A stretch of 64,000 nt of DNA from Pelagibacteraceae bacterium (GTDB lineage Bacteria > Pseudomonadota > Alphaproteobacteria > HIMB59), in NCBI GenBank assembly GCA_019651435.1, contig BOYI01000001.1, forward strand, positions 124,001-188,000, written 5' to 3'. Every line of letters begins with the position of its first letter. The first letter of the stretch is position 1. Position numbers and translations under genes: made by a program. The notes beneath the pieces are model-generated. The model saw nothing but the letters and a program-made list of their open reading frames with translations. It searched no databases and had not been told where the DNA came from. This document shows positions 1-64,000 of the stretch, in pieces.

Positions 1-2
1 TC

Positions 3-323
3 CACGGAACACTCGTGAAGGGTTTAAATGGTGAGGATATTAATCGTATTTTGTTTTTTGAAGATGTGGAATTTACCCCCCAACAACTCGATCTAGAAAT
101 AAATGGTGAAATAGAGCAGGCAAGCTATTTCTCCCAGCAAGGTGTAAGACCTTCAGATGATCCTTGGTCGTTTGATGAGTGGCAGCAAAAAGATGAACGT
201 CTCTCTGTAGTTACAGCTGAGCTTTGGATGGAACTCTATGATAAGTACTCGGCGGAAGAGGCCGATCGTTACTGGAATGACGTTAAACAAGCAGCATTAA
301 AAAAATATCAATCTGAGGGATGA
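3..323 (+). CDS. Partial gamma-glutamylcyclotransferase/AIG2-like protein, open to the left edge
   Basis: Frame stays open to base 3 (HGTLVKGLNGEDINRILFFEDVEFTPQQLDLEINGE...). Pattern resembles the AIG2-like C-terminal half (E-x-x-E/Y then NGE) followed by DDPWSFDEWQ. Family assignment is tentative. Confidence 0.4.
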   Translation, partial: HGTLVKGLNGEDINRILFFEDVEFTPQQLDLEINGEIEQASYFSQQGVRPSDDPWSFDEWQQKDERLSVVTAELWMELYDKYSAEEADRYWNDVKQAALKKYQSEG

Positions 324-877
324 GATATTTTCTTTCAATATTAATTTTTATTTTTTCTTTAATTTTTTCTTCAGCGTATGCAAGTGAGTCTGCTTGGAGT
401 TTATTAGAAGAGGGTGGGAAGATCATCTTTATCCGCCATGCCTATGCGCCTGGTGGTGGTGATCCTGATAATTTTGTTATCGAAGATTGCTCTACACAAC
501 GAAATTTAAATCAACAAGGAATTGATCAGTCGATTTCCATGGGTCAAGAATTTTCAAAAAGGGATATACCTATTCAACAAGTATACTCCTCTCAGTGGTG
601 TCGGTGTAAAGACACTGCTTCCTATGCCTTTGGCGATTACCAAGAACTCAGTTCGCTTAATTCAACATTTGAAGGGGAGTATCGCCAAAACCATCAACGC
701 CAAATAAAAGAACTCAAAGAATTGATTGCTCGATGGGATGATACTGATGGCAATTTAATACTGGTAACCCATTACGTGATTGTTGGGGGCGCTCTCGGAT
801 ATTATCCAAGCTCTGGTGAATTAGTCATTACGGATAAAAGCTTAGAGGTATTGGATAGTATTAAAACTAAGTACTAG
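320..877 (+). CDS. Histidine phosphatase family protein, secreted
   Basis: N-terminal signal-like segment, FIRHAYAPGGGDP (RH motif), SSQWCRCKDTA, and a second catalytic His in LVTHYV. Confidence 0.8.
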   Translation: MRYFLSILIFIFSLIFSSAYASESAWSLLEEGGKIIFIRHAYAPGGGDPDNFVIEDCSTQRNLNQQGIDQSISMGQEFSKRDIPIQQVYSSQWCRCKDTASYAFGDYQELSSLNSTFEGEYRQNHQRQIKELKELIARWDDTDGNLILVTHYVIVGGALGYYPSSGELVITDKSLEVLDSIKTKY

Positions 878-2013
878 AAAAAGACTCGCTCAAAAAACCA
901 GTAAATTCCAATTAATCCAATGACTAAGGAAAAAGGGATTTGAATTGCTTTTCGATACCATAGTTGTTTTGAGGGATAAAACATCAAGAGATAGGCCAAA
1001 ACTACTAATCCAATCTGAGCAATTTCTACACCAATATTAAAGGAGAGTAGACTTAAGATTAATTGTCCGGTCGGAAGACCTATATCTTCCAAGACAAAAG
1101 CAAACCCTAAACCATGAATTAATCCAAAAAAGAAAATAACAGCATATCGAATGATATTTGAATTAGATCTGAACTTGTCCTGTCGTTGGAAAATATTTTC
1201 AAAAGCGACATAGCCAATGGATAAAGCAATTAAAGGCTCAATAATAGAGGCTGGGATAAAGACCAGCTTTAAGCTCGCCAAAATAAGAGTTAGAGAATGA
1301 GCTAGGGTAAACATTGTCACTTGCCATAAAAGGGGTTTTAATTTGACAGCGAAAAAGAATACCCCAAATATAAAGAGAATATGGTCAAGTCCTTTGGGCA
1401 CGATGTGTTCAATTCCTAAGATAATATATTCCACTATTGTTTGTGACACAGTCGCATTGCTTTGGGATGAAAGTTCAGCTGATATTTCACCTGGCTGAAG
1501 GTAAGTTGAAAAAATCATATTTTCCTTTTTGATATCTTCAAATTGCCGAATAACAACAGGACCAAGCTCAGTAACAAATTGAATAGTAAATTCGTTTTGA
1601 TTAAGTGGAACTACGGTTTTGAGGTTGGTATCTCGAGGGTATTCAGGATTGACATCTTGATCGATCATTAGACCAACTAAGTTTAAAGACGAAGATCCTG
1701 AAAATCCGTTAATAATTATTTGATCTTGAAATAAATTCCAATTTTGTTGAATGTCTTGCTTTAATTCCTCTTCGTTCTTTTCTCGATACTGATCATAAAG
1801 TTCTGCCTGAGGGGAGTCATTGGTATCTTGATATTTGGAGGCATCTACACCTGCCAAGACTTGTTCGGCATTAATCTTAAAATCAATTGATGCCTGACCA
1901 TCAGCAATGATAAGATCAATTATGGCTGGTTTGATTTCATGGGAGTTGATTGTTGATGAGAAAAAGAAAAGTATTGCAAACCACCATCCCCGCATAGGTA
2001 CTATTTTTATCAA
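874..2013 (-). CDS. HupE/UreJ family membrane protein with N-terminal extracytoplasmic domain
   Basis: Signal peptide, HEIKPAIIDL start, and C-terminal multi-TM segment with GIEHIVPKGLDHILFIFG and FTLAHSLTL, typical of HupE/UreJ_2. Confidence 0.8.
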   Translation of the reverse strand: MIKIVPMRGWWFAILFFFSSTINSHEIKPAIIDLIIADGQASIDFKINAEQVLAGVDASKYQDTNDSPQAELYDQYREKNEEELKQDIQQNWNLFQDQIIINGFSGSSSLNLVGLMIDQDVNPEYPRDTNLKTVVPLNQNEFTIQFVTELGPVVIRQFEDIKKENMIFSTYLQPGEISAELSSQSNATVSQTIVEYIILGIEHIVPKGLDHILFIFGVFFFAVKLKPLLWQVTMFTLAHSLTLILASLKLVFIPASIIEPLIALSIGYVAFENIFQRQDKFRSNSNIIRYAVIFFFGLIHGLGFAFVLEDIGLPTGQLILSLLSFNIGVEIAQIGLVVLAYLLMFYPSKQLWYRKAIQIPFSLVIGLIGIYWFFERVFF

Positions 2014-2830
2014 ATTTTATGGCTATTTTCTTTGTCTTTTTTTATCTATCTTTGCTTTAGGTCATTTAAAAGCTCATGAATTTTGGATAGAGCCAACACA
2101 ATACACCCCAAGTGATAATCAATTAGAGGGTCATCTTCGAGTGGGTCAGAATTTTGATGGTATGGCTTTGATGTATAATGAGAATGACTTTGAGACTTTC
2201 AAAATCCTTTCAGGAACTAAAAATAAAAAGTTCGATGTAAGCGGAATTATTGGTGATGTTCCAGCTTTAGATGTGCAATCCAAATTTTCTGATCTTATTA
2301 TCGTGTACCACGAGACGAAAGATAAATTTGTGGATTATAAAAAATTTCAAAAGTTTAAAGATTTTGTAAATGAGAAGGGATATCCTCAACTAATTGATGA
2401 GCATATTCAAGCAGGCCATCCTGAAGAGTATTTTATTGAAAGTTACCGGCGCTATGCCAAATCTTTAATAGCCATAGATGGTGTTAAAGGAAAAGACAAA
2501 AAAACAGGTTTATTATTTGAATTTGTTTTAAATGAAAACCCCTATGATCTTGAGTCAAATTTTATAAGTGCAAATTTGTTTTATAAAAAACGACCGATTG
2601 CTGATCAATTAGTGACAATCTTTTCTCGAAAGAACAGAGGAGATTTAAAGATAGAACATTTTGAGACTGATAAAAAAGGATATGTAGAATTTATTGTAGA
2701 GGAAGGAAGAGAGTATTTATTGGACTCAGTGATTATCTATGCAAAAAAAGGTGACCCTGAAAAAAAAGAACCTATTTGGCATAGTATTTGGGCCTCTACA
2801 ACCTTTCTTGTTCCAGAAAGAACCCTTTAA
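2012..2830 (+). CDS. DUF4198 domain-containing periplasmic protein
   Basis: Signal-like segment then AHEFWIEPTQYTPSDNQLEGHLRVGQ. The 5' part of the 307-aa ORF is antisense to hupE, so the true start is uncertain. Confidence 0.65.
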   Translation, partial: KFYGYFLCLFLSIFALGHLKAHEFWIEPTQYTPSDNQLEGHLRVGQNFDGMALMYNENDFETFKILSGTKNKKFDVSGIIGDVPALDVQSKFSDLIIVYHETKDKFVDYKKFQKFKDFVNEKGYPQLIDEHIQAGHPEEYFIESYRRYAKSLIAIDGVKGKDKKTGLLFEFVLNENPYDLESNFISANLFYKKRPIADQLVTIFSRKNRGDLKIEHFETDKKGYVEFIVEEGREYLLDSVIIYAKKGDPEKKEPIWHSIWASTTFLVPERTL

Positions 2831-2859
2831 TTTAAGAGGGTTAAGTTTAAAATAAAATA

Positions 2860-3195
2860 ATGGTTTTTATAGCAAAAGTATTACTGGCTGCATTAGTGAT
2901 TGCTTTTGCTAGTTGGTTATCTGGAAAAAAACCTGAACTCTCAGGTTTTATTATTGCCTTACCTATTGCGAGTATTATCGCAATTGCATTTTCATATTTA
3001 GAACATAAAAATACAGAAAATACCGTCATCTTCGCAAAAAGTATATTGATAGGAGTTCCGGTATCTTATTTGTTTTTCGTACCTTTCTTTTTTGCCAAAA
3101 ACTTAAGTATGAATTTTTGGATAATTTACGGATCAGGTATTATTCTTTTAATTATTGGTTATTTTGTTCATAAATACCTGACAAGCATTATCTAG
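2860..3195 (+). CDS. Small integral membrane protein (DUF3147-like)
   Basis: 111 aa with about four hydrophobic segments; LSGKKPELSGFIIALPIASI. Confidence 0.6.
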   Translation: MVFIAKVLLAALVIAFASWLSGKKPELSGFIIALPIASIIAIAFSYLEHKNTENTVIFAKSILIGVPVSYLFFVPFFFAKNLSMNFWIIYGSGIILLIIGYFVHKYLTSII

Positions 3196-3820
3196 ATGTT
3201 TGAATTATTTGCTGACGATACTCCAAACGCACGTAAAATTTCTATTATGCTTGAGGAAATTAAAGCTGATTACAAAGTTACATTGATTGATATTGGAAAA
3301 GGAGATCAATTTAAAGATGAATTCAAAAAAATTTCACCCTTTAATAAAATACCAGTTTTAAGAAATTCACAAACTGGACAAAGTTATTTTGAGTCTGGAG
3401 CAATTTTAATTTATTTAGCAAATTATTTTAATCAATTTATGGAAGGATAAGGATTTAACTAATCAGTGGCTAATGGCACAAATGGGATACATTGGTCCAA
3501 TGATAGGACAACATCATCAATTTCATCATTATCATCCAGGAAAAAGCAAATTTGGCGAGGACCGTTATTTTAAAATAACAAAAACTATTTATGAAAATTT
3601 AAATGATCATTTATCAAATCATGATTATCTTGCTGGAGATTACTCTATTGCAGACATAGCAACCTTCCCTTGGATTGCTCGTCATAACATTCATGATATA
3701 GGACTTCATCATTATCCTCATTTATGCACATGGTATGAATTAATCTCACAGCGTCCAGCTGTAGTAAAAGGTTATGATTTATTTCAAAAAGGAAATAAAA
3801 TTCCACCCATAAGATCATGA
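3196..3820 (+). CDS. Glutathione S-transferase family protein, interrupted by a frameshift near 3445
   Basis: N half ELFADDTPNARKISIMLEE..NKIPVL..ESGAILIYLA; C half MGYIGPMIGQ..GDYSIADIATFPW. A one-base shift at 'atggaaggataagg' joins the halves. Confidence 0.85.
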
Positions 3821-4152
3821 AGGTTTACTACAATGGCTCTTGTAATATCTGTAATGCAGAAATTAATCATTATAAAAAAACAAAAAGCGAAATTTCATAT
3901 GTAGATATTTCACAAATAAAAGATGAACACGTAGCAAATTTATCCAAAGATAAACTTTTTAGAAGAATGCATGTATATCATCAAGGAACTCTTTATTCGG
4001 GATCTGAGTCTTTTTTAATTATGTGGTCTCAAATGAAAAAATGGAGACTTTTATCTAGGATTTTAAGCTTGCCTTTAATTAGACAGGTTTGGTTTCTAAT
4101 ATATGAATTAGTTGCGATTTTGTTGTATTGGAAGAATAAGTCGAAGGTTTGA
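3817..4152 (+). CDS. Thiol-disulfide oxidoreductase, DCC family (DUF393)
   Basis: YYNGSCNICNAEINHYKK is a C-x-x-C variant of the DCC motif; length and C-terminal pattern agree. Confidence 0.75.
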   Translation: MKVYYNGSCNICNAEINHYKKTKSEISYVDISQIKDEHVANLSKDKLFRRMHVYHQGTLYSGSESFLIMWSQMKKWRLLSRILSLPLIRQVWFLIYELVAILLYWKNKSKV

Positions 4153-4159
4153 TTTGGAG

Positions 4160-4195
4160 AACCATTCTTGCAGTAAAACCACAAGAATGGTTTTT
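4160..4195 (+). terminator. Rho-independent terminator hairpin 1
   Basis: AACCATTCTTG (4160-4170) / CAAGAATGGTT (4182-4192) inverted repeat followed by a T run. Confidence 0.65.
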
Positions 4196-4196
4196 G

Positions 4197-4223
4197 GAGG
4201 ATTAAGGTTAATCCTCTATTTTT
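4197..4223 (+). terminator. Rho-independent terminator hairpin 2, tandem
   Basis: GAGGATTAA-GG-TTAATCCTC (4197-4216) followed by TATTTTT. Confidence 0.65.
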
Positions 4224-4339
4224 ACCCCCCTAATTTCACATTGGATTAAAAAAATAGTGTTCAAAAAAGTATTGAAAAACAAAGGTTTTAAAAAAAATGT
4301 GAATATTTTTTCTGTTAATTACTTTATTTTGCTCATTTT

Positions 4340-5050
4340 ATGAATAGCCCTTGTTATAACTGGGACCGGTCTTCTTGGCTCTCTTCAAAAGAATACTTCG
4401 AAAAACTGTCGAGTCAATTAATTGAGTTTTTAGATATCACGGAAGAAAAAAAAATTCTTGATGTCGGTTGTGGTAGGGGGCACCTACTTGAAACTCTTTC
4501 CCTCAAAGCGAACTTGATTAATCAACCAGTTGGTGTTGAGCCCGTAAAGCATGATGATTTTGTCCCTCAAAATATAAAAATATTTCATTCTTCCATTAAT
4601 TCATTTCTGAATGAAAATAATTTTCAATTTGATTTGGTAATTTTAAAACAAGTACTCCACTTACTGACTTTAGATGAAAGAAAAAAGTTTTATCATGATA
4701 TTAAAAATCACATCAATGAAGATGCCAATATAGTATTTATTCATATGAATGACCAAACAGAAATCCCATTATTTCCTTTAATGGAAAATAAACTTCAACA
4801 ATCATTAAAAAGTCATAAACTTCTCTTAGAAGAATTAACTCAAAAATTTAATTTACTGAAGATGTTCAATTTTAATTATCATGTAAAAATCTCATTAGAA
4901 GAATATTTAGAAATGATAAGTAATAGATATATGACTGTTCTTTTAGATTTAAGTAAAAAAGAAATAGAAGGAGGAATTGATTTCATCAAGAAGAATTATC
5001 CCAAACAATTAGTTTTTCAGGATACCTTAACGATTAAAGTATTTAATTAA
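4340..5050 (+). CDS. Class I SAM-dependent methyltransferase
   Basis: KILDVGCGRGHLLETL motif I; FDLVILKQVLHLL. Confidence 0.8.
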   Translation: MNSPCYNWDRSSWLSSKEYFEKLSSQLIEFLDITEEKKILDVGCGRGHLLETLSLKANLINQPVGVEPVKHDDFVPQNIKIFHSSINSFLNENNFQFDLVILKQVLHLLTLDERKKFYHDIKNHINEDANIVFIHMNDQTEIPLFPLMENKLQQSLKSHKLLLEELTQKFNLLKMFNFNYHVKISLEEYLEMISNRYMTVLLDLSKKEIEGGIDFIKKNYPKQLVFQDTLTIKVFN

Positions 5051-5908
5051 TTATTTTACTTTTTGTAGTAAATAATTTCCAGTAATGACAATAATACTCC
5101 CAAGGATAATATAAAGAGAAATAGGTTCTTTAATCAAAATTATTGTAAGACCTACCCCAAAGATAGGAAATAAACTATAAAAAGGTAGTACCGTTTGCAC
5201 ACTATAATGTTTATATAGCCAAAACATTAGAACTTGTGCTCCGCAAGACACAACCACACCAGTATATACTGCTGGTAAGTAATCTAACCATGAATGTTGT
5301 AAAATAAACTTGAATTCTTGATTTTCAAAAATGAAAGCTAGTAAGGTCATGATTGGTAATGTGGTGATGGCCATCCATCCGTTAACCTCTAATGCATTAA
5401 AATCCAATAGTTTTCTGGACATCATAGAGGCAAGCCCATAAGAAATTGCAGCCAAGCAACCTAACATCAAACTGTTGGGTGATTGAAAAACAATAGGATC
5501 AAAACATATAATAGATAGACCAAATAAAACGAGACCAATTAAAAGCCATCTTTTTAAAGATACGATTTCTCCTAAATAAATTGAGCCTGCAATGACACCA
5601 AACGGAATTGAAAATTGCATCACTAAAATCATCGAAGAAGTTGAGGTAGTTTGCGCTAAAGAGAGATACATAAAGGGATATAGACCAAGACCCATCAAAA
5701 AGCCGTAAATGATAATAAATTTAAAGTTATCATTTTTCATACTGCTGAGTCTTAAAAAAGGAAAAAGAAATATTGCCATCATCAAAATTCGAATAAGAGA
5801 GAAAATTAAAGGGGAGAGCTCTTGGTTAAGTCCTATTTTTCCAACGGGATAGGAGCTCCCAAATAAAAACATCACAAAAAGCGTAATAAGAAGGTGATTA
5901 AATTTCAC
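5051..5908 (-). CDS. DMT superfamily (EamA) transporter
   Basis: About ten TM segments with two EamA repeats; FLFGSSYPVGK. Confidence 0.85.
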   Translation of the reverse strand: MKFNHLLITLFVMFLFGSSYPVGKIGLNQELSPLIFSLIRILMMAIFLFPFLRLSSMKNDNFKFIIIYGFLMGLGLYPFMYLSLAQTTSTSSMILVMQFSIPFGVIAGSIYLGEIVSLKRWLLIGLVLFGLSIICFDPIVFQSPNSLMLGCLAAISYGLASMMSRKLLDFNALEVNGWMAITTLPIMTLLAFIFENQEFKFILQHSWLDYLPAVYTGVVVSCGAQVLMFWLYKHYSVQTVLPFYSLFPIFGVGLTIILIKEPISLYIILGSIIVITGNYLLQKVK

Positions 5909-7149
5909 TTGGACTGATTAAGTTTTAAAAACTCTCCAATAAAATATAAAGAACCACCAAAAAAGATAGATGTTTTAATATTAGAATATTGATTAATTTT
6001 TTTTAAAGAACTTTCTAAAGATGGACAGAAAATCAATTTAAGATTAATTGGGAGATCTTCTTTAGTAATTGAATTTTCCTCATTCATTTGAACCACAATT
6101 ATTTTTTGAAAATGTTGAGAGAGTTTAGCTAACATTTGAGAATATTTTTTATTATTAAGAAAAGAACAAATTAAAATTTTTCTGTTTAGGGGAAGGTTTT
6201 TTATCAAGGTATTCATACCATCAATATTATGAAAACCATCTAAAGTAATATCTTTAAAACTTTTTAACTTTTGAAAAAATAATCCACTTATTATTGGCTG
6301 CATTCTACCTGGCCATTGGCAAAGAGTTAGAGCTTTTTGAGTTTTATTAACATTAAATTTGTTTTTTAAAATATTTTTAGCTAAATGTATTGCAAGACCA
6401 GCGTTAATTTTTTGATGTTTTCCTTGCAGGCTTAATTGAGATAAATCTATTTTGATACTATTAGATTGATAGTTATTTGATCTAATACTCCAATCATCTC
6501 CAAAGAATTCAGCTTTTAATTTTCTTCTATTTAATTCTGAATGAATAAACTTCATTACACTTGGCTTTTGTCTATTAATAAAATTTACACTTCTCTTATT
6601 AAGTATTCCTAATTTTTCAAACGCAATTTTGTTAAGTGAGTTTCCTAAAAAATCTTGGTGATCTAATGAGATGGGGGTAATAGCTGCTAATTTCGGAAGT
6701 TTTAAGATATTAGTAGCATCAAATCTACCCCCTAAGCCAACTTCTAAAATTAAAAAATCAGCCTCGTGATCTTGGAAGGCTTTAAATGCTGCTGCTGTAG
6801 TAATTTCGAAAAAAGTAATTAGATTTCTATTATTTTTTTTCTCACAGTATCGAAGATACTCCAACAATTTTTTATTAGAAATGTTTTTAGAATTTAATTG
6901 AATGCGCTCATTAAAATCAACAAGGTGAGGGGTTGTATACAAATGAGTGGAGTAACCATGTTGGTTTATAATTGATTTTAATATTGAAGCAGTGGATCCT
7001 TTGCCATTTGTTCCGGCTATGTGAATAACTTTTGGTAATTTTTTCTCATTAAAGCGAATTTTTTTTAATAATTGATTAATTCGACCAAGAGATAAGTCTG
7101 AAAATTTAGGATGGAGCTGTAAGAGCCTTTGAAAAATAGGATCTTTCAA
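5905..7149 (-). CDS. folC: Bifunctional folylpolyglutamate synthase/dihydrofolate synthase
   Basis: HIAGTNGKGSTASIL P-loop, LEVGLGGRFDATN, ISLDHQDFLG. Confidence 0.93.
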   Translation of the reverse strand: MKDPIFQRLLQLHPKFSDLSLGRINQLLKKIRFNEKKLPKVIHIAGTNGKGSTASILKSIINQHGYSTHLYTTPHLVDFNERIQLNSKNISNKKLLEYLRYCEKKNNRNLITFFEITTAAAFKAFQDHEADFLILEVGLGGRFDATNILKLPKLAAITPISLDHQDFLGNSLNKIAFEKLGILNKRSVNFINRQKPSVMKFIHSELNRRKLKAEFFGDDWSIRSNNYQSNSIKIDLSQLSLQGKHQKINAGLAIHLAKNILKNKFNVNKTQKALTLCQWPGRMQPIISGLFFQKLKSFKDITLDGFHNIDGMNTLIKNLPLNRKILICSFLNNKKYSQMLAKLSQHFQKIIVVQMNEENSITKEDLPINLKLIFCPSLESSLKKINQYSNIKTSIFFGGSLYFIGEFLKLNQSK

Positions 7150-7154
7150 TGATA

Positions 7155-8000
7155 TTACTTTTTAAGAAAAGATAAAACTTTGGAAAGAGTCTCTCTTAAC
7201 TCTTTTCGATGAACAACGATATCGATCATACCGTGCTCAAGAAGGTATTCTGCTGTTTGAAAGTCTTCAGGTAATTGTTCGTTAATTGTTTTTTCAATTA
7301 CTCTTTTACCAGCAAAACCAATCATACTTCCTTTTTCAGCAATTATAATATCACCTAACATAGCAAATGAAGCACTGACACCACCAGTTGTGGGATGAGT
7401 TAGGATACTAATGAAAGGAATTTTATTTTGATCTAAGAGATTACAAGCGGCTACTGTTTTTGGAAGCTGCATTAAGCTTACTAAGCCTTCTTGCATTCTT
7501 GCTCCTCCCGAGGAGGCAATAGAGATAAAAGGACAATTTAATTCAACTGCTTTTTGGCATCCAATTTTAAAAGCTTCACCGACATATTGGCCCATACTTC
7601 CACCCATAAACTTAAAATCTAATAAGAATATACAAATAGTCGTTCCACCTATTTGTCCTGTCGCAACATGAGCAGCATCTTTTTGTTTAGTTTTTTGTTG
7701 AGCGTCTTTTAGTCGATCAGTATATTTTTTTAAATCCTTGAATTTTAAGGGGTCATTATTTTCAATAGGTATTTCAATTAACTCAAATTTTTCATCATCA
7801 AAGAGCTGCTTAAAACGACTTTCAAAATCAATATACATATGTTGATCGCAATAGGAGCAAACATGTAAATTTTCTTTAAGATCACTGACATACAACATCC
7901 TTTCTCCACAACCACACTTTGTCCAAAGGTCTGAAGGAGGGTCTTTTCGATTAACTAAAGAATTTAATTTTGGTTTAACGAAATCAGTAAGCCAGTTCAT
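7155..8000 (-). CDS. accD: Acetyl-CoA carboxylase carboxyltransferase subunit beta
   Basis: CGCGERMLYVSDLKENLHVCSYC zinc ribbon; SIASSGGARMQEG; HPTTGGVSASFA. Confidence 0.95.
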   Translation of the reverse strand: MNWLTDFVKPKLNSLVNRKDPPSDLWTKCGCGERMLYVSDLKENLHVCSYCDQHMYIDFESRFKQLFDDEKFELIEIPIENNDPLKFKDLKKYTDRLKDAQQKTKQKDAAHVATGQIGGTTICIFLLDFKFMGGSMGQYVGEAFKIGCQKAVELNCPFISIASSGGARMQEGLVSLMQLPKTVAACNLLDQNKIPFISILTHPTTGGVSASFAMLGDIIIAEKGSMIGFAGKRVIEKTINEQLPEDFQTAEYLLEHGMIDIVVHRKELRETLSKVLSFLKK

Positions 8001-8002
8001 GA

Positions 8003-8779
8003 CTAAATTTTAACCTCTTTTATAAACTTACGAAGAGAAATTATATATTTTGTAAAATTCATTTTAAGATCAAAATACTTTTGAATTAGTGCAGAGCCAA
8101 TAATCACTCCATCAGCCTTTGTATTTTTAGAAATAGCCATTACATCTTTTTTTGATTTAATACCAAATCCCACTAAAACGGGTATTTTGGTTTGTTTTTT
8201 TAATGCCAAAACGTTTTTATTGATTTCTTTGTAATCAAGTTTGTTTGATCCAGTGATACCAGTAGCAGAAATATAATAAACAAAACCTTTTGCTTCTTTA
8301 AGTAATCTCTTGGATCTCTTTTGATCGGTCATTGGAGAGATAAGCTTAATTAAGTGAATATTATTTTTATCTAGAAGATTTTTAATTGATTTTTCCTCTT
8401 CAAATGGAAGATCAACTAAAATAATTCCATCAACAACATTTTTGATTTCCTTAATAAAATTTTGAACACCAAATTTCTGAACAGTGTTCAGATAACACAT
8501 AATAACAAAAGCAGTTTTTTGACTATTCTTTTTAAGTTGAGCGATAAGATTTAAAGATTGTTTTGTTGTGATTTTTGATTTTAAAGCAATTTTGCTAGAC
8601 TCTTGAATGATTGGCCCATCAGCCATAGGGTCTGAAAAAGGTAACCCAAATTCAATGATATCAGGTTGATGAGAGAGAATTTCATCAAAAACTTTTTTAC
8701 TTTGTGAAAGAGTAGGGAAACCACAAGTCATAAACAGTGATAAAATTTTTTTAGAAGGAAGTTGATCGAGTTTATTCAT
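8003..8779 (-). CDS. trpA: Tryptophan synthase alpha subunit
   Basis: FITCGFPT-like start (FMTCGFPT), IELGLPFSDP-like [19 protein letters not shown]. Start set to MNKLDQL, which overlaps the trpB stop. Confidence 0.93.
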
Positions 8780-9977
8780 CAGCATCAAATCCAATAGCTT
8801 TAGCAGCTGTGAACAAGTCTTTATCACCGCGTCCACATAAATTTAAAATAATTGTTTTTCCTTTTGCTTTATTTTTGAAGGCTTTAATTAAATAAGCAAG
8901 AGCATGTGAAGGCTCTAGAGCAGGAATAATCCCTTCTAATTTAGAACATAATTGAAATGCATTGAGTGCTTCTTTATCCGTAACACCATAGTATTTTGCT
9001 CTTTTTATATCTTTCAAATATGAATGTTCTGGTCCAACACCTGGGTAATCAAGACCAGCTGATATAGAATGTGCTTCTTTAATCTGACCATCATTGTCTT
9101 GAAGAACGTAACTGTAACTTCCATGTAAGATCCCTGGTGTTCCAGAGGTCATGGTTGCTGCTGTCTGGTTGGTTTTAGGCCCTTTACCTGCTGCTTCAAC
9201 ACCAATAATTTGAACCTTCTTCTCATTTAAAAAGGGATAAAATAAACCCATAGCATTAGAGCCACCACCGACACATGCTATAAGATAATCTGGTAGTTTT
9301 TTTTCAATTTTTAAAATTTGTTCTCTTGCTTCTTTGCCAATAACAGATTGAAAGTCCCTAACCATCTTTGGATAAGGGTGAGGACCTGCAGTAGAACCAA
9401 TTATATAAAAAGTATCTCGAACGTTTTTAATCCAGTCTCTCAAAGCTTCATTCATTGCATCTTTTAAAGACTTACTTCCAGACTCTACTGGTATGATATT
9501 GGCTCCAAGAAGTTTCATTCTAAAAACATTAGGTTTTTGTCGCTCAATATCTTTTGATCCCATATAAATATGACAAGGCAAACCAAATAATGCGCAAACT
9601 GTTGCTGTAGCAACTCCATGCTGGCCGGCTCCAGTCTCAGCTATAATTCTGGTTTTGCCCATTTTTTTTGCTAATAAAATTTGACCTAAGCAATTATTAA
9701 TTTTGTGGGCACCTGTGTGATTAAGTTCATCTCTTTTGAAGTAAACTTTTGGACCATTTAAGTAAGCAGATAAATTTTTAGCATGATGTAGTGCAGACGG
9801 TCTTCCAACATAATTCTTAAATAAATCTTTGAGTTCTTTTTGAAATTTTTTATCTTTTTGAATTTTTTGATAAGATTGATCTAAGTCAATCAAAAGAGGC
9901 ATTAAAGTTTCAGAAACATACATTCCTCCATAATCGCCAAAACGACCAAGAGTATTAGGTTGATTATAGTTTTTCAT
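8772..9977 (-). CDS. trpB: Tryptophan synthase beta subunit
   Basis: [34 protein letters not shown] (PLP Lys), [18 protein letters not shown]. Confidence 0.96.
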
Positions 9978-9978
9978 A

Positions 9979-10590
9979 TTATTTGAGAGATGAAACGAGA
10001 CGATCAATTAATGAAAGGTTCTTTTCACCTTTTTTTTCCTCTACGCCAGAATTTATATCAACAAAATTAGCACCTGTTAAGTCAATTGCTTCTGAGACAT
10101 TTGACTCATTCAACCCTCCCGACAGGATAAAAGGTAATTTTTTGGGGTTAGAAAATTTTGACCAATTCCAAGTTTTATTATTACCTCCAGGTTGATCATT
10201 TTTCTCAGGCTTCCCCTCAATTAAGAAATAATCAACATTAGAAAAATCATTTTCAATTAATTCCTCAGGGGATAGGGATTTGAAAATTTTTTTTTGGAAA
10301 GTTGATTTTACATCATTTATAAATTTTTGATTTTCGCTGCCATGAAGTTGAATAGTATGAAAATCAAACAAATTTAATTTTTCTTCGATTTCTTGAAGTG
10401 TTGGATTTACAAATACCCCAACAAACTTACTACTATACTGACTATAATATTGTTGAATTAATTTAAGAGTATCGATATTGACATTTCGTGGACTTTTTTC
10501 ATAAAAAATTAAGCCTTGGTATTCAATAGGAAGATTTAAGCAGTGTTCAATAACTCTTGGATTATTTTGTCCACAAATTTTTATTTTCAT
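9979..10590 (-). CDS. trpF: Phosphoribosylanthranilate isomerase
   Basis: MKIKICG start, [31 protein letters not shown]. Confidence 0.93.
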
Positions 10591-11266
10591 ATTTTTTATT
10601 ATACTCATTAATTAACTTCATCGGATCTTTCGCATTAATTAACTCTCTTCCAATGACAACAAAATTAGCTCCATTATTAAGAGCATCATGAACGAATGAA
10701 ACTCTCTTCTGATCATCTTTTCTATCTAATAGTTTAACTCCTGGAGTTACTTTGAGAAGTTTTTTAAAACTCTTTAGAGATTTTAAATCTTGACCTGAGC
10801 AAATTAAACCTGCAATTTTGGCATTACTTGCAATTAAAGCTAATTTTTTAATTAATTTATTAGTATCTTTTTCCCCATAAATTTTTTTACTGTCTTTACC
10901 GTCTAGGCTTGTAAGTAAGGTCACTCCCAAAACTTTAGTTTTCAAATTAAATTTTTTGATATTTTTTAACGCACTTTTCAGCATTTCTTCCCCCCCAGAA
11001 ATATGAAGAGTTAGAAAGTCAGGATTTATATTTTTTAATGATTCTATTGCGCTGCTAACAGTATTTGGAATATCATGTAATTTAAGATCAAGAAATAATT
11101 TTGATTTTTTTCTTTTAATTTCAGCAATTAGCTTATCCGCATCTTTGTTATAAAAAGATCTATACCTACTTTAAATCCATAAACTAATTTATAAAGCTTT
11201 TTAACAACTTCGATATTCTTTTATTGTTGTAGCATCTAGGGCTATGAAAGCTTTAAATTTTTTCAT
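10562..11266 (-). CDS. pyrF: Orotidine 5'-phosphate decarboxylase, frameshifted
   Basis: N part MKKFKAFIALD..FKVGIDLF..LFLDLKLHDIPNTV read by eye from 10985-11266; C part is the 10562-10984 ORF with VTLLTS, TPGVKL, NFVVIGREL. Confidence 0.85.
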
Positions 11267-11558
11267 TTAGTCTTTTATTTATACTTTCACTAGCTTTAAA
11301 TGCTACTTTCCATTTTGATGGAATATAAATTTTAGCTTTATTTCTTGGATCTGAGCCATATCGAGAAGGCATTAGTTTGGATTTAAAGACTCCAAAGTTT
11401 CGTAATTCAATTGTTAGGTGTTTTTTTAAATGTTCCTCCAGCAGATCAAAAAACCTATTAAAAATAGCTTCATTGATCTGTGGAGTTAAATCAGTTTCTG
11501 ATTGCAAAAAGGATTTGAGAAGATCAGATTTATTCTGCTTTGGTGTCCTTGTCTTCAT
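11253..11558 (-). CDS. ihfB: Integration host factor beta-like (HU/IHF family)
   Basis: LRNFGVFKSKLMPSRYGSDPRNKAKIYIP; located next to rpsA. Confidence 0.85.
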   Translation of the reverse strand: MKTRTPKQNKSDLLKSFLQSETDLTPQINEAIFNRFFDLLEEHLKKHLTIELRNFGVFKSKLMPSRYGSDPRNKAKIYIPSKWKVAFKASESINKRLNEKI

Positions 11559-13227
11559 CCAAAGCCTTACCCAAGATATCTCCTAAAACTGATCCAGATG
11601 ATTTTGAACCATATTTTTCTAATAAGCTTTGCTCTTCATCAATTTCAAGCTGTCTGATGGAAAGAGCAAATTTTCTATTAGTCAAATCAATGGAGCTAAT
11701 CTTTGCATCAATTTTTTGACCTTCATTATAACGAGAAATATTTTGTTCCTCTTTATTTTTTGATAACTCTTTTCTACGGATTGTAGTTTCAATAAAGTTC
11801 GCTACTTCAACATCAATACCATTATTACTAATTTTTGTAATAGTAGCTGAAACGATATCTCCTTTGTTCTTGTCCTTAAAGAATTCATGGAATGGGTCAG
11901 GAGTTAGTTGTTTAATACCAAAACTAATCTTTTCTTTTTCAGGATCTATTTCTAAAATTTTTACCTGAATATTTTGACCTTTTTGGTATTTTTTCAGTGT
12001 TCGATCTCCATTAGAGTCAGTCCAAGAAAGATCGTTTTTATGAATTAATCCATCAATATTTTCATTTAATTTAGCAAAAATACCAAATTCAGTAATATTT
12101 TTGATTTCTGTATCAATAACTTGGTCTTTTTTGTACTCATTAAGAATATTTTCCCAAGGGTTGGGCTCAGTTTGTTTAATTCCCAAGCTGATACGTTTTT
12201 TCTCTTTATCAATTTCTAAAACTTTTACTCGAATATTAAATCCAACCTCTAATATTTTATTAGGATGGATGTTTTTCTTAGTCCAACTGATATCATTAGA
12301 GTGAACAAGACCCTCTAGATCTTTATCAGTTAGCTGAACAAAAGCACCATAGTCAGTAATATGAGTAATTTTACCATCATAAATTTCATTTAAAGTAATT
12401 TTATCTTCAATTTTTTCCCATGGGTCATCTTTTAATTGCTTGTATCCCAAACTAATTTTATCTGACTCATCTGAGACTTTTAAAATTTTAAAATCATATT
12501 TTTTTCCAACTTCTAAAACATCGGAAGGGTGACTGATTCTACTCCAAGAGATATCACTCAGATGAACTAGGCCATCAATACCACCTAAATCAACAAATGC
12601 ACCATAGTCAGTAAAGGTCTTAACTCGACCATTAACAACAGAGTTAGATTTTGATTTATCTAAAATTTCATTTTTAATTTCTTTTTGTTTTTCTTCGAGG
12701 ATAGCTTTACGAGAAACTACAATATTTCCCTTTGAGTAATCCATTTTTAAGATTTCAAATGTTTCCTCAGTTTTAATCAGATGACTGACATCTCTAACAG
12801 GACGCACATCAATTTGACTTAAAGGTAAAAAAGCATTGGTGCCCATGATTTTTACATAAAGACCTGCCTTGGCTTTACCAACTATAAATCCTTTTACTCT
12901 TTCTTTGTTGTCATAAAGTTTTTGAAGTTTTTCCCATGATTTCATTTTAATAGCTTTTTCATGAGATACTTTTACGTTGCCTTCTCGATCCTCTAATTTT
13001 TCAACAAATACTTCAATTGTTTGACCAGTTTTAAGGTCATCTGAGGATCCGGTATTTAGAAATTCTTCTCGAGGGATTTGCCCTTCACTTTTATAACCAA
13101 TATCAACCGTTACGTGCTGATCATTTATTTTTAAAATTGTTCCAGAAATTATTTTGTTTGCAGAGATGTTAGTCTTAGTTTCGAATTGTTGGTCTAGCAG
13201 TTTGCTATACTCGTCGTTAGATATCAT
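11530..13227 (-). CDS. rpsA: 30S ribosomal protein S1
   Basis: Repeated S1 domains (GAFVDLGGIDGLVHLSDISW; GAFVQLTDKDLEGLVHSNDISW). Confidence 0.96.
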   Translation of the reverse strand: MISNDEYSKLLDQQFETKTNISANKIISGTILKINDQHVTVDIGYKSEGQIPREEFLNTGSSDDLKTGQTIEVFVEKLEDREGNVKVSHEKAIKMKSWEKLQKLYDNKERVKGFIVGKAKAGLYVKIMGTNAFLPLSQIDVRPVRDVSHLIKTEETFEILKMDYSKGNIVVSRKAILEEKQKEIKNEILDKSKSNSVVNGRVKTFTDYGAFVDLGGIDGLVHLSDISWSRISHPSDVLEVGKKYDFKILKVSDESDKISLGYKQLKDDPWEKIEDKITLNEIYDGKITHITDYGAFVQLTDKDLEGLVHSNDISWTKKNIHPNKILEVGFNIRVKVLEIDKEKKRISLGIKQTEPNPWENILNEYKKDQVIDTEIKNITEFGIFAKLNENIDGLIHKNDLSWTDSNGDRTLKKYQKGQNIQVKILEIDPEKEKISFGIKQLTPDPFHEFFKDKNKGDIVSATITKISNNGIDVEVANFIETTIRRKELSKNKEEQNISRYNEGQKIDAKISSIDLTNRKFALSIRQLEIDEEQSLLEKYGSKSSGSVLGDILGKALDEDKDTKAE

Positions 13228-13293
13228 AAGTCATTATTTACCTTTCAAATTAGTTAGGTTTTTTTAGAGTTTTCTAGCTTTTTTTCAAGAAAA

Positions 13294-14592
13294 TTAATGA
13301 GTGTGATGAGTGATATGCTTAAAAAAACTAGGATAGCTGGTTTTAACACTCGATTTATCATCAATTTTGTTAGATTTTTCACATATTAGATTGGCTATAT
13401 AAAAAGACATCACGATACGGTGATCATGGTGATGAATAATTTTAGCACCACCTTTTTTTAAATCAGTATCTCCATGGATATATAAATCAAATTCTTTAAT
13501 CTCACTTTTAACACCCATATTTTTTAAATTTTGATGAATTAATTCTAATCGATTACTTTCTTTGACAGTTAATTCTTTTAAACCTCTAAAAACTGAAGTT
13601 CCTTTAGCATAAGAAGCTGCTATAGAAAGTATCGGAATTTCATCTACTTGAAGAGGAACATCTTCAGGTTTTAGTATAGTAGATTTCAAATGAGTTTTTT
13701 GATTAATTTTTAAGTCAGCTAAAATTTCGTTATTAACTTTTTTCTTATTTAAGATTTGAATATTTCCACCCATTTTTTTAAGAGTTTTAATAAATCCAAT
13801 TCTAGTTTTATTAAATAACATATTCTTGACTACTAATTTAGATCCAGGTTTCAAACAAGCAGCTGTTATAAAAAAAGCCGCAGAGGATGGGTCTCCTGGT
13901 ACATTTAATTTAATTGGCTTTAGATCTTTATCATTTTTCATTTCAATGAAACGGTATTTTGAGTTTTCTTTTACTTTTATATTATAGCCCATAGCTTTGA
14001 GCATATTTTCAGTATGGTCTCTAGTAGATTTGAATTCTTTTATTTTTACTATGCCATTAGTATTTAATGCTGAAAGCATAATGGCACTTTTAATTTGAGC
14101 TGATGGAATTTTGATATCATAGTTGAGTGGAATTGCATCACCAACTCCTTTGATCTTAATAGGAGGAAACGAATTTTTTTTTAGCTCGATTGATGCTCCA
14201 ATTCTTTTTAGATGATCTGTGACTCTTCTCATAGGCCTTTTACTTAAAGACTTATCACCTTTAAGAGTGGCTTTAATGTTATTAGAAGAAATCAGTCCAG
14301 CTAGAAGTCTTATACCTGTCCCTGAATTACCAAAATCTAATTGTTTTTTTGGTTGAAACAGAGCTCCAGGAGGTATGCCAAATACTATGTATTTTCCATT
14401 CTTTTTTGTAATTCGCGCACCTAATTCACGCATCACTAAAAGTGTGTTAATAACATCCTCGCCTTCAAGTAAATTAGTTATTTCTGATTTACCTACAGCT
14501 TGACCAGTTAGTATTAGAGACCGGTGACTTATAGATTTATCACCTGGTGGATAGTAAATGCCTTGTATTTTTTTTTTGGAATTAATAGGCAT
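13294..14592 (-). CDS. aroA: 3-phosphoshikimate 1-carboxyvinyltransferase (EPSP synthase)
   Basis: PPGDKSISHRSLI, LDFGNSGTGIRLL, GDPSSAAFFI, VKESNRLE, DHRIVMSF. Confidence 0.95.
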   Translation of the reverse strand: MPINSKKKIQGIYYPPGDKSISHRSLILTGQAVGKSEITNLLEGEDVINTLLVMRELGARITKKNGKYIVFGIPPGALFQPKKQLDFGNSGTGIRLLAGLISSNNIKATLKGDKSLSKRPMRRVTDHLKRIGASIELKKNSFPPIKIKGVGDAIPLNYDIKIPSAQIKSAIMLSALNTNGIVKIKEFKSTRDHTENMLKAMGYNIKVKENSKYRFIEMKNDKDLKPIKLNVPGDPSSAAFFITAACLKPGSKLVVKNMLFNKTRIGFIKTLKKMGGNIQILNKKKVNNEILADLKINQKTHLKSTILKPEDVPLQVDEIPILSIAASYAKGTSVFRGLKELTVKESNRLELIHQNLKNMGVKSEIKEFDLYIHGDTDLKKGGAKIIHHHDHRIVMSFYIANLICEKSNKIDDKSSVKTSYPSFFKHITHHTH

Positions 14593-14596
14593 ACTT

Positions 14597-15313
14597 TTAT
14601 TGATAGTTTTCTCCTAAATATATTTTTTTTACAAATTTATCACTCGTTATTTCTTTAGGCGTTCCAGATTTTATTATTTCTCCGTTATAAATAATAAATC
14701 CATAATCAACAATACTTAGAGCCTCCTTAACATTGTGATCAGTAATTATTATTCCAATATTCATTTTTTTTAGAAGAGCAACTGTGGATTTTACTTCTTC
14801 AATTGCAATAGGATCAATACCTGCAAAGGGCTCATCTAATAATAGAAATTTAGGATTACTTGCTAAAGCTCTAGCAATTTCAGTTCTTCTTCTCTCACCT
14901 CCAGATAATAATTTACCCTGAGTCTTTTGAAATCCTTGAAGAGAAAATTGATTTATAAGATTTTCAGTAACTTTTTTAGCTTCAGCTTTTGAATGAAATA
15001 ATTCAGCAATTGCAAAAATATTATCGTAGACACTCATATCCCTAAATATTGAAGGCTCTTGAGGTAAATAAGAAATTCCTAATTTTGATCTTTTGCTTAG
15101 ACTAAGAAAAGTTAAATCTTCCCCATCTAAAATAATCTGACCTTCATCAGGAGGTAAAAAACCTGCAATGATATTGAAGAGTGTTGTTTTGCCACTTCCA
15201 TTAGGCCCCAATAGTCCATTAATTTTTTGACTATCGAAATCTAAATTGACTTTTTTAAGAGCTTGTTTGGATTTAAAGTTTTTACTAATACTTTGAAGTT
15301 TAATTATTTGCAT
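14597..15313 (-). CDS. lptB: LPS export ABC transporter ATP-binding protein
   Basis: GLLGPNGSGKTTLFNIIAG Walker A, LSGGERRRTEIARAL, LLLDEPFAGIDP. Confidence 0.93.
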   Translation of the reverse strand: MQIIKLQSISKNFKSKQALKKVNLDFDSQKINGLLGPNGSGKTTLFNIIAGFLPPDEGQIILDGEDLTFLSLSKRSKLGISYLPQEPSIFRDMSVYDNIFAIAELFHSKAEAKKVTENLINQFSLQGFQKTQGKLLSGGERRRTEIARALASNPKFLLLDEPFAGIDPIAIEEVKSTVALLKKMNIGIIITDHNVKEALSIVDYGFIIYNGEIIKSGTPKEITSDKFVKKIYLGENYQ

Positions 15314-15788
15314 TGTTTTCTAAAAGAACTTCTACTAGCGATTCATCGTTTGCAGAGTTTAAAATTCTTTTATTATTATCAATGTCTGCAATTAATTCAT
15401 GGCCTGTAAGCAATCTAGTGGGAGATTGAATAGAAACATCACCAGTGAGTTTAATGGTGTTATCATCTCTTGTGTAGATAGCGTAATCACCCTGAAAAAT
15501 TTCATCTTTTAATTCAATTCGAACATTTTTAAAAAGTTCAACAACTGTGAATAATTCTTTACCCCCTTGCTCTACATATTTAGCAATCATTTTTTCAGAA
15601 AAAGCGATGAAGGTATCATTGCTGAATTCTACTGATCCAGTAGCAGTATAAGATTGATTTTCTGAGTCCCAAATTAAACTATCACCTGCTTTGACAGTAC
15701 TTTCAGAGTAGGCATTAGAATAAAGAAATAAACTAAAAATAAAAAAGATAACTTTAATCATGACTTTTAAAGATAACAATACCATCAA
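15300..15788 (-). CDS. lptA: LPS transport periplasmic protein LptA (OstA-like)
   Basis: Signal peptide; GSVEFSND..IKLTGDVSI OstA-like beta repeats; position between lptC and lptB. Confidence 0.85.
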   Translation of the reverse strand: MMVLLSLKVMIKVIFFIFSLFLYSNAYSESTVKAGDSLIWDSENQSYTATGSVEFSNDTFIAFSEKMIAKYVEQGGKELFTVVELFKNVRIELKDEIFQGDYAIYTRDDNTIKLTGDVSIQSPTRLLTGHELIADIDNNKRILNSANDESLVEVLLENNANN

Positions 15789-16182
15789 AGTAAATTTTTC
15801 CTTCTGAGTCTATATTCCTGAACCCCTTGGCGTCAAGAGTACCCATTGAGTTTATCACTTGAACTGATTTTTTACTATGAGAGATATCTTCATTTAAGTT
15901 AATTGATATATCTTCCCCATATATTTTATATTCATTATTTTCTAAGTAAGATTTACCTTGAAGAAAAAAATTATCTTCATCGATTTTATTTAATTTTTCA
16001 GATCCAATTTTTGTCAAGCCAGATTTACCCAGTACAATACTTGAAAAATTTTCAACTGACATACTTTTTTGACTAAAAATTTTTGATGAGGGTCTGTTAT
16101 CATAGTAATACATAAAGGCTTGAATGCTAAGTAAAAGAAAAATTAAGATATTAAAAACATTTTCTCTTAAAAATTTACTCAT
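15754..16182 (-). CDS. lptC: LPS export protein LptC
   Basis: N-terminal TM, small beta-rich protein, located between kdsD and lptA. Confidence 0.75.
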   Translation of the reverse strand: MSKFLRENVFNILIFLLLSIQAFMYYYDNRPSSKIFSQKSMSVENFSSIVLGKSGLTKIGSEKLNKIDEDNFFLQGKSYLENNEYKIYGEDISINLNEDISHSKKSVQVINSMGTLDAKGFRNIDSEGKIYFDGIVIFKSHD

Positions 16183-17123
16183 TTTCTAAACAAGTTTTTA
16201 AATTAACTATCCCTATAGGAGTATTTTTTTTAGTGATCAAAAGACTAGTAATTGAATTTTTATTCATCAAAGCTATCGCTGAAGAAATAAGAAGATCTTT
16301 CGTAGCTGTGATTGGTTTTTTGCTCATTATATTTGATCGCTTTATCCGACATATCTAATTTTTTGATAGCTCTTCTTAAATCACCATCAGTAATGATACC
16401 TTTGATTTTTTTTTGATTGTCAATAATTACAACACAACCATATTTTTTTTCGGTCATTTTAAGAACAGCTTCCATTACTGATGTATTTTGTTTTATTAAA
16501 GGAAGGTCTGTATCCATTATTTCTGAAAGTGTTTTTAATTTTTTTCCTATTTTTCCCCCTGGATGAAGGGCCTTAAATGATTTTTTATCAAAATCTCTTA
16601 GATTTAACAGACAGCAACATAAGGCATCACCAAGAGCTAATGTCATTGTTGTAGATGTAGTAGGTATAGTGGATAGCTTATCGGCTTCTTTGTGAGGAGG
16701 TAGTATCAAATTAATATCTGAATTTTTGGCTAACAAACTTTTTTTATTTGAACAAATTGAAATAATTTTAACTGATTGTCTTTTTGCAAAATCTAAAAGG
16801 TCACTCAGCTCATGAGACTCCCCAGAATTTGATAGCACAATTAATATATCCTCAGCTCTTACTATGCCCATATCACCATGACTAGCATCAACAGGATTTA
16901 AAAATACTGATGGTATTCCTGTGGAGGTAAAAGATGCTGCAATTTTAGATGCTATGTTTCCACTTTTCCCAACACCAGAAATAATTAATTTACCTTTTAA
17001 ACCTTCAATACTTTTTACAGCCTTAAAGAAATCATCATTTAGGCTTTTTGCTAAATCATTTATTGCTTTTGACTCTATAGTTAAAACTTCTTTTGCTGAT
17101 TTAAGAATTTGTAATTTATTCAT
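16175..17123 (-). CDS. kdsD: Arabinose-5-phosphate isomerase (KpsF/GutQ), frameshifted in the second CBS domain
   Basis: SIS domain GVGKSGNIASKIAASFTSTG..HGDMG; CBS GIITDGDLRRAI. After a shift near 16330 the frame reads IMSKKPITATKDLLISSAIALMNKNSITSLLI..GIVNLKTCLENE*. Confidence 0.88.
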
Positions 17124-17126
17124 TGT

Positions 17127-17759
17127 TTACTTATGGGCAAAAATATCAGTATTTTCCCATCCCATTAAGTCAAGCTCTACTCTAGTATCTAAAAAATTCA
17201 TTATTGATTTAAAAGTTTTAAGTCTTTTTGCTTCTATTAGTTTTGCTTCTAAATTTTTCTTTAAATCACTTAAATAAATAACATCATTCATAGCATATTG
17301 AATTTGTTGTTTAGTTAGTTTTTTTTGACTCCAATCTGAGGTCTGTTCAGTTTTGTCTAGTTCAACATTTAAAATTTCTTTAACTAGATCTTTAAGCCCA
17401 TGTTTTGATGAGTAAGTTCTAGTAAGTTTAGATGCTATTTTAGTACAAAAAACATTTCTGACATTAATATTTAAATTTTCTTTAAGTACTGCCATATCAA
17501 ATCGTGCGTAATGAAAAATTTTAGTCAAAGACTTATCCTCAAGTAGAGATTTTATATTTTTAGAATTTGCTGGAGATATATCCTTGTCAAATTTAATCAA
17601 GTAAACTTTTTTATTTGACTCATTGCGTAATTGAATAAGACAAAGCCTGTCTCTTTTGATATTTAGCCCAAGAGTTTCAGTATCAATTGTTATATCTCCC
17701 TTGAATGATTTTAATGACTGTAAAGGTAGGTCATTTTGGAATAATTGATAATTTGACAT
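17127..17759 (-). CDS. rnd: Ribonuclease D / 3'-5' exonuclease domain protein
   Basis: DITIDTETLGLN, HYARFDMAVL, YAMNDVIYL (DEDDy motifs). Confidence 0.85.
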   Translation of the reverse strand: MSNYQLFQNDLPLQSLKSFKGDITIDTETLGLNIKRDRLCLIQLRNESNKKVYLIKFDKDISPANSKNIKSLLEDKSLTKIFHYARFDMAVLKENLNINVRNVFCTKIASKLTRTYSSKHGLKDLVKEILNVELDKTEQTSDWSQKKLTKQQIQYAMNDVIYLSDLKKNLEAKLIEAKRLKTFKSIMNFLDTRVELDLMGWENTDIFAHK

Positions 17760-17794
17760 CGTAAGACATATATTTATATAAGATAGATAAAGCA

Positions 17795-18724
17795 ATGAGA
17801 AATAAAAACATCTTAGTTTTCGGGTCTACTGGATTTATTGGCAGAAGTCTCACAAAAAGACTATTGGCTAATGGGAGTAAATTAATCTGCCCTGTTAGAA
17901 ACCCAAACAGGGTTAAAAGGAATATACTATCTGGTGACATTGGTCAGATAGATGTAGTTGAATTTGATTTACAAAATTTAGATGCTATTGAAAAGTTAAT
18001 AAAAAAATGTGACGTCGTTGTCAATTTAGTTGGACTGCTTTATGAAAAAAATAATTTTTCTTTTGAATTGGCGCATTTTTTACTGCCAAAAAAAATCGCG
18101 ACTTATGCTGAAAAGCACCATAAGCCTTTTGTTCATATTTCAAGTTTAGGTTCTACTTATCAAAGTAATTCAAACTATTTAGTATCAAAAAAAATGGGCG
18201 AAGAGTTCATACAAAGTAATAATAATAATCATATAATTATAAGACCTAGTGTTGTTTACGGTGAAGAGGATAATTTCATTAATCAATTTGGAAGAATGGC
18301 AAAAATTCTTCCTTTCTTACCTTTATTTAAAAAAGGGGAAACAAAATTTCAGCCAATATATGTCAATGATTTATCATTAATGATTTTCAACTTAATAAAT
18401 AATTTCGATAATTATAAAAATCAAAATATATCAGCAGTGGGGCAGGAGGTTTTTACTTTTAAAGAAATCTTATCTCATATATTTAATTCTCTTCAAAAAA
18501 AGGAAAGATTTATAAACATCCCATCTTTTTTTGCAATACTCCAAGGTAAAATAATGGAAAAGCTCCCAAAACCACTTTTTACATATGATCAGTATGTTAC
18601 TCTATCTCATCATAGCATAGATGAGAATGGCGCAACAAAGGTTTCTAAAATTATTGAAAAAGATTTATCTAATATGAAATTAGTAACAGCTCAGTATTTA
18701 AAAAAATTTATTGATAGAGTTTAA
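17795..18724 (+). CDS. NAD(P)-dependent epimerase/complex I NDUFA9 subunit-like protein
   Basis: ILVFGSTGFIGRSLTKRLLANG; VVNLVGLLYE; IIRPSVVYGEED. Confidence 0.85.
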   Translation: MRNKNILVFGSTGFIGRSLTKRLLANGSKLICPVRNPNRVKRNILSGDIGQIDVVEFDLQNLDAIEKLIKKCDVVVNLVGLLYEKNNFSFELAHFLLPKKIATYAEKHHKPFVHISSLGSTYQSNSNYLVSKKMGEEFIQSNNNNHIIIRPSVVYGEEDNFINQFGRMAKILPFLPLFKKGETKFQPIYVNDLSLMIFNLINNFDNYKNQNISAVGQEVFTFKEILSHIFNSLQKKERFINIPSFFAILQGKIMEKLPKPLFTYDQYVTLSHHSIDENGATKVSKIIEKDLSNMKLVTAQYLKKFIDRV

Positions 18725-19476
18725 CTTAATAAAAATAAAATTATTAAGCCAAAAATTAAGCGATATATTACAAATGGTTTAAAACCAATATCATTAATGT
18801 AACTTATAAAAAGTTTTAGCGTTAAATAAGCAAAAATAAAAGTGAATATAAAAATAATCAAAAGATTAAAATCAAATTGTATTACGTCTACATCTCTTAT
18901 ATTTGATAAAAAAGAAATAAGAATTATTGGCATACCTAAATAAAGACTCATTACTGAAGAGTTTTTTCTATTTTCCCCCATTAATCTAAAAGCAATAATG
19001 CAACTTCCTGATCTACTGAATCCTGGTAAAAAAGCAAGACATTGGAAGAAGCCTGCTAGCAAAAATTTTATTTTTTTGTCAGATATTTTTATTACTTGAA
19101 AAATTTTTAAATCTGAAAGGTAGAGCAATATTCCACCTATAATTGAAGTATAGCCAATTATTTGAAAGCTAAAAAAACTTATGTTAAATAATATAATTAA
19201 TGCGCCAACTACTATTGCTGGAATTGTAGCTAGAGTTATTGGAATAAAATTTAATTTGATATTATTAAATTCAAGATGATTTTGCCTATATAAGTAAAAT
19301 ATTAATGCCAATAAAGAGGAGAAATGGGCAGTAGTTTCATACAAGTAATTTCTTGAATTGCCTTTATTATACAAAAGTTCAAGTAAATTAAGATGGCCAC
19401 TTGAGCTAATTGGGATAAATTCTGTTATTCCTTGAATGATTGAATAAAAAATATAAAAAAGGTAATCAATAGTCAT
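18721..19476 (-). CDS. uppP: Undecaprenyl-diphosphatase
   Basis: IIQGITEFIPISSSGHLNLL; FLPGFSRSGSCIIAFR. Confidence 0.93.
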   Translation of the reverse strand: MTIDYLFYIFYSIIQGITEFIPISSSGHLNLLELLYNKGNSRNYLYETTAHFSSLLALIFYLYRQNHLEFNNIKLNFIPITLATIPAIVVGALIILFNISFFSFQIIGYTSIIGGILLYLSDLKIFQVIKISDKKIKFLLAGFFQCLAFLPGFSRSGSCIIAFRLMGENRKNSSVMSLYLGMPIILISFLSNIRDVDVIQFDFNLLIIFIFTFIFAYLTLKLFISYINDIGFKPFVIYRLIFGLIILFLLS

Positions 19477-19571
19477 AAATTATTATCAAATAAATATTTA
19501 CATGTTTTTATTAAACAAATATAAATTCAATTCTTTTTAAATATATCTTTAAAAAGTAATAATTTATTATC

Positions 19572-20987
19572 ATGTTAGAGTTTCATAAAAAAAATCAACA
19601 GAATCCTGATAAAACAGAACCTGAAAAAAGAATAAAGGATTTCCAAGAAATATACAGACAGTTTGATCAAAACACATCTATAGAACAATCATCTAGATGT
19701 TCTCAATGTGGTGTCCCTTTTTGTCAAATCCACTGCCCTTTAAATAATAATATTCCTGATTGGCTGAGATATATAGCTGAGGGTAGATTAAAAGAGGCTT
19801 ATGAAATTTCAACTTCAACTAATGCGTTCCCTGAAGTTTGTGGAAGGGTTTGCCCACAAGATAGATTATGTGAAGGAAATTGTGTAGTTGAACAAGCTGG
19901 TTTTGGTGCAATAACAATTGGTAATCTTGAAAAATATTTAACTGAAGTAGCATGGGAAAAAGGTTGGATAAAAAAAATTAATTCTTCAAGTCCTAATAAT
20001 CAAAAAATTGCAATTATTGGTTCTGGTCCTGCAGGCATGGCAGCAGCCTCTTACTTAGTTAAGCAAGGTTATCAAGTTGATGTTTTTGAAAAAAATGATC
20101 GTGCTGGAGGCTTAATGATTTATGGAATACCTAACTTTAAACTAGATAAAAGTGTTGTAGAGAGAAGAACTGAATGGTTATCTGAAAGTGGGGTTAAATT
20201 TCATTTAAAAAAAGAAGTTGGAAAAAACATATCCTTTCAAGAACTTGAAAAAGACTATGATGCAATACTTGTTGCTACTGGTGTTTACAAAGCTAGGCAA
20301 TTAGATATTGAGACTAAGAACATCGAAAATTCTCTTCCTGCGCTGGATTTTTTAATTGAAAGTAACAGAGTTGGTTTAGGAGATACTCCATCTAAAAATA
20401 AATTTTTAGATGCAAAAGATAAACATGTTGTTGTAATTGGTGGAGGTGATACTGCCATGGATTGTGTTAGAACAGCTATCCGACAAAAAGCAAAAGAAGT
20501 AACATGCCTTTATAGAAGAAATAAAGAAAACATGCCTGGATCTGCGAGAGAAGTGTTAAACGCTGAACAAGAAGGAGTGAAATTTAATTGGCTTTCTGTT
20601 CCATCTAAAATTATCTCACAAGATAAATCTGCATCTAGTCTTGCATACAAAGTAGCAGCTTTAGGAGAGGCGGATGAGACTGGTAGACGTAAACCCATTG
20701 ATACAGGTGTTGAAAAACAAATTAAAAGCGATCTTATCATTCAAGCTCTTGGATTTGAGCCAGAAGATCTTAACCAACACTTTGGTACAGATTTAGAGTT
20801 AACTAGTTGGAATACGATAAAAGTAGACTTTAAAAAATTCCAAACAAGTAACCCGAAAGTATTTGCAGCTGGCGATATCGTTAGAGGAGCGTCTCTTGTA
20901 GTATGGGCCATACATGATGGTAGAGAAGTCGCTAAATCTATCCATCAATTTTTAGAAAACAAACTAGTCAAAAAGAAAGCATCCTAA
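19572..20987 (+). CDS. gltD: Glutamate synthase small subunit
   Basis: CSQCGVPFCQIHCPLNNNIPDWL cysteine motifs; AIIGSGPAGMAAA; VIGGGDTAMDCVRTA. Confidence 0.94.
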   Translation: MLEFHKKNQQNPDKTEPEKRIKDFQEIYRQFDQNTSIEQSSRCSQCGVPFCQIHCPLNNNIPDWLRYIAEGRLKEAYEISTSTNAFPEVCGRVCPQDRLCEGNCVVEQAGFGAITIGNLEKYLTEVAWEKGWIKKINSSSPNNQKIAIIGSGPAGMAAASYLVKQGYQVDVFEKNDRAGGLMIYGIPNFKLDKSVVERRTEWLSESGVKFHLKKEVGKNISFQELEKDYDAILVATGVYKARQLDIETKNIENSLPALDFLIESNRVGLGDTPSKNKFLDAKDKHVVVIGGGDTAMDCVRTAIRQKAKEVTCLYRRNKENMPGSAREVLNAEQEGVKFNWLSVPSKIISQDKSASSLAYKVAALGEADETGRRKPIDTGVEKQIKSDLIIQALGFEPEDLNQHFGTDLELTSWNTIKVDFKKFQTSNPKVFAAGDIVRGASLVVWAIHDGREVAKSIHQFLENKLVKKKAS

Positions 20988-23900
20988 TGAGTCAAGAAAT
21001 AAAAAATTTCATCAAAAATAGAGAACTTCTTAAGAAGAACCACGTTTATAAAGATAGCTATGAACATGACAATTGTGGCGTTGGATTAGTAGCTGCTATC
21101 AATGGTGAATCTAGAAGAGATATTGTTGAAAAAGGAGTTGAGGCTCTCAAGGCTGTTTTTCATCGAGGTGCTGTTGATGCTGATGGCAAAACTGGAGATG
21201 GTGCGGGCATTATGCTCGAAGTCTCACACTCGTTTTTTAGTAAACAAGTAACTAAAACTGGCCATTTAGCTGAACAAGATAACTTACTTGGTGTTGGAAT
21301 GATATTTCTTCCTAAAAGAGATTTTGGAGCTCAAGAAAAGTGTCGTGCAATAGTTGAGTATGAAATCATAAAAGCTGGAATGAGCTTATATGGATGGAGA
21401 CAGGTACCAGTCAATACAGAAATCATAGGTGAAAAAGCTAACTTTACTAAACCAGAAATTGAACAGATAATTTTTACTCCAAAAGACTCTCACGAAAATA
21501 TTGAAAAAAGACTTTATTTAACAAGAAGAAGAATTGAAAATAAAATCAAGGCATTAAATATAAACGACTTTTATATTTGCTCCTTATCAACTGAAACAAT
21601 TGTCTATAAAGGTATGTTTCTTGCAGAGCAGCTTTCTGAGTTTTATCCAGATCTTTTAGACCCTGATTTCAAATCTAAATTTGCTATCTATCATCAAAGA
21701 TATTCAACTAATACTTTCCCCACTTGGTCTTTAGCACAACCATTTAGGGTTCTAGCTCATAACGGAGAAATTAATACACTCAAAGGTAATATCAATTGGA
21801 TGAGCGCCCATGAGCCAAGAATCACACACCCCTTTTTTAATGAAAGAATTAATGATCTTAAACCCATTTTAGACTCAGATGCTTCTGACTCAGCTTCTTT
21901 AGATGCTGCATTTGAACTATTGGTCCAAACTGATCGTGACCTACCTATGGCAAAATCAATGATTATCCCAGAAGCATGGTCTAATCGTCCTGATATGTCT
22001 GAAGAATTAAAAAATATGTATGCCTATTGTAATGCAGTAATTGAACCTTGGGATGGTCCTGCTGCAGTTTGTGGAAATTTTGGTGATTGGATAATTTCTG
22101 GAATGGATAGAAACGGCCTAAGACCTCTTAGATATATTTTAACTAATGATGGTTTGTTAATCTCAGGTTCTGAAGTCGGAATGATTAATATTGAAGAAAA
22201 AGGATATTTTAAAAAAAAAGGTCGTGTTGGTCCTGGAGAGTTAGTAGCGATCAATTATAAAGAAAAAAAATTTTATGAGAGCGCAGAGCTTAAAAATATT
22301 TTAAGTAATCGACAAGATTTCTCAGAATGGAATAAAAAAACAGTACAACTGGACGCAATTCTAGCATCTGAACAAATTGACCAACCAAAACTAGAAAAAG
22401 ACTCATTTTTTTATCAGCAGGCAAAATCTTTCAACCTATCCTTAGAAATATTGGACTTAATTTTAGATCCAATGGTAAAAACAGGTCAAGAGGCAACTGG
22501 TTCAATGGGAGATGATGCGCCTTTGAGTGTGCTTACAGAAAGATATCGAGGATTACATAGTTTTTTTCAAACAGAATTTTAGTCAAGTCACTAACCCGCC
22601 GATCGATAGTTTAAGAGAGCAGGTTGTAATGAGTTTAAAAACTCGTTTAGGAAATTTAGGTAATATTGTTGAGGAAGGACTCGGAGCAATGCAATTTGGT
22701 GCTTCTTGAAAGCCCTGTTCTTCTTAACCATGAACTCTCAACCCTTAAAAATCATTTAAGCCAATATACTACAGAAATAGATTGTACTTATGATATCAAT
22801 TCTAAAACTGATTTTTTAAATGAAATTCAACGCGTTTGTGCTGAAGCTGAACAAGCTGTAAGGTCTGGTTCCCAACATTTAATCATCACAGATAAACATA
22901 TATCTAAAGACAGAATAGCTTTACCGATGATTTTAGCGACTAGTGCTGTTCACAGTTATTTAGTTAAAAATAATCTTAGAACATTTACATCTTTGAACGT
23001 TTCTTCTCTTGAATGTCTTGATGTCCATTACTTCGCTGTCTTAATTGGAGTCGGGGCAACAACTGTTAATGCATCTTTAATTGAAAACATTGTTAGTGAT
23101 AGACTTAATAAAAATATTTATCACAATATTTCATTCTCTACTCTTTTAAATAATTACAAAAAAGCAATTGAGAAGGGTCTTCGAAAAATAATCAGTAAAA
23201 TGGGAATTTCAATTATTAGCTCATATCGTGGAGGTAAGAATTTTGAAATTATTGGCTTAAGTAGAAGTATGGTTGAAAGTTTCTTCCCAGGGATGTCATC
23301 CAGAATTTCTGGAATAGGTCTTGATGGGCTAGAAAAAAGAGTTCGCCGTCAACATCAACTAGCCTTTCAATCAGATAATGTTGTATTGGATATTGGTGGT
23401 GAATTTAGATTTAGAGCAAATAATGAATTGCACGCTTATGAGGGTGTTTCTATACATATGTTGCAAGAGGCTGTAACAAGAGACTCTTATAATTTATATA
23501 AAAATTACGCTCAAAGAATTTATAATATGAAACCCATCCATATTAGAGATCTTCTTAAATTTAATGAGTCTCAAAATCCCCTTAAATTAGATCATGTCCA
23601 AAGTATCTCAGAGATCAGAAAAAGCTTTGTCTCCCCTGGTATTTCTCTAGGTGCTTTGAGTCCAGAAGCTCATGAGACACTGGCTATTGCCATGAATAGA
23701 ATTGGTTCTAAATCAGATAGTGGTGAAGGGGAGAAGACTCAGCTAGATACTCAAAATTAGAAAACGGAGACAACCCAAGTTCATCTATCAAACAAGTAGC
23801 TAGTGGAAGGTTTGGAGTAACAGCTGAATACCTAATAATTGTAGTGAAATTGAGATTAAAATTCGCGCAAGGAGCAAAACCAGGAGAGGGTGGTCAACTA

Positions 23901-25496
23901 CCAGGTTTTAAAGTAACGGATCTTATTGCTCGACTTAGACATAGCACAAAGGGTGTTACACTTATTAGTCCTCCTCCACACCATGACATTTACTCAATTG
24001 AGGATTTAGCCCAGCTTATTTACGACTTAAACAAATTAATCCGAATGCAAAAGTTGTGTGAAGTTAGTTGCCCAGTCAGGTATAGGTACTGTGGCGCAGG
24101 TGTAGCTAAAGCTAAAGCAGACGTAATTTTAGTTTCAGGCCACTCCGGTGGAACTGGAGCTAGTCCACAATCAAGCATTAAGTATGCAGGACTACCATGG
24201 GAACTTGGTATTAGTGAAGTTCATCAAATTCTTTCATTAAATGGATTACGAGATAAAGTAATTTTAAGAACTGATGGTGGAATTAAAACTGGAAGAGATA
24301 TTGTGAAGGCAGCTATTTTGGGTGCGGAAGAGTATGGTATCGGAACTGCCTCTTTGGTTGCTATGGGCTGTATTATGGTTCGCCAATGTCATTCTAATAC
24401 TTGCCCAGTAGGTGTTTGTACACAAGATGAAAAACTCAGAGAAAAATTTGGAGGCACTCCAGAAAAAGTTATTAATCTTTTTTCTTTTATAGCTGAAGAA
24501 GTTAGAGAAATTTTAGCTTCTTTAGGTTATACCTCTCTAAAAGATGTAATTGGTAAAACAGAATTACTATCTCAAGCACACTATGGATCAAGTGATTTAG
24601 ACAACCTAGATCTTAATCCTATTCTTACAAAAATTGATGATGGTAAGATATATGACTATCACTCAGAAAAGTTTAGAAATGAAGTTCCTAAAACTCTTGA
24701 TGATTTATTTGAAAAGATGGAAAGCAATTTATTGAATCGGGTCAAAAATTGAATTAACTTATAATATTCAAAATACCCTGAGAACCATAGGAACGAAAAT
24801 CTCTTCTTTCATTACAAGAAATTATGGCATGAATAATTTATCTGATGACCACGTTACTTTAAAATTGAGAGGCTCTGCAGGACAATCTTTAGGGGCATTT
24901 GCTGTTAAAGGTTTAACTTTAAGAGTTTTTGGTGATGCAAATGATTATGTTGGAAAAGGTCTTTCTGGTGGAAAGATTATTGTTCAACCAAGAAGTTCAT
25001 TTACTCAACCAAGCCATGAAAATGTCATATTGGAAACGTAACTTTGTACGGCGCTACTGCTGGAACTCTTTATGCAGCTGGTCAAGCGGGTGATAGATTT
25101 TGTGTCAGAAACTCAGGAGCCTTAGCTGTAGTTGAGGGATGTGGTGCTAATGGATGTGAGTATATGACTGGTGGAAGTGCAATCATACTAGGAAGTATTG
25201 GAGATAATTTTGGTGCTGGTATGACCGGAGGTTCAGCTTTTATTTATTCAGAACAAGCAAACTTATTAGAAATGATGAACAAAGAAAATATAGATACTTA
25301 TCAAGTTATGGATGAAAATTGGAAAAACTATCTCTTTAAAATTTTAGTTGATTTCAACAAACAAACAAAGTCTAAGAGAGCAGCTTTCATTATTGAAAAC
25401 TTCGATCAAGAAATTTCTAAGTTTGTTCATGTTGTTCCAGATGAGGTAATCGATAAACTGAGTTTTCCTGTAAAAGAAAACCATAAGATTGCTTAA
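20987..25496 (+). CDS. gltB: Glutamate synthase large subunit, split into about six ORFs by frameshifts
   Basis: [14 protein letters not shown] glutaminase start, [71 protein letters not shown]. Order and spacing fit a single GltB. Confidence 0.93.
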
Positions 25497-26217
25497 ATAT
25501 AAATAGAAATATTCCTCAAACTTAAAGAGTCGGACATACTATGATCAGCATTCTTAATAGTTACATTTATCAGCTTTGGAAATTTATTGCTTTTATAAAA
25601 ACGATCATTGTAATTGTGTGGAACGGTTAAATCTTCACTGCCGTGAAATAAGATTACTTCTCCCTTGTAAGTTTTATTTAAATTTTTAATCAAATAACCT
25701 TCACTATTTAAAAATAAATTAGGTGAATATTTATATATGAAATCATCAGTTACTTTTTTTTCAACTATTTGATTTGATTTAATTTTTTTTTATCTTTTCG
25801 TAGATAATTCTTTCCATAGTAAATCAACTGTGAAATCTGGGGCTGGTGCAATTCCAATAAGTTTTTTTACTTTAGTTGGATAATAAAGCGCGTAGAGCAT
25901 AGCAACCCATCCGCCCATGCTACTTCCGATCAAAATTGGATTTTCAATTTTTAAATAGTTTAAAAGATCTTTTAAGTTTTTAAACCAATCCCCAATCCCA
26001 AAATTCACAAAATCTCCATTTGATTTGCCATGACCTTGAAAATCAAAACATAGAAATGATATTTTTTTCTTCGACAATAATTATTGAAATATGTGGACTT
26101 TTTTCCATTCATATCAGACAACAAACCATGAATAAATACGAGACTTTTTTTGCTTCTTTTGTAATATCTATAAGCTATTTTGGTATTGCCTTTTAAAAAG
26201 TAATTTAATTTTGACAC
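25493..26217 (-). CDS. Alpha/beta hydrolase, frameshifted (three ORF pieces)
   Basis: LVFIHGLLSDM; CFDFQGHGKSNGDF; LIGSSMGGWVAML nucleophile elbow; ILFHGSEDLTVPH; NADHSMS. Confidence 0.8.
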
Positions 26218-27305
26218 TTCAAAAGAATATAAAAAAGCTTGTATGTTTACAAATTATTCCTTCTATGGGTATCGGGGGAGTTGAGACAGGTGTCAGAAAT
26301 ATTGCAGAATATTTACATAAAAAAAAGATAAGGAACTATATTTTATGTGAGTCTTCAAAGAAAAATTTGAAAAGTGATAATCTCGATATTATTTACCTAA
26401 AAAATTTAAGTTTCAAAAACCTTTTTGACCAAAAACTTATCAAAATATTTCTAAAAAAGCTCATTAAACAAAAAAAAATTAATTTAGTTCATATTTCTTC
26501 AAGAGCACCTGCTTTTTTTCTCATTAAATTTTTAAAAAAACTAGATGTCAAGATAGTTACAAGTGTTCACAATAAGTACAAATCAGAAAATTTTTTGAAA
26601 AGGTGGTACAATAATCATTTATTGCAAGGTGATCACATCATTTTCAATTCTTATTTTGTTCGTGATAGTTATGAAAGTTTACTCTTACCTCATATGAGGT
26701 CATCAGTAATAAGCAGGGGAATAGACATAGCTCATTTTAAATCAAAAAAAACTCCTAATAATAAGAAAAATTATCTTTTTGTTCCTTCGCGTATATCTAG
26801 CTGGAAAGGTCATGATCTATTGTTAGATTATTTTGTACAATTCCCCAAAAAATATAAAGAAAAATATAAATTATTGTTTATTTCATCTCATAGTTCAAAT
26901 GATGAAATCAAAGTAGACAGAATTATTAAAAAAAATGATTTAAATAATAATATAGAATTTATTGAGCCTACTCTGGATATAAAAAAAATATATGAACTAA
27001 GTTCTTTAGTTATTAATATTTCTATTAGGCCTGAAGGCTTTGGAAGAACAGTATCAGAAGCTTTATCTATGTCTTGCCCTGTTATTGCTCCCAATATGGG
27101 TGGCACAAAAGAGCAACTTGAAAACTTTAATCCCAAACTTTTATTTGATATCAGCAGCTTTAAGTCATTTTTTAAAGCTTTGGAATATGCACTTAATAAT
27201 CATAAAGGAGTTTCAAAAAACGCAAGAAACTTTGTCAAAGAAAATTATAGTGCAGATTTAATGTGTAAAAATACATTAGAGATTTATCAAAATTTGATTA
27301 ATTGA
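26211..27305 (+). CDS. Glycosyltransferase family 4
   Basis: IIPSMGIGGVETGVRNIA; RPEGFGRTVSEALSMSCPVIAPNMGGTKEQ. Confidence 0.88.
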   Translation: MTLQKNIKKLVCLQIIPSMGIGGVETGVRNIAEYLHKKKIRNYILCESSKKNLKSDNLDIIYLKNLSFKNLFDQKLIKIFLKKLIKQKKINLVHISSRAPAFFLIKFLKKLDVKIVTSVHNKYKSENFLKRWYNNHLLQGDHIIFNSYFVRDSYESLLLPHMRSSVISRGIDIAHFKSKKTPNNKKNYLFVPSRISSWKGHDLLLDYFVQFPKKYKEKYKLLFISSHSSNDEIKVDRIIKKNDLNNNIEFIEPTLDIKKIYELSSLVINISIRPEGFGRTVSEALSMSCPVIAPNMGGTKEQLENFNPKLLFDISSFKSFFKALEYALNNHKGVSKNARNFVKENYSADLMCKNTLEIYQNLIN

Positions 27306-28222
27306 TGAATATTCTTGTAATTAAACATGGTTCTTTAGGCGATATCTTTCTTTCTGTAGGTGCCATTCAAAGTATCAGACAACATTATCCAGATGCAAGG
27401 TTGTTTCTTTTAACACAATCTAATTATAAAAATATTCTAAATAAGTTTACCGAAGTTGATACGATCTTGGAGGATAATAGGGGCCTTATTATTTTATCTA
27501 TTTCAAAGATATTAGGATTTGTTAATAAGCATCAAATAAACTTAATTATTGATTTACAAAATTCTTCGAGAACACAGTTTTATAATTTTTTTATTAAGTA
27601 TTTTACAAAAGCTAAAATTTTGTCAGCAAGAAAATTTTCAACATATGCTTATAATCAAAAACCACTTGGCCTTCAACACATTACAGAAAATCATAAAGAT
27701 CAATTAAGTAAAATAGGAATTAATCATTATCAAATTTCCAATTTAAATTGGATGATAAAAGAAAATAAGGTTAATGAAAAAAAGCCCTATGTAATTTTTA
27801 TACCTGGTGCTTCTAAAACAGGAGACTATAAAAAATGGCCGATTAATAATTATGGAGTAATAGCTAATTATTTAGCTGACAAGAATTATGACATTTATCT
27901 TACCGGATCTAAGCTTGATGAGGATGTAATTAATGAAATTATTAAAATATGTCCTGTTGCAAAAAATAAGATCGAAGAGTCTAAAATTGATGATTTTTAT
28001 GACTTATGTCTTAATTCAAGTTTAATTATATCTAATGATACTGGACCAGCACACATTGCAGGTTTAACTAATCAACACTTAATATGGTTAGCAAATGATA
28101 ATAAAATTTCATTTTCTTGCCATCCTTTAGGTAAAAATGTTCATAGAATTAAATCAAAAAGTGTTAAAGATATTCATCCAAATCAAGTTATTCAAAAAAT
28201 TGATTACATATTAAATATTTAG
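27302..28222 (+). CDS. Glycosyltransferase family 9 (heptosyltransferase-like)
   Basis: ILVIKHGSLGDIFLSVGAIQSIRQHYP; LIISNDTGPAHIAGLT. Confidence 0.88.
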   Translation: MMNILVIKHGSLGDIFLSVGAIQSIRQHYPDARLFLLTQSNYKNILNKFTEVDTILEDNRGLIILSISKILGFVNKHQINLIIDLQNSSRTQFYNFFIKYFTKAKILSARKFSTYAYNQKPLGLQHITENHKDQLSKIGINHYQISNLNWMIKENKVNEKKPYVIFIPGASKTGDYKKWPINNYGVIANYLADKNYDIYLTGSKLDEDVINEIIKICPVAKNKIEESKIDDFYDLCLNSSLIISNDTGPAHIAGLTNQHLIWLANDNKISFSCHPLGKNVHRIKSKSVKDIHPNQVIQKIDYILNI

Positions 28223-28331
28223 TATTTACAATTTGCCAGTGTTTGCTAATAATCCTCTAATGAAATTTAAAACAACCACAAAAGGTTCAACTTTTTGTTA
28301 ACTTTCCCTTTGCCTTTTTCCCAATAATATT

Positions 28332-28877
28332 TTGAATAGACCTTTTAATAAAAACAATAATTTTCGTGGCAAAAGAGATCTTCATAAAATAAATAATTTT
28401 ATCTCTGCCGCTGAAGTGAGAGTTATTCTTGATGATGGTGAACAGTTAGGGGTTATGACAAAAAACGAAGCAATTGATATCGCCAAAGGAAGAGGTTTAG
28501 ATTTAGTTGAAATTGCACCAAATAATAAACCTCCAGTTTGTAAAATAGTTGATTATGGAAAGTTTAAATACCAAGAACAAAAAAAGAAAAATGAGGCTAA
28601 AAAAAAGCAAAAAGTAATTGAAACAAAAGAGCTTAAAATAAGACCTGGCACTGGTGAACATGATTATCAAGTTAAAATTAAAAATGCACAAAAATTTTTA
28701 AAAGAGGGTAATAGAGTTAAGTTTAGCCTTCGTTTTAAGGGCAGAGAAATGGAACACTCAAATTTAGGTATCGATATGCTAAAAAGAGTAAAGAGTGACT
28801 TTGAAGAGTATATCAGAGTAGAAATGGAACCTAAAATTGAAGGAAGACAAGCCTTCCTTGTTGTTGCGCCAAAATAG
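28332..28877 (+). CDS. infC: Translation initiation factor IF-3
   Basis: VRVILDDGEQLGVM; PVCKIVDYGKFKYQEQKKKNEAKKKQ. Non-AUG start (TTG, or in-frame ATT immediately upstream). Confidence 0.95.
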   Translation: MNRPFNKNNNFRGKRDLHKINNFISAAEVRVILDDGEQLGVMTKNEAIDIAKGRGLDLVEIAPNNKPPVCKIVDYGKFKYQEQKKKNEAKKKQKVIETKELKIRPGTGEHDYQVKIKNAQKFLKEGNRVKFSLRFKGREMEHSNLGIDMLKRVKSDFEEYIRVEMEPKIEGRQAFLVVAPK

Positions 28878-28970
28878 AATTAATGTTATAAAACGTCCCT
28901 AATTGGTCGAAGAGGCTAAAGGGTATGCCTCAAGACTCTAAAAAATAACAAACTTACTTAAGGAGATAAA

Positions 28971-29171
28971 ATGCCCAAATTGAAAACAAAAAGTAGCGTA
29001 AAAAAACGCTTCAAAACTTCCTCTACTGGAAAACTTGTCGTGGGTAATGTAGGTAAGAGACATGGAATGTCTAAACGTACTAACTCATTTATTAGAAGCT
29101 CTAAAGGAACAAGAGTTTTATCAAAATCTGCATCGATTATTGTTGAATCAATGATGCCGTATGGAAAATAG
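28971..29171 (+). CDS. rpmI: 50S ribosomal protein L35
   Basis: [21 protein letters not shown]; strong upstream AAGGAG. Confidence 0.95.
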
Positions 29172-29189
29172 GTAGGAGAGGATTAAAAA

Positions 29190-29549
29190 ATGCCAAGAGT
29201 TAAAAGAGGCGTAACAGCCAGAGCAAAACATAAAAAAGTTTTTGAATTTACTAAAGGCCACCGTGGACGTCGAAAAAACGTCTATCGTGTAGCAACACAA
29301 AGCATGGATAAAGCACTTCAATATGCTTATCGTGACCGAAGAAATAAAAAAAGAGACTTTCGTGGATTATGGATACAAAGAATCAATGCTGGTGTTCGTG
29401 AATATGGTCTAACATATGCTAAGTTTATTGATGGACTAAAAAAAGCTAATATTGAAATCAACAGAAAAATACTATCTGAAATCGCGTTTCATGAGCCTGC
29501 ACAATTTAAGTCAATAGTCGAAAAAGCTAAATCAACTTTAGCTAGCTGA
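29190..29549 (+). CDS. rplT: 50S ribosomal protein L20
   Basis: [35 protein letters not shown]. Confidence 0.97.
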
Positions 29550-29557
29550 TTCAAACA

Positions 29558-30605
29558 ATGGACATTAATCAAGTCCTAAAAGATGCTTCTAAAGAAATTG
29601 GGCTTGCAAATTCGCAAGCAGACTTACAGAACTTAAAAGTATCTTATCTAGGCAAAAAGGGAAAAATTACTGAGCTTCTCAAATCTTTAAAGGATTTATC
29701 CTTAGAAGAAAAGAAAACTGTAGGAGCTCAGATTAACTCTTTAAGAGATAGTGTAGACTCTCTTATCAAAGGAAAATTATTAGAAATTAGAAAAATGAAA
29801 TAAATTCTAAACTCCTTAATGAGTCAATCGATATTTCTTTCCTCCGCCAACTAGTTTAGATGCAAAAGTTCACCCAATTTCAAAAACTTTTGATGAAGTA
29901 ATTAGTATATTTGGATCTATGGGATATGCTGTTGCTGAAGGTCCTGATATAGAGACTGATTTTTATAATTTTTCTGCTTTAAATATTCCTGAAGATCATC
30001 CTGCAAGAGAGATGCAAGATACTTTTTATATTGAAGATCAAGACGAAGAAAATAAACCTTATGTCTTAAGAACTCACACAAGTCCAGTCCAAATCAGAAC
30101 AATGTTAAGTCAGGAGCCTCCAATTAAAATTATTGCTCCCGGCAGAACTTATCGTTGTGACTCAGATGCTACTCACTCACCAATGTTCCATCAAGTTGAA
30201 GGTTTATTTATCAGCGAAAATGCTAATATGAGTGATTTAAAGGGAACCTTAATCGAGTTTTGTAAACAATTCTTTGAAGTTCAGGATTTAAAAGTACGAT
30301 TTAGACCAAGTTATTTTCCTTTTACTGAACCCTCAGCAGAAATGGATATCGCTTATCATGTTAAAAATAATACTTTACATATCGGAGAGGGAGATAAGTG
30401 GTTAGAGATATTAGGTTGTGGAATGGTAAACCCTGTTGTTTTAGAAAATTGTAAAATTGATAATTCGATATATCAAGGTTTTGCATTTGGCATGGGCCTA
30501 GATAGAATTACTATGCTTAAACATGGTCTAACTGATATCAGGTCTTTTTTTAATGCTAATCTTAATTGGATTAACCAAAATGGTTTTGGATTAGGAGACT
30601 ATTAA
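29558..30605 (+). CDS. pheS: Phenylalanyl-tRNA synthetase alpha subunit, frameshifted near 29800-29850
   Basis: [72 protein letters not shown]. Confidence 0.92.
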
Positions 30606-30607
30606 TA

Positions 30608-33001
30608 ATGAAATTTAGCTACTCTTGGCTCTGTGATCATCTAGATACCAAATTATCCCCATCAGAAATAGCTGAAACACTTACCAATATTGGTTTGGAG
30701 CTGGAGAGTTTAAGTGATTACAGCTCTTATGCTCAATTTGTGGTAGCTACAATAGTTGATTTTAAAAAACACCCTAATGCTGATCGATTAAATATTTGTT
30801 CTGTGGAAAATGGAGAAAAAACATTTCAAGTAATTTGTGGTGCTCCTAATGTGAAGAAAGGAATGAAAGGAATATTTGCAGCAGATGGAATGTATATTCC
30901 TGGCACAGATATAACCTTAAAAAAAGGTAAAATTCGTGGTGAGGTATCCGAAGGTATGCTCTTGTCTGAAAGAGAGTTAAATCTTAGTGATAATCATGAG
31001 GGAATTATTGAGGTTCAAGGCAATCTTCGAAATGGAACAGATGCAGTTACTGCATTGAATTTAAATGACCCTATTTTTGAAATTGGGGTTACTCCTAACC
31101 GAGGAGATTGTTTGAGTGTCAGAGGAATAGCTAGAGATTTATCAGCCAAAGGTGTTGGCAAACTTAAACCTATAAATATAAAGAAAGCAACAAGTGAAGA
31201 ATTTGAAAGTCCAATAACTTGGTCTATTCAAAATGATGGAAATAGTTGTTCATTTGTTGTCAGTCGATACTTCAAAGATATACAAAATTCAACTTCACCA
31301 GAATGGTTGCAAAAAAAATTGTTAAGCATCGGTCTTAGACCTATCAATGCCTTAGTAGATATTACTAATTTTATAACCATGGACTTGGGAAGACCCCTTC
31401 ATGTATTTGATGCAGATAAAATTGGAAACAAACTAAATATGAGGCTATCTAATGATCAAGAAAAGTTATTAGCATTGGATAATAAAGAATATTCATTAAA
31501 CGATATTACCACTGTTATTGCTGATAATAAAAATCCATTAGCAATTGCTGGAATTATTGGTGGAAACGATAGTGGTTGCACCCTTGAAACTAAAAATGTT
31601 TTTTTAGAAGTTGCGGTATTTAATCCTTCTATGGTTGCAAAGACAGGAAGAAAACTTGGAATAAATTCTGATGCAAGATATCGTTTTGAAAGAGGTTTAG
31701 ACTTAGAAATTGTTAATGAAGGTTTAGATTACGCTTCTAGTCTTATTTATGAAATCTGTGGGGGCTCATTTAGTAAAAAGGTTCATGCAGGAAAAATAGA
31801 TCTAAATCAGAATACTATTTCATATAAATTTGACAATTTTGAAAAAACTATTGGAATAGAGCTATCAGAAAAAGATCAAATAAAGATATTAAATAATCTA
31901 CTTTTTGAGACCAAAGATTACAAAGATGGGACTTGCGATGTTACCATTCCATCATGGAGAAATGATATTAAAAAAAACATAGATCTTATTGAGGAGATAA
32001 TTCGAATTCATGGCTATGATAAAATTAAAACAAATTTCCCTCTATCTTCTAATGATGAGCAGAAAAAAGTAACAAACTCATTAATTAATAAAAAATACAC
32101 AGTAATTAAAAAATTAAAAAAATCTCTTATATCTAATAATTTTGATGAAATCATAACTTTTTCTTTCCAATCTCTGCAGGCTCATGAACTTTTGAGTGGC
32201 GATCCATCTTTAAAAATTTCTAATTCGATAAGTGAAGATCATGCATTTATGAGAAGTTCTATGCTTTTTAATCACCTAGAGTCTTTAGAGAATAATCGTA
32301 AAAAAGGATTGAATAAACTCTCAGTATTTGAAATTGGACCGGTTTACAATAATTCAAAATCGCAAGATAATATTCTTTTTGCCCTCACATCAAAAAATAA
32401 AAATCAAAATAAATATTTTGAAGAAGGTAGTTTAGATTATTATTTTTTAACTAAAATTTTATCAAAAATTTTAAGCACAGTTAATTTTGATATCAGACAG
32501 TTTAATATCACTAGATCTAATAGTAATATTTTTCATCCTGGTCAATCTGCAGAGTTGCATATGGGAAAGAAAATAATTGCCAGATATGGTAAAATACATC
32601 CACTAATTTTAGAAAACTTTCCGAAACTATCTAATACTTATGGTATTGAACTCTATTTTGAAAATCTTCCAATAGATTCTATGGTTAGGAGAAATAAAAA
32701 CTCTAAACAAGAGTCGAGTTTTCAACATAGTGAAAAAGACTTTTCTTTTATTTTTAACAAAGATCAAAATCTCTTCGAGGTTTATAGATTTGTTTTAGGA
32801 ATTGATAAAAAATTAATTCAAAAATTAGAATTTTTTGATGAGTACTTATCTAGCGAAATTGGCTCTGATAAAAAAAGTATTGCTTTTAAGGTAACAATTC
32901 AATCTCTTGAAAAAACCTTAGACGAAAAAGACTTAGAGCAAATTCATCAAAATATTATTGATAAAGTTTCAAGTAAATTTGATGCCAAAATAAGATCTTA
33001 A
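30608..33001 (+). CDS. pheT: Phenylalanyl-tRNA synthetase beta subunit
   Basis: [55 protein letters not shown]-terminal anticodon-binding domain. Confidence 0.95.
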
Positions 33002-34794
33002 TGGAAATTTCTAAAATTAGAAATTTTTCAATTGTTGCGCATATCGATCATGGAAAATCTACCTTAGCAGATAGAATTATTGAGATATGTGGAGGTATGG
33101 ATGAAAGAACTAAAAAAGATCAAGTTCTTGACTCTATGGATATTGAAAGAGAGCGTGGGATTACAATTAAAGCGCAAACAGTTCGATTAAACTATAAACA
33201 CACTGACGGGCATTCATATCAGTTAAATATTCTTGATACACCTGGACACGTTGATTTTTCATATGAAGTCTCGAGATCCTTATCTGCTTGTGAGGGATTT
33301 TCTGCTTGTAGTTGATAGCACTAAGGAGTTAAAGGCCAAACTCGCCAATGCATACCAAGCCATTGATGCAAATCATGAAATTTTGCCTGTTTTAAACAAG
33401 GCTGATCTTCCAGCTTCAGAGCCTGAGCGAGTAAAAAGATATTGAACAGACTATTGGGATTGATGCCTCAGAAGCCCATTTAGTTTCTGCTAAAACAGGA
33501 CTAGGGTAAAGAATTAATTGAAGAGATTATTTCTAAACTCCCTTCACCAACTACCGAAGGTAAAGATTTAAAAGCTCTATTAGTCGACAGTTGGTATGAT
33601 AATTATTTAGGTGTCACTGTTCTTGTTAGAATTTTAGATGGTGAAATGAAAAAAGGAATGAAGGTAAAATTTTTATCTAATGGTCAACAATATAATATAG
33701 ATAGAATTGGATATTTCACTCCAGAAATAAATTATTGTGACTCTCTTAAAGCTGGCGAAATTGGTTTTATTAATGCTAGTATTAAATCTGTTGCTGATTG
33801 TAAAGTAGGAGATACCATAGCAGAGCTTAATAATAATACAGTTAAACCTCTTCCTGGATTTAAACCATCATTGCCAGTAGTTTTTTGTGGTATTTATCCA
33901 GTTGATACCTCTGATTATGAGCATTTAAAAGAAAGTTTTGAAAAACTTGCTTTAAATGACTCAAGTTTTACTTATGAAAATGAGACAAGTGCAGCTCTTG
34001 GTTACGGATTTCGATGTGGATGTCTTGGACTTCTTCACTTGGAAGTAATTACTGAGAGATTAAGAAGAGAATTTGATTTAGATCTTATTACAACAGCTCC
34101 TGGAGTTGTTTATAAAATTATTGATAGAAATAAAAATGAAAAAATAATAAGAAATCCCTCTGAGCTTCCTGATCCTGCAGAAATTGATAAAATTTTAGAA
34201 CCTTGGGTAAAATCAACAATCATAGTCCCACAAGATTATCTAGGAACAGTAATAAATTTATGTATTGAAAAAAGAGGTAAGCAAACAAATCTTAATATTC
34301 AAAATAATCGTGCTATTTTAGAAATGGAGTTGCCTTTAAATGAAATAGTAATCGATTTTTATGATAAATTAAAATCTTATTCTAAAGGATATGCTAGTTT
34401 TGATTATCAAGTTTATGATTATTTTGAAGGCGATTTAGTAAAGCTAAATATTTTAGTTAATTCAGAAACTGTTGATGCATTTTCTAATATTGTTCATAAA
34501 ACAAGGGCAGAAACAATTGGTAGAAGAATTTGTAATAAACTAAAAGATTTAATTCCTCGACAAAATTTTCAAATACCTATTCAAGCTGCTATTTATGGAA
34601 AAATTATTGCCAGAGAAACAATAAAAGCATTTAGAAAAGATGTTACTGCTAAACTTTATGGTGGAGATGTAAGTAGAAAAAAGAAACTCTTTGAAAAGCA
34701 AAAAAAAGGAAAGAAAAGAATGAAACAATTTGGTAATGTTGAAATACCACAAACTGCATTTTTTGAAGCTTTGAAAATTGGAGATAATGATTAA
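33001..34794 (+). CDS. lepA: Elongation factor 4 (LepA), frameshifted near 33300-33510
   Basis: [70 protein letters not shown]. Confidence 0.94.
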
Positions 34795-34798
34795 TTAT

Positions 34799-34887
34799 GG
34801 AGAGATGGCCGAGTGGTTTAAGGCGCACGCCTGGAACGCGTGTATAGGGGAAACTCTATCGTGGGTTCGAATCCCACCCCTCCGCCA
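34799..34887 (+). tRNA. tRNA-Ser (anticodon GGA)
   Basis: ggagagatggccgagtggtttaaggc...ctGGAac...variable arm...gtgggttcgaatcccac...CCA. The 3' acceptor strand appears one base short. Confidence 0.9.
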
Positions 34888-34910
34888 TTATTACAAACAT
34901 AAATTTATTT

Positions 34911-35850
34911 TTTAAATTTATTCTAATTTTTTATTATAAAATTATAAACTTCATCTACTTCAATACTGTAATATCATTTTTCAATTTAGGCTCAATATAG
35001 TGAATATTATTATAATTTTTTGTAAACTTAGATGGAATTTTGTTATTAAACAATTTAAATAAATTGCAATCACCCGTTGATAGAATATGACTTACACCAC
35101 TGTCTTTGGGAGATAAAAAAGACATAAATTTAGTACAAGCCATGATACAGTGTAATTTGGAAATTTTTATCAAAGTATTTTCTGGTTCAAAATTTTATCA
35201 AAATTCTTTTGGGATTTCTTTTTTGCCCATTGCTTAGGCCCAAAAAAAAGCATGGAGGTACCCAAACTTTTAAAATTTTTTTATAATTTCAATATTTTTT
35301 TTTATTGGCCATATTTTTTTTTTCCCACCTGCACCTGAGCTACCCCAAAATTTTTTTTTTTTGGGGATCAAATAATTTAAAATTGTATTTAAAAACATTT
35401 TTTGGGATATTCAATATTTGATCTTTTATCAATATTTTTAAAATAAATATAATTCTAAAAGATTATAGATATTATCCAAATAATATTTTTTTTTATCATT
35501 ATCCAACTTTTTGTAATTTTTATATTAGAAAAATCCCGTTAGCAAATTTTTGATAAGAATATTTTTTTTTTAAATTTTTTTTAGATAAAAGCTCTTAAAA
35601 AAAGTTTTTTGGGTATCTATGATTAAATCTATTCTTTTTTTTGATAACCCCTTAAATAATTTATTAGATTTATAAAGGGAAAATTCCAATACCAAAATCT
35701 TCATATATAAAATCTTTTTTTTCTTTAACAAATGAATTTAAAATTTTTTTAAAAACCCGTAGTTCCATTGCTACCCAAAAAAAGATTTGGGGTTTTTTTT
35801 TTTTAAATCATAATGAAGGAATTTTAATTTATTCCCCAGTTTTCACCTTA
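34911..35850 (-). CDS. Probable glycosyltransferase family 9-like protein, heavily degraded sequence
   Basis: Minus-strand fragment CTKFMSFLSPKDSGVSHILSTGDCNLFKLFNNKIPSKFTKNYNNIHYIEPK resembles the GT9 C-terminal DSGxSH region, then (V)DEVYNFIIKN*. The N-terminal extent is unreadable. Confidence 0.35.
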
Positions 35851-36681
35851 TAAAAATCAATTTTTTTTTCATGTTTTTAATATTAAAAATATAATTTTTA
35901 ATAAAAAAAAGAAATTTCAGTTTAATTTTTACATAATGAGGAAAAAAAAAATGAATGTTTCCTTTTAATTTGAGATGAAATGTAATTGTTTTAGAAAATT
36001 TGAAGAAAAGCCCGAAGAATTTCTAAATTTAACAAAAAATTTTTAAAAGGATCGGGGAAATAAAAGGGAAAGAAAAATTTTGGTTTTCCCAAATGTACTA
36101 AAGATTGATTTAAAATTGAGCAGATGATTGTTATTAAAAATTTTCAAAGAAATTTTGCAAATAAATCTTCAATGATTTTAATTTTCCATATTAAAAAATT
36201 TATAATTTAAATTTGGGGAAAAATTAGTTAAATATGGTTGGGGGTCTACTTTTAAAAGGGGGGGATTGTCTTTTTCAAAAAAGGTTTTAAAATGGGGCAC
36301 AAAGGGGACATCCGAAATTTTTAAAGGCAAAAGAAGGCCTTTTAAAAAAACAATTAAACATCAATTTGTTAAAATATTTTATTTATTTGAAAATTTAATC
36401 ATTGGACGCATTTGAAGGTTTAGACTTATAGATAAAAAAAAGATAGATAATGAAAATCTTTAGAAATAAAGAAGAGTTTTTTCAAAGGGTTTTTAAAAAA
36501 ATTTTAAAACGAAGAGGCAAAAGGAAGGTTTTAAAGGGTTTTTTTTTTTCTTTTTTTGCGGTTTTCTAGTTCCCTTTGAGGAAAAATTTTCCCTCTGGCA
36601 TTAAATAATCTTATTTAATAATCCTTTTGTATTAGCTCCCCAAATTTTTTCATTTTATTAGCTTTTGAAAAAAAAACTACC

Positions 36682-37559
36682 TTACCTCTTGAATATATTT
36701 TTAGTATCTTCTACATTTTCTAAAGATTTTGATAATGAGGTATGGTCTTACTTTAAAAAATTAATAGTTTTCAATTTGGTCATACATTCCCCTGCTATTT
36801 CTGCTATCTCTTTAGAGGATTTTTTGTTTTTCAAGTTTCCAAATGTTTTCCCAACCATTTTCATACACAGTATCAATGTAGATGGGCCTACAACTATACA
36901 TTTTTTTTTGTTGAGCAAATAAAGCGATTGAATTGTCATATTTTTGAGAGTTGTGAGAGCAAATTCATGAGGCATAAAAATAAATATTAATCTGGAGAAT
37001 TGATCTTAATAGTTTTGTATAACTTTTTCTAATTTGATTTATATGTTTTTTAAATTTGAATTTGAAAAATTATAATTGCTTTCCTGTTTGGAAGATTGAT
37101 TTCTGAATTTTGAAATTCATACCAGTCTTTCAATGGGGAACCTTTGAGTCAAAAATTTATATTTCTATTTTCTGGTAAAAAAACTACTACATCTGGTCTG
37201 AATTGTTGTCCATCTTCATTGTAGTCAGTATATTGAGTTTTATAGTCACGATTTTTGGTCATTCCACAGTCTTGAAGAATATTTTCAAGAATTACCTCAC
37301 CCATTTGACCCATATCGGAAATATTTGAAGTCATTGCATTTGTCATTTTTTTTGTCAAATCTCCAATTTCATCAATCTTAGAATTTACATACCCACTTTG
37401 CTCAATAGTTTTATGCAGAAGAGAATTTAACTGTTTTTCAATTTTTTCAATATCTTGATTTCCTTGTACTTGATTTTTTTTGGAAGATCTAATTAATAAA
37501 AAAAGTAAAGCAGTAAAAATTAGTACTAGAAGGATAATAACTATTAATTCAAATGTCAT
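36682..37559 (-). CDS. rmuC: DNA recombination protein RmuC, frameshifted
   Basis: N part has a TM segment then GQMGEVILENILQDCGMTKNRDYKTQY..RPDVVVFLPENRNI; C part IVVGPSTLILCMKMV..KSSKEIAEIAG. Confidence 0.75.
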
Positions 37560-37643
37560 ATTTTAATCTTTAACTTAAAAAAGAAAAAAATTAATCAAAA
37601 ATTTTAAATCTTACTTAAGCTTTCTTTAGCTTTTTTCCTTAAT

Positions 37644-37964
37644 TTAAGTAATAATTTCACTATCGAAGATTTTATAATTAACAAGTTGGTTAAAATATTG
37701 ATGTATTTCAGAAGAGATTTTTTCTAGTTTTATTAGTTCATTGGGAGATTTATTTTTTAGATATTGAATCTCATTTTCAAAATCTTTTATTGCTGATTTA
37801 AAGTGTTTATCTGCAAATGTTTCAAATTTACTTTTGATACTATTAATATTTAGTTCATTATCAATTTTAGATTCTAAGTCATAATAAGCTAAATGAAAAT
37901 AATCAAAAACTTGATCACATAAATCATTAAGTTTTTCAAATTTTAAATCAAAAACTAAGTTCAT
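37644..37964 (-). CDS. Hypothetical protein, predicted coiled-coil
   Basis: 106-aa ORF, charged and helical in character; no family recognised. Confidence 0.5.
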   Translation of the reverse strand: MNLVFDLKFEKLNDLCDQVFDYFHLAYYDLESKIDNELNINSIKSKFETFADKHFKSAIKDFENEIQYLKNKSPNELIKLEKISSEIHQYFNQLVNYKIFDSEIIT

Positions 37965-37997
37965 TGATAAAAGACTACATTAAGTGAATTTAGATTG

Positions 37998-39027
37998 TCA
38001 AAGATTTAATAAATGTTTTCCAATAATTTTCTTTGTTTCTAAATATCTTTTATTATGAGGGTTTATTCCAGGTTTAATTTTAATCATTTTATTCACAGTT
38101 ATTTTATTTTTTTTTAAATATTCTACTTTTTTCAGGATTATTAGTAATTAAATTTAACTTTTTAACTTTAAAAAATTTTAATATCTCAGCTGCCGCTTTA
38201 TAGTCTCTTTCATCTCCGCTAAATCCCAAGATATTATCTGCTTGATATGTATCCCAACCTTTTTCTTGAATATTATAGCTGATAATTTTGTTATGTATCC
38301 CAAGTCCTCTTCCTTCTTGATTAAGATAAATGAGAATATTCATTTTTTTACTTTTGCTCATATAATTCAATGCTGTTTCTAATTGATATCCACAGTCACA
38401 TTTTTGACTTCCCATTAAATCTCCAGTAAGACATGAAGAATGTATTCTAACTGTCGGATTATTTGTCTTTATATCTTTATTAAAAACAAGAGCGTAATGT
38501 GTATTTTTTAATGTTAAATCATCAAAGATTACAATTTGAACATCGATATTTTTTTTTAGAGGAAGATTAGTAGAGTCCTTATAAACAATTTTTGATTTTA
38601 TTGTAGAATTCTTTATTTTTTTTAAATCAAAGGAAAATTTTAATTCATAGGGTTTACGTTTTAGAAAAATTGGGAAAGGTAAGATATTTAATTTTTTAAA
38701 GATTGAAATAATTTTTTTTTCTGAAGAGTCTAATTTTGAGAATTTTTGAATATGAATAAATTTTGATATATTTTTATTCATCAATAGATCGTTCATTTTT
38801 TTAGGTTTTTTAATAAGAGGAAATTTTAAAAATTCTTCAGCAGTATTTAAATCTTCACCTAGATATTTTAACAAGTAAACAGGTAAAGCAATATAAGAAC
38901 CAATTAATAGTTTATTATGTTTTTTAAAATTTTCTTCGGTTGCTGATAATGTGAAGTAACGATTATTAAAATTTACAACTTCACCATAATCTAATTCAAT
39001 ATGTAACCTATTTATATCATTTACCAT
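37998..39027 (-). CDS. ribA: GTP cyclohydrolase II, frameshifted close to the C-terminus
   Basis: VRIHSSCLTGDLMGSQKCDCGYQLETAL; YLNQEGRGLGIHNKI; TNNPEK; downstream frame reads VEYLKKNKITVNKMIKIKPGINPHNKRYLETKK. Confidence 0.88.
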
Positions 39028-39066
39028 AGGGGAGTTAATGTAATTATATAACGATATTAAAACAAC

Positions 39067-39101
39067 AAAAAAAGCCCAGTGTATAAACTGGGCTTTTTAA
39101 A
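39067..39101 (-). terminator. Rho-independent terminator of the minus-strand dmdA-like operon
   Basis: Perfect 10-bp inverted repeat AAAGCCCAGT (39071-39080) / ACTGGGCTTT (39087-39096) with a 6-nt loop; T-rich tail on the minus strand. Confidence 0.85.
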
Positions 39102-39113
39102 AAAATTAATAAA

Positions 39114-40418
39114 TTAAAACGCTGAGTCTCTGCCTTTAGATTTGGCAATTTCTCTCGCGTTAGGATTTACAGATGGTCTAAAAGGCATTTCTACTATTTC
39201 TCCATCAACTGGTTGACCTGGAGTATCGCAATATTCATCTGGTAAATGGAATTTAAATTTATTACCTATGTCTTTTTTTTCATAAGGCACATAACCCATT
39301 GCAATATTAGTCTCAAGCTCAGGAGAGTACCATGGAGATGTTAAATATCCAATTGGCGTGCTTCCATCTTCTGAGATAAGCCAAAAATCAGGAGCATACT
39401 CTTCAATTTTCTTACCTCCTAAAACAAAACCAACCAACTGATTACTATATGGTTTTTCGCCAGCTTCCATTTTAGCTCTCATAGCCTCTAAAGCTTCTTT
39501 ACCTATATAATCTGCAGTCTTTTTTCTAGGAACCTGATAACCAAGATTACATTGAAAAGGATATGTTTCAGCATCAAGATCTTGACCCCAAGATAAAATA
39601 CCAGCTGCAATTCTTCTATGATGAGCAGGAGCAATAACCTTTAAGTTATGTTTTTTTCCAGCTTCAAGAACAGCATACCACATATCATCAGCATACTTTG
39701 TTGCGTCTTTTAAATATATTTCATAACCTTTCTCACCAGTAAAACCAGTTTGTGAAATAATACAATCTCTTCCACCAACTTTTGCCTCCATGAGTCCATA
39801 ATAAGGAATATCTCTTACAGCATCACCGACCAAGTCAGCCATAAGATCAACTGATTTAGGACCTTGAATTTGAACTGGGCAAACATCTATCTCATCAATA
39901 GTGACATTAAAACTCTTGTCATGATTTACACCTTGTAAAAAAAACATGATGTCAGAGTCTGAAAGAGAAAACCAAAATTCATCCTCTGCAACTCTTAATA
40001 AGATTGGATCATTAAGAACCCCACCTTTACTATTACACAAAATAACATACTTACCATGCATGACTTCAATTCGTGATGCGTCTCTTGTAATTACATAATT
40101 TGTAAATTTTAATGCATCTGGTCCTTTAACTCTTATTTGTCTTTCAACAGCAACATTCCACATTGTAACGTGATTAACAAGCGCATCGTACTCAACCATT
40201 GCACCACCATCCTCAGGTTTTACATAACCTCTTGGATGATACATACGATTATAAACTGTACATCTCCAGCAACCAGCCTCTACAGCTAAATGCCAATATG
40301 GTGATTTTCTAACTCTTGTTGAAATCAACATTTGTTGTGGAGTAGGTCCGGATTGTCTTAAATTGTAGGGGACAAGTCTATCAGACTGATCCACAGTACT
40401 TGGATGTGTTAGCTTCAT
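39114..40418 (-). CDS. DmdA/GcvT-family aminomethyltransferase (DMSP-demethylase-like)
   Basis: MWNVAVERQIRVKGPDALKF, SKGGVLNDPILLRVAEDEFWFSLSDSDI (DmdA-like LNDP), but FTGEKGYEIY as in other GcvT members. Confidence 0.75.
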   Translation of the reverse strand: MKLTHPSTVDQSDRLVPYNLRQSGPTPQQMLISTRVRKSPYWHLAVEAGCWRCTVYNRMYHPRGYVKPEDGGAMVEYDALVNHVTMWNVAVERQIRVKGPDALKFTNYVITRDASRIEVMHGKYVILCNSKGGVLNDPILLRVAEDEFWFSLSDSDIMFFLQGVNHDKSFNVTIDEIDVCPVQIQGPKSVDLMADLVGDAVRDIPYYGLMEAKVGGRDCIISQTGFTGEKGYEIYLKDATKYADDMWYAVLEAGKKHNLKVIAPAHHRRIAAGILSWGQDLDAETYPFQCNLGYQVPRKKTADYIGKEALEAMRAKMEAGEKPYSNQLVGFVLGGKKIEEYAPDFWLISEDGSTPIGYLTSPWYSPELETNIAMGYVPYEKKDIGNKFKFHLPDEYCDTPGQPVDGEIVEMPFRPSVNPNAREIAKSKGRDSAF

Positions 40419-40499
40419 TTACCCTCCTATAAAGCCATTCTTTAGCAATTCCGAAAAATTAATTTCTTTTATTTTATGTTGCAATCAAAAAATTCAATC

Positions 40500-41381
40500 T
40501 TAGAAGATTTTTTTGTGGAGCTTTAATTTATCATTTTCAAGAGAAAATGATCCAGACTGAACCTCATTTAGCCACATGCAGGTTTTTTCAAAGCCCCCAA
40601 AAGGAAAGCAATGGAAGGATTTAAGCGGGGAGTCCGAGCCAGCATAATTAGAGAGGCCCAATAGCATTTCATCATTGGAAGTCTTGGTAAGCAAATCAGA
40701 GACTTTAGAAGAATTCTTTTTTAAAAAGTTTAAAGAGTTTCCAACACCACTCATCAAACCAAAGTTAAGTAAAGTCTTAAAAGAGGCAGGACCTGGGAAG
40801 CCCACTCTAACAGGAAGATCGATATTTTCTGATTTTAGTTTTTCACACCATGTAATGAAAGGCTCAGCGTTAAAGAAAAATTGAGTAACTAATTCAAAAT
40901 TTAAATTTTTTAATTTAGATAGCTCAAATTTTTTATTAAGAAATTGATCAATAGTTTCTTGATTGATATCTGGAGATCCCTCTGGATGACCGGCTATTCC
41001 AATATGATGAAATCCAAACTCAGTCAATAAACCAGACTCCAAGATATCTAAAGAAGATTTAATTTCTCCTGCTTGGTCGCCACCTCCACCGATGACTAAA
41101 ATCTTTTCGCTATCTGTTCTATTACGAATTTCTGTTAAAAAATTTTTAACATGATTTAGATCTTTCATTGTTCTGGCAGGAAGATGCGGGATAGGAATTA
41201 ATTTTTGATTAGATACAAACTCTATAGTTTCTAAAATATCGTTTTCAGAAGCATCAGGAAGATAAGTAATATAAATATGGTTTTTAGTATCTAAGGGTAT
41301 TGTATCTAATTTAAATCTAACTTTAGGATTGAGTTCAATCGTAAATCCTTGAATTAAAGAGACAATATTATCTTTGCTCAT
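40500..41381 (-). CDS. Methylenetetrahydrofolate reductase-like protein
   Basis: HIYITYLPDASENDILETIEFV..LIPIPHLPAR; IGGGGDQAG; GIAGHPEGSPD. Confidence 0.75.
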   Translation of the reverse strand: MSKDNIVSLIQGFTIELNPKVRFKLDTIPLDTKNHIYITYLPDASENDILETIEFVSNQKLIPIPHLPARTMKDLNHVKNFLTEIRNRTDSEKILVIGGGGDQAGEIKSSLDILESGLLTEFGFHHIGIAGHPEGSPDINQETIDQFLNKKFELSKLKNLNFELVTQFFFNAEPFITWCEKLKSENIDLPVRVGFPGPASFKTLLNFGLMSGVGNSLNFLKKNSSKVSDLLTKTSNDEMLLGLSNYAGSDSPLKSFHCFPFGGFEKTCMWLNEVQSGSFSLENDKLKLHKKIF

Positions 41382-41400
41382 GTGATTAAATTACAGAGGA

Positions 41401-43871
41401 TTAAGATTTTAATCTAGTATTTTCAGGATCTAAAAGAGGTTCAGTAGTTACGGTCAAAGGATACCTTTTTCCAAAGTATTCTAATTCAATTTTGTACCTG
41501 TAGAGGAAAGCTCTGAGGGTAGGTATCCATAAACAATATGTTTATCTACAAAGTACCCATAATTTGTACTAGTGACATAGCCTACTGCTTTTCCATCACT
41601 ATAAATTGGCTCTGTTCCTAAGGCCATTCCCTCAGAGTCGTCCATTACCATACAGGCCAATTTTTTCTGAATAGGTGCCTCTTTGATTTTAGAAAGTGCC
41701 TCCTTACCAATAAAATCAGTATCTTTTTTTAATTTTACTGTAAAACCTAATCCAGACTCATAGGGGTTGGTATTAGTGTGTATGTCTGAGCCAAGTGAGC
41801 GATAGCCTTTTTCTAAACGAAGAGACTCAAAAGCACCTGCGCCTGAACAAATCATGTTAAATTCTCTGGAAGTATTTCGAAGTTCATCCCATAGAGTTAA
41901 ACCATATTCTGTTGGAGTGTAAATTTCCCAACCTAACTCACCTATATAAGAAATTCGAACAGCAACACAGGGAATATTGCTAATGGATATTCTTTTAATA
42001 GAAAAGAATGGGAATGCTTCATTGGAAATATCATCATCATCACATAATTTTTCAAGAACACTTCTGGAATTCGGTCCCCATAGGCCAATCCCAGCTAAAG
42101 CAGACGTCCAGTCAATTATTTGAACACTTCCATCATTGGGCGCATTAACACGTAGCCAATTAATATCAATCATTCCATTACCTGCTCCAGCTAATACCCA
42201 AAATTTATTTTCTTCTAATCTGCTAATTGTTAAATCACTTTTTATTCCACCATAAATATTAGAAATGACACTGTAGACTACTTTTCCAACAGGAACGTCT
42301 ATGTTATTTGTACAAACTTTTTGTAAAAGATTTAAAGCACCTTTTCCATTTACCTCAATTTTCACAAAACCGGTAATATCAAAAAGCGCACCTGTTTGAC
42401 GAGTAACTAAATGCTCAGCTGCTTGAATGGGTGACCAATACTTGAGCCCAACCGGTTCCATGTAAGAAAATTTTTACCTTTAATTAATTCTGCATTAGAC
42501 TCATACCATTGGGGTCTTTCCCATCCCATAGTTTCAAAGAAATGTGCCTTCTGTCCTTCTAGGCGACTATAAAAAGGACTTCGACGCAGCGGTCGAGGTT
42601 GTTCCATCTGTTGAAGAGGATGAATAATATCATAGACCTCACGATAATTTTGCTTACCTCGGGCGCGTAAATATTTTCTTACATGATGATGAGGGTGAAA
42701 ACGATTTATGTCCCCTTGTCGAACATCAAGCTCAGGCTCGCCATTTACAATCCATTCTGCCATAGCTTTTCCAACTCCACCTGCATGAGTGATCCAGACA
42801 GCATTTGCTGTCCAGAGTCCTTTAATTGATGTTTCTCCCATTAGAGGATTCCATCAGTGTAAAAGAAAAAAGACCATTGATTTTTCTTGTTAATTTTTTT
42901 TCAGCAAATTTAGGAAATAGCCAATTAGACTCTTGATGAGCGCCTGCAAAATCATCTGGTCGAAAATCAACTAAAGAGGGCATTTCTTCAGCATCTTCGG
43001 GTTTTTTTAATTCCTCCGACTCTAATATACGAGGCTCATGTCTATAGTTACCAATAACATAAGTGTCATTCCACTGTCTGAAATAGAGACTGTAATCTTG
43101 ATGTCTCATTAATGCATGTTCTACTTGAGCCTCTTTGTGCTCTGCTTGAAATTCTTTTAATTCATCAAAAGGTTCTAACCATGCCATTTGATGCTCACAA
43201 GGCACAAGCGGCAAAGAGATATTTGCAAGCCTGCCCATTTTAGGTGCCCAAATTCCTGTAGATACCAAAACAATATCTGCTTCATATTCGCCGTGAGGTG
43301 TTTCCACTCCACGAATTTGATTATTAGAAATTTTAAAACCTGTTACTGGAGTGTCTCCAATAAATTCCCCTGCATTTAAATCAGTTACGTATTTTGCCAT
43401 TGCTCGCACAGCCCGAACTGGCGCGGCAAGTCCATCTGTAGGAACATAATACCCCCCATGTATTTTTTCTGGATCGATAAAAGGACTCATTTTAAGCACT
43501 TCATCTGGTGAAATTATTTTTGCATCAGTGAGACCATAGCTATGAGCTATGCCTAGTTTTCGATATAAATCTTCATGACGTTCTTTGGTTTTAGAGACCT
43601 CGATACCACCGACGGTATGAAAGCATGGTTTTCCTTCATAAGTTAGAGATCGAAGTAAATCAACAGTGTATTGAGCAAACTTACACATCATACGAGAGGG
43701 ATTTGTTTGGAATACACCTCCTGGCGCGTGGCTTGTAGACCCTCCAGTTTCAAATAGGGGACCTTGATCTAAAATTAGCATATCTTTCCAGCCTAGTTGA
43801 GCTAAGTGATAAGCAGTACTTGCTCCAACAATACCACTTCCAACGATAATGATACGAGACTTACGAGACAT
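41401..43871 (-). CDS. Dimethylglycine/sarcosine dehydrogenase-like FAD oxidoreductase with C-terminal GcvT domain, frameshifted
   Basis: IIIVGSGIVGASTAYHLAQLGW FAD motif; HAPGGVFQTNPS; middle piece ANAVWITHAGGVGKAMAEWIVNGEPELD; C-terminal GcvT with SYIGELGWEIY. The downstream frame continues ..TKLELEYFGKRYPLTVTTEPLLDPENTRLKS*. Confidence 0.88.
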
Positions 43872-43942
43872 TTCCCCTCCTAATATTAGATGTTAGAAAT
43901 AGCTAATCAGTTCAAAATTTTGATGTCAATACGAAAAAAAAA

Positions 43943-44464
43943 CTAGAAATTTACTGCGTCAATTAATCGATCTTCAAAATAATCAGCAAAAGATCGATTA
44001 CAACTAATTAGCATATGATTTTCTAATCTATAAATATTACAGTCTATTCTAGCGACTAGTGTTTGAGCTGCAGTCATAGCTTTGAAATTCTTTTCTCTAA
44101 AATCGAAATGAGTCAATTTATTCAACATATAAAAGGTGTTGTTCCCACCGATTTGAAAAAAAACCTGAGCATCAGAGAAATTAGTTGCCAAAATAGATGC
44201 TTTTTCATTGAAATCCTCACAAATTTTTTGAACTTTAAAATCCTTATTGTCATTGAGGAAAATCAAATTCCATTGGTCAAAGGACATTTTTGCTAAAATA
44301 TGATTATCATCAGATACTATCCTCAGATTGTCTGAGGGCGGTAGTAACTTCAGTTTTTTGTTTAAAATATTGTTAAACTCGGAATTGCCCGATCCTCTAA
44401 TAATTATTTGGTGGGTTGAAAAAGTTTTAATCTCAACATCGTTAGAACGAATAACTTCTCTCAC
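43943..44464 (-). CDS. soxG: Sarcosine oxidase gamma subunit
   Basis: Position directly after soxA; small protein with RIDCNIYRLENHMLISCNRSFADYFEDRLIDA. Confidence 0.75.
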   Translation of the reverse strand: MREVIRSNDVEIKTFSTHQIIIRGSGNSEFNNILNKKLKLLPPSDNLRIVSDDNHILAKMSFDQWNLIFLNDNKDFKVQKICEDFNEKASILATNFSDAQVFFQIGGNNTFYMLNKLTHFDFREKNFKAMTAAQTLVARIDCNIYRLENHMLISCNRSFADYFEDRLIDAVNF

Positions 44465-47439
44465 GATACAAGCCTTTCGTTTTTTTCATCATAGAAAATT
44501 GGTTTAACGATATCGATAGGAATTGTTTTTTGATCAGAAGTAGAAGCAAAAGCTTTGGTGCCAATTAGGCTGTGACCATCTTTGATTACTGCTAGTCCAA
44601 AAGTATGGCCCATTGTAGGACTGTGATAACTTGAAGTTATATGCCCTAGCATTGGGACGGGAGTCTCTATGGTTTCTTGTAATAGAATATGTTGTCCTTC
44701 TTGAATTTGATCTTCTTTATTTGTAGGCATGATACCCACAAGTTGTTTACGATCTGAACGAACAGTATCAGAACGAGTAAGAGACCTTTTTCCAAGAAAA
44801 TCAGTTTTGTTTTTTCCAATCATCCAATTTAACCCTAAGTCTATTGGAGTAATAGAGCCATCAGTATCTTGACCTACTATGATATATCCTTTTTCCGCTC
44901 TAAGAAGGTGCATTGTTTCGGTTCCATATGGTATTAAACCAAACTCTTTTCCATATTCATGAATTCTCTCCCAAATTTTAAGAGCGGAACTAGCAGGCAC
45001 ATAGATTTCATAACCCATTTCTCCTGTAAAACTGGCACGCATAATTCTTATTTGGGTCTTCTCAAACTCATGGAATTGAAAAGTCATAAAAGGAAAAGCT
45101 TCATTCGAAAAATCAATCTCGGAAAAAACTTTACTCATGATTTCACGAGTTTTTGGTCCGCTAATATTAAATGTAGCAAACTGTTCAGTGATCGAATTCA
45201 TGTAAACTTTTAAATTTGGCCATTCTGTTTGAGCATATTCTTCCATGCATGCTAAGACATTTGCGGCTCCACCAGTTGTAGTAGTAGCAATGAAGTGTTC
45301 ATCAGAAATTTTACATATAATCCCATCATCTTTAACCATTCCATCTTCGCCTAACATCAAAGCGTAGCGGGCAGACCCAGGCTTCATTTTTGTAAAGCTA
45401 TTTGTGTAAATTAAATTCATAAAATTAAGGGCATCTTTTCCTTTAATCTCAATCTTTCCAAGAGTGCTTCCATCTAAAACACCAGCATTTTCACGAACGT
45501 TTTTACTTTCCCTTTGAACAGCATCATGCATTGACTCTGATTTTGAATTTGGGAAATACCATGGTCTTTTCCATTGACCTACATCTTCAAAAACCGCACC
45601 ATTTTTAATATGCCATTGATGAATGGGTGACTTTCTCTCAGGGTCATAAAATTCATATGAATTTCTACCAGCGATAGCTGCAAAACTAAGAGGTGCATAA
45701 GGTGGTCGATAAATCGTTGTCCCAACCTCGTTTACTTTTTTGTCTAAAAGATCAGAAACAATACCTAGGGCATTAATACTACTAATTTTTCCTTGGTCAG
45801 TTCCCATGCTATTAGTTGTAAATCTTTTAAGATGCTCAATACGATCAAAACCCTCTGAAATTGCCTGTCTGATATCTTTTGTGGTAACATCATTTTGTAA
45901 ATCAATAAATGATTTAGACCACATTGATGATTTATGGGCAGCTACTTCCCAAAGCTTTTGTATTTGATATTCATTTGCTGTGCTTGGTTTAATTTTTATT
46001 TTTATTTTATTTGGGCTAAAAATTTTTAACTTTTTATTTATCTCATTTTCAACTTCTTCTAGATTAAATTGACCACTGGCCGAACCTAAAGTGATAGTAT
46101 TTTGGAAAGGAGTAGAGGGTTTATAAGTAAGATCTTTTTCATCCCAGTCAAGCAAACCTTTTGATTGTGTGAAAAGATGCACATCCGGATTTATTCCTCC
46201 AGAAACACATAAAAAATCTGTAGCAATTTCGCTTGTTCCACCAGAACTATCCTCAACAATTATTTTCTCTAATTTTTTATTACCATATGCAGCCTTAACT
46301 TGTGCATTAGTATATAAAGGAATGTCATTCTTTCGAATTAAATCAAACAATTGTCCTTCTATTTGTTCGCCAGACCTGGAGTCAATATAAGCTTTTGGCT
46401 TAATATTTAATTCCAGTAGTGTTTGAATTAAGCTGTTGGAGTTTGAGTTGTTACTAAAAATTACTGGCTCTTTTGACGGTATGACACCATATCGACAAAC
46501 ATATTTCTCAAATGAAGCGCCCAGCATAATTCCAGGAAGATCATTATTTTGAAAAGATAAAAAACGCTCAATGTGACCGTTACTAAGAATCACATGTTCA
46601 GTTCTAATTTTATGAAGAGTGCTATTGACTTTATCCTCAGCAGGCTTGGCTCCTACATATTTATCTTCAACCGCAATAAGGTGATTGATATAATTATATG
46701 TAGTTACAAGAGTATTTTTTAAAATTTTAATATTCTTAGAATTCTCAATGTTTTCAATAGTTTCTTTAATCCATTCTTGAGATCTTTTGCCATTAATTTC
46801 ATTTATCTTTGATGAATTATTTAATATCCCACCTAATTGATTGTCACTTTCAATCAATAAAACGTCATAGTTTGTATTAATAAGTGAGACTGCTGCTAGC
46901 AAACCATTGAGACCACCACCTACAATGACAATGTCAACGTTATGGTGGAGATGAGAGCTAATCGCTTTAAACTCTTTAGGGGGCTTTCCAAGACCCGCAG
47001 CTTTTCTGATAACAGGTTCATAAATTTTTTTCCAAAAACTTTTATGTGGTCCCATAAAAGTTTTGTAGTAAAACCCAGCAGAGAAAAGAGGCGAAAATAC
47101 ATTATTGATACTGCCAATATCAAAATCGAGTGATGGCCATCGATTTTGACTCTCTACTTCCATCCCTTCGTAAATTTTTTTTACAGTTGCTCGTACGTTT
47201 GGTTCTGAATACTCACTTATAATTTGAACAAGAGCGTTAGGTTCCTCAATGCCACAAGTATAAATTCCTCGGGGTCGGTGATATTTAAAACTTCTTCCAA
47301 TTAATTTTATTCCATTTCGAAATAGGGCACTTGCAATCGTATCTCCTTTATATCCATAATATTTTATTCCATCAAATTTGAAGCTAATCTTCTGATGAAA
47401 ATGAATGAATGGACTATTTTGATTTTTCAGTTCGGTCAT
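44461..47439 (-). CDS. soxA: Sarcosine oxidase alpha subunit
   Basis: FKYHRPRGIYTCGIEEPNALV; VDIVIVGGGLNGLLAAVSL; C-terminal GcvT domain ASFTGEMGYEIYVPA. Confidence 0.94.
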   Translation of the reverse strand: MTELKNQNSPFIHFHQKISFKFDGIKYYGYKGDTIASALFRNGIKLIGRSFKYHRPRGIYTCGIEEPNALVQIISEYSEPNVRATVKKIYEGMEVESQNRWPSLDFDIGSINNVFSPLFSAGFYYKTFMGPHKSFWKKIYEPVIRKAAGLGKPPKEFKAISSHLHHNVDIVIVGGGLNGLLAAVSLINTNYDVLLIESDNQLGGILNNSSKINEINGKRSQEWIKETIENIENSKNIKILKNTLVTTYNYINHLIAVEDKYVGAKPAEDKVNSTLHKIRTEHVILSNGHIERFLSFQNNDLPGIMLGASFEKYVCRYGVIPSKEPVIFSNNSNSNSLIQTLLELNIKPKAYIDSRSGEQIEGQLFDLIRKNDIPLYTNAQVKAAYGNKKLEKIIVEDSSGGTSEIATDFLCVSGGINPDVHLFTQSKGLLDWDEKDLTYKPSTPFQNTITLGSASGQFNLEEVENEINKKLKIFSPNKIKIKIKPSTANEYQIQKLWEVAAHKSSMWSKSFIDLQNDVTTKDIRQAISEGFDRIEHLKRFTTNSMGTDQGKISSINALGIVSDLLDKKVNEVGTTIYRPPYAPLSFAAIAGRNSYEFYDPERKSPIHQWHIKNGAVFEDVGQWKRPWYFPNSKSESMHDAVQRESKNVRENAGVLDGSTLGKIEIKGKDALNFMNLIYTNSFTKMKPGSARYALMLGEDGMVKDDGIICKISDEHFIATTTTGGAANVLACMEEYAQTEWPNLKVYMNSITEQFATFNISGPKTREIMSKVFSEIDFSNEAFPFMTFQFHEFEKTQIRIMRASFTGEMGYEIYVPASSALKIWERIHEYGKEFGLIPYGTETMHLLRAEKGYIIVGQDTDGSITPIDLGLNWMIGKNKTDFLGKRSLTRSDTVRSDRKQLVGIMPTNKEDQIQEGQHILLQETIETPVPMLGHITSSYHSPTMGHTFGLAVIKDGHSLIGTKAFASTSDQKTIPIDIVKPIFYDEKNERLVS

Positions 47440-47786
47440 TTCTTTACAGTAAAATTACCTGAACCCACATCTGGCTCTCCAGATGGAGTTTTAATTTTAT
47501 TTTCAAATTTTTTCAGAGGTGGTTGTGGGTCATCTAATTTATAAATTTCTAAAATTTCATCAGTTGAGGTATCACGAACACAGTTAAACCATTTACGACA
47601 TCCATGAGAATGGACCCATCTCTCATAAAATAGACCTTTTGGATTGGATCGAATGAAAACATATTCTCCCCATTCTCGATCACTTATATCTTGTGACCCA
47701 TCGGGGCGTTTAACGTGCGCCTCACCGCCGTTGGAAAATTCAGATTGGTCTCTTGGTCCGCAATAAGGGCAGTCTATCACTAACAT
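47436..47786 (-). CDS. soxD: Sarcosine oxidase delta subunit
   Basis: IDCPYCGPRDQSEFSNGGEAHVKRPD; WVHSHGCRKWFNCVRDT. Confidence 0.94.
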   Translation of the reverse strand: MLVIDCPYCGPRDQSEFSNGGEAHVKRPDGSQDISDREWGEYVFIRSNPKGLFYERWVHSHGCRKWFNCVRDTSTDEILEIYKLDDPQPPLKKFENKIKTPSGEPDVGSGNFTVKK

Positions 47787-47792
47787 TGAATT

Positions 47793-49043
47793 TTAATGAG
47801 CTACTGCTGCAGCCCCATGTTCATCAACTAATTTACCACTTGCAAAACGGTCTAAATTAAATGCGGCATTAATTTGATGAGGCTCATTTTTGGCAATTGT
47901 ATGAGCAAATACATTTGCACTGCCTGGTGTTGCTTTAAAACCACCTGTCCCCCAACCACAATTAAAAAATAATCCCTCAACATCGCATTTACTTATTATG
48001 GGACTTGCATCAGGACAAATATCAACGATTCCACCCCATTGTCTGAGCATTTTCATCTTACCAAAAACAGGGTAGAGCTCTACCATCGCTCGAATTGTTT
48101 CTTCAATAATATTAAACCCTCCTCTTTGGGTAAAAGAATTGTAACTATCTGTTCCTGCTCCAATCACTAGCTCCCCTTTATCTGATTGACTAACATAAGC
48201 ATGAACTGCTGATGACATGACAACAGTATTAATAATTGGTTTAATAGGTTCAGAGACAAGGGCTTGAAGAGGTTTGCTTTGAAGTGGAAGTCTTATTCCA
48301 GCAGTCTCCGCCAGAACACCTGTATGACCCGAAGCCACAACACCAATTTTGTTAGCTCTAATAAATCCTTTTGAAGTTTCAACTCCTTCAATTTTTCCAT
48401 TTTTAGTTCTAATTTGTTTTGCCTCACAATTTTGAATGATGTCAACACCCATTTCATCTGCACGCATCGCAAAACCCCAAGCAATAGCATCATGACGAGC
48501 CACACCTCCTCGAGGTTGAAATGAAGCACCAAGAACTGGATATCTAAGATTATCTGTATTCATAATAGGTACCATTTTTTGAATTTCTTCTTTAGACAAC
48601 CATTCAGAGTCGATACCGTTTAAATTATTAGCGCTTACACGTCTTTTAATTTCTTTAATATCATGTTCATTGTGAGCTAAATTCATCACACCTCTTTGGC
48701 TAAACATCACATTGTAATTGAGTTCTTGGGAAAGATTTTCCCAAAGCTTCAGAGAATGCTCATATAAGTGAGCACTATCATCCCATAAATAATTTGAACG
48801 GATAATAGTAGTATTACGACCTGTGTTGCCTCCACCAAGCCAGCCTTTTTCTATTAAAGCAATATTTTTTAATCCATGTTCTTTTGCTAAATAGTAAGCG
48901 GTTCCTAATCCATGGCCTCCTCCACCTATTATAATAGCATCATAAAATTCTCTAGGCTCAGGACTACGCCACATTTTAGGCCAGTTTTTATGTCCTGAAA
49001 GAGCGTTTCTTGCAATACTAAAGATAGAATAATTTTTCTTCAC
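47793..49043 (-). CDS. soxB: Sarcosine oxidase beta subunit
   Basis: [53 protein letters not shown]. Confidence 0.95.
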
Positions 49044-49071
49044 GATTGAAAATTAACAAAAAAATATTTAT

Positions 49072-49902
49072 TCAGCTAGTTATTTTCATTGGCGAATTGT
49101 CTTTCATATTTCGAAAAATTTTGGGAAATTGCCATTTTAATTCACAATCGATGTTGGGCGCCTCATTTTTGGAATCCAGGTCGTCTTGACAAACTGTCCT
49201 AATTTCATAGCTAAATCTAGTATTTTCAGATTTGTGTTTTGAGGAGCTATGAAGATGACTTCCAGAAAAGCACAAGATTTCACCAGGTTTGATAGTGACG
49301 GGTAAAATTCTTACATTTTCTGGTAGTTTTTCTAGTAATTCTGGGGCTGAAGGATAGGAAAAATCTCCTTTTTTTCGATTCTCTAAATAGATATTTAAAT
49401 CCCAAGAGCCAGTAGAGTTTTTAACAGGTCGATCAAAATAATCAGGAAAAAAAACCATGGTGTTTGTCTCCTCAATTGAGCTGATTGGTGCCCACCAATT
49501 TATTTGTTGGTGAATGTTGGTGCCCCAAGTATCTCGATGCACTCCTATTCTAGATGCTTCTCGATATTTAAATTTATTTTTAGCTGGTGCAACACGAACA
49601 ACAAACTTATCCCAATAACTTTCTCCTTGTAAAAAATTTATAGAGTGTAGGAATTCGTAAAATAAGTTTTTAAAAATTTCTGTATTTTTTAGATTAGCAA
49701 CTAAATAGGTGCTTATTTCCTCACAATTAGAAAGATGATGTAACTTTTCTAACTCCCCAGAGTAATCAATTCCAATTTTTTTTTTAATTTGATCTACTAA
49801 TTGACTTGTAATTTTAGATTTTTCAAAAACATAAATTTTGCCATTAAAAATTTCTTTTTTAAATTGAGCTAAATTTCCTATCTGCGATATAGGTACAAAC
49901 AA
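49072..49902 (-). CDS. Putative Fe(II)/2-oxoglutarate-type dioxygenase (phytanoyl-CoA dioxygenase-like fold)
   Basis: HRDTWGTN (candidate HxD), PGEILCFSGSHLHSS (distal His) and NTRFSYEIR (Arg). Starts with TTG immediately after pfkA. Confidence 0.6.
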   Translation of the reverse strand: MFVPISQIGNLAQFKKEIFNGKIYVFEKSKITSQLVDQIKKKIGIDYSGELEKLHHLSNCEEISTYLVANLKNTEIFKNLFYEFLHSINFLQGESYWDKFVVRVAPAKNKFKYREASRIGVHRDTWGTNIHQQINWWAPISSIEETNTMVFFPDYFDRPVKNSTGSWDLNIYLENRKKGDFSYPSAPELLEKLPENVRILPVTIKPGEILCFSGSHLHSSSKHKSENTRFSYEIRTVCQDDLDSKNEAPNIDCELKWQFPKIFRNMKDNSPMKITS

Positions 49903-50985
49903 TTAAGAAATATCACCGACGTACACGCCGAGTGCTAATGCAGTTTCAATGAGAGGGTCGGTACGATCAACAACTTTATAGGTAGAAATACCTTCAGAGA
50001 TTGGAACATCAATTACCTTTCGATCTTTCCACGCTACCATACGATCAAATTTACCTTGAGCGAGTAAATCAACAGCGTAAACACCAAATGCACTTGCTAA
50101 AATTCTATCTCTAGGTGTCGGAGGCGCGCCTCTCTGGACGTGACCTAATGAAGTTACACGGCATTCTATATCCGTATTTTTCATTATAGCTTCTGATAAA
50201 TAAGTACCAATGCCACCAAGTCTTTTTTGGCCATCAGCAAATTCAACCTCATATGTTTTTCCATCTTCAGTTTTGACAGCCTCTGCAACTACAATTAAAG
50301 AGTGAACAACTCCTCTGTTTTTCATTTCAGTTAACTTATTTACCACACCTTTAATTGAATAATTAAGCTCCGGAATTAAAATTACATCAGCCCCACCAGC
50401 AATACCTGCATTAATAGCTATATGACCAGCATCTCTTCCCATTACTTCTAAAATCATTGTTCTATGATGGCTGGCTGCAGTCGATTGAAGGTTATCAAGT
50501 GCTTGAGTAGCAACATTTACCGCAGTATTAAAGCCAATTGAACTCTCTGTGGCTCCGACATCATTATCAATAGTTTTAGGAATAGCGACTATCTTTAAAT
50601 CACCTCGCTTAGCAATTTCAGTTAGAATCGCCATACTTCCGTCACCACCAATAACAATTAAACCCTCAAGTCCTAGTTCGTGATAACCATCTATAATTTC
50701 TTGAGAGCGATCTTTAAAAGAACCATCGGCCATAGGAAATTTAAATGGATTACCTTTATTAGTTGTTCCTAAAAAAGTCCCACCCTGTCTTAATAGGGCA
50801 CCGCTGAATGTTTGATAATCTAAAGGAAGAAAGGCAACTGGTCGTTGCATTAAGCCTACAGTACCATCTCGAATTCCGAGAACTTCCATGCCGTAGGTAT
50901 TTTTAGCACGAAAAAAAATAGAACGAACCGCTGCATTTAATCCACCGCAATCACCACCACTTGTTAAAATTCCTATTTTTTTCAT
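49903..50985 (-). CDS. pfkA: 6-phosphofructokinase family
   Basis: GILTSGGDCGGLNAAVRSI; VIGGDGSMAI; IPKTIDNDV; MGRDAGHIA. Confidence 0.92.
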   Translation of the reverse strand: MKKIGILTSGGDCGGLNAAVRSIFFRAKNTYGMEVLGIRDGTVGLMQRPVAFLPLDYQTFSGALLRQGGTFLGTTNKGNPFKFPMADGSFKDRSQEIIDGYHELGLEGLIVIGGDGSMAILTEIAKRGDLKIVAIPKTIDNDVGATESSIGFNTAVNVATQALDNLQSTAASHHRTMILEVMGRDAGHIAINAGIAGGADVILIPELNYSIKGVVNKLTEMKNRGVVHSLIVVAEAVKTEDGKTYEVEFADGQKRLGGIGTYLSEAIMKNTDIECRVTSLGHVQRGAPPTPRDRILASAFGVYAVDLLAQGKFDRMVAWKDRKVIDVPISEGISTYKVVDRTDPLIETALALGVYVGDIS

Positions 50986-51911
50986 TAAAACTTATCTGAG
51001 TCCCATAACCACGCTGCCCCACGCACACCGCTAGAGTCGCCATGAGTATTTCGAAGAACTTTGTTTCGCACTTTATCACTAAATGTATATTTTGGAAGAA
51101 GTTTTGGAATATTATCATAAATTCTTCCAACATTTGACATACCTCCACCTAAAACTATTACGTCTGGATCCACTATGCCAATCATGACTGCAATTAGACG
51201 TGCAAACCTATCTTCATATAATTCAAATTCTTTTTTTGCTCGTTCATCTCCGTTAGCCTCAAGAGCAACAATCTCACGTGTTCTTAAATCTGTTCCATAT
51301 TTTTGATTAAAAATTTTAGTAAAACCAATTCCAGAAATGAATTGTTCAGCACAAAGAGGTCTTTGACAATTACCAACATTACATTGAACATTTAGATCAT
51401 ATTCTTCCTTCGTAGGGTAAGGCAAAGGTTGATGCCCCCAATCTCCAGCTACTTGATTCACTCCCTCGACAACCTCTTTGTTGTATACAAATGATCCTCC
51501 AAAACCAGATCCAATAATAATTCCCCAAACAGAACGATAATTTTTACCAGACCCATCAATAGCTTCAAATAAAGCAAAACAATTAGCATCATTCATCATT
51601 CTTACTTCTCTGTTTAATGTTTTCTCTAAATCTTTTTGAAAAGGTTGGTCATTAATCCAAACACAGTTTGCATTATTTATAAGCCCTGTTTCCAAAGACG
51701 AAAAACCTGGAATGCAAATACCAACTGTATTTTTTGACCCAGAATATTGATCAAATTCCTCAACAAGTGACTTAACGGTGTCTAGACCACTTTGATAATT
51801 TTTATCATATGTAGATCTTTTTCTTAGAACCTCTTTTCCTGATTGGTCCATTAAGATACCCTCAATTTTGGTACCACCATAATCAATTCCAATTTTGAAT
51901 TTTTCACTCAT
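50985..51911 (-). CDS. ROK family sugar kinase (fructokinase-like)
   Basis: GIDYGGTKIEGIL; GIIIGSGFGGSFVYN; CNVGNCQRPLCAEQFISG zinc motif variant. Confidence 0.85.
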   Translation of the reverse strand: MSEKFKIGIDYGGTKIEGILMDQSGKEVLRKRSTYDKNYQSGLDTVKSLVEEFDQYSGSKNTVGICIPGFSSLETGLINNANCVWINDQPFQKDLEKTLNREVRMMNDANCFALFEAIDGSGKNYRSVWGIIIGSGFGGSFVYNKEVVEGVNQVAGDWGHQPLPYPTKEEYDLNVQCNVGNCQRPLCAEQFISGIGFTKIFNQKYGTDLRTREIVALEANGDERAKKEFELYEDRFARLIAVMIGIVDPDVIVLGGGMSNVGRIYDNIPKLLPKYTFSDKVRNKVLRNTHGDSSGVRGAAWLWDSDKF

Positions 51912-52007
51912 TTAATGAACATTTATATCAATTTAAACTTTTCTCAAGTTTCTTATTGTCCAATCAAATTTTTTTCAAATTTTTTTAAATTAGGATAAAA
52001 TTTAACT

Positions 52008-53015
52008 ATGAAAAAAAATATTGTGAATTGGGGTATCATTAGCACTGCTAAAATTGGATGGGAGCATGTCATTCCAGCTATCCAAAAATCTAAAAATAGT
52101 AAAGTTTTAGGTCTTGCAAGTAGAGATTTAAAAAAAGCAAAGTCGCTTTGTAAGAAATTAAAAATCTCAAAGAGTTACGGCTCCTATGAAGAGCTTTATC
52201 AGGACCCAGATATTGATATTATTTATAATCCTCTTCCAAATCATTTACATATTAAAACTAGTTTAAAGGCAGCGTCATATGGAAAACATATTCTTTTAGA
52301 GAAACCACTTTCGCTCAAAGCAAAAGATATCGATCCCTTAATAAAATCAGCCAAAAAAAATAAAGTTATCATTAAAGAGGCTTTTATGGTGCGCCATCAC
52401 CCTCAATGGAAATGGATAAAAAAATTTATTAAAAATGGAAATATTGGAAGCATTAGTAATATCTCTACTGTCTTTTCTTATTCAAATAAAGACCCGAAGA
52501 ATATTAGAAATATCTTACAATATGGCGGTGGCGCTATTTACGACATTGGTTGTTATCCTACAATCATTTCTAGATTTCTTACTGATAAGGAACCTAAAAG
52601 AGTTGTAGCTACCGCAATAAAGGATAAAAAATTTAAGACAGATATCTTATCATCTGTAATGCTAGATTTTGGTGGCATTTTTTCTTCTTATACAGTTGCT
52701 ACTCAAAGCAATGTATCTCAACAAGTAATTATTTTAGGAACCAAAAAAACTATAGTTGTAGAAAACCCTTTTAATGCTGTTGCTTCTAAACCTACAACTG
52801 TGGTGATTTATAATGGACAATCAATTTATCGAAAAGAAAATACAGTAAAAGTCTTTTCAGCAGCAGATCAATATGAACATCAGGCTACAGCTTTTTCTGA
52901 TCACTTGATTAAAAAAACTAAAGTTGATTACAACTTAAAAGATGCGAAAAAGAATATGAAAGTTTTAGATGCTACTTTTAAATCAATCAAAAAAGGCTCT
53001 TGGGTTAAAGTTTAA
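52008..53015 (+). CDS. Gfo/Idh/MocA family oxidoreductase
   Basis: NWGIISTAKIGWEHVIPAIQKS; DIIYNPLPNHLHIKTSLKAASYGKHILLEKPLS. Confidence 0.9.
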   Translation: MKKNIVNWGIISTAKIGWEHVIPAIQKSKNSKVLGLASRDLKKAKSLCKKLKISKSYGSYEELYQDPDIDIIYNPLPNHLHIKTSLKAASYGKHILLEKPLSLKAKDIDPLIKSAKKNKVIIKEAFMVRHHPQWKWIKKFIKNGNIGSISNISTVFSYSNKDPKNIRNILQYGGGAIYDIGCYPTIISRFLTDKEPKRVVATAIKDKKFKTDILSSVMLDFGGIFSSYTVATQSNVSQQVIILGTKKTIVVENPFNAVASKPTTVVIYNGQSIYRKENTVKVFSAADQYEHQATAFSDHLIKKTKVDYNLKDAKKNMKVLDATFKSIKKGSWVKV

Positions 53016-53670
53016 TTTTTTGATCTATAATATTTGCTAGATTTTCACTAAATTTCTGATGCATTGGTTTCGACCAATGGATAGGATCTATACTTGATGA
53101 TTGGCAAAATTGATTAGCATCAATTAAATCTACCCCCATTTGGCTACAGACTTTTTCAAATGAAGAATAAAGTTGTTTTGATTTTTCTAGACCACCTACC
53201 CACTCTTCAAAATTAAGCCAAGTAGGGTCGTTAGATTTTTCTCCTAAAGCAGGAGGGCAAATGATAATTAATTTTGATTTATTTTGATCATGCCAACTTC
53301 CCGATCCGGAGTTTGTTTCAAAAACAATTTGAATTAATTCTTTTATTCCATCTGCAATATTTTCAGCAGATCTTTGAAATCTGACTTTGAGATCGTTAGT
53401 ACCTAACAATATTATTACAAAGTCGATAGGAGAGTGAGAGAGTAACGATGATTTTAAAACTTTGGCACCATTCAAATGAATACCATCTTGAAGATCATCA
53501 ATATTTGTTGTTCTTCCTGGAAGGCAATCCTCAATAATTTCAGTATTAAAACCCTTTTGAATTAACTCCTGATTTAATAATACTGGCCATCTTTTTTCAT
53601 ATCTTTGACCATTATCTTCATCTGTGTAACCCCAACTATTGGAGTCACCAAAAACTAAAATTCTTTTCAA
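53005..53670 (-). CDS. SGNH/GDSL hydrolase
   Basis: ILVFGDSNSWGY; VIILLGTNDLKVRF; DPIHWSKPMHQKF. Confidence 0.85.
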   Translation of the reverse strand: MKRILVFGDSNSWGYTDEDNGQRYEKRWPVLLNQELIQKGFNTEIIEDCLPGRTTNIDDLQDGIHLNGAKVLKSSLLSHSPIDFVIILLGTNDLKVRFQRSAENIADGIKELIQIVFETNSGSGSWHDQNKSKLIIICPPALGEKSNDPTWLNFEEWVGGLEKSKQLYSSFEKVCSQMGVDLIDANQFCQSSSIDPIHWSKPMHQKFSENLANIIDQKIKL

Positions 53671-54695
53671 TATGAACTAGAGGGAGCCCAAAGATTAATA
53701 TTTCCTTCTTTGGCATTTTTATCAATTTTTTTGATTTCATCTTTGGTAAATTTTAAATTATTTAGTGCAGCTAAATTATCTTTAAGTTGGGCCACAGTGC
53801 GAACTCCAATTAAAGCTGATGTTACTGCCTTATTATTTAAAACCCAAGCCAATGCTAATTGAGAGAGTGATTGATTACGTTTCTTAGCAATGGAATTAAG
53901 ATTATTAATTATTTTTAAATTATTTTTTGTAATTAAATCTTTACTAAAAGAACTATTTTCACTTACCCTTGTTCCTCTCGGAATTCCTTTTAAATATTTA
54001 TTTGATAGAAAGCCCTGAGCGAGTGGAGAAAAAGCAATACATCCAACTCCATTTTTAGTTAATGTTTTAGTTAAGTCCTTTTCAATCCATCGATTAATCA
54101 TAGAGTAGGAGGGCTGATGAATGAATAGTTTGATGCCACGGCTATTTAATATTTTTATCATTTCTCTAGTTTTATTTGCTGAATAAGAAGAAATACCTAT
54201 GTACAAAGCTTTACCAGATCGATAAATACTCTCAAGAGCATCAGCAGTTTCTTCTAATGGTGTATTCGGGTCAAATCTATGAGAATAGAAAATATCTACA
54301 TAATCTACTTTCATTCTCTTTAAACTTTGATCACAACTTGCAATTACATGTTTTTTAGAGCCCCATTCTCCATAAGGACCATCCCACATATCATATCCAG
54401 CTTTGGAGGAAATGATCATTTCATCACGATATTTTTTAAAATCACTTTGCATTACTTTTCCAAAATTAGCCTCTGCACTACCATAAGGAGGACCGTAATT
54501 ATTGGCTAAATCAAAATGCGTGATACCAGCATCAAAAGATGTAAAAAGAATTTTTTTGGACTCAGGAGACATGCCTCTGCTTCCACCAAAGTTATGCCAA
54601 AGACCAACTGATAAAAGGGGAAGTTTTAATCCGCTACTGCCACAATTTCTGTACTGCATATTTTGATATCGATTTTTATTAGCTGAATAACTCAT
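53667..54695 (-). CDS. Aldo/keto reductase (L-glyceraldehyde-3-phosphate reductase-like)
   Basis: GITHFDLANNYGPPYGSAEANFG; VDYVDIFYSHRFDPNTPLEETADAL; GIKLFIHQPSYSMINRW. Confidence 0.9.
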   Translation of the reverse strand: MSYSANKNRYQNMQYRNCGSSGLKLPLLSVGLWHNFGGSRGMSPESKKILFTSFDAGITHFDLANNYGPPYGSAEANFGKVMQSDFKKYRDEMIISSKAGYDMWDGPYGEWGSKKHVIASCDQSLKRMKVDYVDIFYSHRFDPNTPLEETADALESIYRSGKALYIGISSYSANKTREMIKILNSRGIKLFIHQPSYSMINRWIEKDLTKTLTKNGVGCIAFSPLAQGFLSNKYLKGIPRGTRVSENSSFSKDLITKNNLKIINNLNSIAKKRNQSLSQLALAWVLNNKAVTSALIGVRTVAQLKDNLAALNNLKFTKDEIKKIDKNAKEGNINLWAPSSSY

Positions 54696-55610
54696 TATAA
54701 ATTCTCCTCTATTTCTTCAATTGTGGGCATTGAATTTGCAGCACCCTCACGAGTAACCGAAATTCCTGCTACTTAAACTAGCAAACTCAATTGCTTCTTT
54801 GTAGTTTTTATTCTTTGATAAAGCGACACTAAAAGCACCATTAAAAGCATCACCTGCGCCTGTTGTATCTACAACGGGGACTGAGAGTTTCTTTGCAGGA
54901 ATTAAGAATTCTTCTTCATTATTTTTAAAGAAACATCCTTTTTCTCCTAAAGTGATCAAAATGTTTCTTATTCCCTTGTCTAAAAATACTTTAGCAGCAG
55001 ATTGGCAGTCCTTTTCACTTTCAATTGATTGATTGATAAAAAAACCTGCCTCCGTTTCATTAGGTGTAAAAAAATCAACATTCTCAAAACAGTCATCAGG
55101 AAGATTTGTGGCTGGTGCAGGATTTAAAATAGTAGTGCATCCATTTTTTTTTGCCAATTTAAGAGCATACATCGTGGCATCAATGGAAGTCTCTAATTGA
55201 GCTAAAAAAATATTAGAATTATTTATAATAGATAAATTATCATCAATGAACTTACGATCGATTGTTGCAGCAGCTCCTGGAACTACATTTATTGCATTCT
55301 CTCCTGTTTGTTGATTAATTAAAATTCCAGCAGCACCTGTATTTAAATTAGAGTCAAGTACAACAGCTTGAGTATTCACCCCTGCTTCTTGATACAGTTT
55401 TAGGGCCATGTCAGCATAATTATCTTGACCTAGCTTAGTAATAAATGAGACATCACCTCCTGCTCGAGAGGCTGCTATTGCTTGGTTAGAACCTTTCCCA
55501 CCAGGGCCAATAATATATTTTTTCCCAAGAACTGTTTTTCCTGGTACAGGGATTTCATCACCAAAAAAACATAAATCTGCAACAAAAATTCCTAGTATTG
55601 AAATACTCAC
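54695..55610 (-). CDS. rbsK: Ribokinase, frameshifted near the C-terminus
   Basis: GTG start MSISILGIFVADL; GGKGSNQAIAASRAGG; DTTGAGDAFNGAF. Downstream frame reads GISVTREGAANSMPTIEEIEENL*. Confidence 0.9.
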
Positions 55611-56065
55611 TGATCCAATAACCAAACAGAGCCATCGGGTTTGACGACCCCTTTGGTAAAAATGAAACAACCAAATGGTCTTGTTTCATTGGTGGTAATA
55701 ATGGCGTAAGCCTTTTTGGCTTCTTCGTAAAATTTAAATCGCTCTATTGATGAAATCTTCCAATGATCACCAGCAACTTCAGCTGTTATTTGCATCATTT
55801 CTTTATGAACTTCATTGAGTTCTTCAGGTTTTCCATCAATTTCCATTCTTTGGATTGGGGACTCAATAAAACTATCAAGAGGAAATATAGATAAAATTGC
55901 TTTTGCAGCTCTGGCGGCATCCACGCCATCTAAGCGGTGCACTCTTGAATTCATTGAGTAAGCTGGAAAATTAGAGTCACTTAAAATTAATTTATCACCA
56001 TGACCCATAGATCGAAGAGTATGAAGGATTTCAGGACTCAAAATTGGGTCGATATTAATTAACAT
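55607..56065 (-). CDS. RbsD/FucU family sugar mutarotase
   Basis: ILSPEILHTLRSMGHGDKLILSDSNFPA; stop overlaps the rbsK start. Confidence 0.92.
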   Translation of the reverse strand: MLINIDPILSPEILHTLRSMGHGDKLILSDSNFPAYSMNSRVHRLDGVDAARAAKAILSIFPLDSFIESPIQRMEIDGKPEELNEVHKEMMQITAEVAGDHWKISSIERFKFYEEAKKAYAIITTNETRPFGCFIFTKGVVKPDGSVWLLDQ

Positions 56066-56105
56066 ATAATGATAGAACTAAATAAATTGCATCAATTCAA
56101 TAAAA

Positions 56106-57125
56106 TTAATTAACATCCACAGGTTTAGAACGAAGACTTTTCACAGTTTCCAATTCTGCTTTTCTGCATAGTCTTGGTGGTAATCCTTTGCTCAGTAGTA
56201 GTAAATCTTCAAAAACAATCTCTCCCATTTCATAAAAAACCTCAGTTAAAGCACCAGCGCGATGGGCAGAAAACAAAATATTTTTTTCTTTTCTTATCGG
56301 GTCATTTTTTTTAACTGGCTCTTCAGGAAAGACATCAGTAGCTACTTTAATTTTTTTCTTTCTAATTGTTTTAATTAAATCATTAAAATTGATAACACTT
56401 GCTCTACTTAAAATAAGCAAGCAAGCATTTTCTTTCATCAAATTTAAAAGTTTGTGATCAATCATATTTTGATTTTTGGTAGTAATTGTAGCTAAAATAT
56501 AAATAACATCACAATCTTTGAAAATTTTATTTAGGGAGCAAGGAGTTGTGCCCCAATCTCTTAATTGTTTTTCAGAAAGCCAAGGGTCATATACAAAAAA
56601 ATTATCAGTATAAGGTTTTAATAATGGATGAAGGTTTTTAGCAAGATCTCCATAGCCAATAAATCCAATTTGATTATTTTTTAATAAACTACTGCCTTTA
56701 TTTCCTTCAAGGCCATATTTTTCTTGTCCTTTAATAAAGTCCAAGTGCGATTGGTGAATATCTCTTTTTAAAGAAAATGTGAAACCTACCGCTATCTCGG
56801 CTACTGTTTGTGCGAATACAGGGGCTGTCGATAAAACATAGATATTATTAGAAAAACAATATTCATAGTCCATATTGTCCATAAAATTGCTTTCAACATT
56901 AAATATTGCTTTTAATTTTTTTGCTTTCATTAAAAGAGAGGAGGGTAAGTTAGGTTGTCCAATAATAAAGTCTGCTTTAGCTATATTCTTTTCATAAAAG
57001 TTTTGTTTATTCTTATTAGGTGCGTTAATTAATTGATATTTTTTTTTTAAAAGATGTAATTTTTTTGGAGTAAAAATTAACTTCATCTCCCTTGGGTAAG
57101 GATCTACAAGAATTGTTTGCATCAA
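56106..57125 (-). CDS. D-isomer-specific 2-hydroxyacid dehydrogenase family
   Basis: IGFIGYGDLAKNLHPLLKPY; INFNDLIKTIRKKKIKVATDVFPEEP; SAHRAGAL. Confidence 0.88.
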   Translation of the reverse strand: MMQTILVDPYPREMKLIFTPKKLHLLKKKYQLINAPNKNKQNFYEKNIAKADFIIGQPNLPSSLLMKAKKLKAIFNVESNFMDNMDYEYCFSNNIYVLSTAPVFAQTVAEIAVGFTFSLKRDIHQSHLDFIKGQEKYGLEGNKGSSLLKNNQIGFIGYGDLAKNLHPLLKPYTDNFFVYDPWLSEKQLRDWGTTPCSLNKIFKDCDVIYILATITTKNQNMIDHKLLNLMKENACLLILSRASVINFNDLIKTIRKKKIKVATDVFPEEPVKKNDPIRKEKNILFSAHRAGALTEVFYEMGEIVFEDLLLLSKGLPPRLCRKAELETVKSLRSKPVDVN

Positions 57126-57167
57126 ACGATTATACCAATTATTTATTTTTTTGATAATCTATCTTTG

Positions 57168-57833
57168 ATGAAAAGATCTGAAATTAATAAAGCTATTGTT
57201 AATGCAAAAAAGATGATGGAGGAATATCTTTGGGTTTTGCCTCAATGGGGATATTGGTCTAAAGCTGAATATCTAGAACAACCCATTACATCTAAATATT
57301 TAAAAGAGCACCAAATGGGTTGGGATGTTACTGATTTTGGCAAAGGGTTATTCAAGCAACAAGGAATAACTTTATTTTGTATAAGAAATGGCATTCAAGG
57401 AAATACACAAGATAAGCCTTACGCCGAAAAACTATTGTTCATGCAAGAAGGTCAAGAAATTCCTTATCATAGTCATAAAGTAAAATTAGAAGACATCATT
57501 AATCGTGGTGGTGGAGATTTAGCTATTGAATTTGTAAAGGTTGATGAAGAGCTCAAAGAGAAAGATGAAAAAATTAATATTTTAATCGATGGTTTCGAAG
57601 TTGAAGTCTTACCTAATGAGCCTTTAATTCTAAAAAGAGGCCAAAGTGTAACTGTTGAAAGAAATATTTATCATAAATTTTATGCAGCTAAGGGCACTGG
57701 AATGGTAATGGCTGGTGAAGTTTCACAAGTAAATGATGATAATAATGATAATTATTTCTTAGAGCCAGTGGGTCGTTTTACAAAAATAGAAGAAGATGAG
57801 GAGCCCGTTCATCCTTTGTGGAATGAAATTTAA
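57168..57833 (+). CDS. D-lyxose isomerase-like cupin
   Basis: MKRSEINKAI..MGWDVTDFGKGLF..EKLLFMQEGQEIPYHSHKVKLEDIINRGGGDLAIEF; strongly reminiscent of the D-lyxose ketol-isomerase family. Confidence 0.82.
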   Translation: MKRSEINKAIVNAKKMMEEYLWVLPQWGYWSKAEYLEQPITSKYLKEHQMGWDVTDFGKGLFKQQGITLFCIRNGIQGNTQDKPYAEKLLFMQEGQEIPYHSHKVKLEDIINRGGGDLAIEFVKVDEELKEKDEKINILIDGFEVEVLPNEPLILKRGQSVTVERNIYHKFYAAKGTGMVMAGEVSQVNDDNNDNYFLEPVGRFTKIEEDEEPVHPLWNEI

Positions 57834-58807
57834 TGCCCAAAGGAATTATTGGACTTGGTATGTGGTGTGTAGATACGACATACAAAATCAACACTTTACC
57901 ACAGCGAGGTAAATTAGAACCTATAATTGAGAGCTTCCAGTGTGTGGGAGGCGGGCCTTCAAATGTACTCTCGGATTTATACTCCCTTGGATTTAAATAT
58001 CCTATGATTGCCATGGGTTCGATTGGAGTAGATGAAAATGCGAGTTATATAAAAAAACATTGCCGCAAAAATAAAATTGACACAAAATTCTTAAAACCGA
58101 CTCAAAAAGCTCCTACTTCCCATACGGTATGTATGTTTGAAAAACAAAATGAAAGAACATTTTTGTATCATGCTGGAGCAAATAACTTATTAGATATAAA
58201 TCATTTTCAAATCCAAAAATTAAAATCTGATCCTAAAATTCTATACGTTGGTTATATTACTCTTTTAGGAAATTTAGATAAATTTTCTGGAAAAAACACT
58301 CGCCTTTCTAGAGTTTTATCACAAGCAAAAAAAAAAGATATTACCACAGTTTTAGATTTAGTTTCTAATAATGATCCTTCTTTTCAAAGAATAGTATTAA
58401 GCGCACTACCTTTTACTGATTATTTGCTTTTAAATGAAATCGAAGCAGAATTATTATTTAAAAAAACAGTAATTAACTCAAAAAAAAGATTAAACAAAAA
58501 ATTACTTATCAATATATCAAAAAAATTATTTTCAAAAGGAATTAATAAAGCTTTGATTATACATCATTCAAAAGAATCATTGTATATTTCTCGAGAAGAA
58601 GATTATTCACACGAGTTCTAAGTCAATAAATAGAAAAAAATAATTAATTCTGTAGGTGCGGGTGATGCATTCTGCGCAGCGTTTATTTATGGAGTACATG
58701 AGTCTTGGGATATGAAAAAAATATTAAAAAAAGCACATGCTGCGGGTAGCGCTATGATGAAAATAGACTCATCATCAGGAAACCTTCCTAATATAAAGAA
58801 ATTATAA
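57833..58807 (+). CDS. PfkB family carbohydrate kinase, frameshifted near 58620
   Basis: GIIGLGMWCVDTTYKINTLPQRG; GGGPSNVLSDLYSLG; downstream frame carries NSVGAGDAFCAAFIYGVHESWD. Confidence 0.88.
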
Positions 58808-59797
58808 TTTTAAAATTGAGTCAGTAATTTCAAGATCTTTTTTAAGGCTTCGATCAGGGATTAATTTTTTCTTGTTAAGTTGATCATGATAGATTTTGAC
58901 ACCCTCTTTTGGGGTCGTATTTTCTTCCACAACTTTTCTCATTAATTTAACTAAGCCGATCGGATCCTCTGATAGGTTAATTTTCCTTCCAAATAGAGCA
59001 ACTTTTGCACCATATTTACTAGCCTTATGAATTAATTCAAAACAATCTCTCGTTGTTCCTTTACTGCCTCCCAAAATTCCAACTATTAAATTCTCTGGAT
59101 CGTAACTTGCTAAATCCTCCATGGCTTTTGGGCCATTGTATGCAATCTTTAAAAAAAGTGGTCTTTCCTCTTTTGTTTGTCCTGCAATAGCTTTGATAAT
59201 ACAATCATTAACATAGTCACCTAATTCCTCATTATTCATTCCTATATCTATAGGGGGGTTAAATACTTCTAAAAAATGGGAAAATTTATATTTCAAGGAC
59301 TCCATCCTAAAATTTCTATAAGAATTAAGCATTGCTAAATCAAAATCTACATTTTTAGAAAATGTCACAGAAAACAATCCAAGATTAACTAATTTACTAA
59401 CTCTATCAATTCTTGCAGATCGAAAGGGACGAGGATTGGTGGAGCGATAATTACTATTTCTCATTAACCAAATATCACTTGTATCATTCATTCTTATAGC
59501 TGGGGTAACTGGAGAGCTTTTAAATATTTTTTTTTCTACCAAAGACTCTCCCACAGAAGCTGACATTAACATAATGTCAACTAAATTAGATTTCGTCATA
59601 ACCTCCATTGCCTTTTTATAATCTTTAAGTTTTTTAAAGCCTTGAATAATTTTTCCTTGATTATCTCTTAGAGGCCCAGGGGTAGTTATTCCCATAGCTA
59701 GATCTCCATCTTTAGCATCCGCTATGATAAAATCCTTTGATTTGTATTTTTGATTTCTAATTTTTTCTAACTTTAATTTAAGTGATTTTGGCATCAA
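58802..59797 (-). CDS. Putative class I aldolase, LacD/DeoC-FbaB-like TIM barrel
   Basis: FIIADAKDGDLAMGITTPGP; RPLFLKIAYNGPKAMEDLASYDPENLIVGILGGSKGTTRDCFELIHKASKYGAKVALFGRKI. Confidence 0.6.
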   Translation of the reverse strand: MMPKSLKLKLEKIRNQKYKSKDFIIADAKDGDLAMGITTPGPLRDNQGKIIQGFKKLKDYKKAMEVMTKSNLVDIMLMSASVGESLVEKKIFKSSPVTPAIRMNDTSDIWLMRNSNYRSTNPRPFRSARIDRVSKLVNLGLFSVTFSKNVDFDLAMLNSYRNFRMESLKYKFSHFLEVFNPPIDIGMNNEELGDYVNDCIIKAIAGQTKEERPLFLKIAYNGPKAMEDLASYDPENLIVGILGGSKGTTRDCFELIHKASKYGAKVALFGRKINLSEDPIGLVKLMRKVVEENTTPKEGVKIYHDQLNKKKLIPDRSLKKDLEITDSILKL

Positions 59798-59845
59798 TAT
59801 AATTTATCACTTTCTTTAATTGTATAAATAGAAAAACCCCATGAC

Positions 59846-61315
59846 TTGTATATAATATCTACAATGTATTTAGGTATCGATTTAGGAACTTCCTCTATGA
59901 AGTGTCTGCTTATCGGGGAAGAACAAGAACTTATCAAATCAGTATCCAGTGAAGAAATTCCATTAACAAACCTTCATACTGGATGGTCTGAGCAAGATCC
60001 AAGACAATGGATTAAGGCCCTCGATCAATGCCTTCTTAAATTAAAAAAAGATATTAAATTAAATAAAATTAAATCTATTTCCTTTTCTGGTCATATGCAT
60101 GGTGCGACTTGTATTGATAAAAATAACGAAGTTTTAAGACCTTGTATGATGTGGAATGACACCCGAAGTCATCAAGCTTGTAAGGAAATTATGTCAGATA
60201 GTTCAGTTTTGGATATCTCTGGAAACATTGCAATGGCTGGTTTTACTGCCCCCAAAGTATTATGGCTTAAGTACAATGAACAAAAAATATTTGATCAAAT
60301 ACATAAAGTCTTGTTACCAAAAGATTATCTGAGACTTTATCTCACTGGAGAATACTTTAGCGATTTATCTGATGCATCTGGAACATATTGGTTAGATGTT
60401 GGTCATCGCAAATGGTCATCTGTTTTATTAGAGGCTAGTTCAATGAGATTAGACCAAATGCCTGCATTATGTGAGGGAACTGAACAAACTGGAATTTTAA
60501 AAAAAGAGATAGCCGAACAATATGGTTTTGATGCAAGCTGTAAAGTTTATGGTGGGGCAGGAGATAATGCTGCTGCCGCTGTTGGACTTGGATTATACGA
60601 AGAAGGCGATGCCTCCCTCTCTTTAGGAACATCGGGTGTAATTTTTGGTTCAACAAAAAGTTTTTTAAAAAATTATGAGGATGCCATACATTCTTTTTGT
60701 CATTGCTTACCTGATACTTGGCATTTAATGTCCGTAATGCTTTCATGCACCTCCAATGTTAATTGGTTTATAAATACTTTTGACTCTTCTATTAATGAAA
60801 TTACAGAAAAATTATCAAAAGTTTTAAGCTCTAAAGAGGAAATAAATAATGCTCCTTATTTTCTCCCTTATTTAACTGGTGAACGGACTCCAATTAATGA
60901 TCCTCATGCAAGGGCAAGCTTTCATCAAATGGGAATTGACAGTGATAGGACTTCTCTAATTTATGCTTTAATTGAAGGAATTTCTTTTGGCCTCAATGAC
61001 AATTATCAAGCCTTATCAAAAACTGGAATAAAATTAGAAAATATTTATGCAATCGGTGGAGGTTCCAAAAATGATTCTTGGCTAAAATTACTTGCTTCAA
61101 TTTTAAATCGAAATTTATCTCTTACTGATGCATCAGAGGCGATGGCTGCTTATGGTGCAGCTCGTATTGCATTTATGGGATTTAATAATCTAAAACCTAA
61201 AGAGTCCCTTTCGGCCCCAAAAGTTATCAAAACAATCGAAAAAGATCCTAAGCTTTCTGATTTATTAAATGAAAGATTTCAAAACTGGAAAAATTTTTAC
61301 ATCAAAGAGGAGTAA
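59846..61315 (+). CDS. xylB: Xylulokinase (FGGY family)
   Basis: YLGIDLGTSSMKCLLI; GWSEQDPRQWIKAL; SFSGHMHGATCID; RPCMMWNDTRS; GGAGDNAAAAVGLG; YLTGERTPINDP. Confidence 0.93.
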   Translation: MYIISTMYLGIDLGTSSMKCLLIGEEQELIKSVSSEEIPLTNLHTGWSEQDPRQWIKALDQCLLKLKKDIKLNKIKSISFSGHMHGATCIDKNNEVLRPCMMWNDTRSHQACKEIMSDSSVLDISGNIAMAGFTAPKVLWLKYNEQKIFDQIHKVLLPKDYLRLYLTGEYFSDLSDASGTYWLDVGHRKWSSVLLEASSMRLDQMPALCEGTEQTGILKKEIAEQYGFDASCKVYGGAGDNAAAAVGLGLYEEGDASLSLGTSGVIFGSTKSFLKNYEDAIHSFCHCLPDTWHLMSVMLSCTSNVNWFINTFDSSINEITEKLSKVLSSKEEINNAPYFLPYLTGERTPINDPHARASFHQMGIDSDRTSLIYALIEGISFGLNDNYQALSKTGIKLENIYAIGGGSKNDSWLKLLASILNRNLSLTDASEAMAAYGAARIAFMGFNNLKPKESLSAPKVIKTIEKDPKLSDLLNERFQNWKNFYIKEE

Positions 61316-61324
61316 AAGGAACTT

Positions 61325-61957
61325 ATGAAAACTCTTGATTACTACGAGTTGTTGTCAATCTTGACTTATAATCTAGACCAAAATAACTCTCAAAATCGCT
61401 ATTTTATTGCTTTAGCCGGACCCCCGGCATCTGGAAAAAGTACAATATCTAATAAATTAAACGAGGATCTTAATGCTAAAGGCTTTCCTTCAGAAATATT
61501 GCAAATGGATGGTTTTCACTTTGATGATGCAATTTTAAGTTCTAAAAATCTTCTTTCTCGTAAAGGTTCACCAGAAACATTTGATGTCATGGGTCTAAAA
61601 AATTTTCTGATCAGGTTAGCTAATGAACCAGAGGTTGTTATCCCTATCTTTGATCGCTCTTTAGAGTTATCAAGATCATCAGCAGTCACCATTACGGAAA
61701 ATAAAAAAACTATTATTGTTGAAGGGAATTATCTTTTATTAAATTCACATCCATGGAACACTCTTAAAGATTATTTTGACTCAAGCATCATGATTCATTG
61801 CGAAGAATCAATTCTTGAAAAGAGATTAATTGAAAGATGGAAAGGTTTTGATTTAAATCAGGACCAAATAAATCAAAAAGTTTATGAAAATGATTTACCA
61901 AACGGAGTTAGTGTAATTAAAAATAGTATTAAAGCAGATTACTATTTGGAGAATTAA
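61325..61957 (+). CDS. P-loop nucleoside/sugar kinase (uridine kinase/PanK-like)
   Basis: IALAGPPASGKSTISNKL; LQMDGFHFDD; IIVEGNYLLL. Confidence 0.85.
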   Translation: MKTLDYYELLSILTYNLDQNNSQNRYFIALAGPPASGKSTISNKLNEDLNAKGFPSEILQMDGFHFDDAILSSKNLLSRKGSPETFDVMGLKNFLIRLANEPEVVIPIFDRSLELSRSSAVTITENKKTIIVEGNYLLLNSHPWNTLKDYFDSSIMIHCEESILEKRLIERWKGFDLNQDQINQKVYENDLPNGVSVIKNSIKADYYLEN

Positions 61958-62718
61958 TTTGCAGGCGGTTCTTTTGCGCCAGTCATAAAAGCAACAGCAT
62001 CAGACATTTCATATTTTTTGGGATCAATAACACATAATCTTGTACCTAGTCGATGGATATGAATTCTATCAGCTACTTCAAAAACGTGAGGCATATTATG
62101 AGAGATCAATATAATAGGTATCCCTCTTGCTCTCACCTCACCAATTAACTCTAAAACTCTTCGACTTTCTTTTACGCCTAAAGCGGCGGTAGGTTCGTCC
62201 ATGATTACAACCTTAGTACCAAAGGAAGTGGCGCGTGCTACAGCGACACCCTGACGTTGACCACCTGATAGAGTTTCTACAAGCTGATTTATATTTTGAA
62301 TAGTTAGAAGTCCTAATTCTGAAAGTCTTTTTCTAGCTTCTTCAGCCATAGCTTTTTTATCCAGAAATCTTAAAAATTTACCCATAAAACCTTTTTGTCT
62401 GATTTCTCGACCCAAAAACATATTATCGGTTATTGATAAAGCAGGAGAGAGAGCTAAGTTTTGATAAACTGTTTCAATTCCAAGTGTTCTGGCCTCTATT
62501 GGAGATGTAAAACTAACCTGTTTACCATCCAATAAAATTTCACCGCTGTCCGGAATGACAGCACCACAAAGTACCTTAATAAGCGTTGATTTTCCTGCTC
62601 CGTTATCTCCGATTACTCCTAGAACTTCCCCAGGATAGAGCTCTAAGTTAGCATCGTCTAATGCCACAACCTTACCATACTTCTTAGATAAATTTTTAGC
62701 TACAAGGATAGGTTCCAT
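61954..62718 (-). CDS. frcA: Sugar ABC transporter ATP-binding protein
   Basis: GVIGDNGAGKSTLIKVL; LSGGQRQGVAVARA; VIMDEPTAALGVKES; next to permease and binding-protein genes. Confidence 0.88.
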   Translation of the reverse strand: MEPILVAKNLSKKYGKVVALDDANLELYPGEVLGVIGDNGAGKSTLIKVLCGAVIPDSGEILLDGKQVSFTSPIEARTLGIETVYQNLALSPALSITDNMFLGREIRQKGFMGKFLRFLDKKAMAEEARKRLSELGLLTIQNINQLVETLSGGQRQGVAVARATSFGTKVVIMDEPTAALGVKESRRVLELIGEVRARGIPIILISHNMPHVFEVADRIHIHRLGTRLCVIDPKKYEMSDAVAFMTGAKEPPAN

Positions 62719-63818
62719 TAGTTTGACACCTTTCTAATCCACTGATCTATACCAACAGCAATAATAATTAGACAACCTAAGGCGAACCTTTGCCATAAAA
62801 CATCTAAACCTGCAATTGATAATCCAGAACTAAAAACACCAACAATTAATGCTCCAAAAAGAGATCCAATTATTGTGCCTCTGCCTCCAAAAAGCGAAGT
62901 TCCGCCAATCACAACAGCAGTTATTGAGTCCAAATTTCCTTCATAGAAACTAGTTGGCGAGACTGAACCAACTCTGCCAATCGAAACCCAAGCACCTATT
63001 GCAACAACTAAACCTGCTACTGCATATATTGAGACAAGCATTCTATCTGTTCTTATACCTGAGAGTTCTGCGGCTTCTTTATCATCACCTATCGCATAAA
63101 CATGCCTGCCCCATGCAGTTCTATTGAGTAAAAACCAAAGAAAAATAAAAATACCTATCATTAGGAAAGCTCCATAAGTAAATACAAATCCTCCTAGATT
63201 AATTCTCTCCCCCCAAAAATGAAAAAGAGGTGCATTTGCCTCAATATCAGAACTTCTAATAGATTGAGATCCAGTAAAGAAAATTACTAAAGCAAAAAAT
63301 ATATTCCAAGTTCCTAAAGTAACAATAAAGGGAGGAAGTCGAAGTCGTGTAACTAATAATCCATTAAAGGCACCAGTTGCAACCCCTGAAATCATTCCAA
63401 CCAGAATAGCCGGTAATGTAGGAATCCCCATTTCGACAGAAAGTTTTCCCATGAAAACTGATGCAAGCACCATCATTGCTGCAACACTTAAATCAATACC
63501 TGCTGTTAAAATAATTAAAGTTTGAGCTGCAGCTAAAATTCCAACAATTGTCACTTGTTGAACAATTAGAGATAAATTAAATGCAGAGAAAAATTTTCCA
63601 CCTGCTATAAAACCAAAACCTATTACGCTAAGAATTAAAATAATTACTGGAACAATAGTAGGATTTCCATGAAGGAAATGTTGAATTTTTTTTAATGTTG
63701 TTTGTTCACCTAATTCAAAAGAATGGTGATCTTGATCTTTATTTCCAATATCAGTTGTGAATTTAGGTTGGTCTTTAAGATCCTTAGAGATGTCGTCAGA
63801 TATTTTATTCATTGGCAA
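62718..63818 (-). CDS. frcC: Sugar ABC transporter permease
   Basis: TLIILTAGIDLSVAAMMVLAS; AVVIGGTSLFGGRGTIIGSLFGALIVGV. Confidence 0.9.
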   Translation of the reverse strand: MPMNKISDDISKDLKDQPKFTTDIGNKDQDHHSFELGEQTTLKKIQHFLHGNPTIVPVIILILSVIGFGFIAGGKFFSAFNLSLIVQQVTIVGILAAAQTLIILTAGIDLSVAAMMVLASVFMGKLSVEMGIPTLPAILVGMISGVATGAFNGLLVTRLRLPPFIVTLGTWNIFFALVIFFTGSQSIRSSDIEANAPLFHFWGERINLGGFVFTYGAFLMIGIFIFLWFLLNRTAWGRHVYAIGDDKEAAELSGIRTDRMLVSIYAVAGLVVAIGAWVSIGRVGSVSPTSFYEGNLDSITAVVIGGTSLFGGRGTIIGSLFGALIVGVFSSGLSIAGLDVLWQRFALGCLIIIAVGIDQWIRKVSN

Positions 63819-63831
63819 ATATACTTAGATA

Positions 63832-63857
63832 TCAGGGCAGAATTTAATCTGCCCTGA
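63832..63857 (-). promoter_or_regulatory. Intercistronic stem-loop between the binding-protein gene and the permease gene
   Basis: Perfect 10-bp inverted repeat TCAGGGCAGA-ATTTAA-TCTGCCCTGA; no T tract on the minus strand. Confidence 0.75.
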
Positions 63858-63877
63858 AAAATAAAATTATTATTGGA

Positions 63878-64000
63878 TTAACCCCAACATCTATCCATGC
63901 CTTCTTTGACACTAATAGACTCTACACCCGCTAGCTGCATTATCAGTAACTAGGTTCACACCTGTGTTATAGAAATCAAGACCTGGAGTATTTTCAGGTT
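63878..64000 (-). CDS. frcB: Sugar ABC transporter substrate-binding protein, C-terminus only, frameshifted
   Basis: Minus strand reads PENTPGLDFYNTGVNLVTDNAAS(G)VESISVKEGMDRCWG*, typical of FrcB C-termini (..CWG). Continues off the right edge. Confidence 0.75.

Follow-up and report, generated by a model that had tools for sequence, protein, structure and literature searches.

The window, that is, the whole stretch of 64,000 nucleotides that was analysed, carries on its minus strand an ORF for a predicted Fe(II)/2-oxoglutarate (2OG) oxygenase, which lies between pfkA and the sarcosine oxidase genes soxBDAG and is followed further downstream by a DMGDH-type gene, a MetF-like reductase gene and a DmdA-like methyltransferase gene (Table 1). 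The oxygenase ORF starts with a TTG at 49902 that directly abuts the pfkA stop codon (49903-49905), with no gap; its own stop ends at 49072, and 28 bp separate it from the GTG of soxB at 49043. The ORF, strand and coordinates given in the initial annotation were exact on re-reading, its distances to both same-strand neighbours agree with the coordinates, and the three ligand motifs that it had picked out (HRDTWGTN, SGSHLHSS and NTRFSYEIR) are present in the ORF. The TTG start is supported by the closest relatives, which have TTG at the same position; most SAG relatives have ATG there, and two have GTG.

Table 1. Genes of the cluster around the oxygenase ORF, from pfkA downstream
Feature	Coordinates	Strand	Remarks
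pfkA, 6-phosphofructokinase	49903..50985	-	PF00365; NF010674 561.9 bits; abuts oxygenase
Predicted Fe(II)/2-oxoglutarate oxygenase, PhyH-like superfamily, unnamed subfamily	49072..49902	-	276 aa; putative ligands H122, D124, H218, 2OG-binding R229
soxB, sarcosine oxidase beta subunit	47793..49043	-	TIGR01373 678.9 bits, above cut-off 529
soxD, sarcosine oxidase delta subunit	47436..47786	-	PF04267
soxA, sarcosine oxidase alpha subunit	44461..47439	-	TIGR01372 1144.9 bits, just below cut-off 1164; PDB 2gag sarcosine oxidase alpha, E 1e-200
soxG, sarcosine oxidase gamma subunit	43943..44464	-	PF04268
DMGDH-type gene (FAD + GcvT domains)	41481..43871	-	split by small indels in assembly; 824 aa in relatives
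MetF-like 5,10-methylenetetrahydrofolate reductase	40500..41381	-	293 aa; best PDB match 7xg9 5,10-MTHFR, E 2e-46
DmdA-like GcvT-family aminomethyltransferase	39114..40418	-	434 aa; PF01571; NF009133 DmdA 265 bits, below cut-off 410; PDB 3tfh

Several small indels break the DMGDH-type gene of the window into three ORFs, where five relatives have a single one of 824 aa; indel errors of the assembly are suggested, since the host genome (1.35 Mb, 7 contigs) is only 69% complete. A second sox set exists in the genus (L130, 2004-19750; G030 C1, about 1.207-1.225 Mb), whose neighbours, judged by eye, are N-methylglutamate synthase-, glutamine synthetase III-type-, flavin monooxygenase- and Rieske-like genes, and which looks like a methylamine/N-methylglutamate pathway. 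Because that set sits beside N-methylglutamate-type genes, the sox set of the window is more likely the one for dimethylglycine and sarcosine.

The class of the oxygenase was assessed on an alignment of 25 homologues (A2), with identities down to 19%. Invariant in this alignment are G21, R103, H122, R123, D124, W126, Q133, N135, W137 and P139, as well as N162, G207, F212, H216, H218, R229, R235, D252 and F263, so that the HxD...H triad and the downstream 2OG-binding Arg of the Fe(II)/2OG superfamily are conserved across all 25 sequences. Two more distant plasmid homologues outside A2 read SGAQLHE, with H218 kept and H216 replaced by Gln, which makes H218 the probable third ligand of the metal. 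R229 follows H218 by 11 residues, the usual His-to-Arg spacing for the 2OG-binding Arg in this superfamily.

The AlphaFold model obtained from A2 reached a pLDDT of 91.6 and a pTM of 0.90, and superseded a model from the genus sequences alone (pLDDT 59). Foldseek matched this predicted structure to the double-stranded beta-helix fold, with SptF as best PDB match (E 5e-10, probability 1.0), and the best 50 PDB matches listed were all Fe/2OG oxygenases, among them SptF, AndA, PtlH and MysH. The oxygenase shares with these members of the PhyH superfamily (PF05721) the predicted fold and the HxD...H...R site, but is only 10-16% identical to them, and the TM-scores are modest (0.41-0.50); the class of fold can thus be regarded as secure, although none of the solved enzymes comes near the oxygenase. 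No confident relative emerged when the PDB was searched by sequence. Terpenoids or meroterpenoids are the substrates of the best-matching solved enzymes, or mycosporines in the case of MysH, and we know of no sox-type context for PtlH, SptF, AndA or MysH. The Fe/2OG type proposed in the initial annotation is borne out by the invariant motif and the predicted PhyH-type fold, and the structure prediction that had been suggested as a check does present a candidate 2-His-1-carboxylate site. It is well supported, by motif and predicted fold, that the protein is a genuine PhyH-type Fe(II)/2OG oxygenase, the turnover being predicted and the putative active-site geometry being drawn from the sequence and the fold match. 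An inactive homologue was ruled out, all ligands being invariant, and a PHROGs match to endonuclease V (E 0.03) was dismissed as chance.

To judge by profile scores, no curated family claims the oxygenase. It scores 16.9 bits against Pfam PhyH, below the gathering threshold of 22, and PF05721 matches 9 of the 25 family members at E <= 0.01. The closest curated profile is TIGR04324, the sporadic carbohydrate cluster 2OG-Fe(II) oxygenase, which is matched at 37.6 bits (E 1.7e-9), far below its cut-off of 150, and weakly by 22/25 members. True members of TIGR04324 are present in two relatives (G031 C36 and G060 C12), and in G031 the gene is distinct from that of the oxygenase. The carbohydrate gene cluster that is the context of TIGR04324 was not encountered: in the window the oxygenase is surrounded by genes for sugar kinases, sarcosine oxidase, DMGDH and a MetF-like protein, and none of the ten annotated neighbours is a glycosyltransferase or sugar-tailoring gene.

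Within the genus, a marine alphaproteobacterial one, the oxygenase was found in 44 of 52 genomes, the window's own included (two copies are partial), and the genomes without it are mostly incomplete. Pairwise dN/dS is 0.06-0.18 for the oxygenase, against 0.01-0.03 for soxB; it is a working gene under purifying selection, but under weaker constraint than its neighbour, and evolves several times faster. Among the genus loci examined, every contig of sufficient length shows the order pfkA-oxygenase-soxBDAG-DMGDH. In three divergent lineages (L070, L071 and L072) glk lies on the opposite strand, yet the order of pfkA, oxygenase and sox genes is unchanged. The gap to pfkA is small or absent throughout the genus, and pfkA is also found near the oxygenase in the f81 family (L106 and L118), as would be expected if the oxygenase belonged with pfkA and glk in sugar metabolism and not with the sox genes. 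This is nevertheless very improbable: DMGDH and MetF-like genes stand between oxygenase and pfkA in the f81 family, three other loci (L096, L101 and L110) have no pfkA near the oxygenase, and no role in upper glycolysis is known to us for a 2OG oxygenase.

Outside the genus the distribution of the family is patchy. When 385 genomes of the class were searched with a profile, 25 proved to carry the oxygenase, 21 of them outside the genus, and a search of the phylum contributed three more (G590, G597 and G630), which belong to other classes or families; phage records and viral contigs yielded no homologue. Several of the loci recall the window. In L096 the oxygenase and soxBDA point away from each other and DMGDH lies further along; within 3 kb on the other side of the oxygenase are a formaldehyde-activating-enzyme homologue and a Rieske oxygenase. 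In L101 it is followed by a DmdA-like gene; in L110 it occurs with soxBDA, DmdA-like, MetF-like and DMGDH genes, in L106 and L118 with MetF-like, DMGDH and pfkA genes, and in L105 it adjoins a short GcvT fragment (174 aa). The DmdA-like protein is far more conserved than the oxygenase, the window's being 79% identical to that of L101 and 71% to that of L110, both in other families; it is an orphan methyltransferase that merits its own study.

A GcvT-domain gene lies within 5 kb of the oxygenase in 5 of the 18 homologue-bearing genomes outside the genus, representing five families scattered over the tree, where 0.45 would be expected from the number of GcvT-domain genes per genome. The corresponding P values, about 4e-5 for five linked genomes and 7e-4 for four (L105 left out), are rough, as they take no account of dependence through shared phylogeny or of the tendency of GcvT genes to cluster. 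The association with soxBDAG that the initial annotation asked to be checked is conserved across the genus, and recurs near sox, DMGDH and GcvT-type genes in other alphaproteobacterial families. Folate-dependent demethylation clusters are one recurrent use of the family, and the operon association is real and partly independent of the genus.

The family is, however, broader than the demethylation pathway, as 13 of the 18 genomes show no GcvT-domain gene within 5 kb, two f10 genomes have none detected anywhere, and the plasmid members (Aminobacter, Pseudomonas, Sinorhizobium and Phyllobacterium) have no cluster genes within 10 kb. Those on the Aminobacter and Pseudomonas plasmids are annotated as 'hypothetical protein'. 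On the Aminobacter plasmids (L137 and L139, about 7.4-12.3 kb) the homologues come after cytochrome bd-type oxidase genes and are oriented towards a gene of the PLP-dependent aminotransferase family. In L109 (9170-13172) the homologue directly adjoins flagellin/hook-like genes, as judged by eye, a possible sign of a different role in the family, and in L115 it stands beside a TylF-type methyltransferase. These last two contexts, the weak TIGR04324 matches and the patchy distribution would suit a hydroxylase tailoring a carbohydrate or surface structure, placed beside sox only incidentally. Such a role seems rather unlikely, given the low score, the absence of sugar-tailoring genes around the window's copy and the recurrent linkage to demethylation genes.

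The reading preferred here, given slightly better than even odds, is that the oxygenase acts on a methylated osmolyte upstream of DMGDH and sarcosine oxidase, by hydroxylation and perhaps by N-demethylation. H122, D124 and H218 would hold the iron and R229 would anchor 2OG inside the double-stranded beta-helix. The gene is probably co-transcribed with soxBDAG and the genes for the DMGDH-type flavoprotein, the MetF-like reductase and the DmdA-like methyltransferase, a set expected to strip methyl groups from glycine-type amines onto tetrahydrofolate. As is established for enzymes of these families, DMGDH and Sox take off N-methyl groups and yield methylene-THF; a DmdA-like enzyme, together with MetF, would route a methyl group via 5-methyl-THF. 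The target would be a small methylated zwitterion, whose hydroxylation at an N-methyl group would give formaldehyde and the demethylated amine; alternatively, hydroxylation at the adjacent carbon would split off a methylated glycine. Either product would enter the DMGDH/sarcosine oxidase route. Against this reading count the homologues that lack the linkage, the nearest curated model, which describes a carbohydrate-cluster oxygenase even if the score is far below its cut-off, the faster evolution of the oxygenase than of soxB, the shortness of the GcvT fragment in L105, one of the five linkages, and the fact that, to our knowledge, DMGDH and sarcosine oxidase need no oxygenase. Of the earlier proposal, the class and the cluster association stand; oxidative N-demethylation or hydroxylation of a betaine or methylamine would be a plausible activity, but many homologues lie in unrelated contexts.

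Three known routes, GbcAB, BHMT and MtgBCD, feed the same demethylation steps of dimethylglycine and sarcosine, but use Rieske, homocysteine-methyltransferase or corrinoid chemistry, and none is an Fe/2OG oxygenase (PMC12478193, PMC3160333). The oxygenase might replace them as a glycine betaine N-demethylase forming dimethylglycine and formaldehyde. The operon encodes the next two steps (DMGDH and Sox), five genus genomes and the linked G115, G281 and G461 yielded no gene of the MTTB/MtgB type, and the Rieske alpha subunit (Ring_hydroxyl_A) had no match in G004 and G020 (94% complete). Moreover, the S-methyltransferase of G004 that was compared with human BHMT resembles it only weakly (69.5 bits over some 150 residues). 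On the other hand, three Ring_hydroxyl_A genes are present in G030. Glycine betaine is a candidate substrate proposed from genomic context. This specific role is considered quite unlikely, because S-methyl_trans homologues, which may act as BHMT, occur in every genome tested, and the first methyl group could instead go via the DmdA-like methyltransferase and MetF. It is likewise doubtful, if a shade less so, that this is the first oxidative demethylase of the Fe(II)/2OG type to act on glycine betaine or on a quaternary osmolyte related to it; if true, abundant open-ocean bacteria would be able to enter sarcosine catabolism by a first step that needs neither corrinoid nor Rieske chemistry.

The literature search found no description of such an oxygenase with sox genes, and term searches of two HIMB59 genome papers found neither a dioxygenase nor sarcosine mentioned. 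According to one study, AEGEAN-169/HIMB59 bacteria make up about 6% of cells at most in South Pacific Gyre surface waters, one of their clades shows relatively abundant transcripts for sarcosine oxidation and expresses a glycine betaine transporter at a high level, and glycine betaine catabolism is reported for HIMB59 and all Ca. Nemonibacter, in passages that do not mention the oxygenase (PMC11366302). That the oxygenase is conserved in an operon of this kind points to a methylated substrate, or to a demethylation step, as yet unassigned in the cycling of carbon and nitrogen in the ocean.
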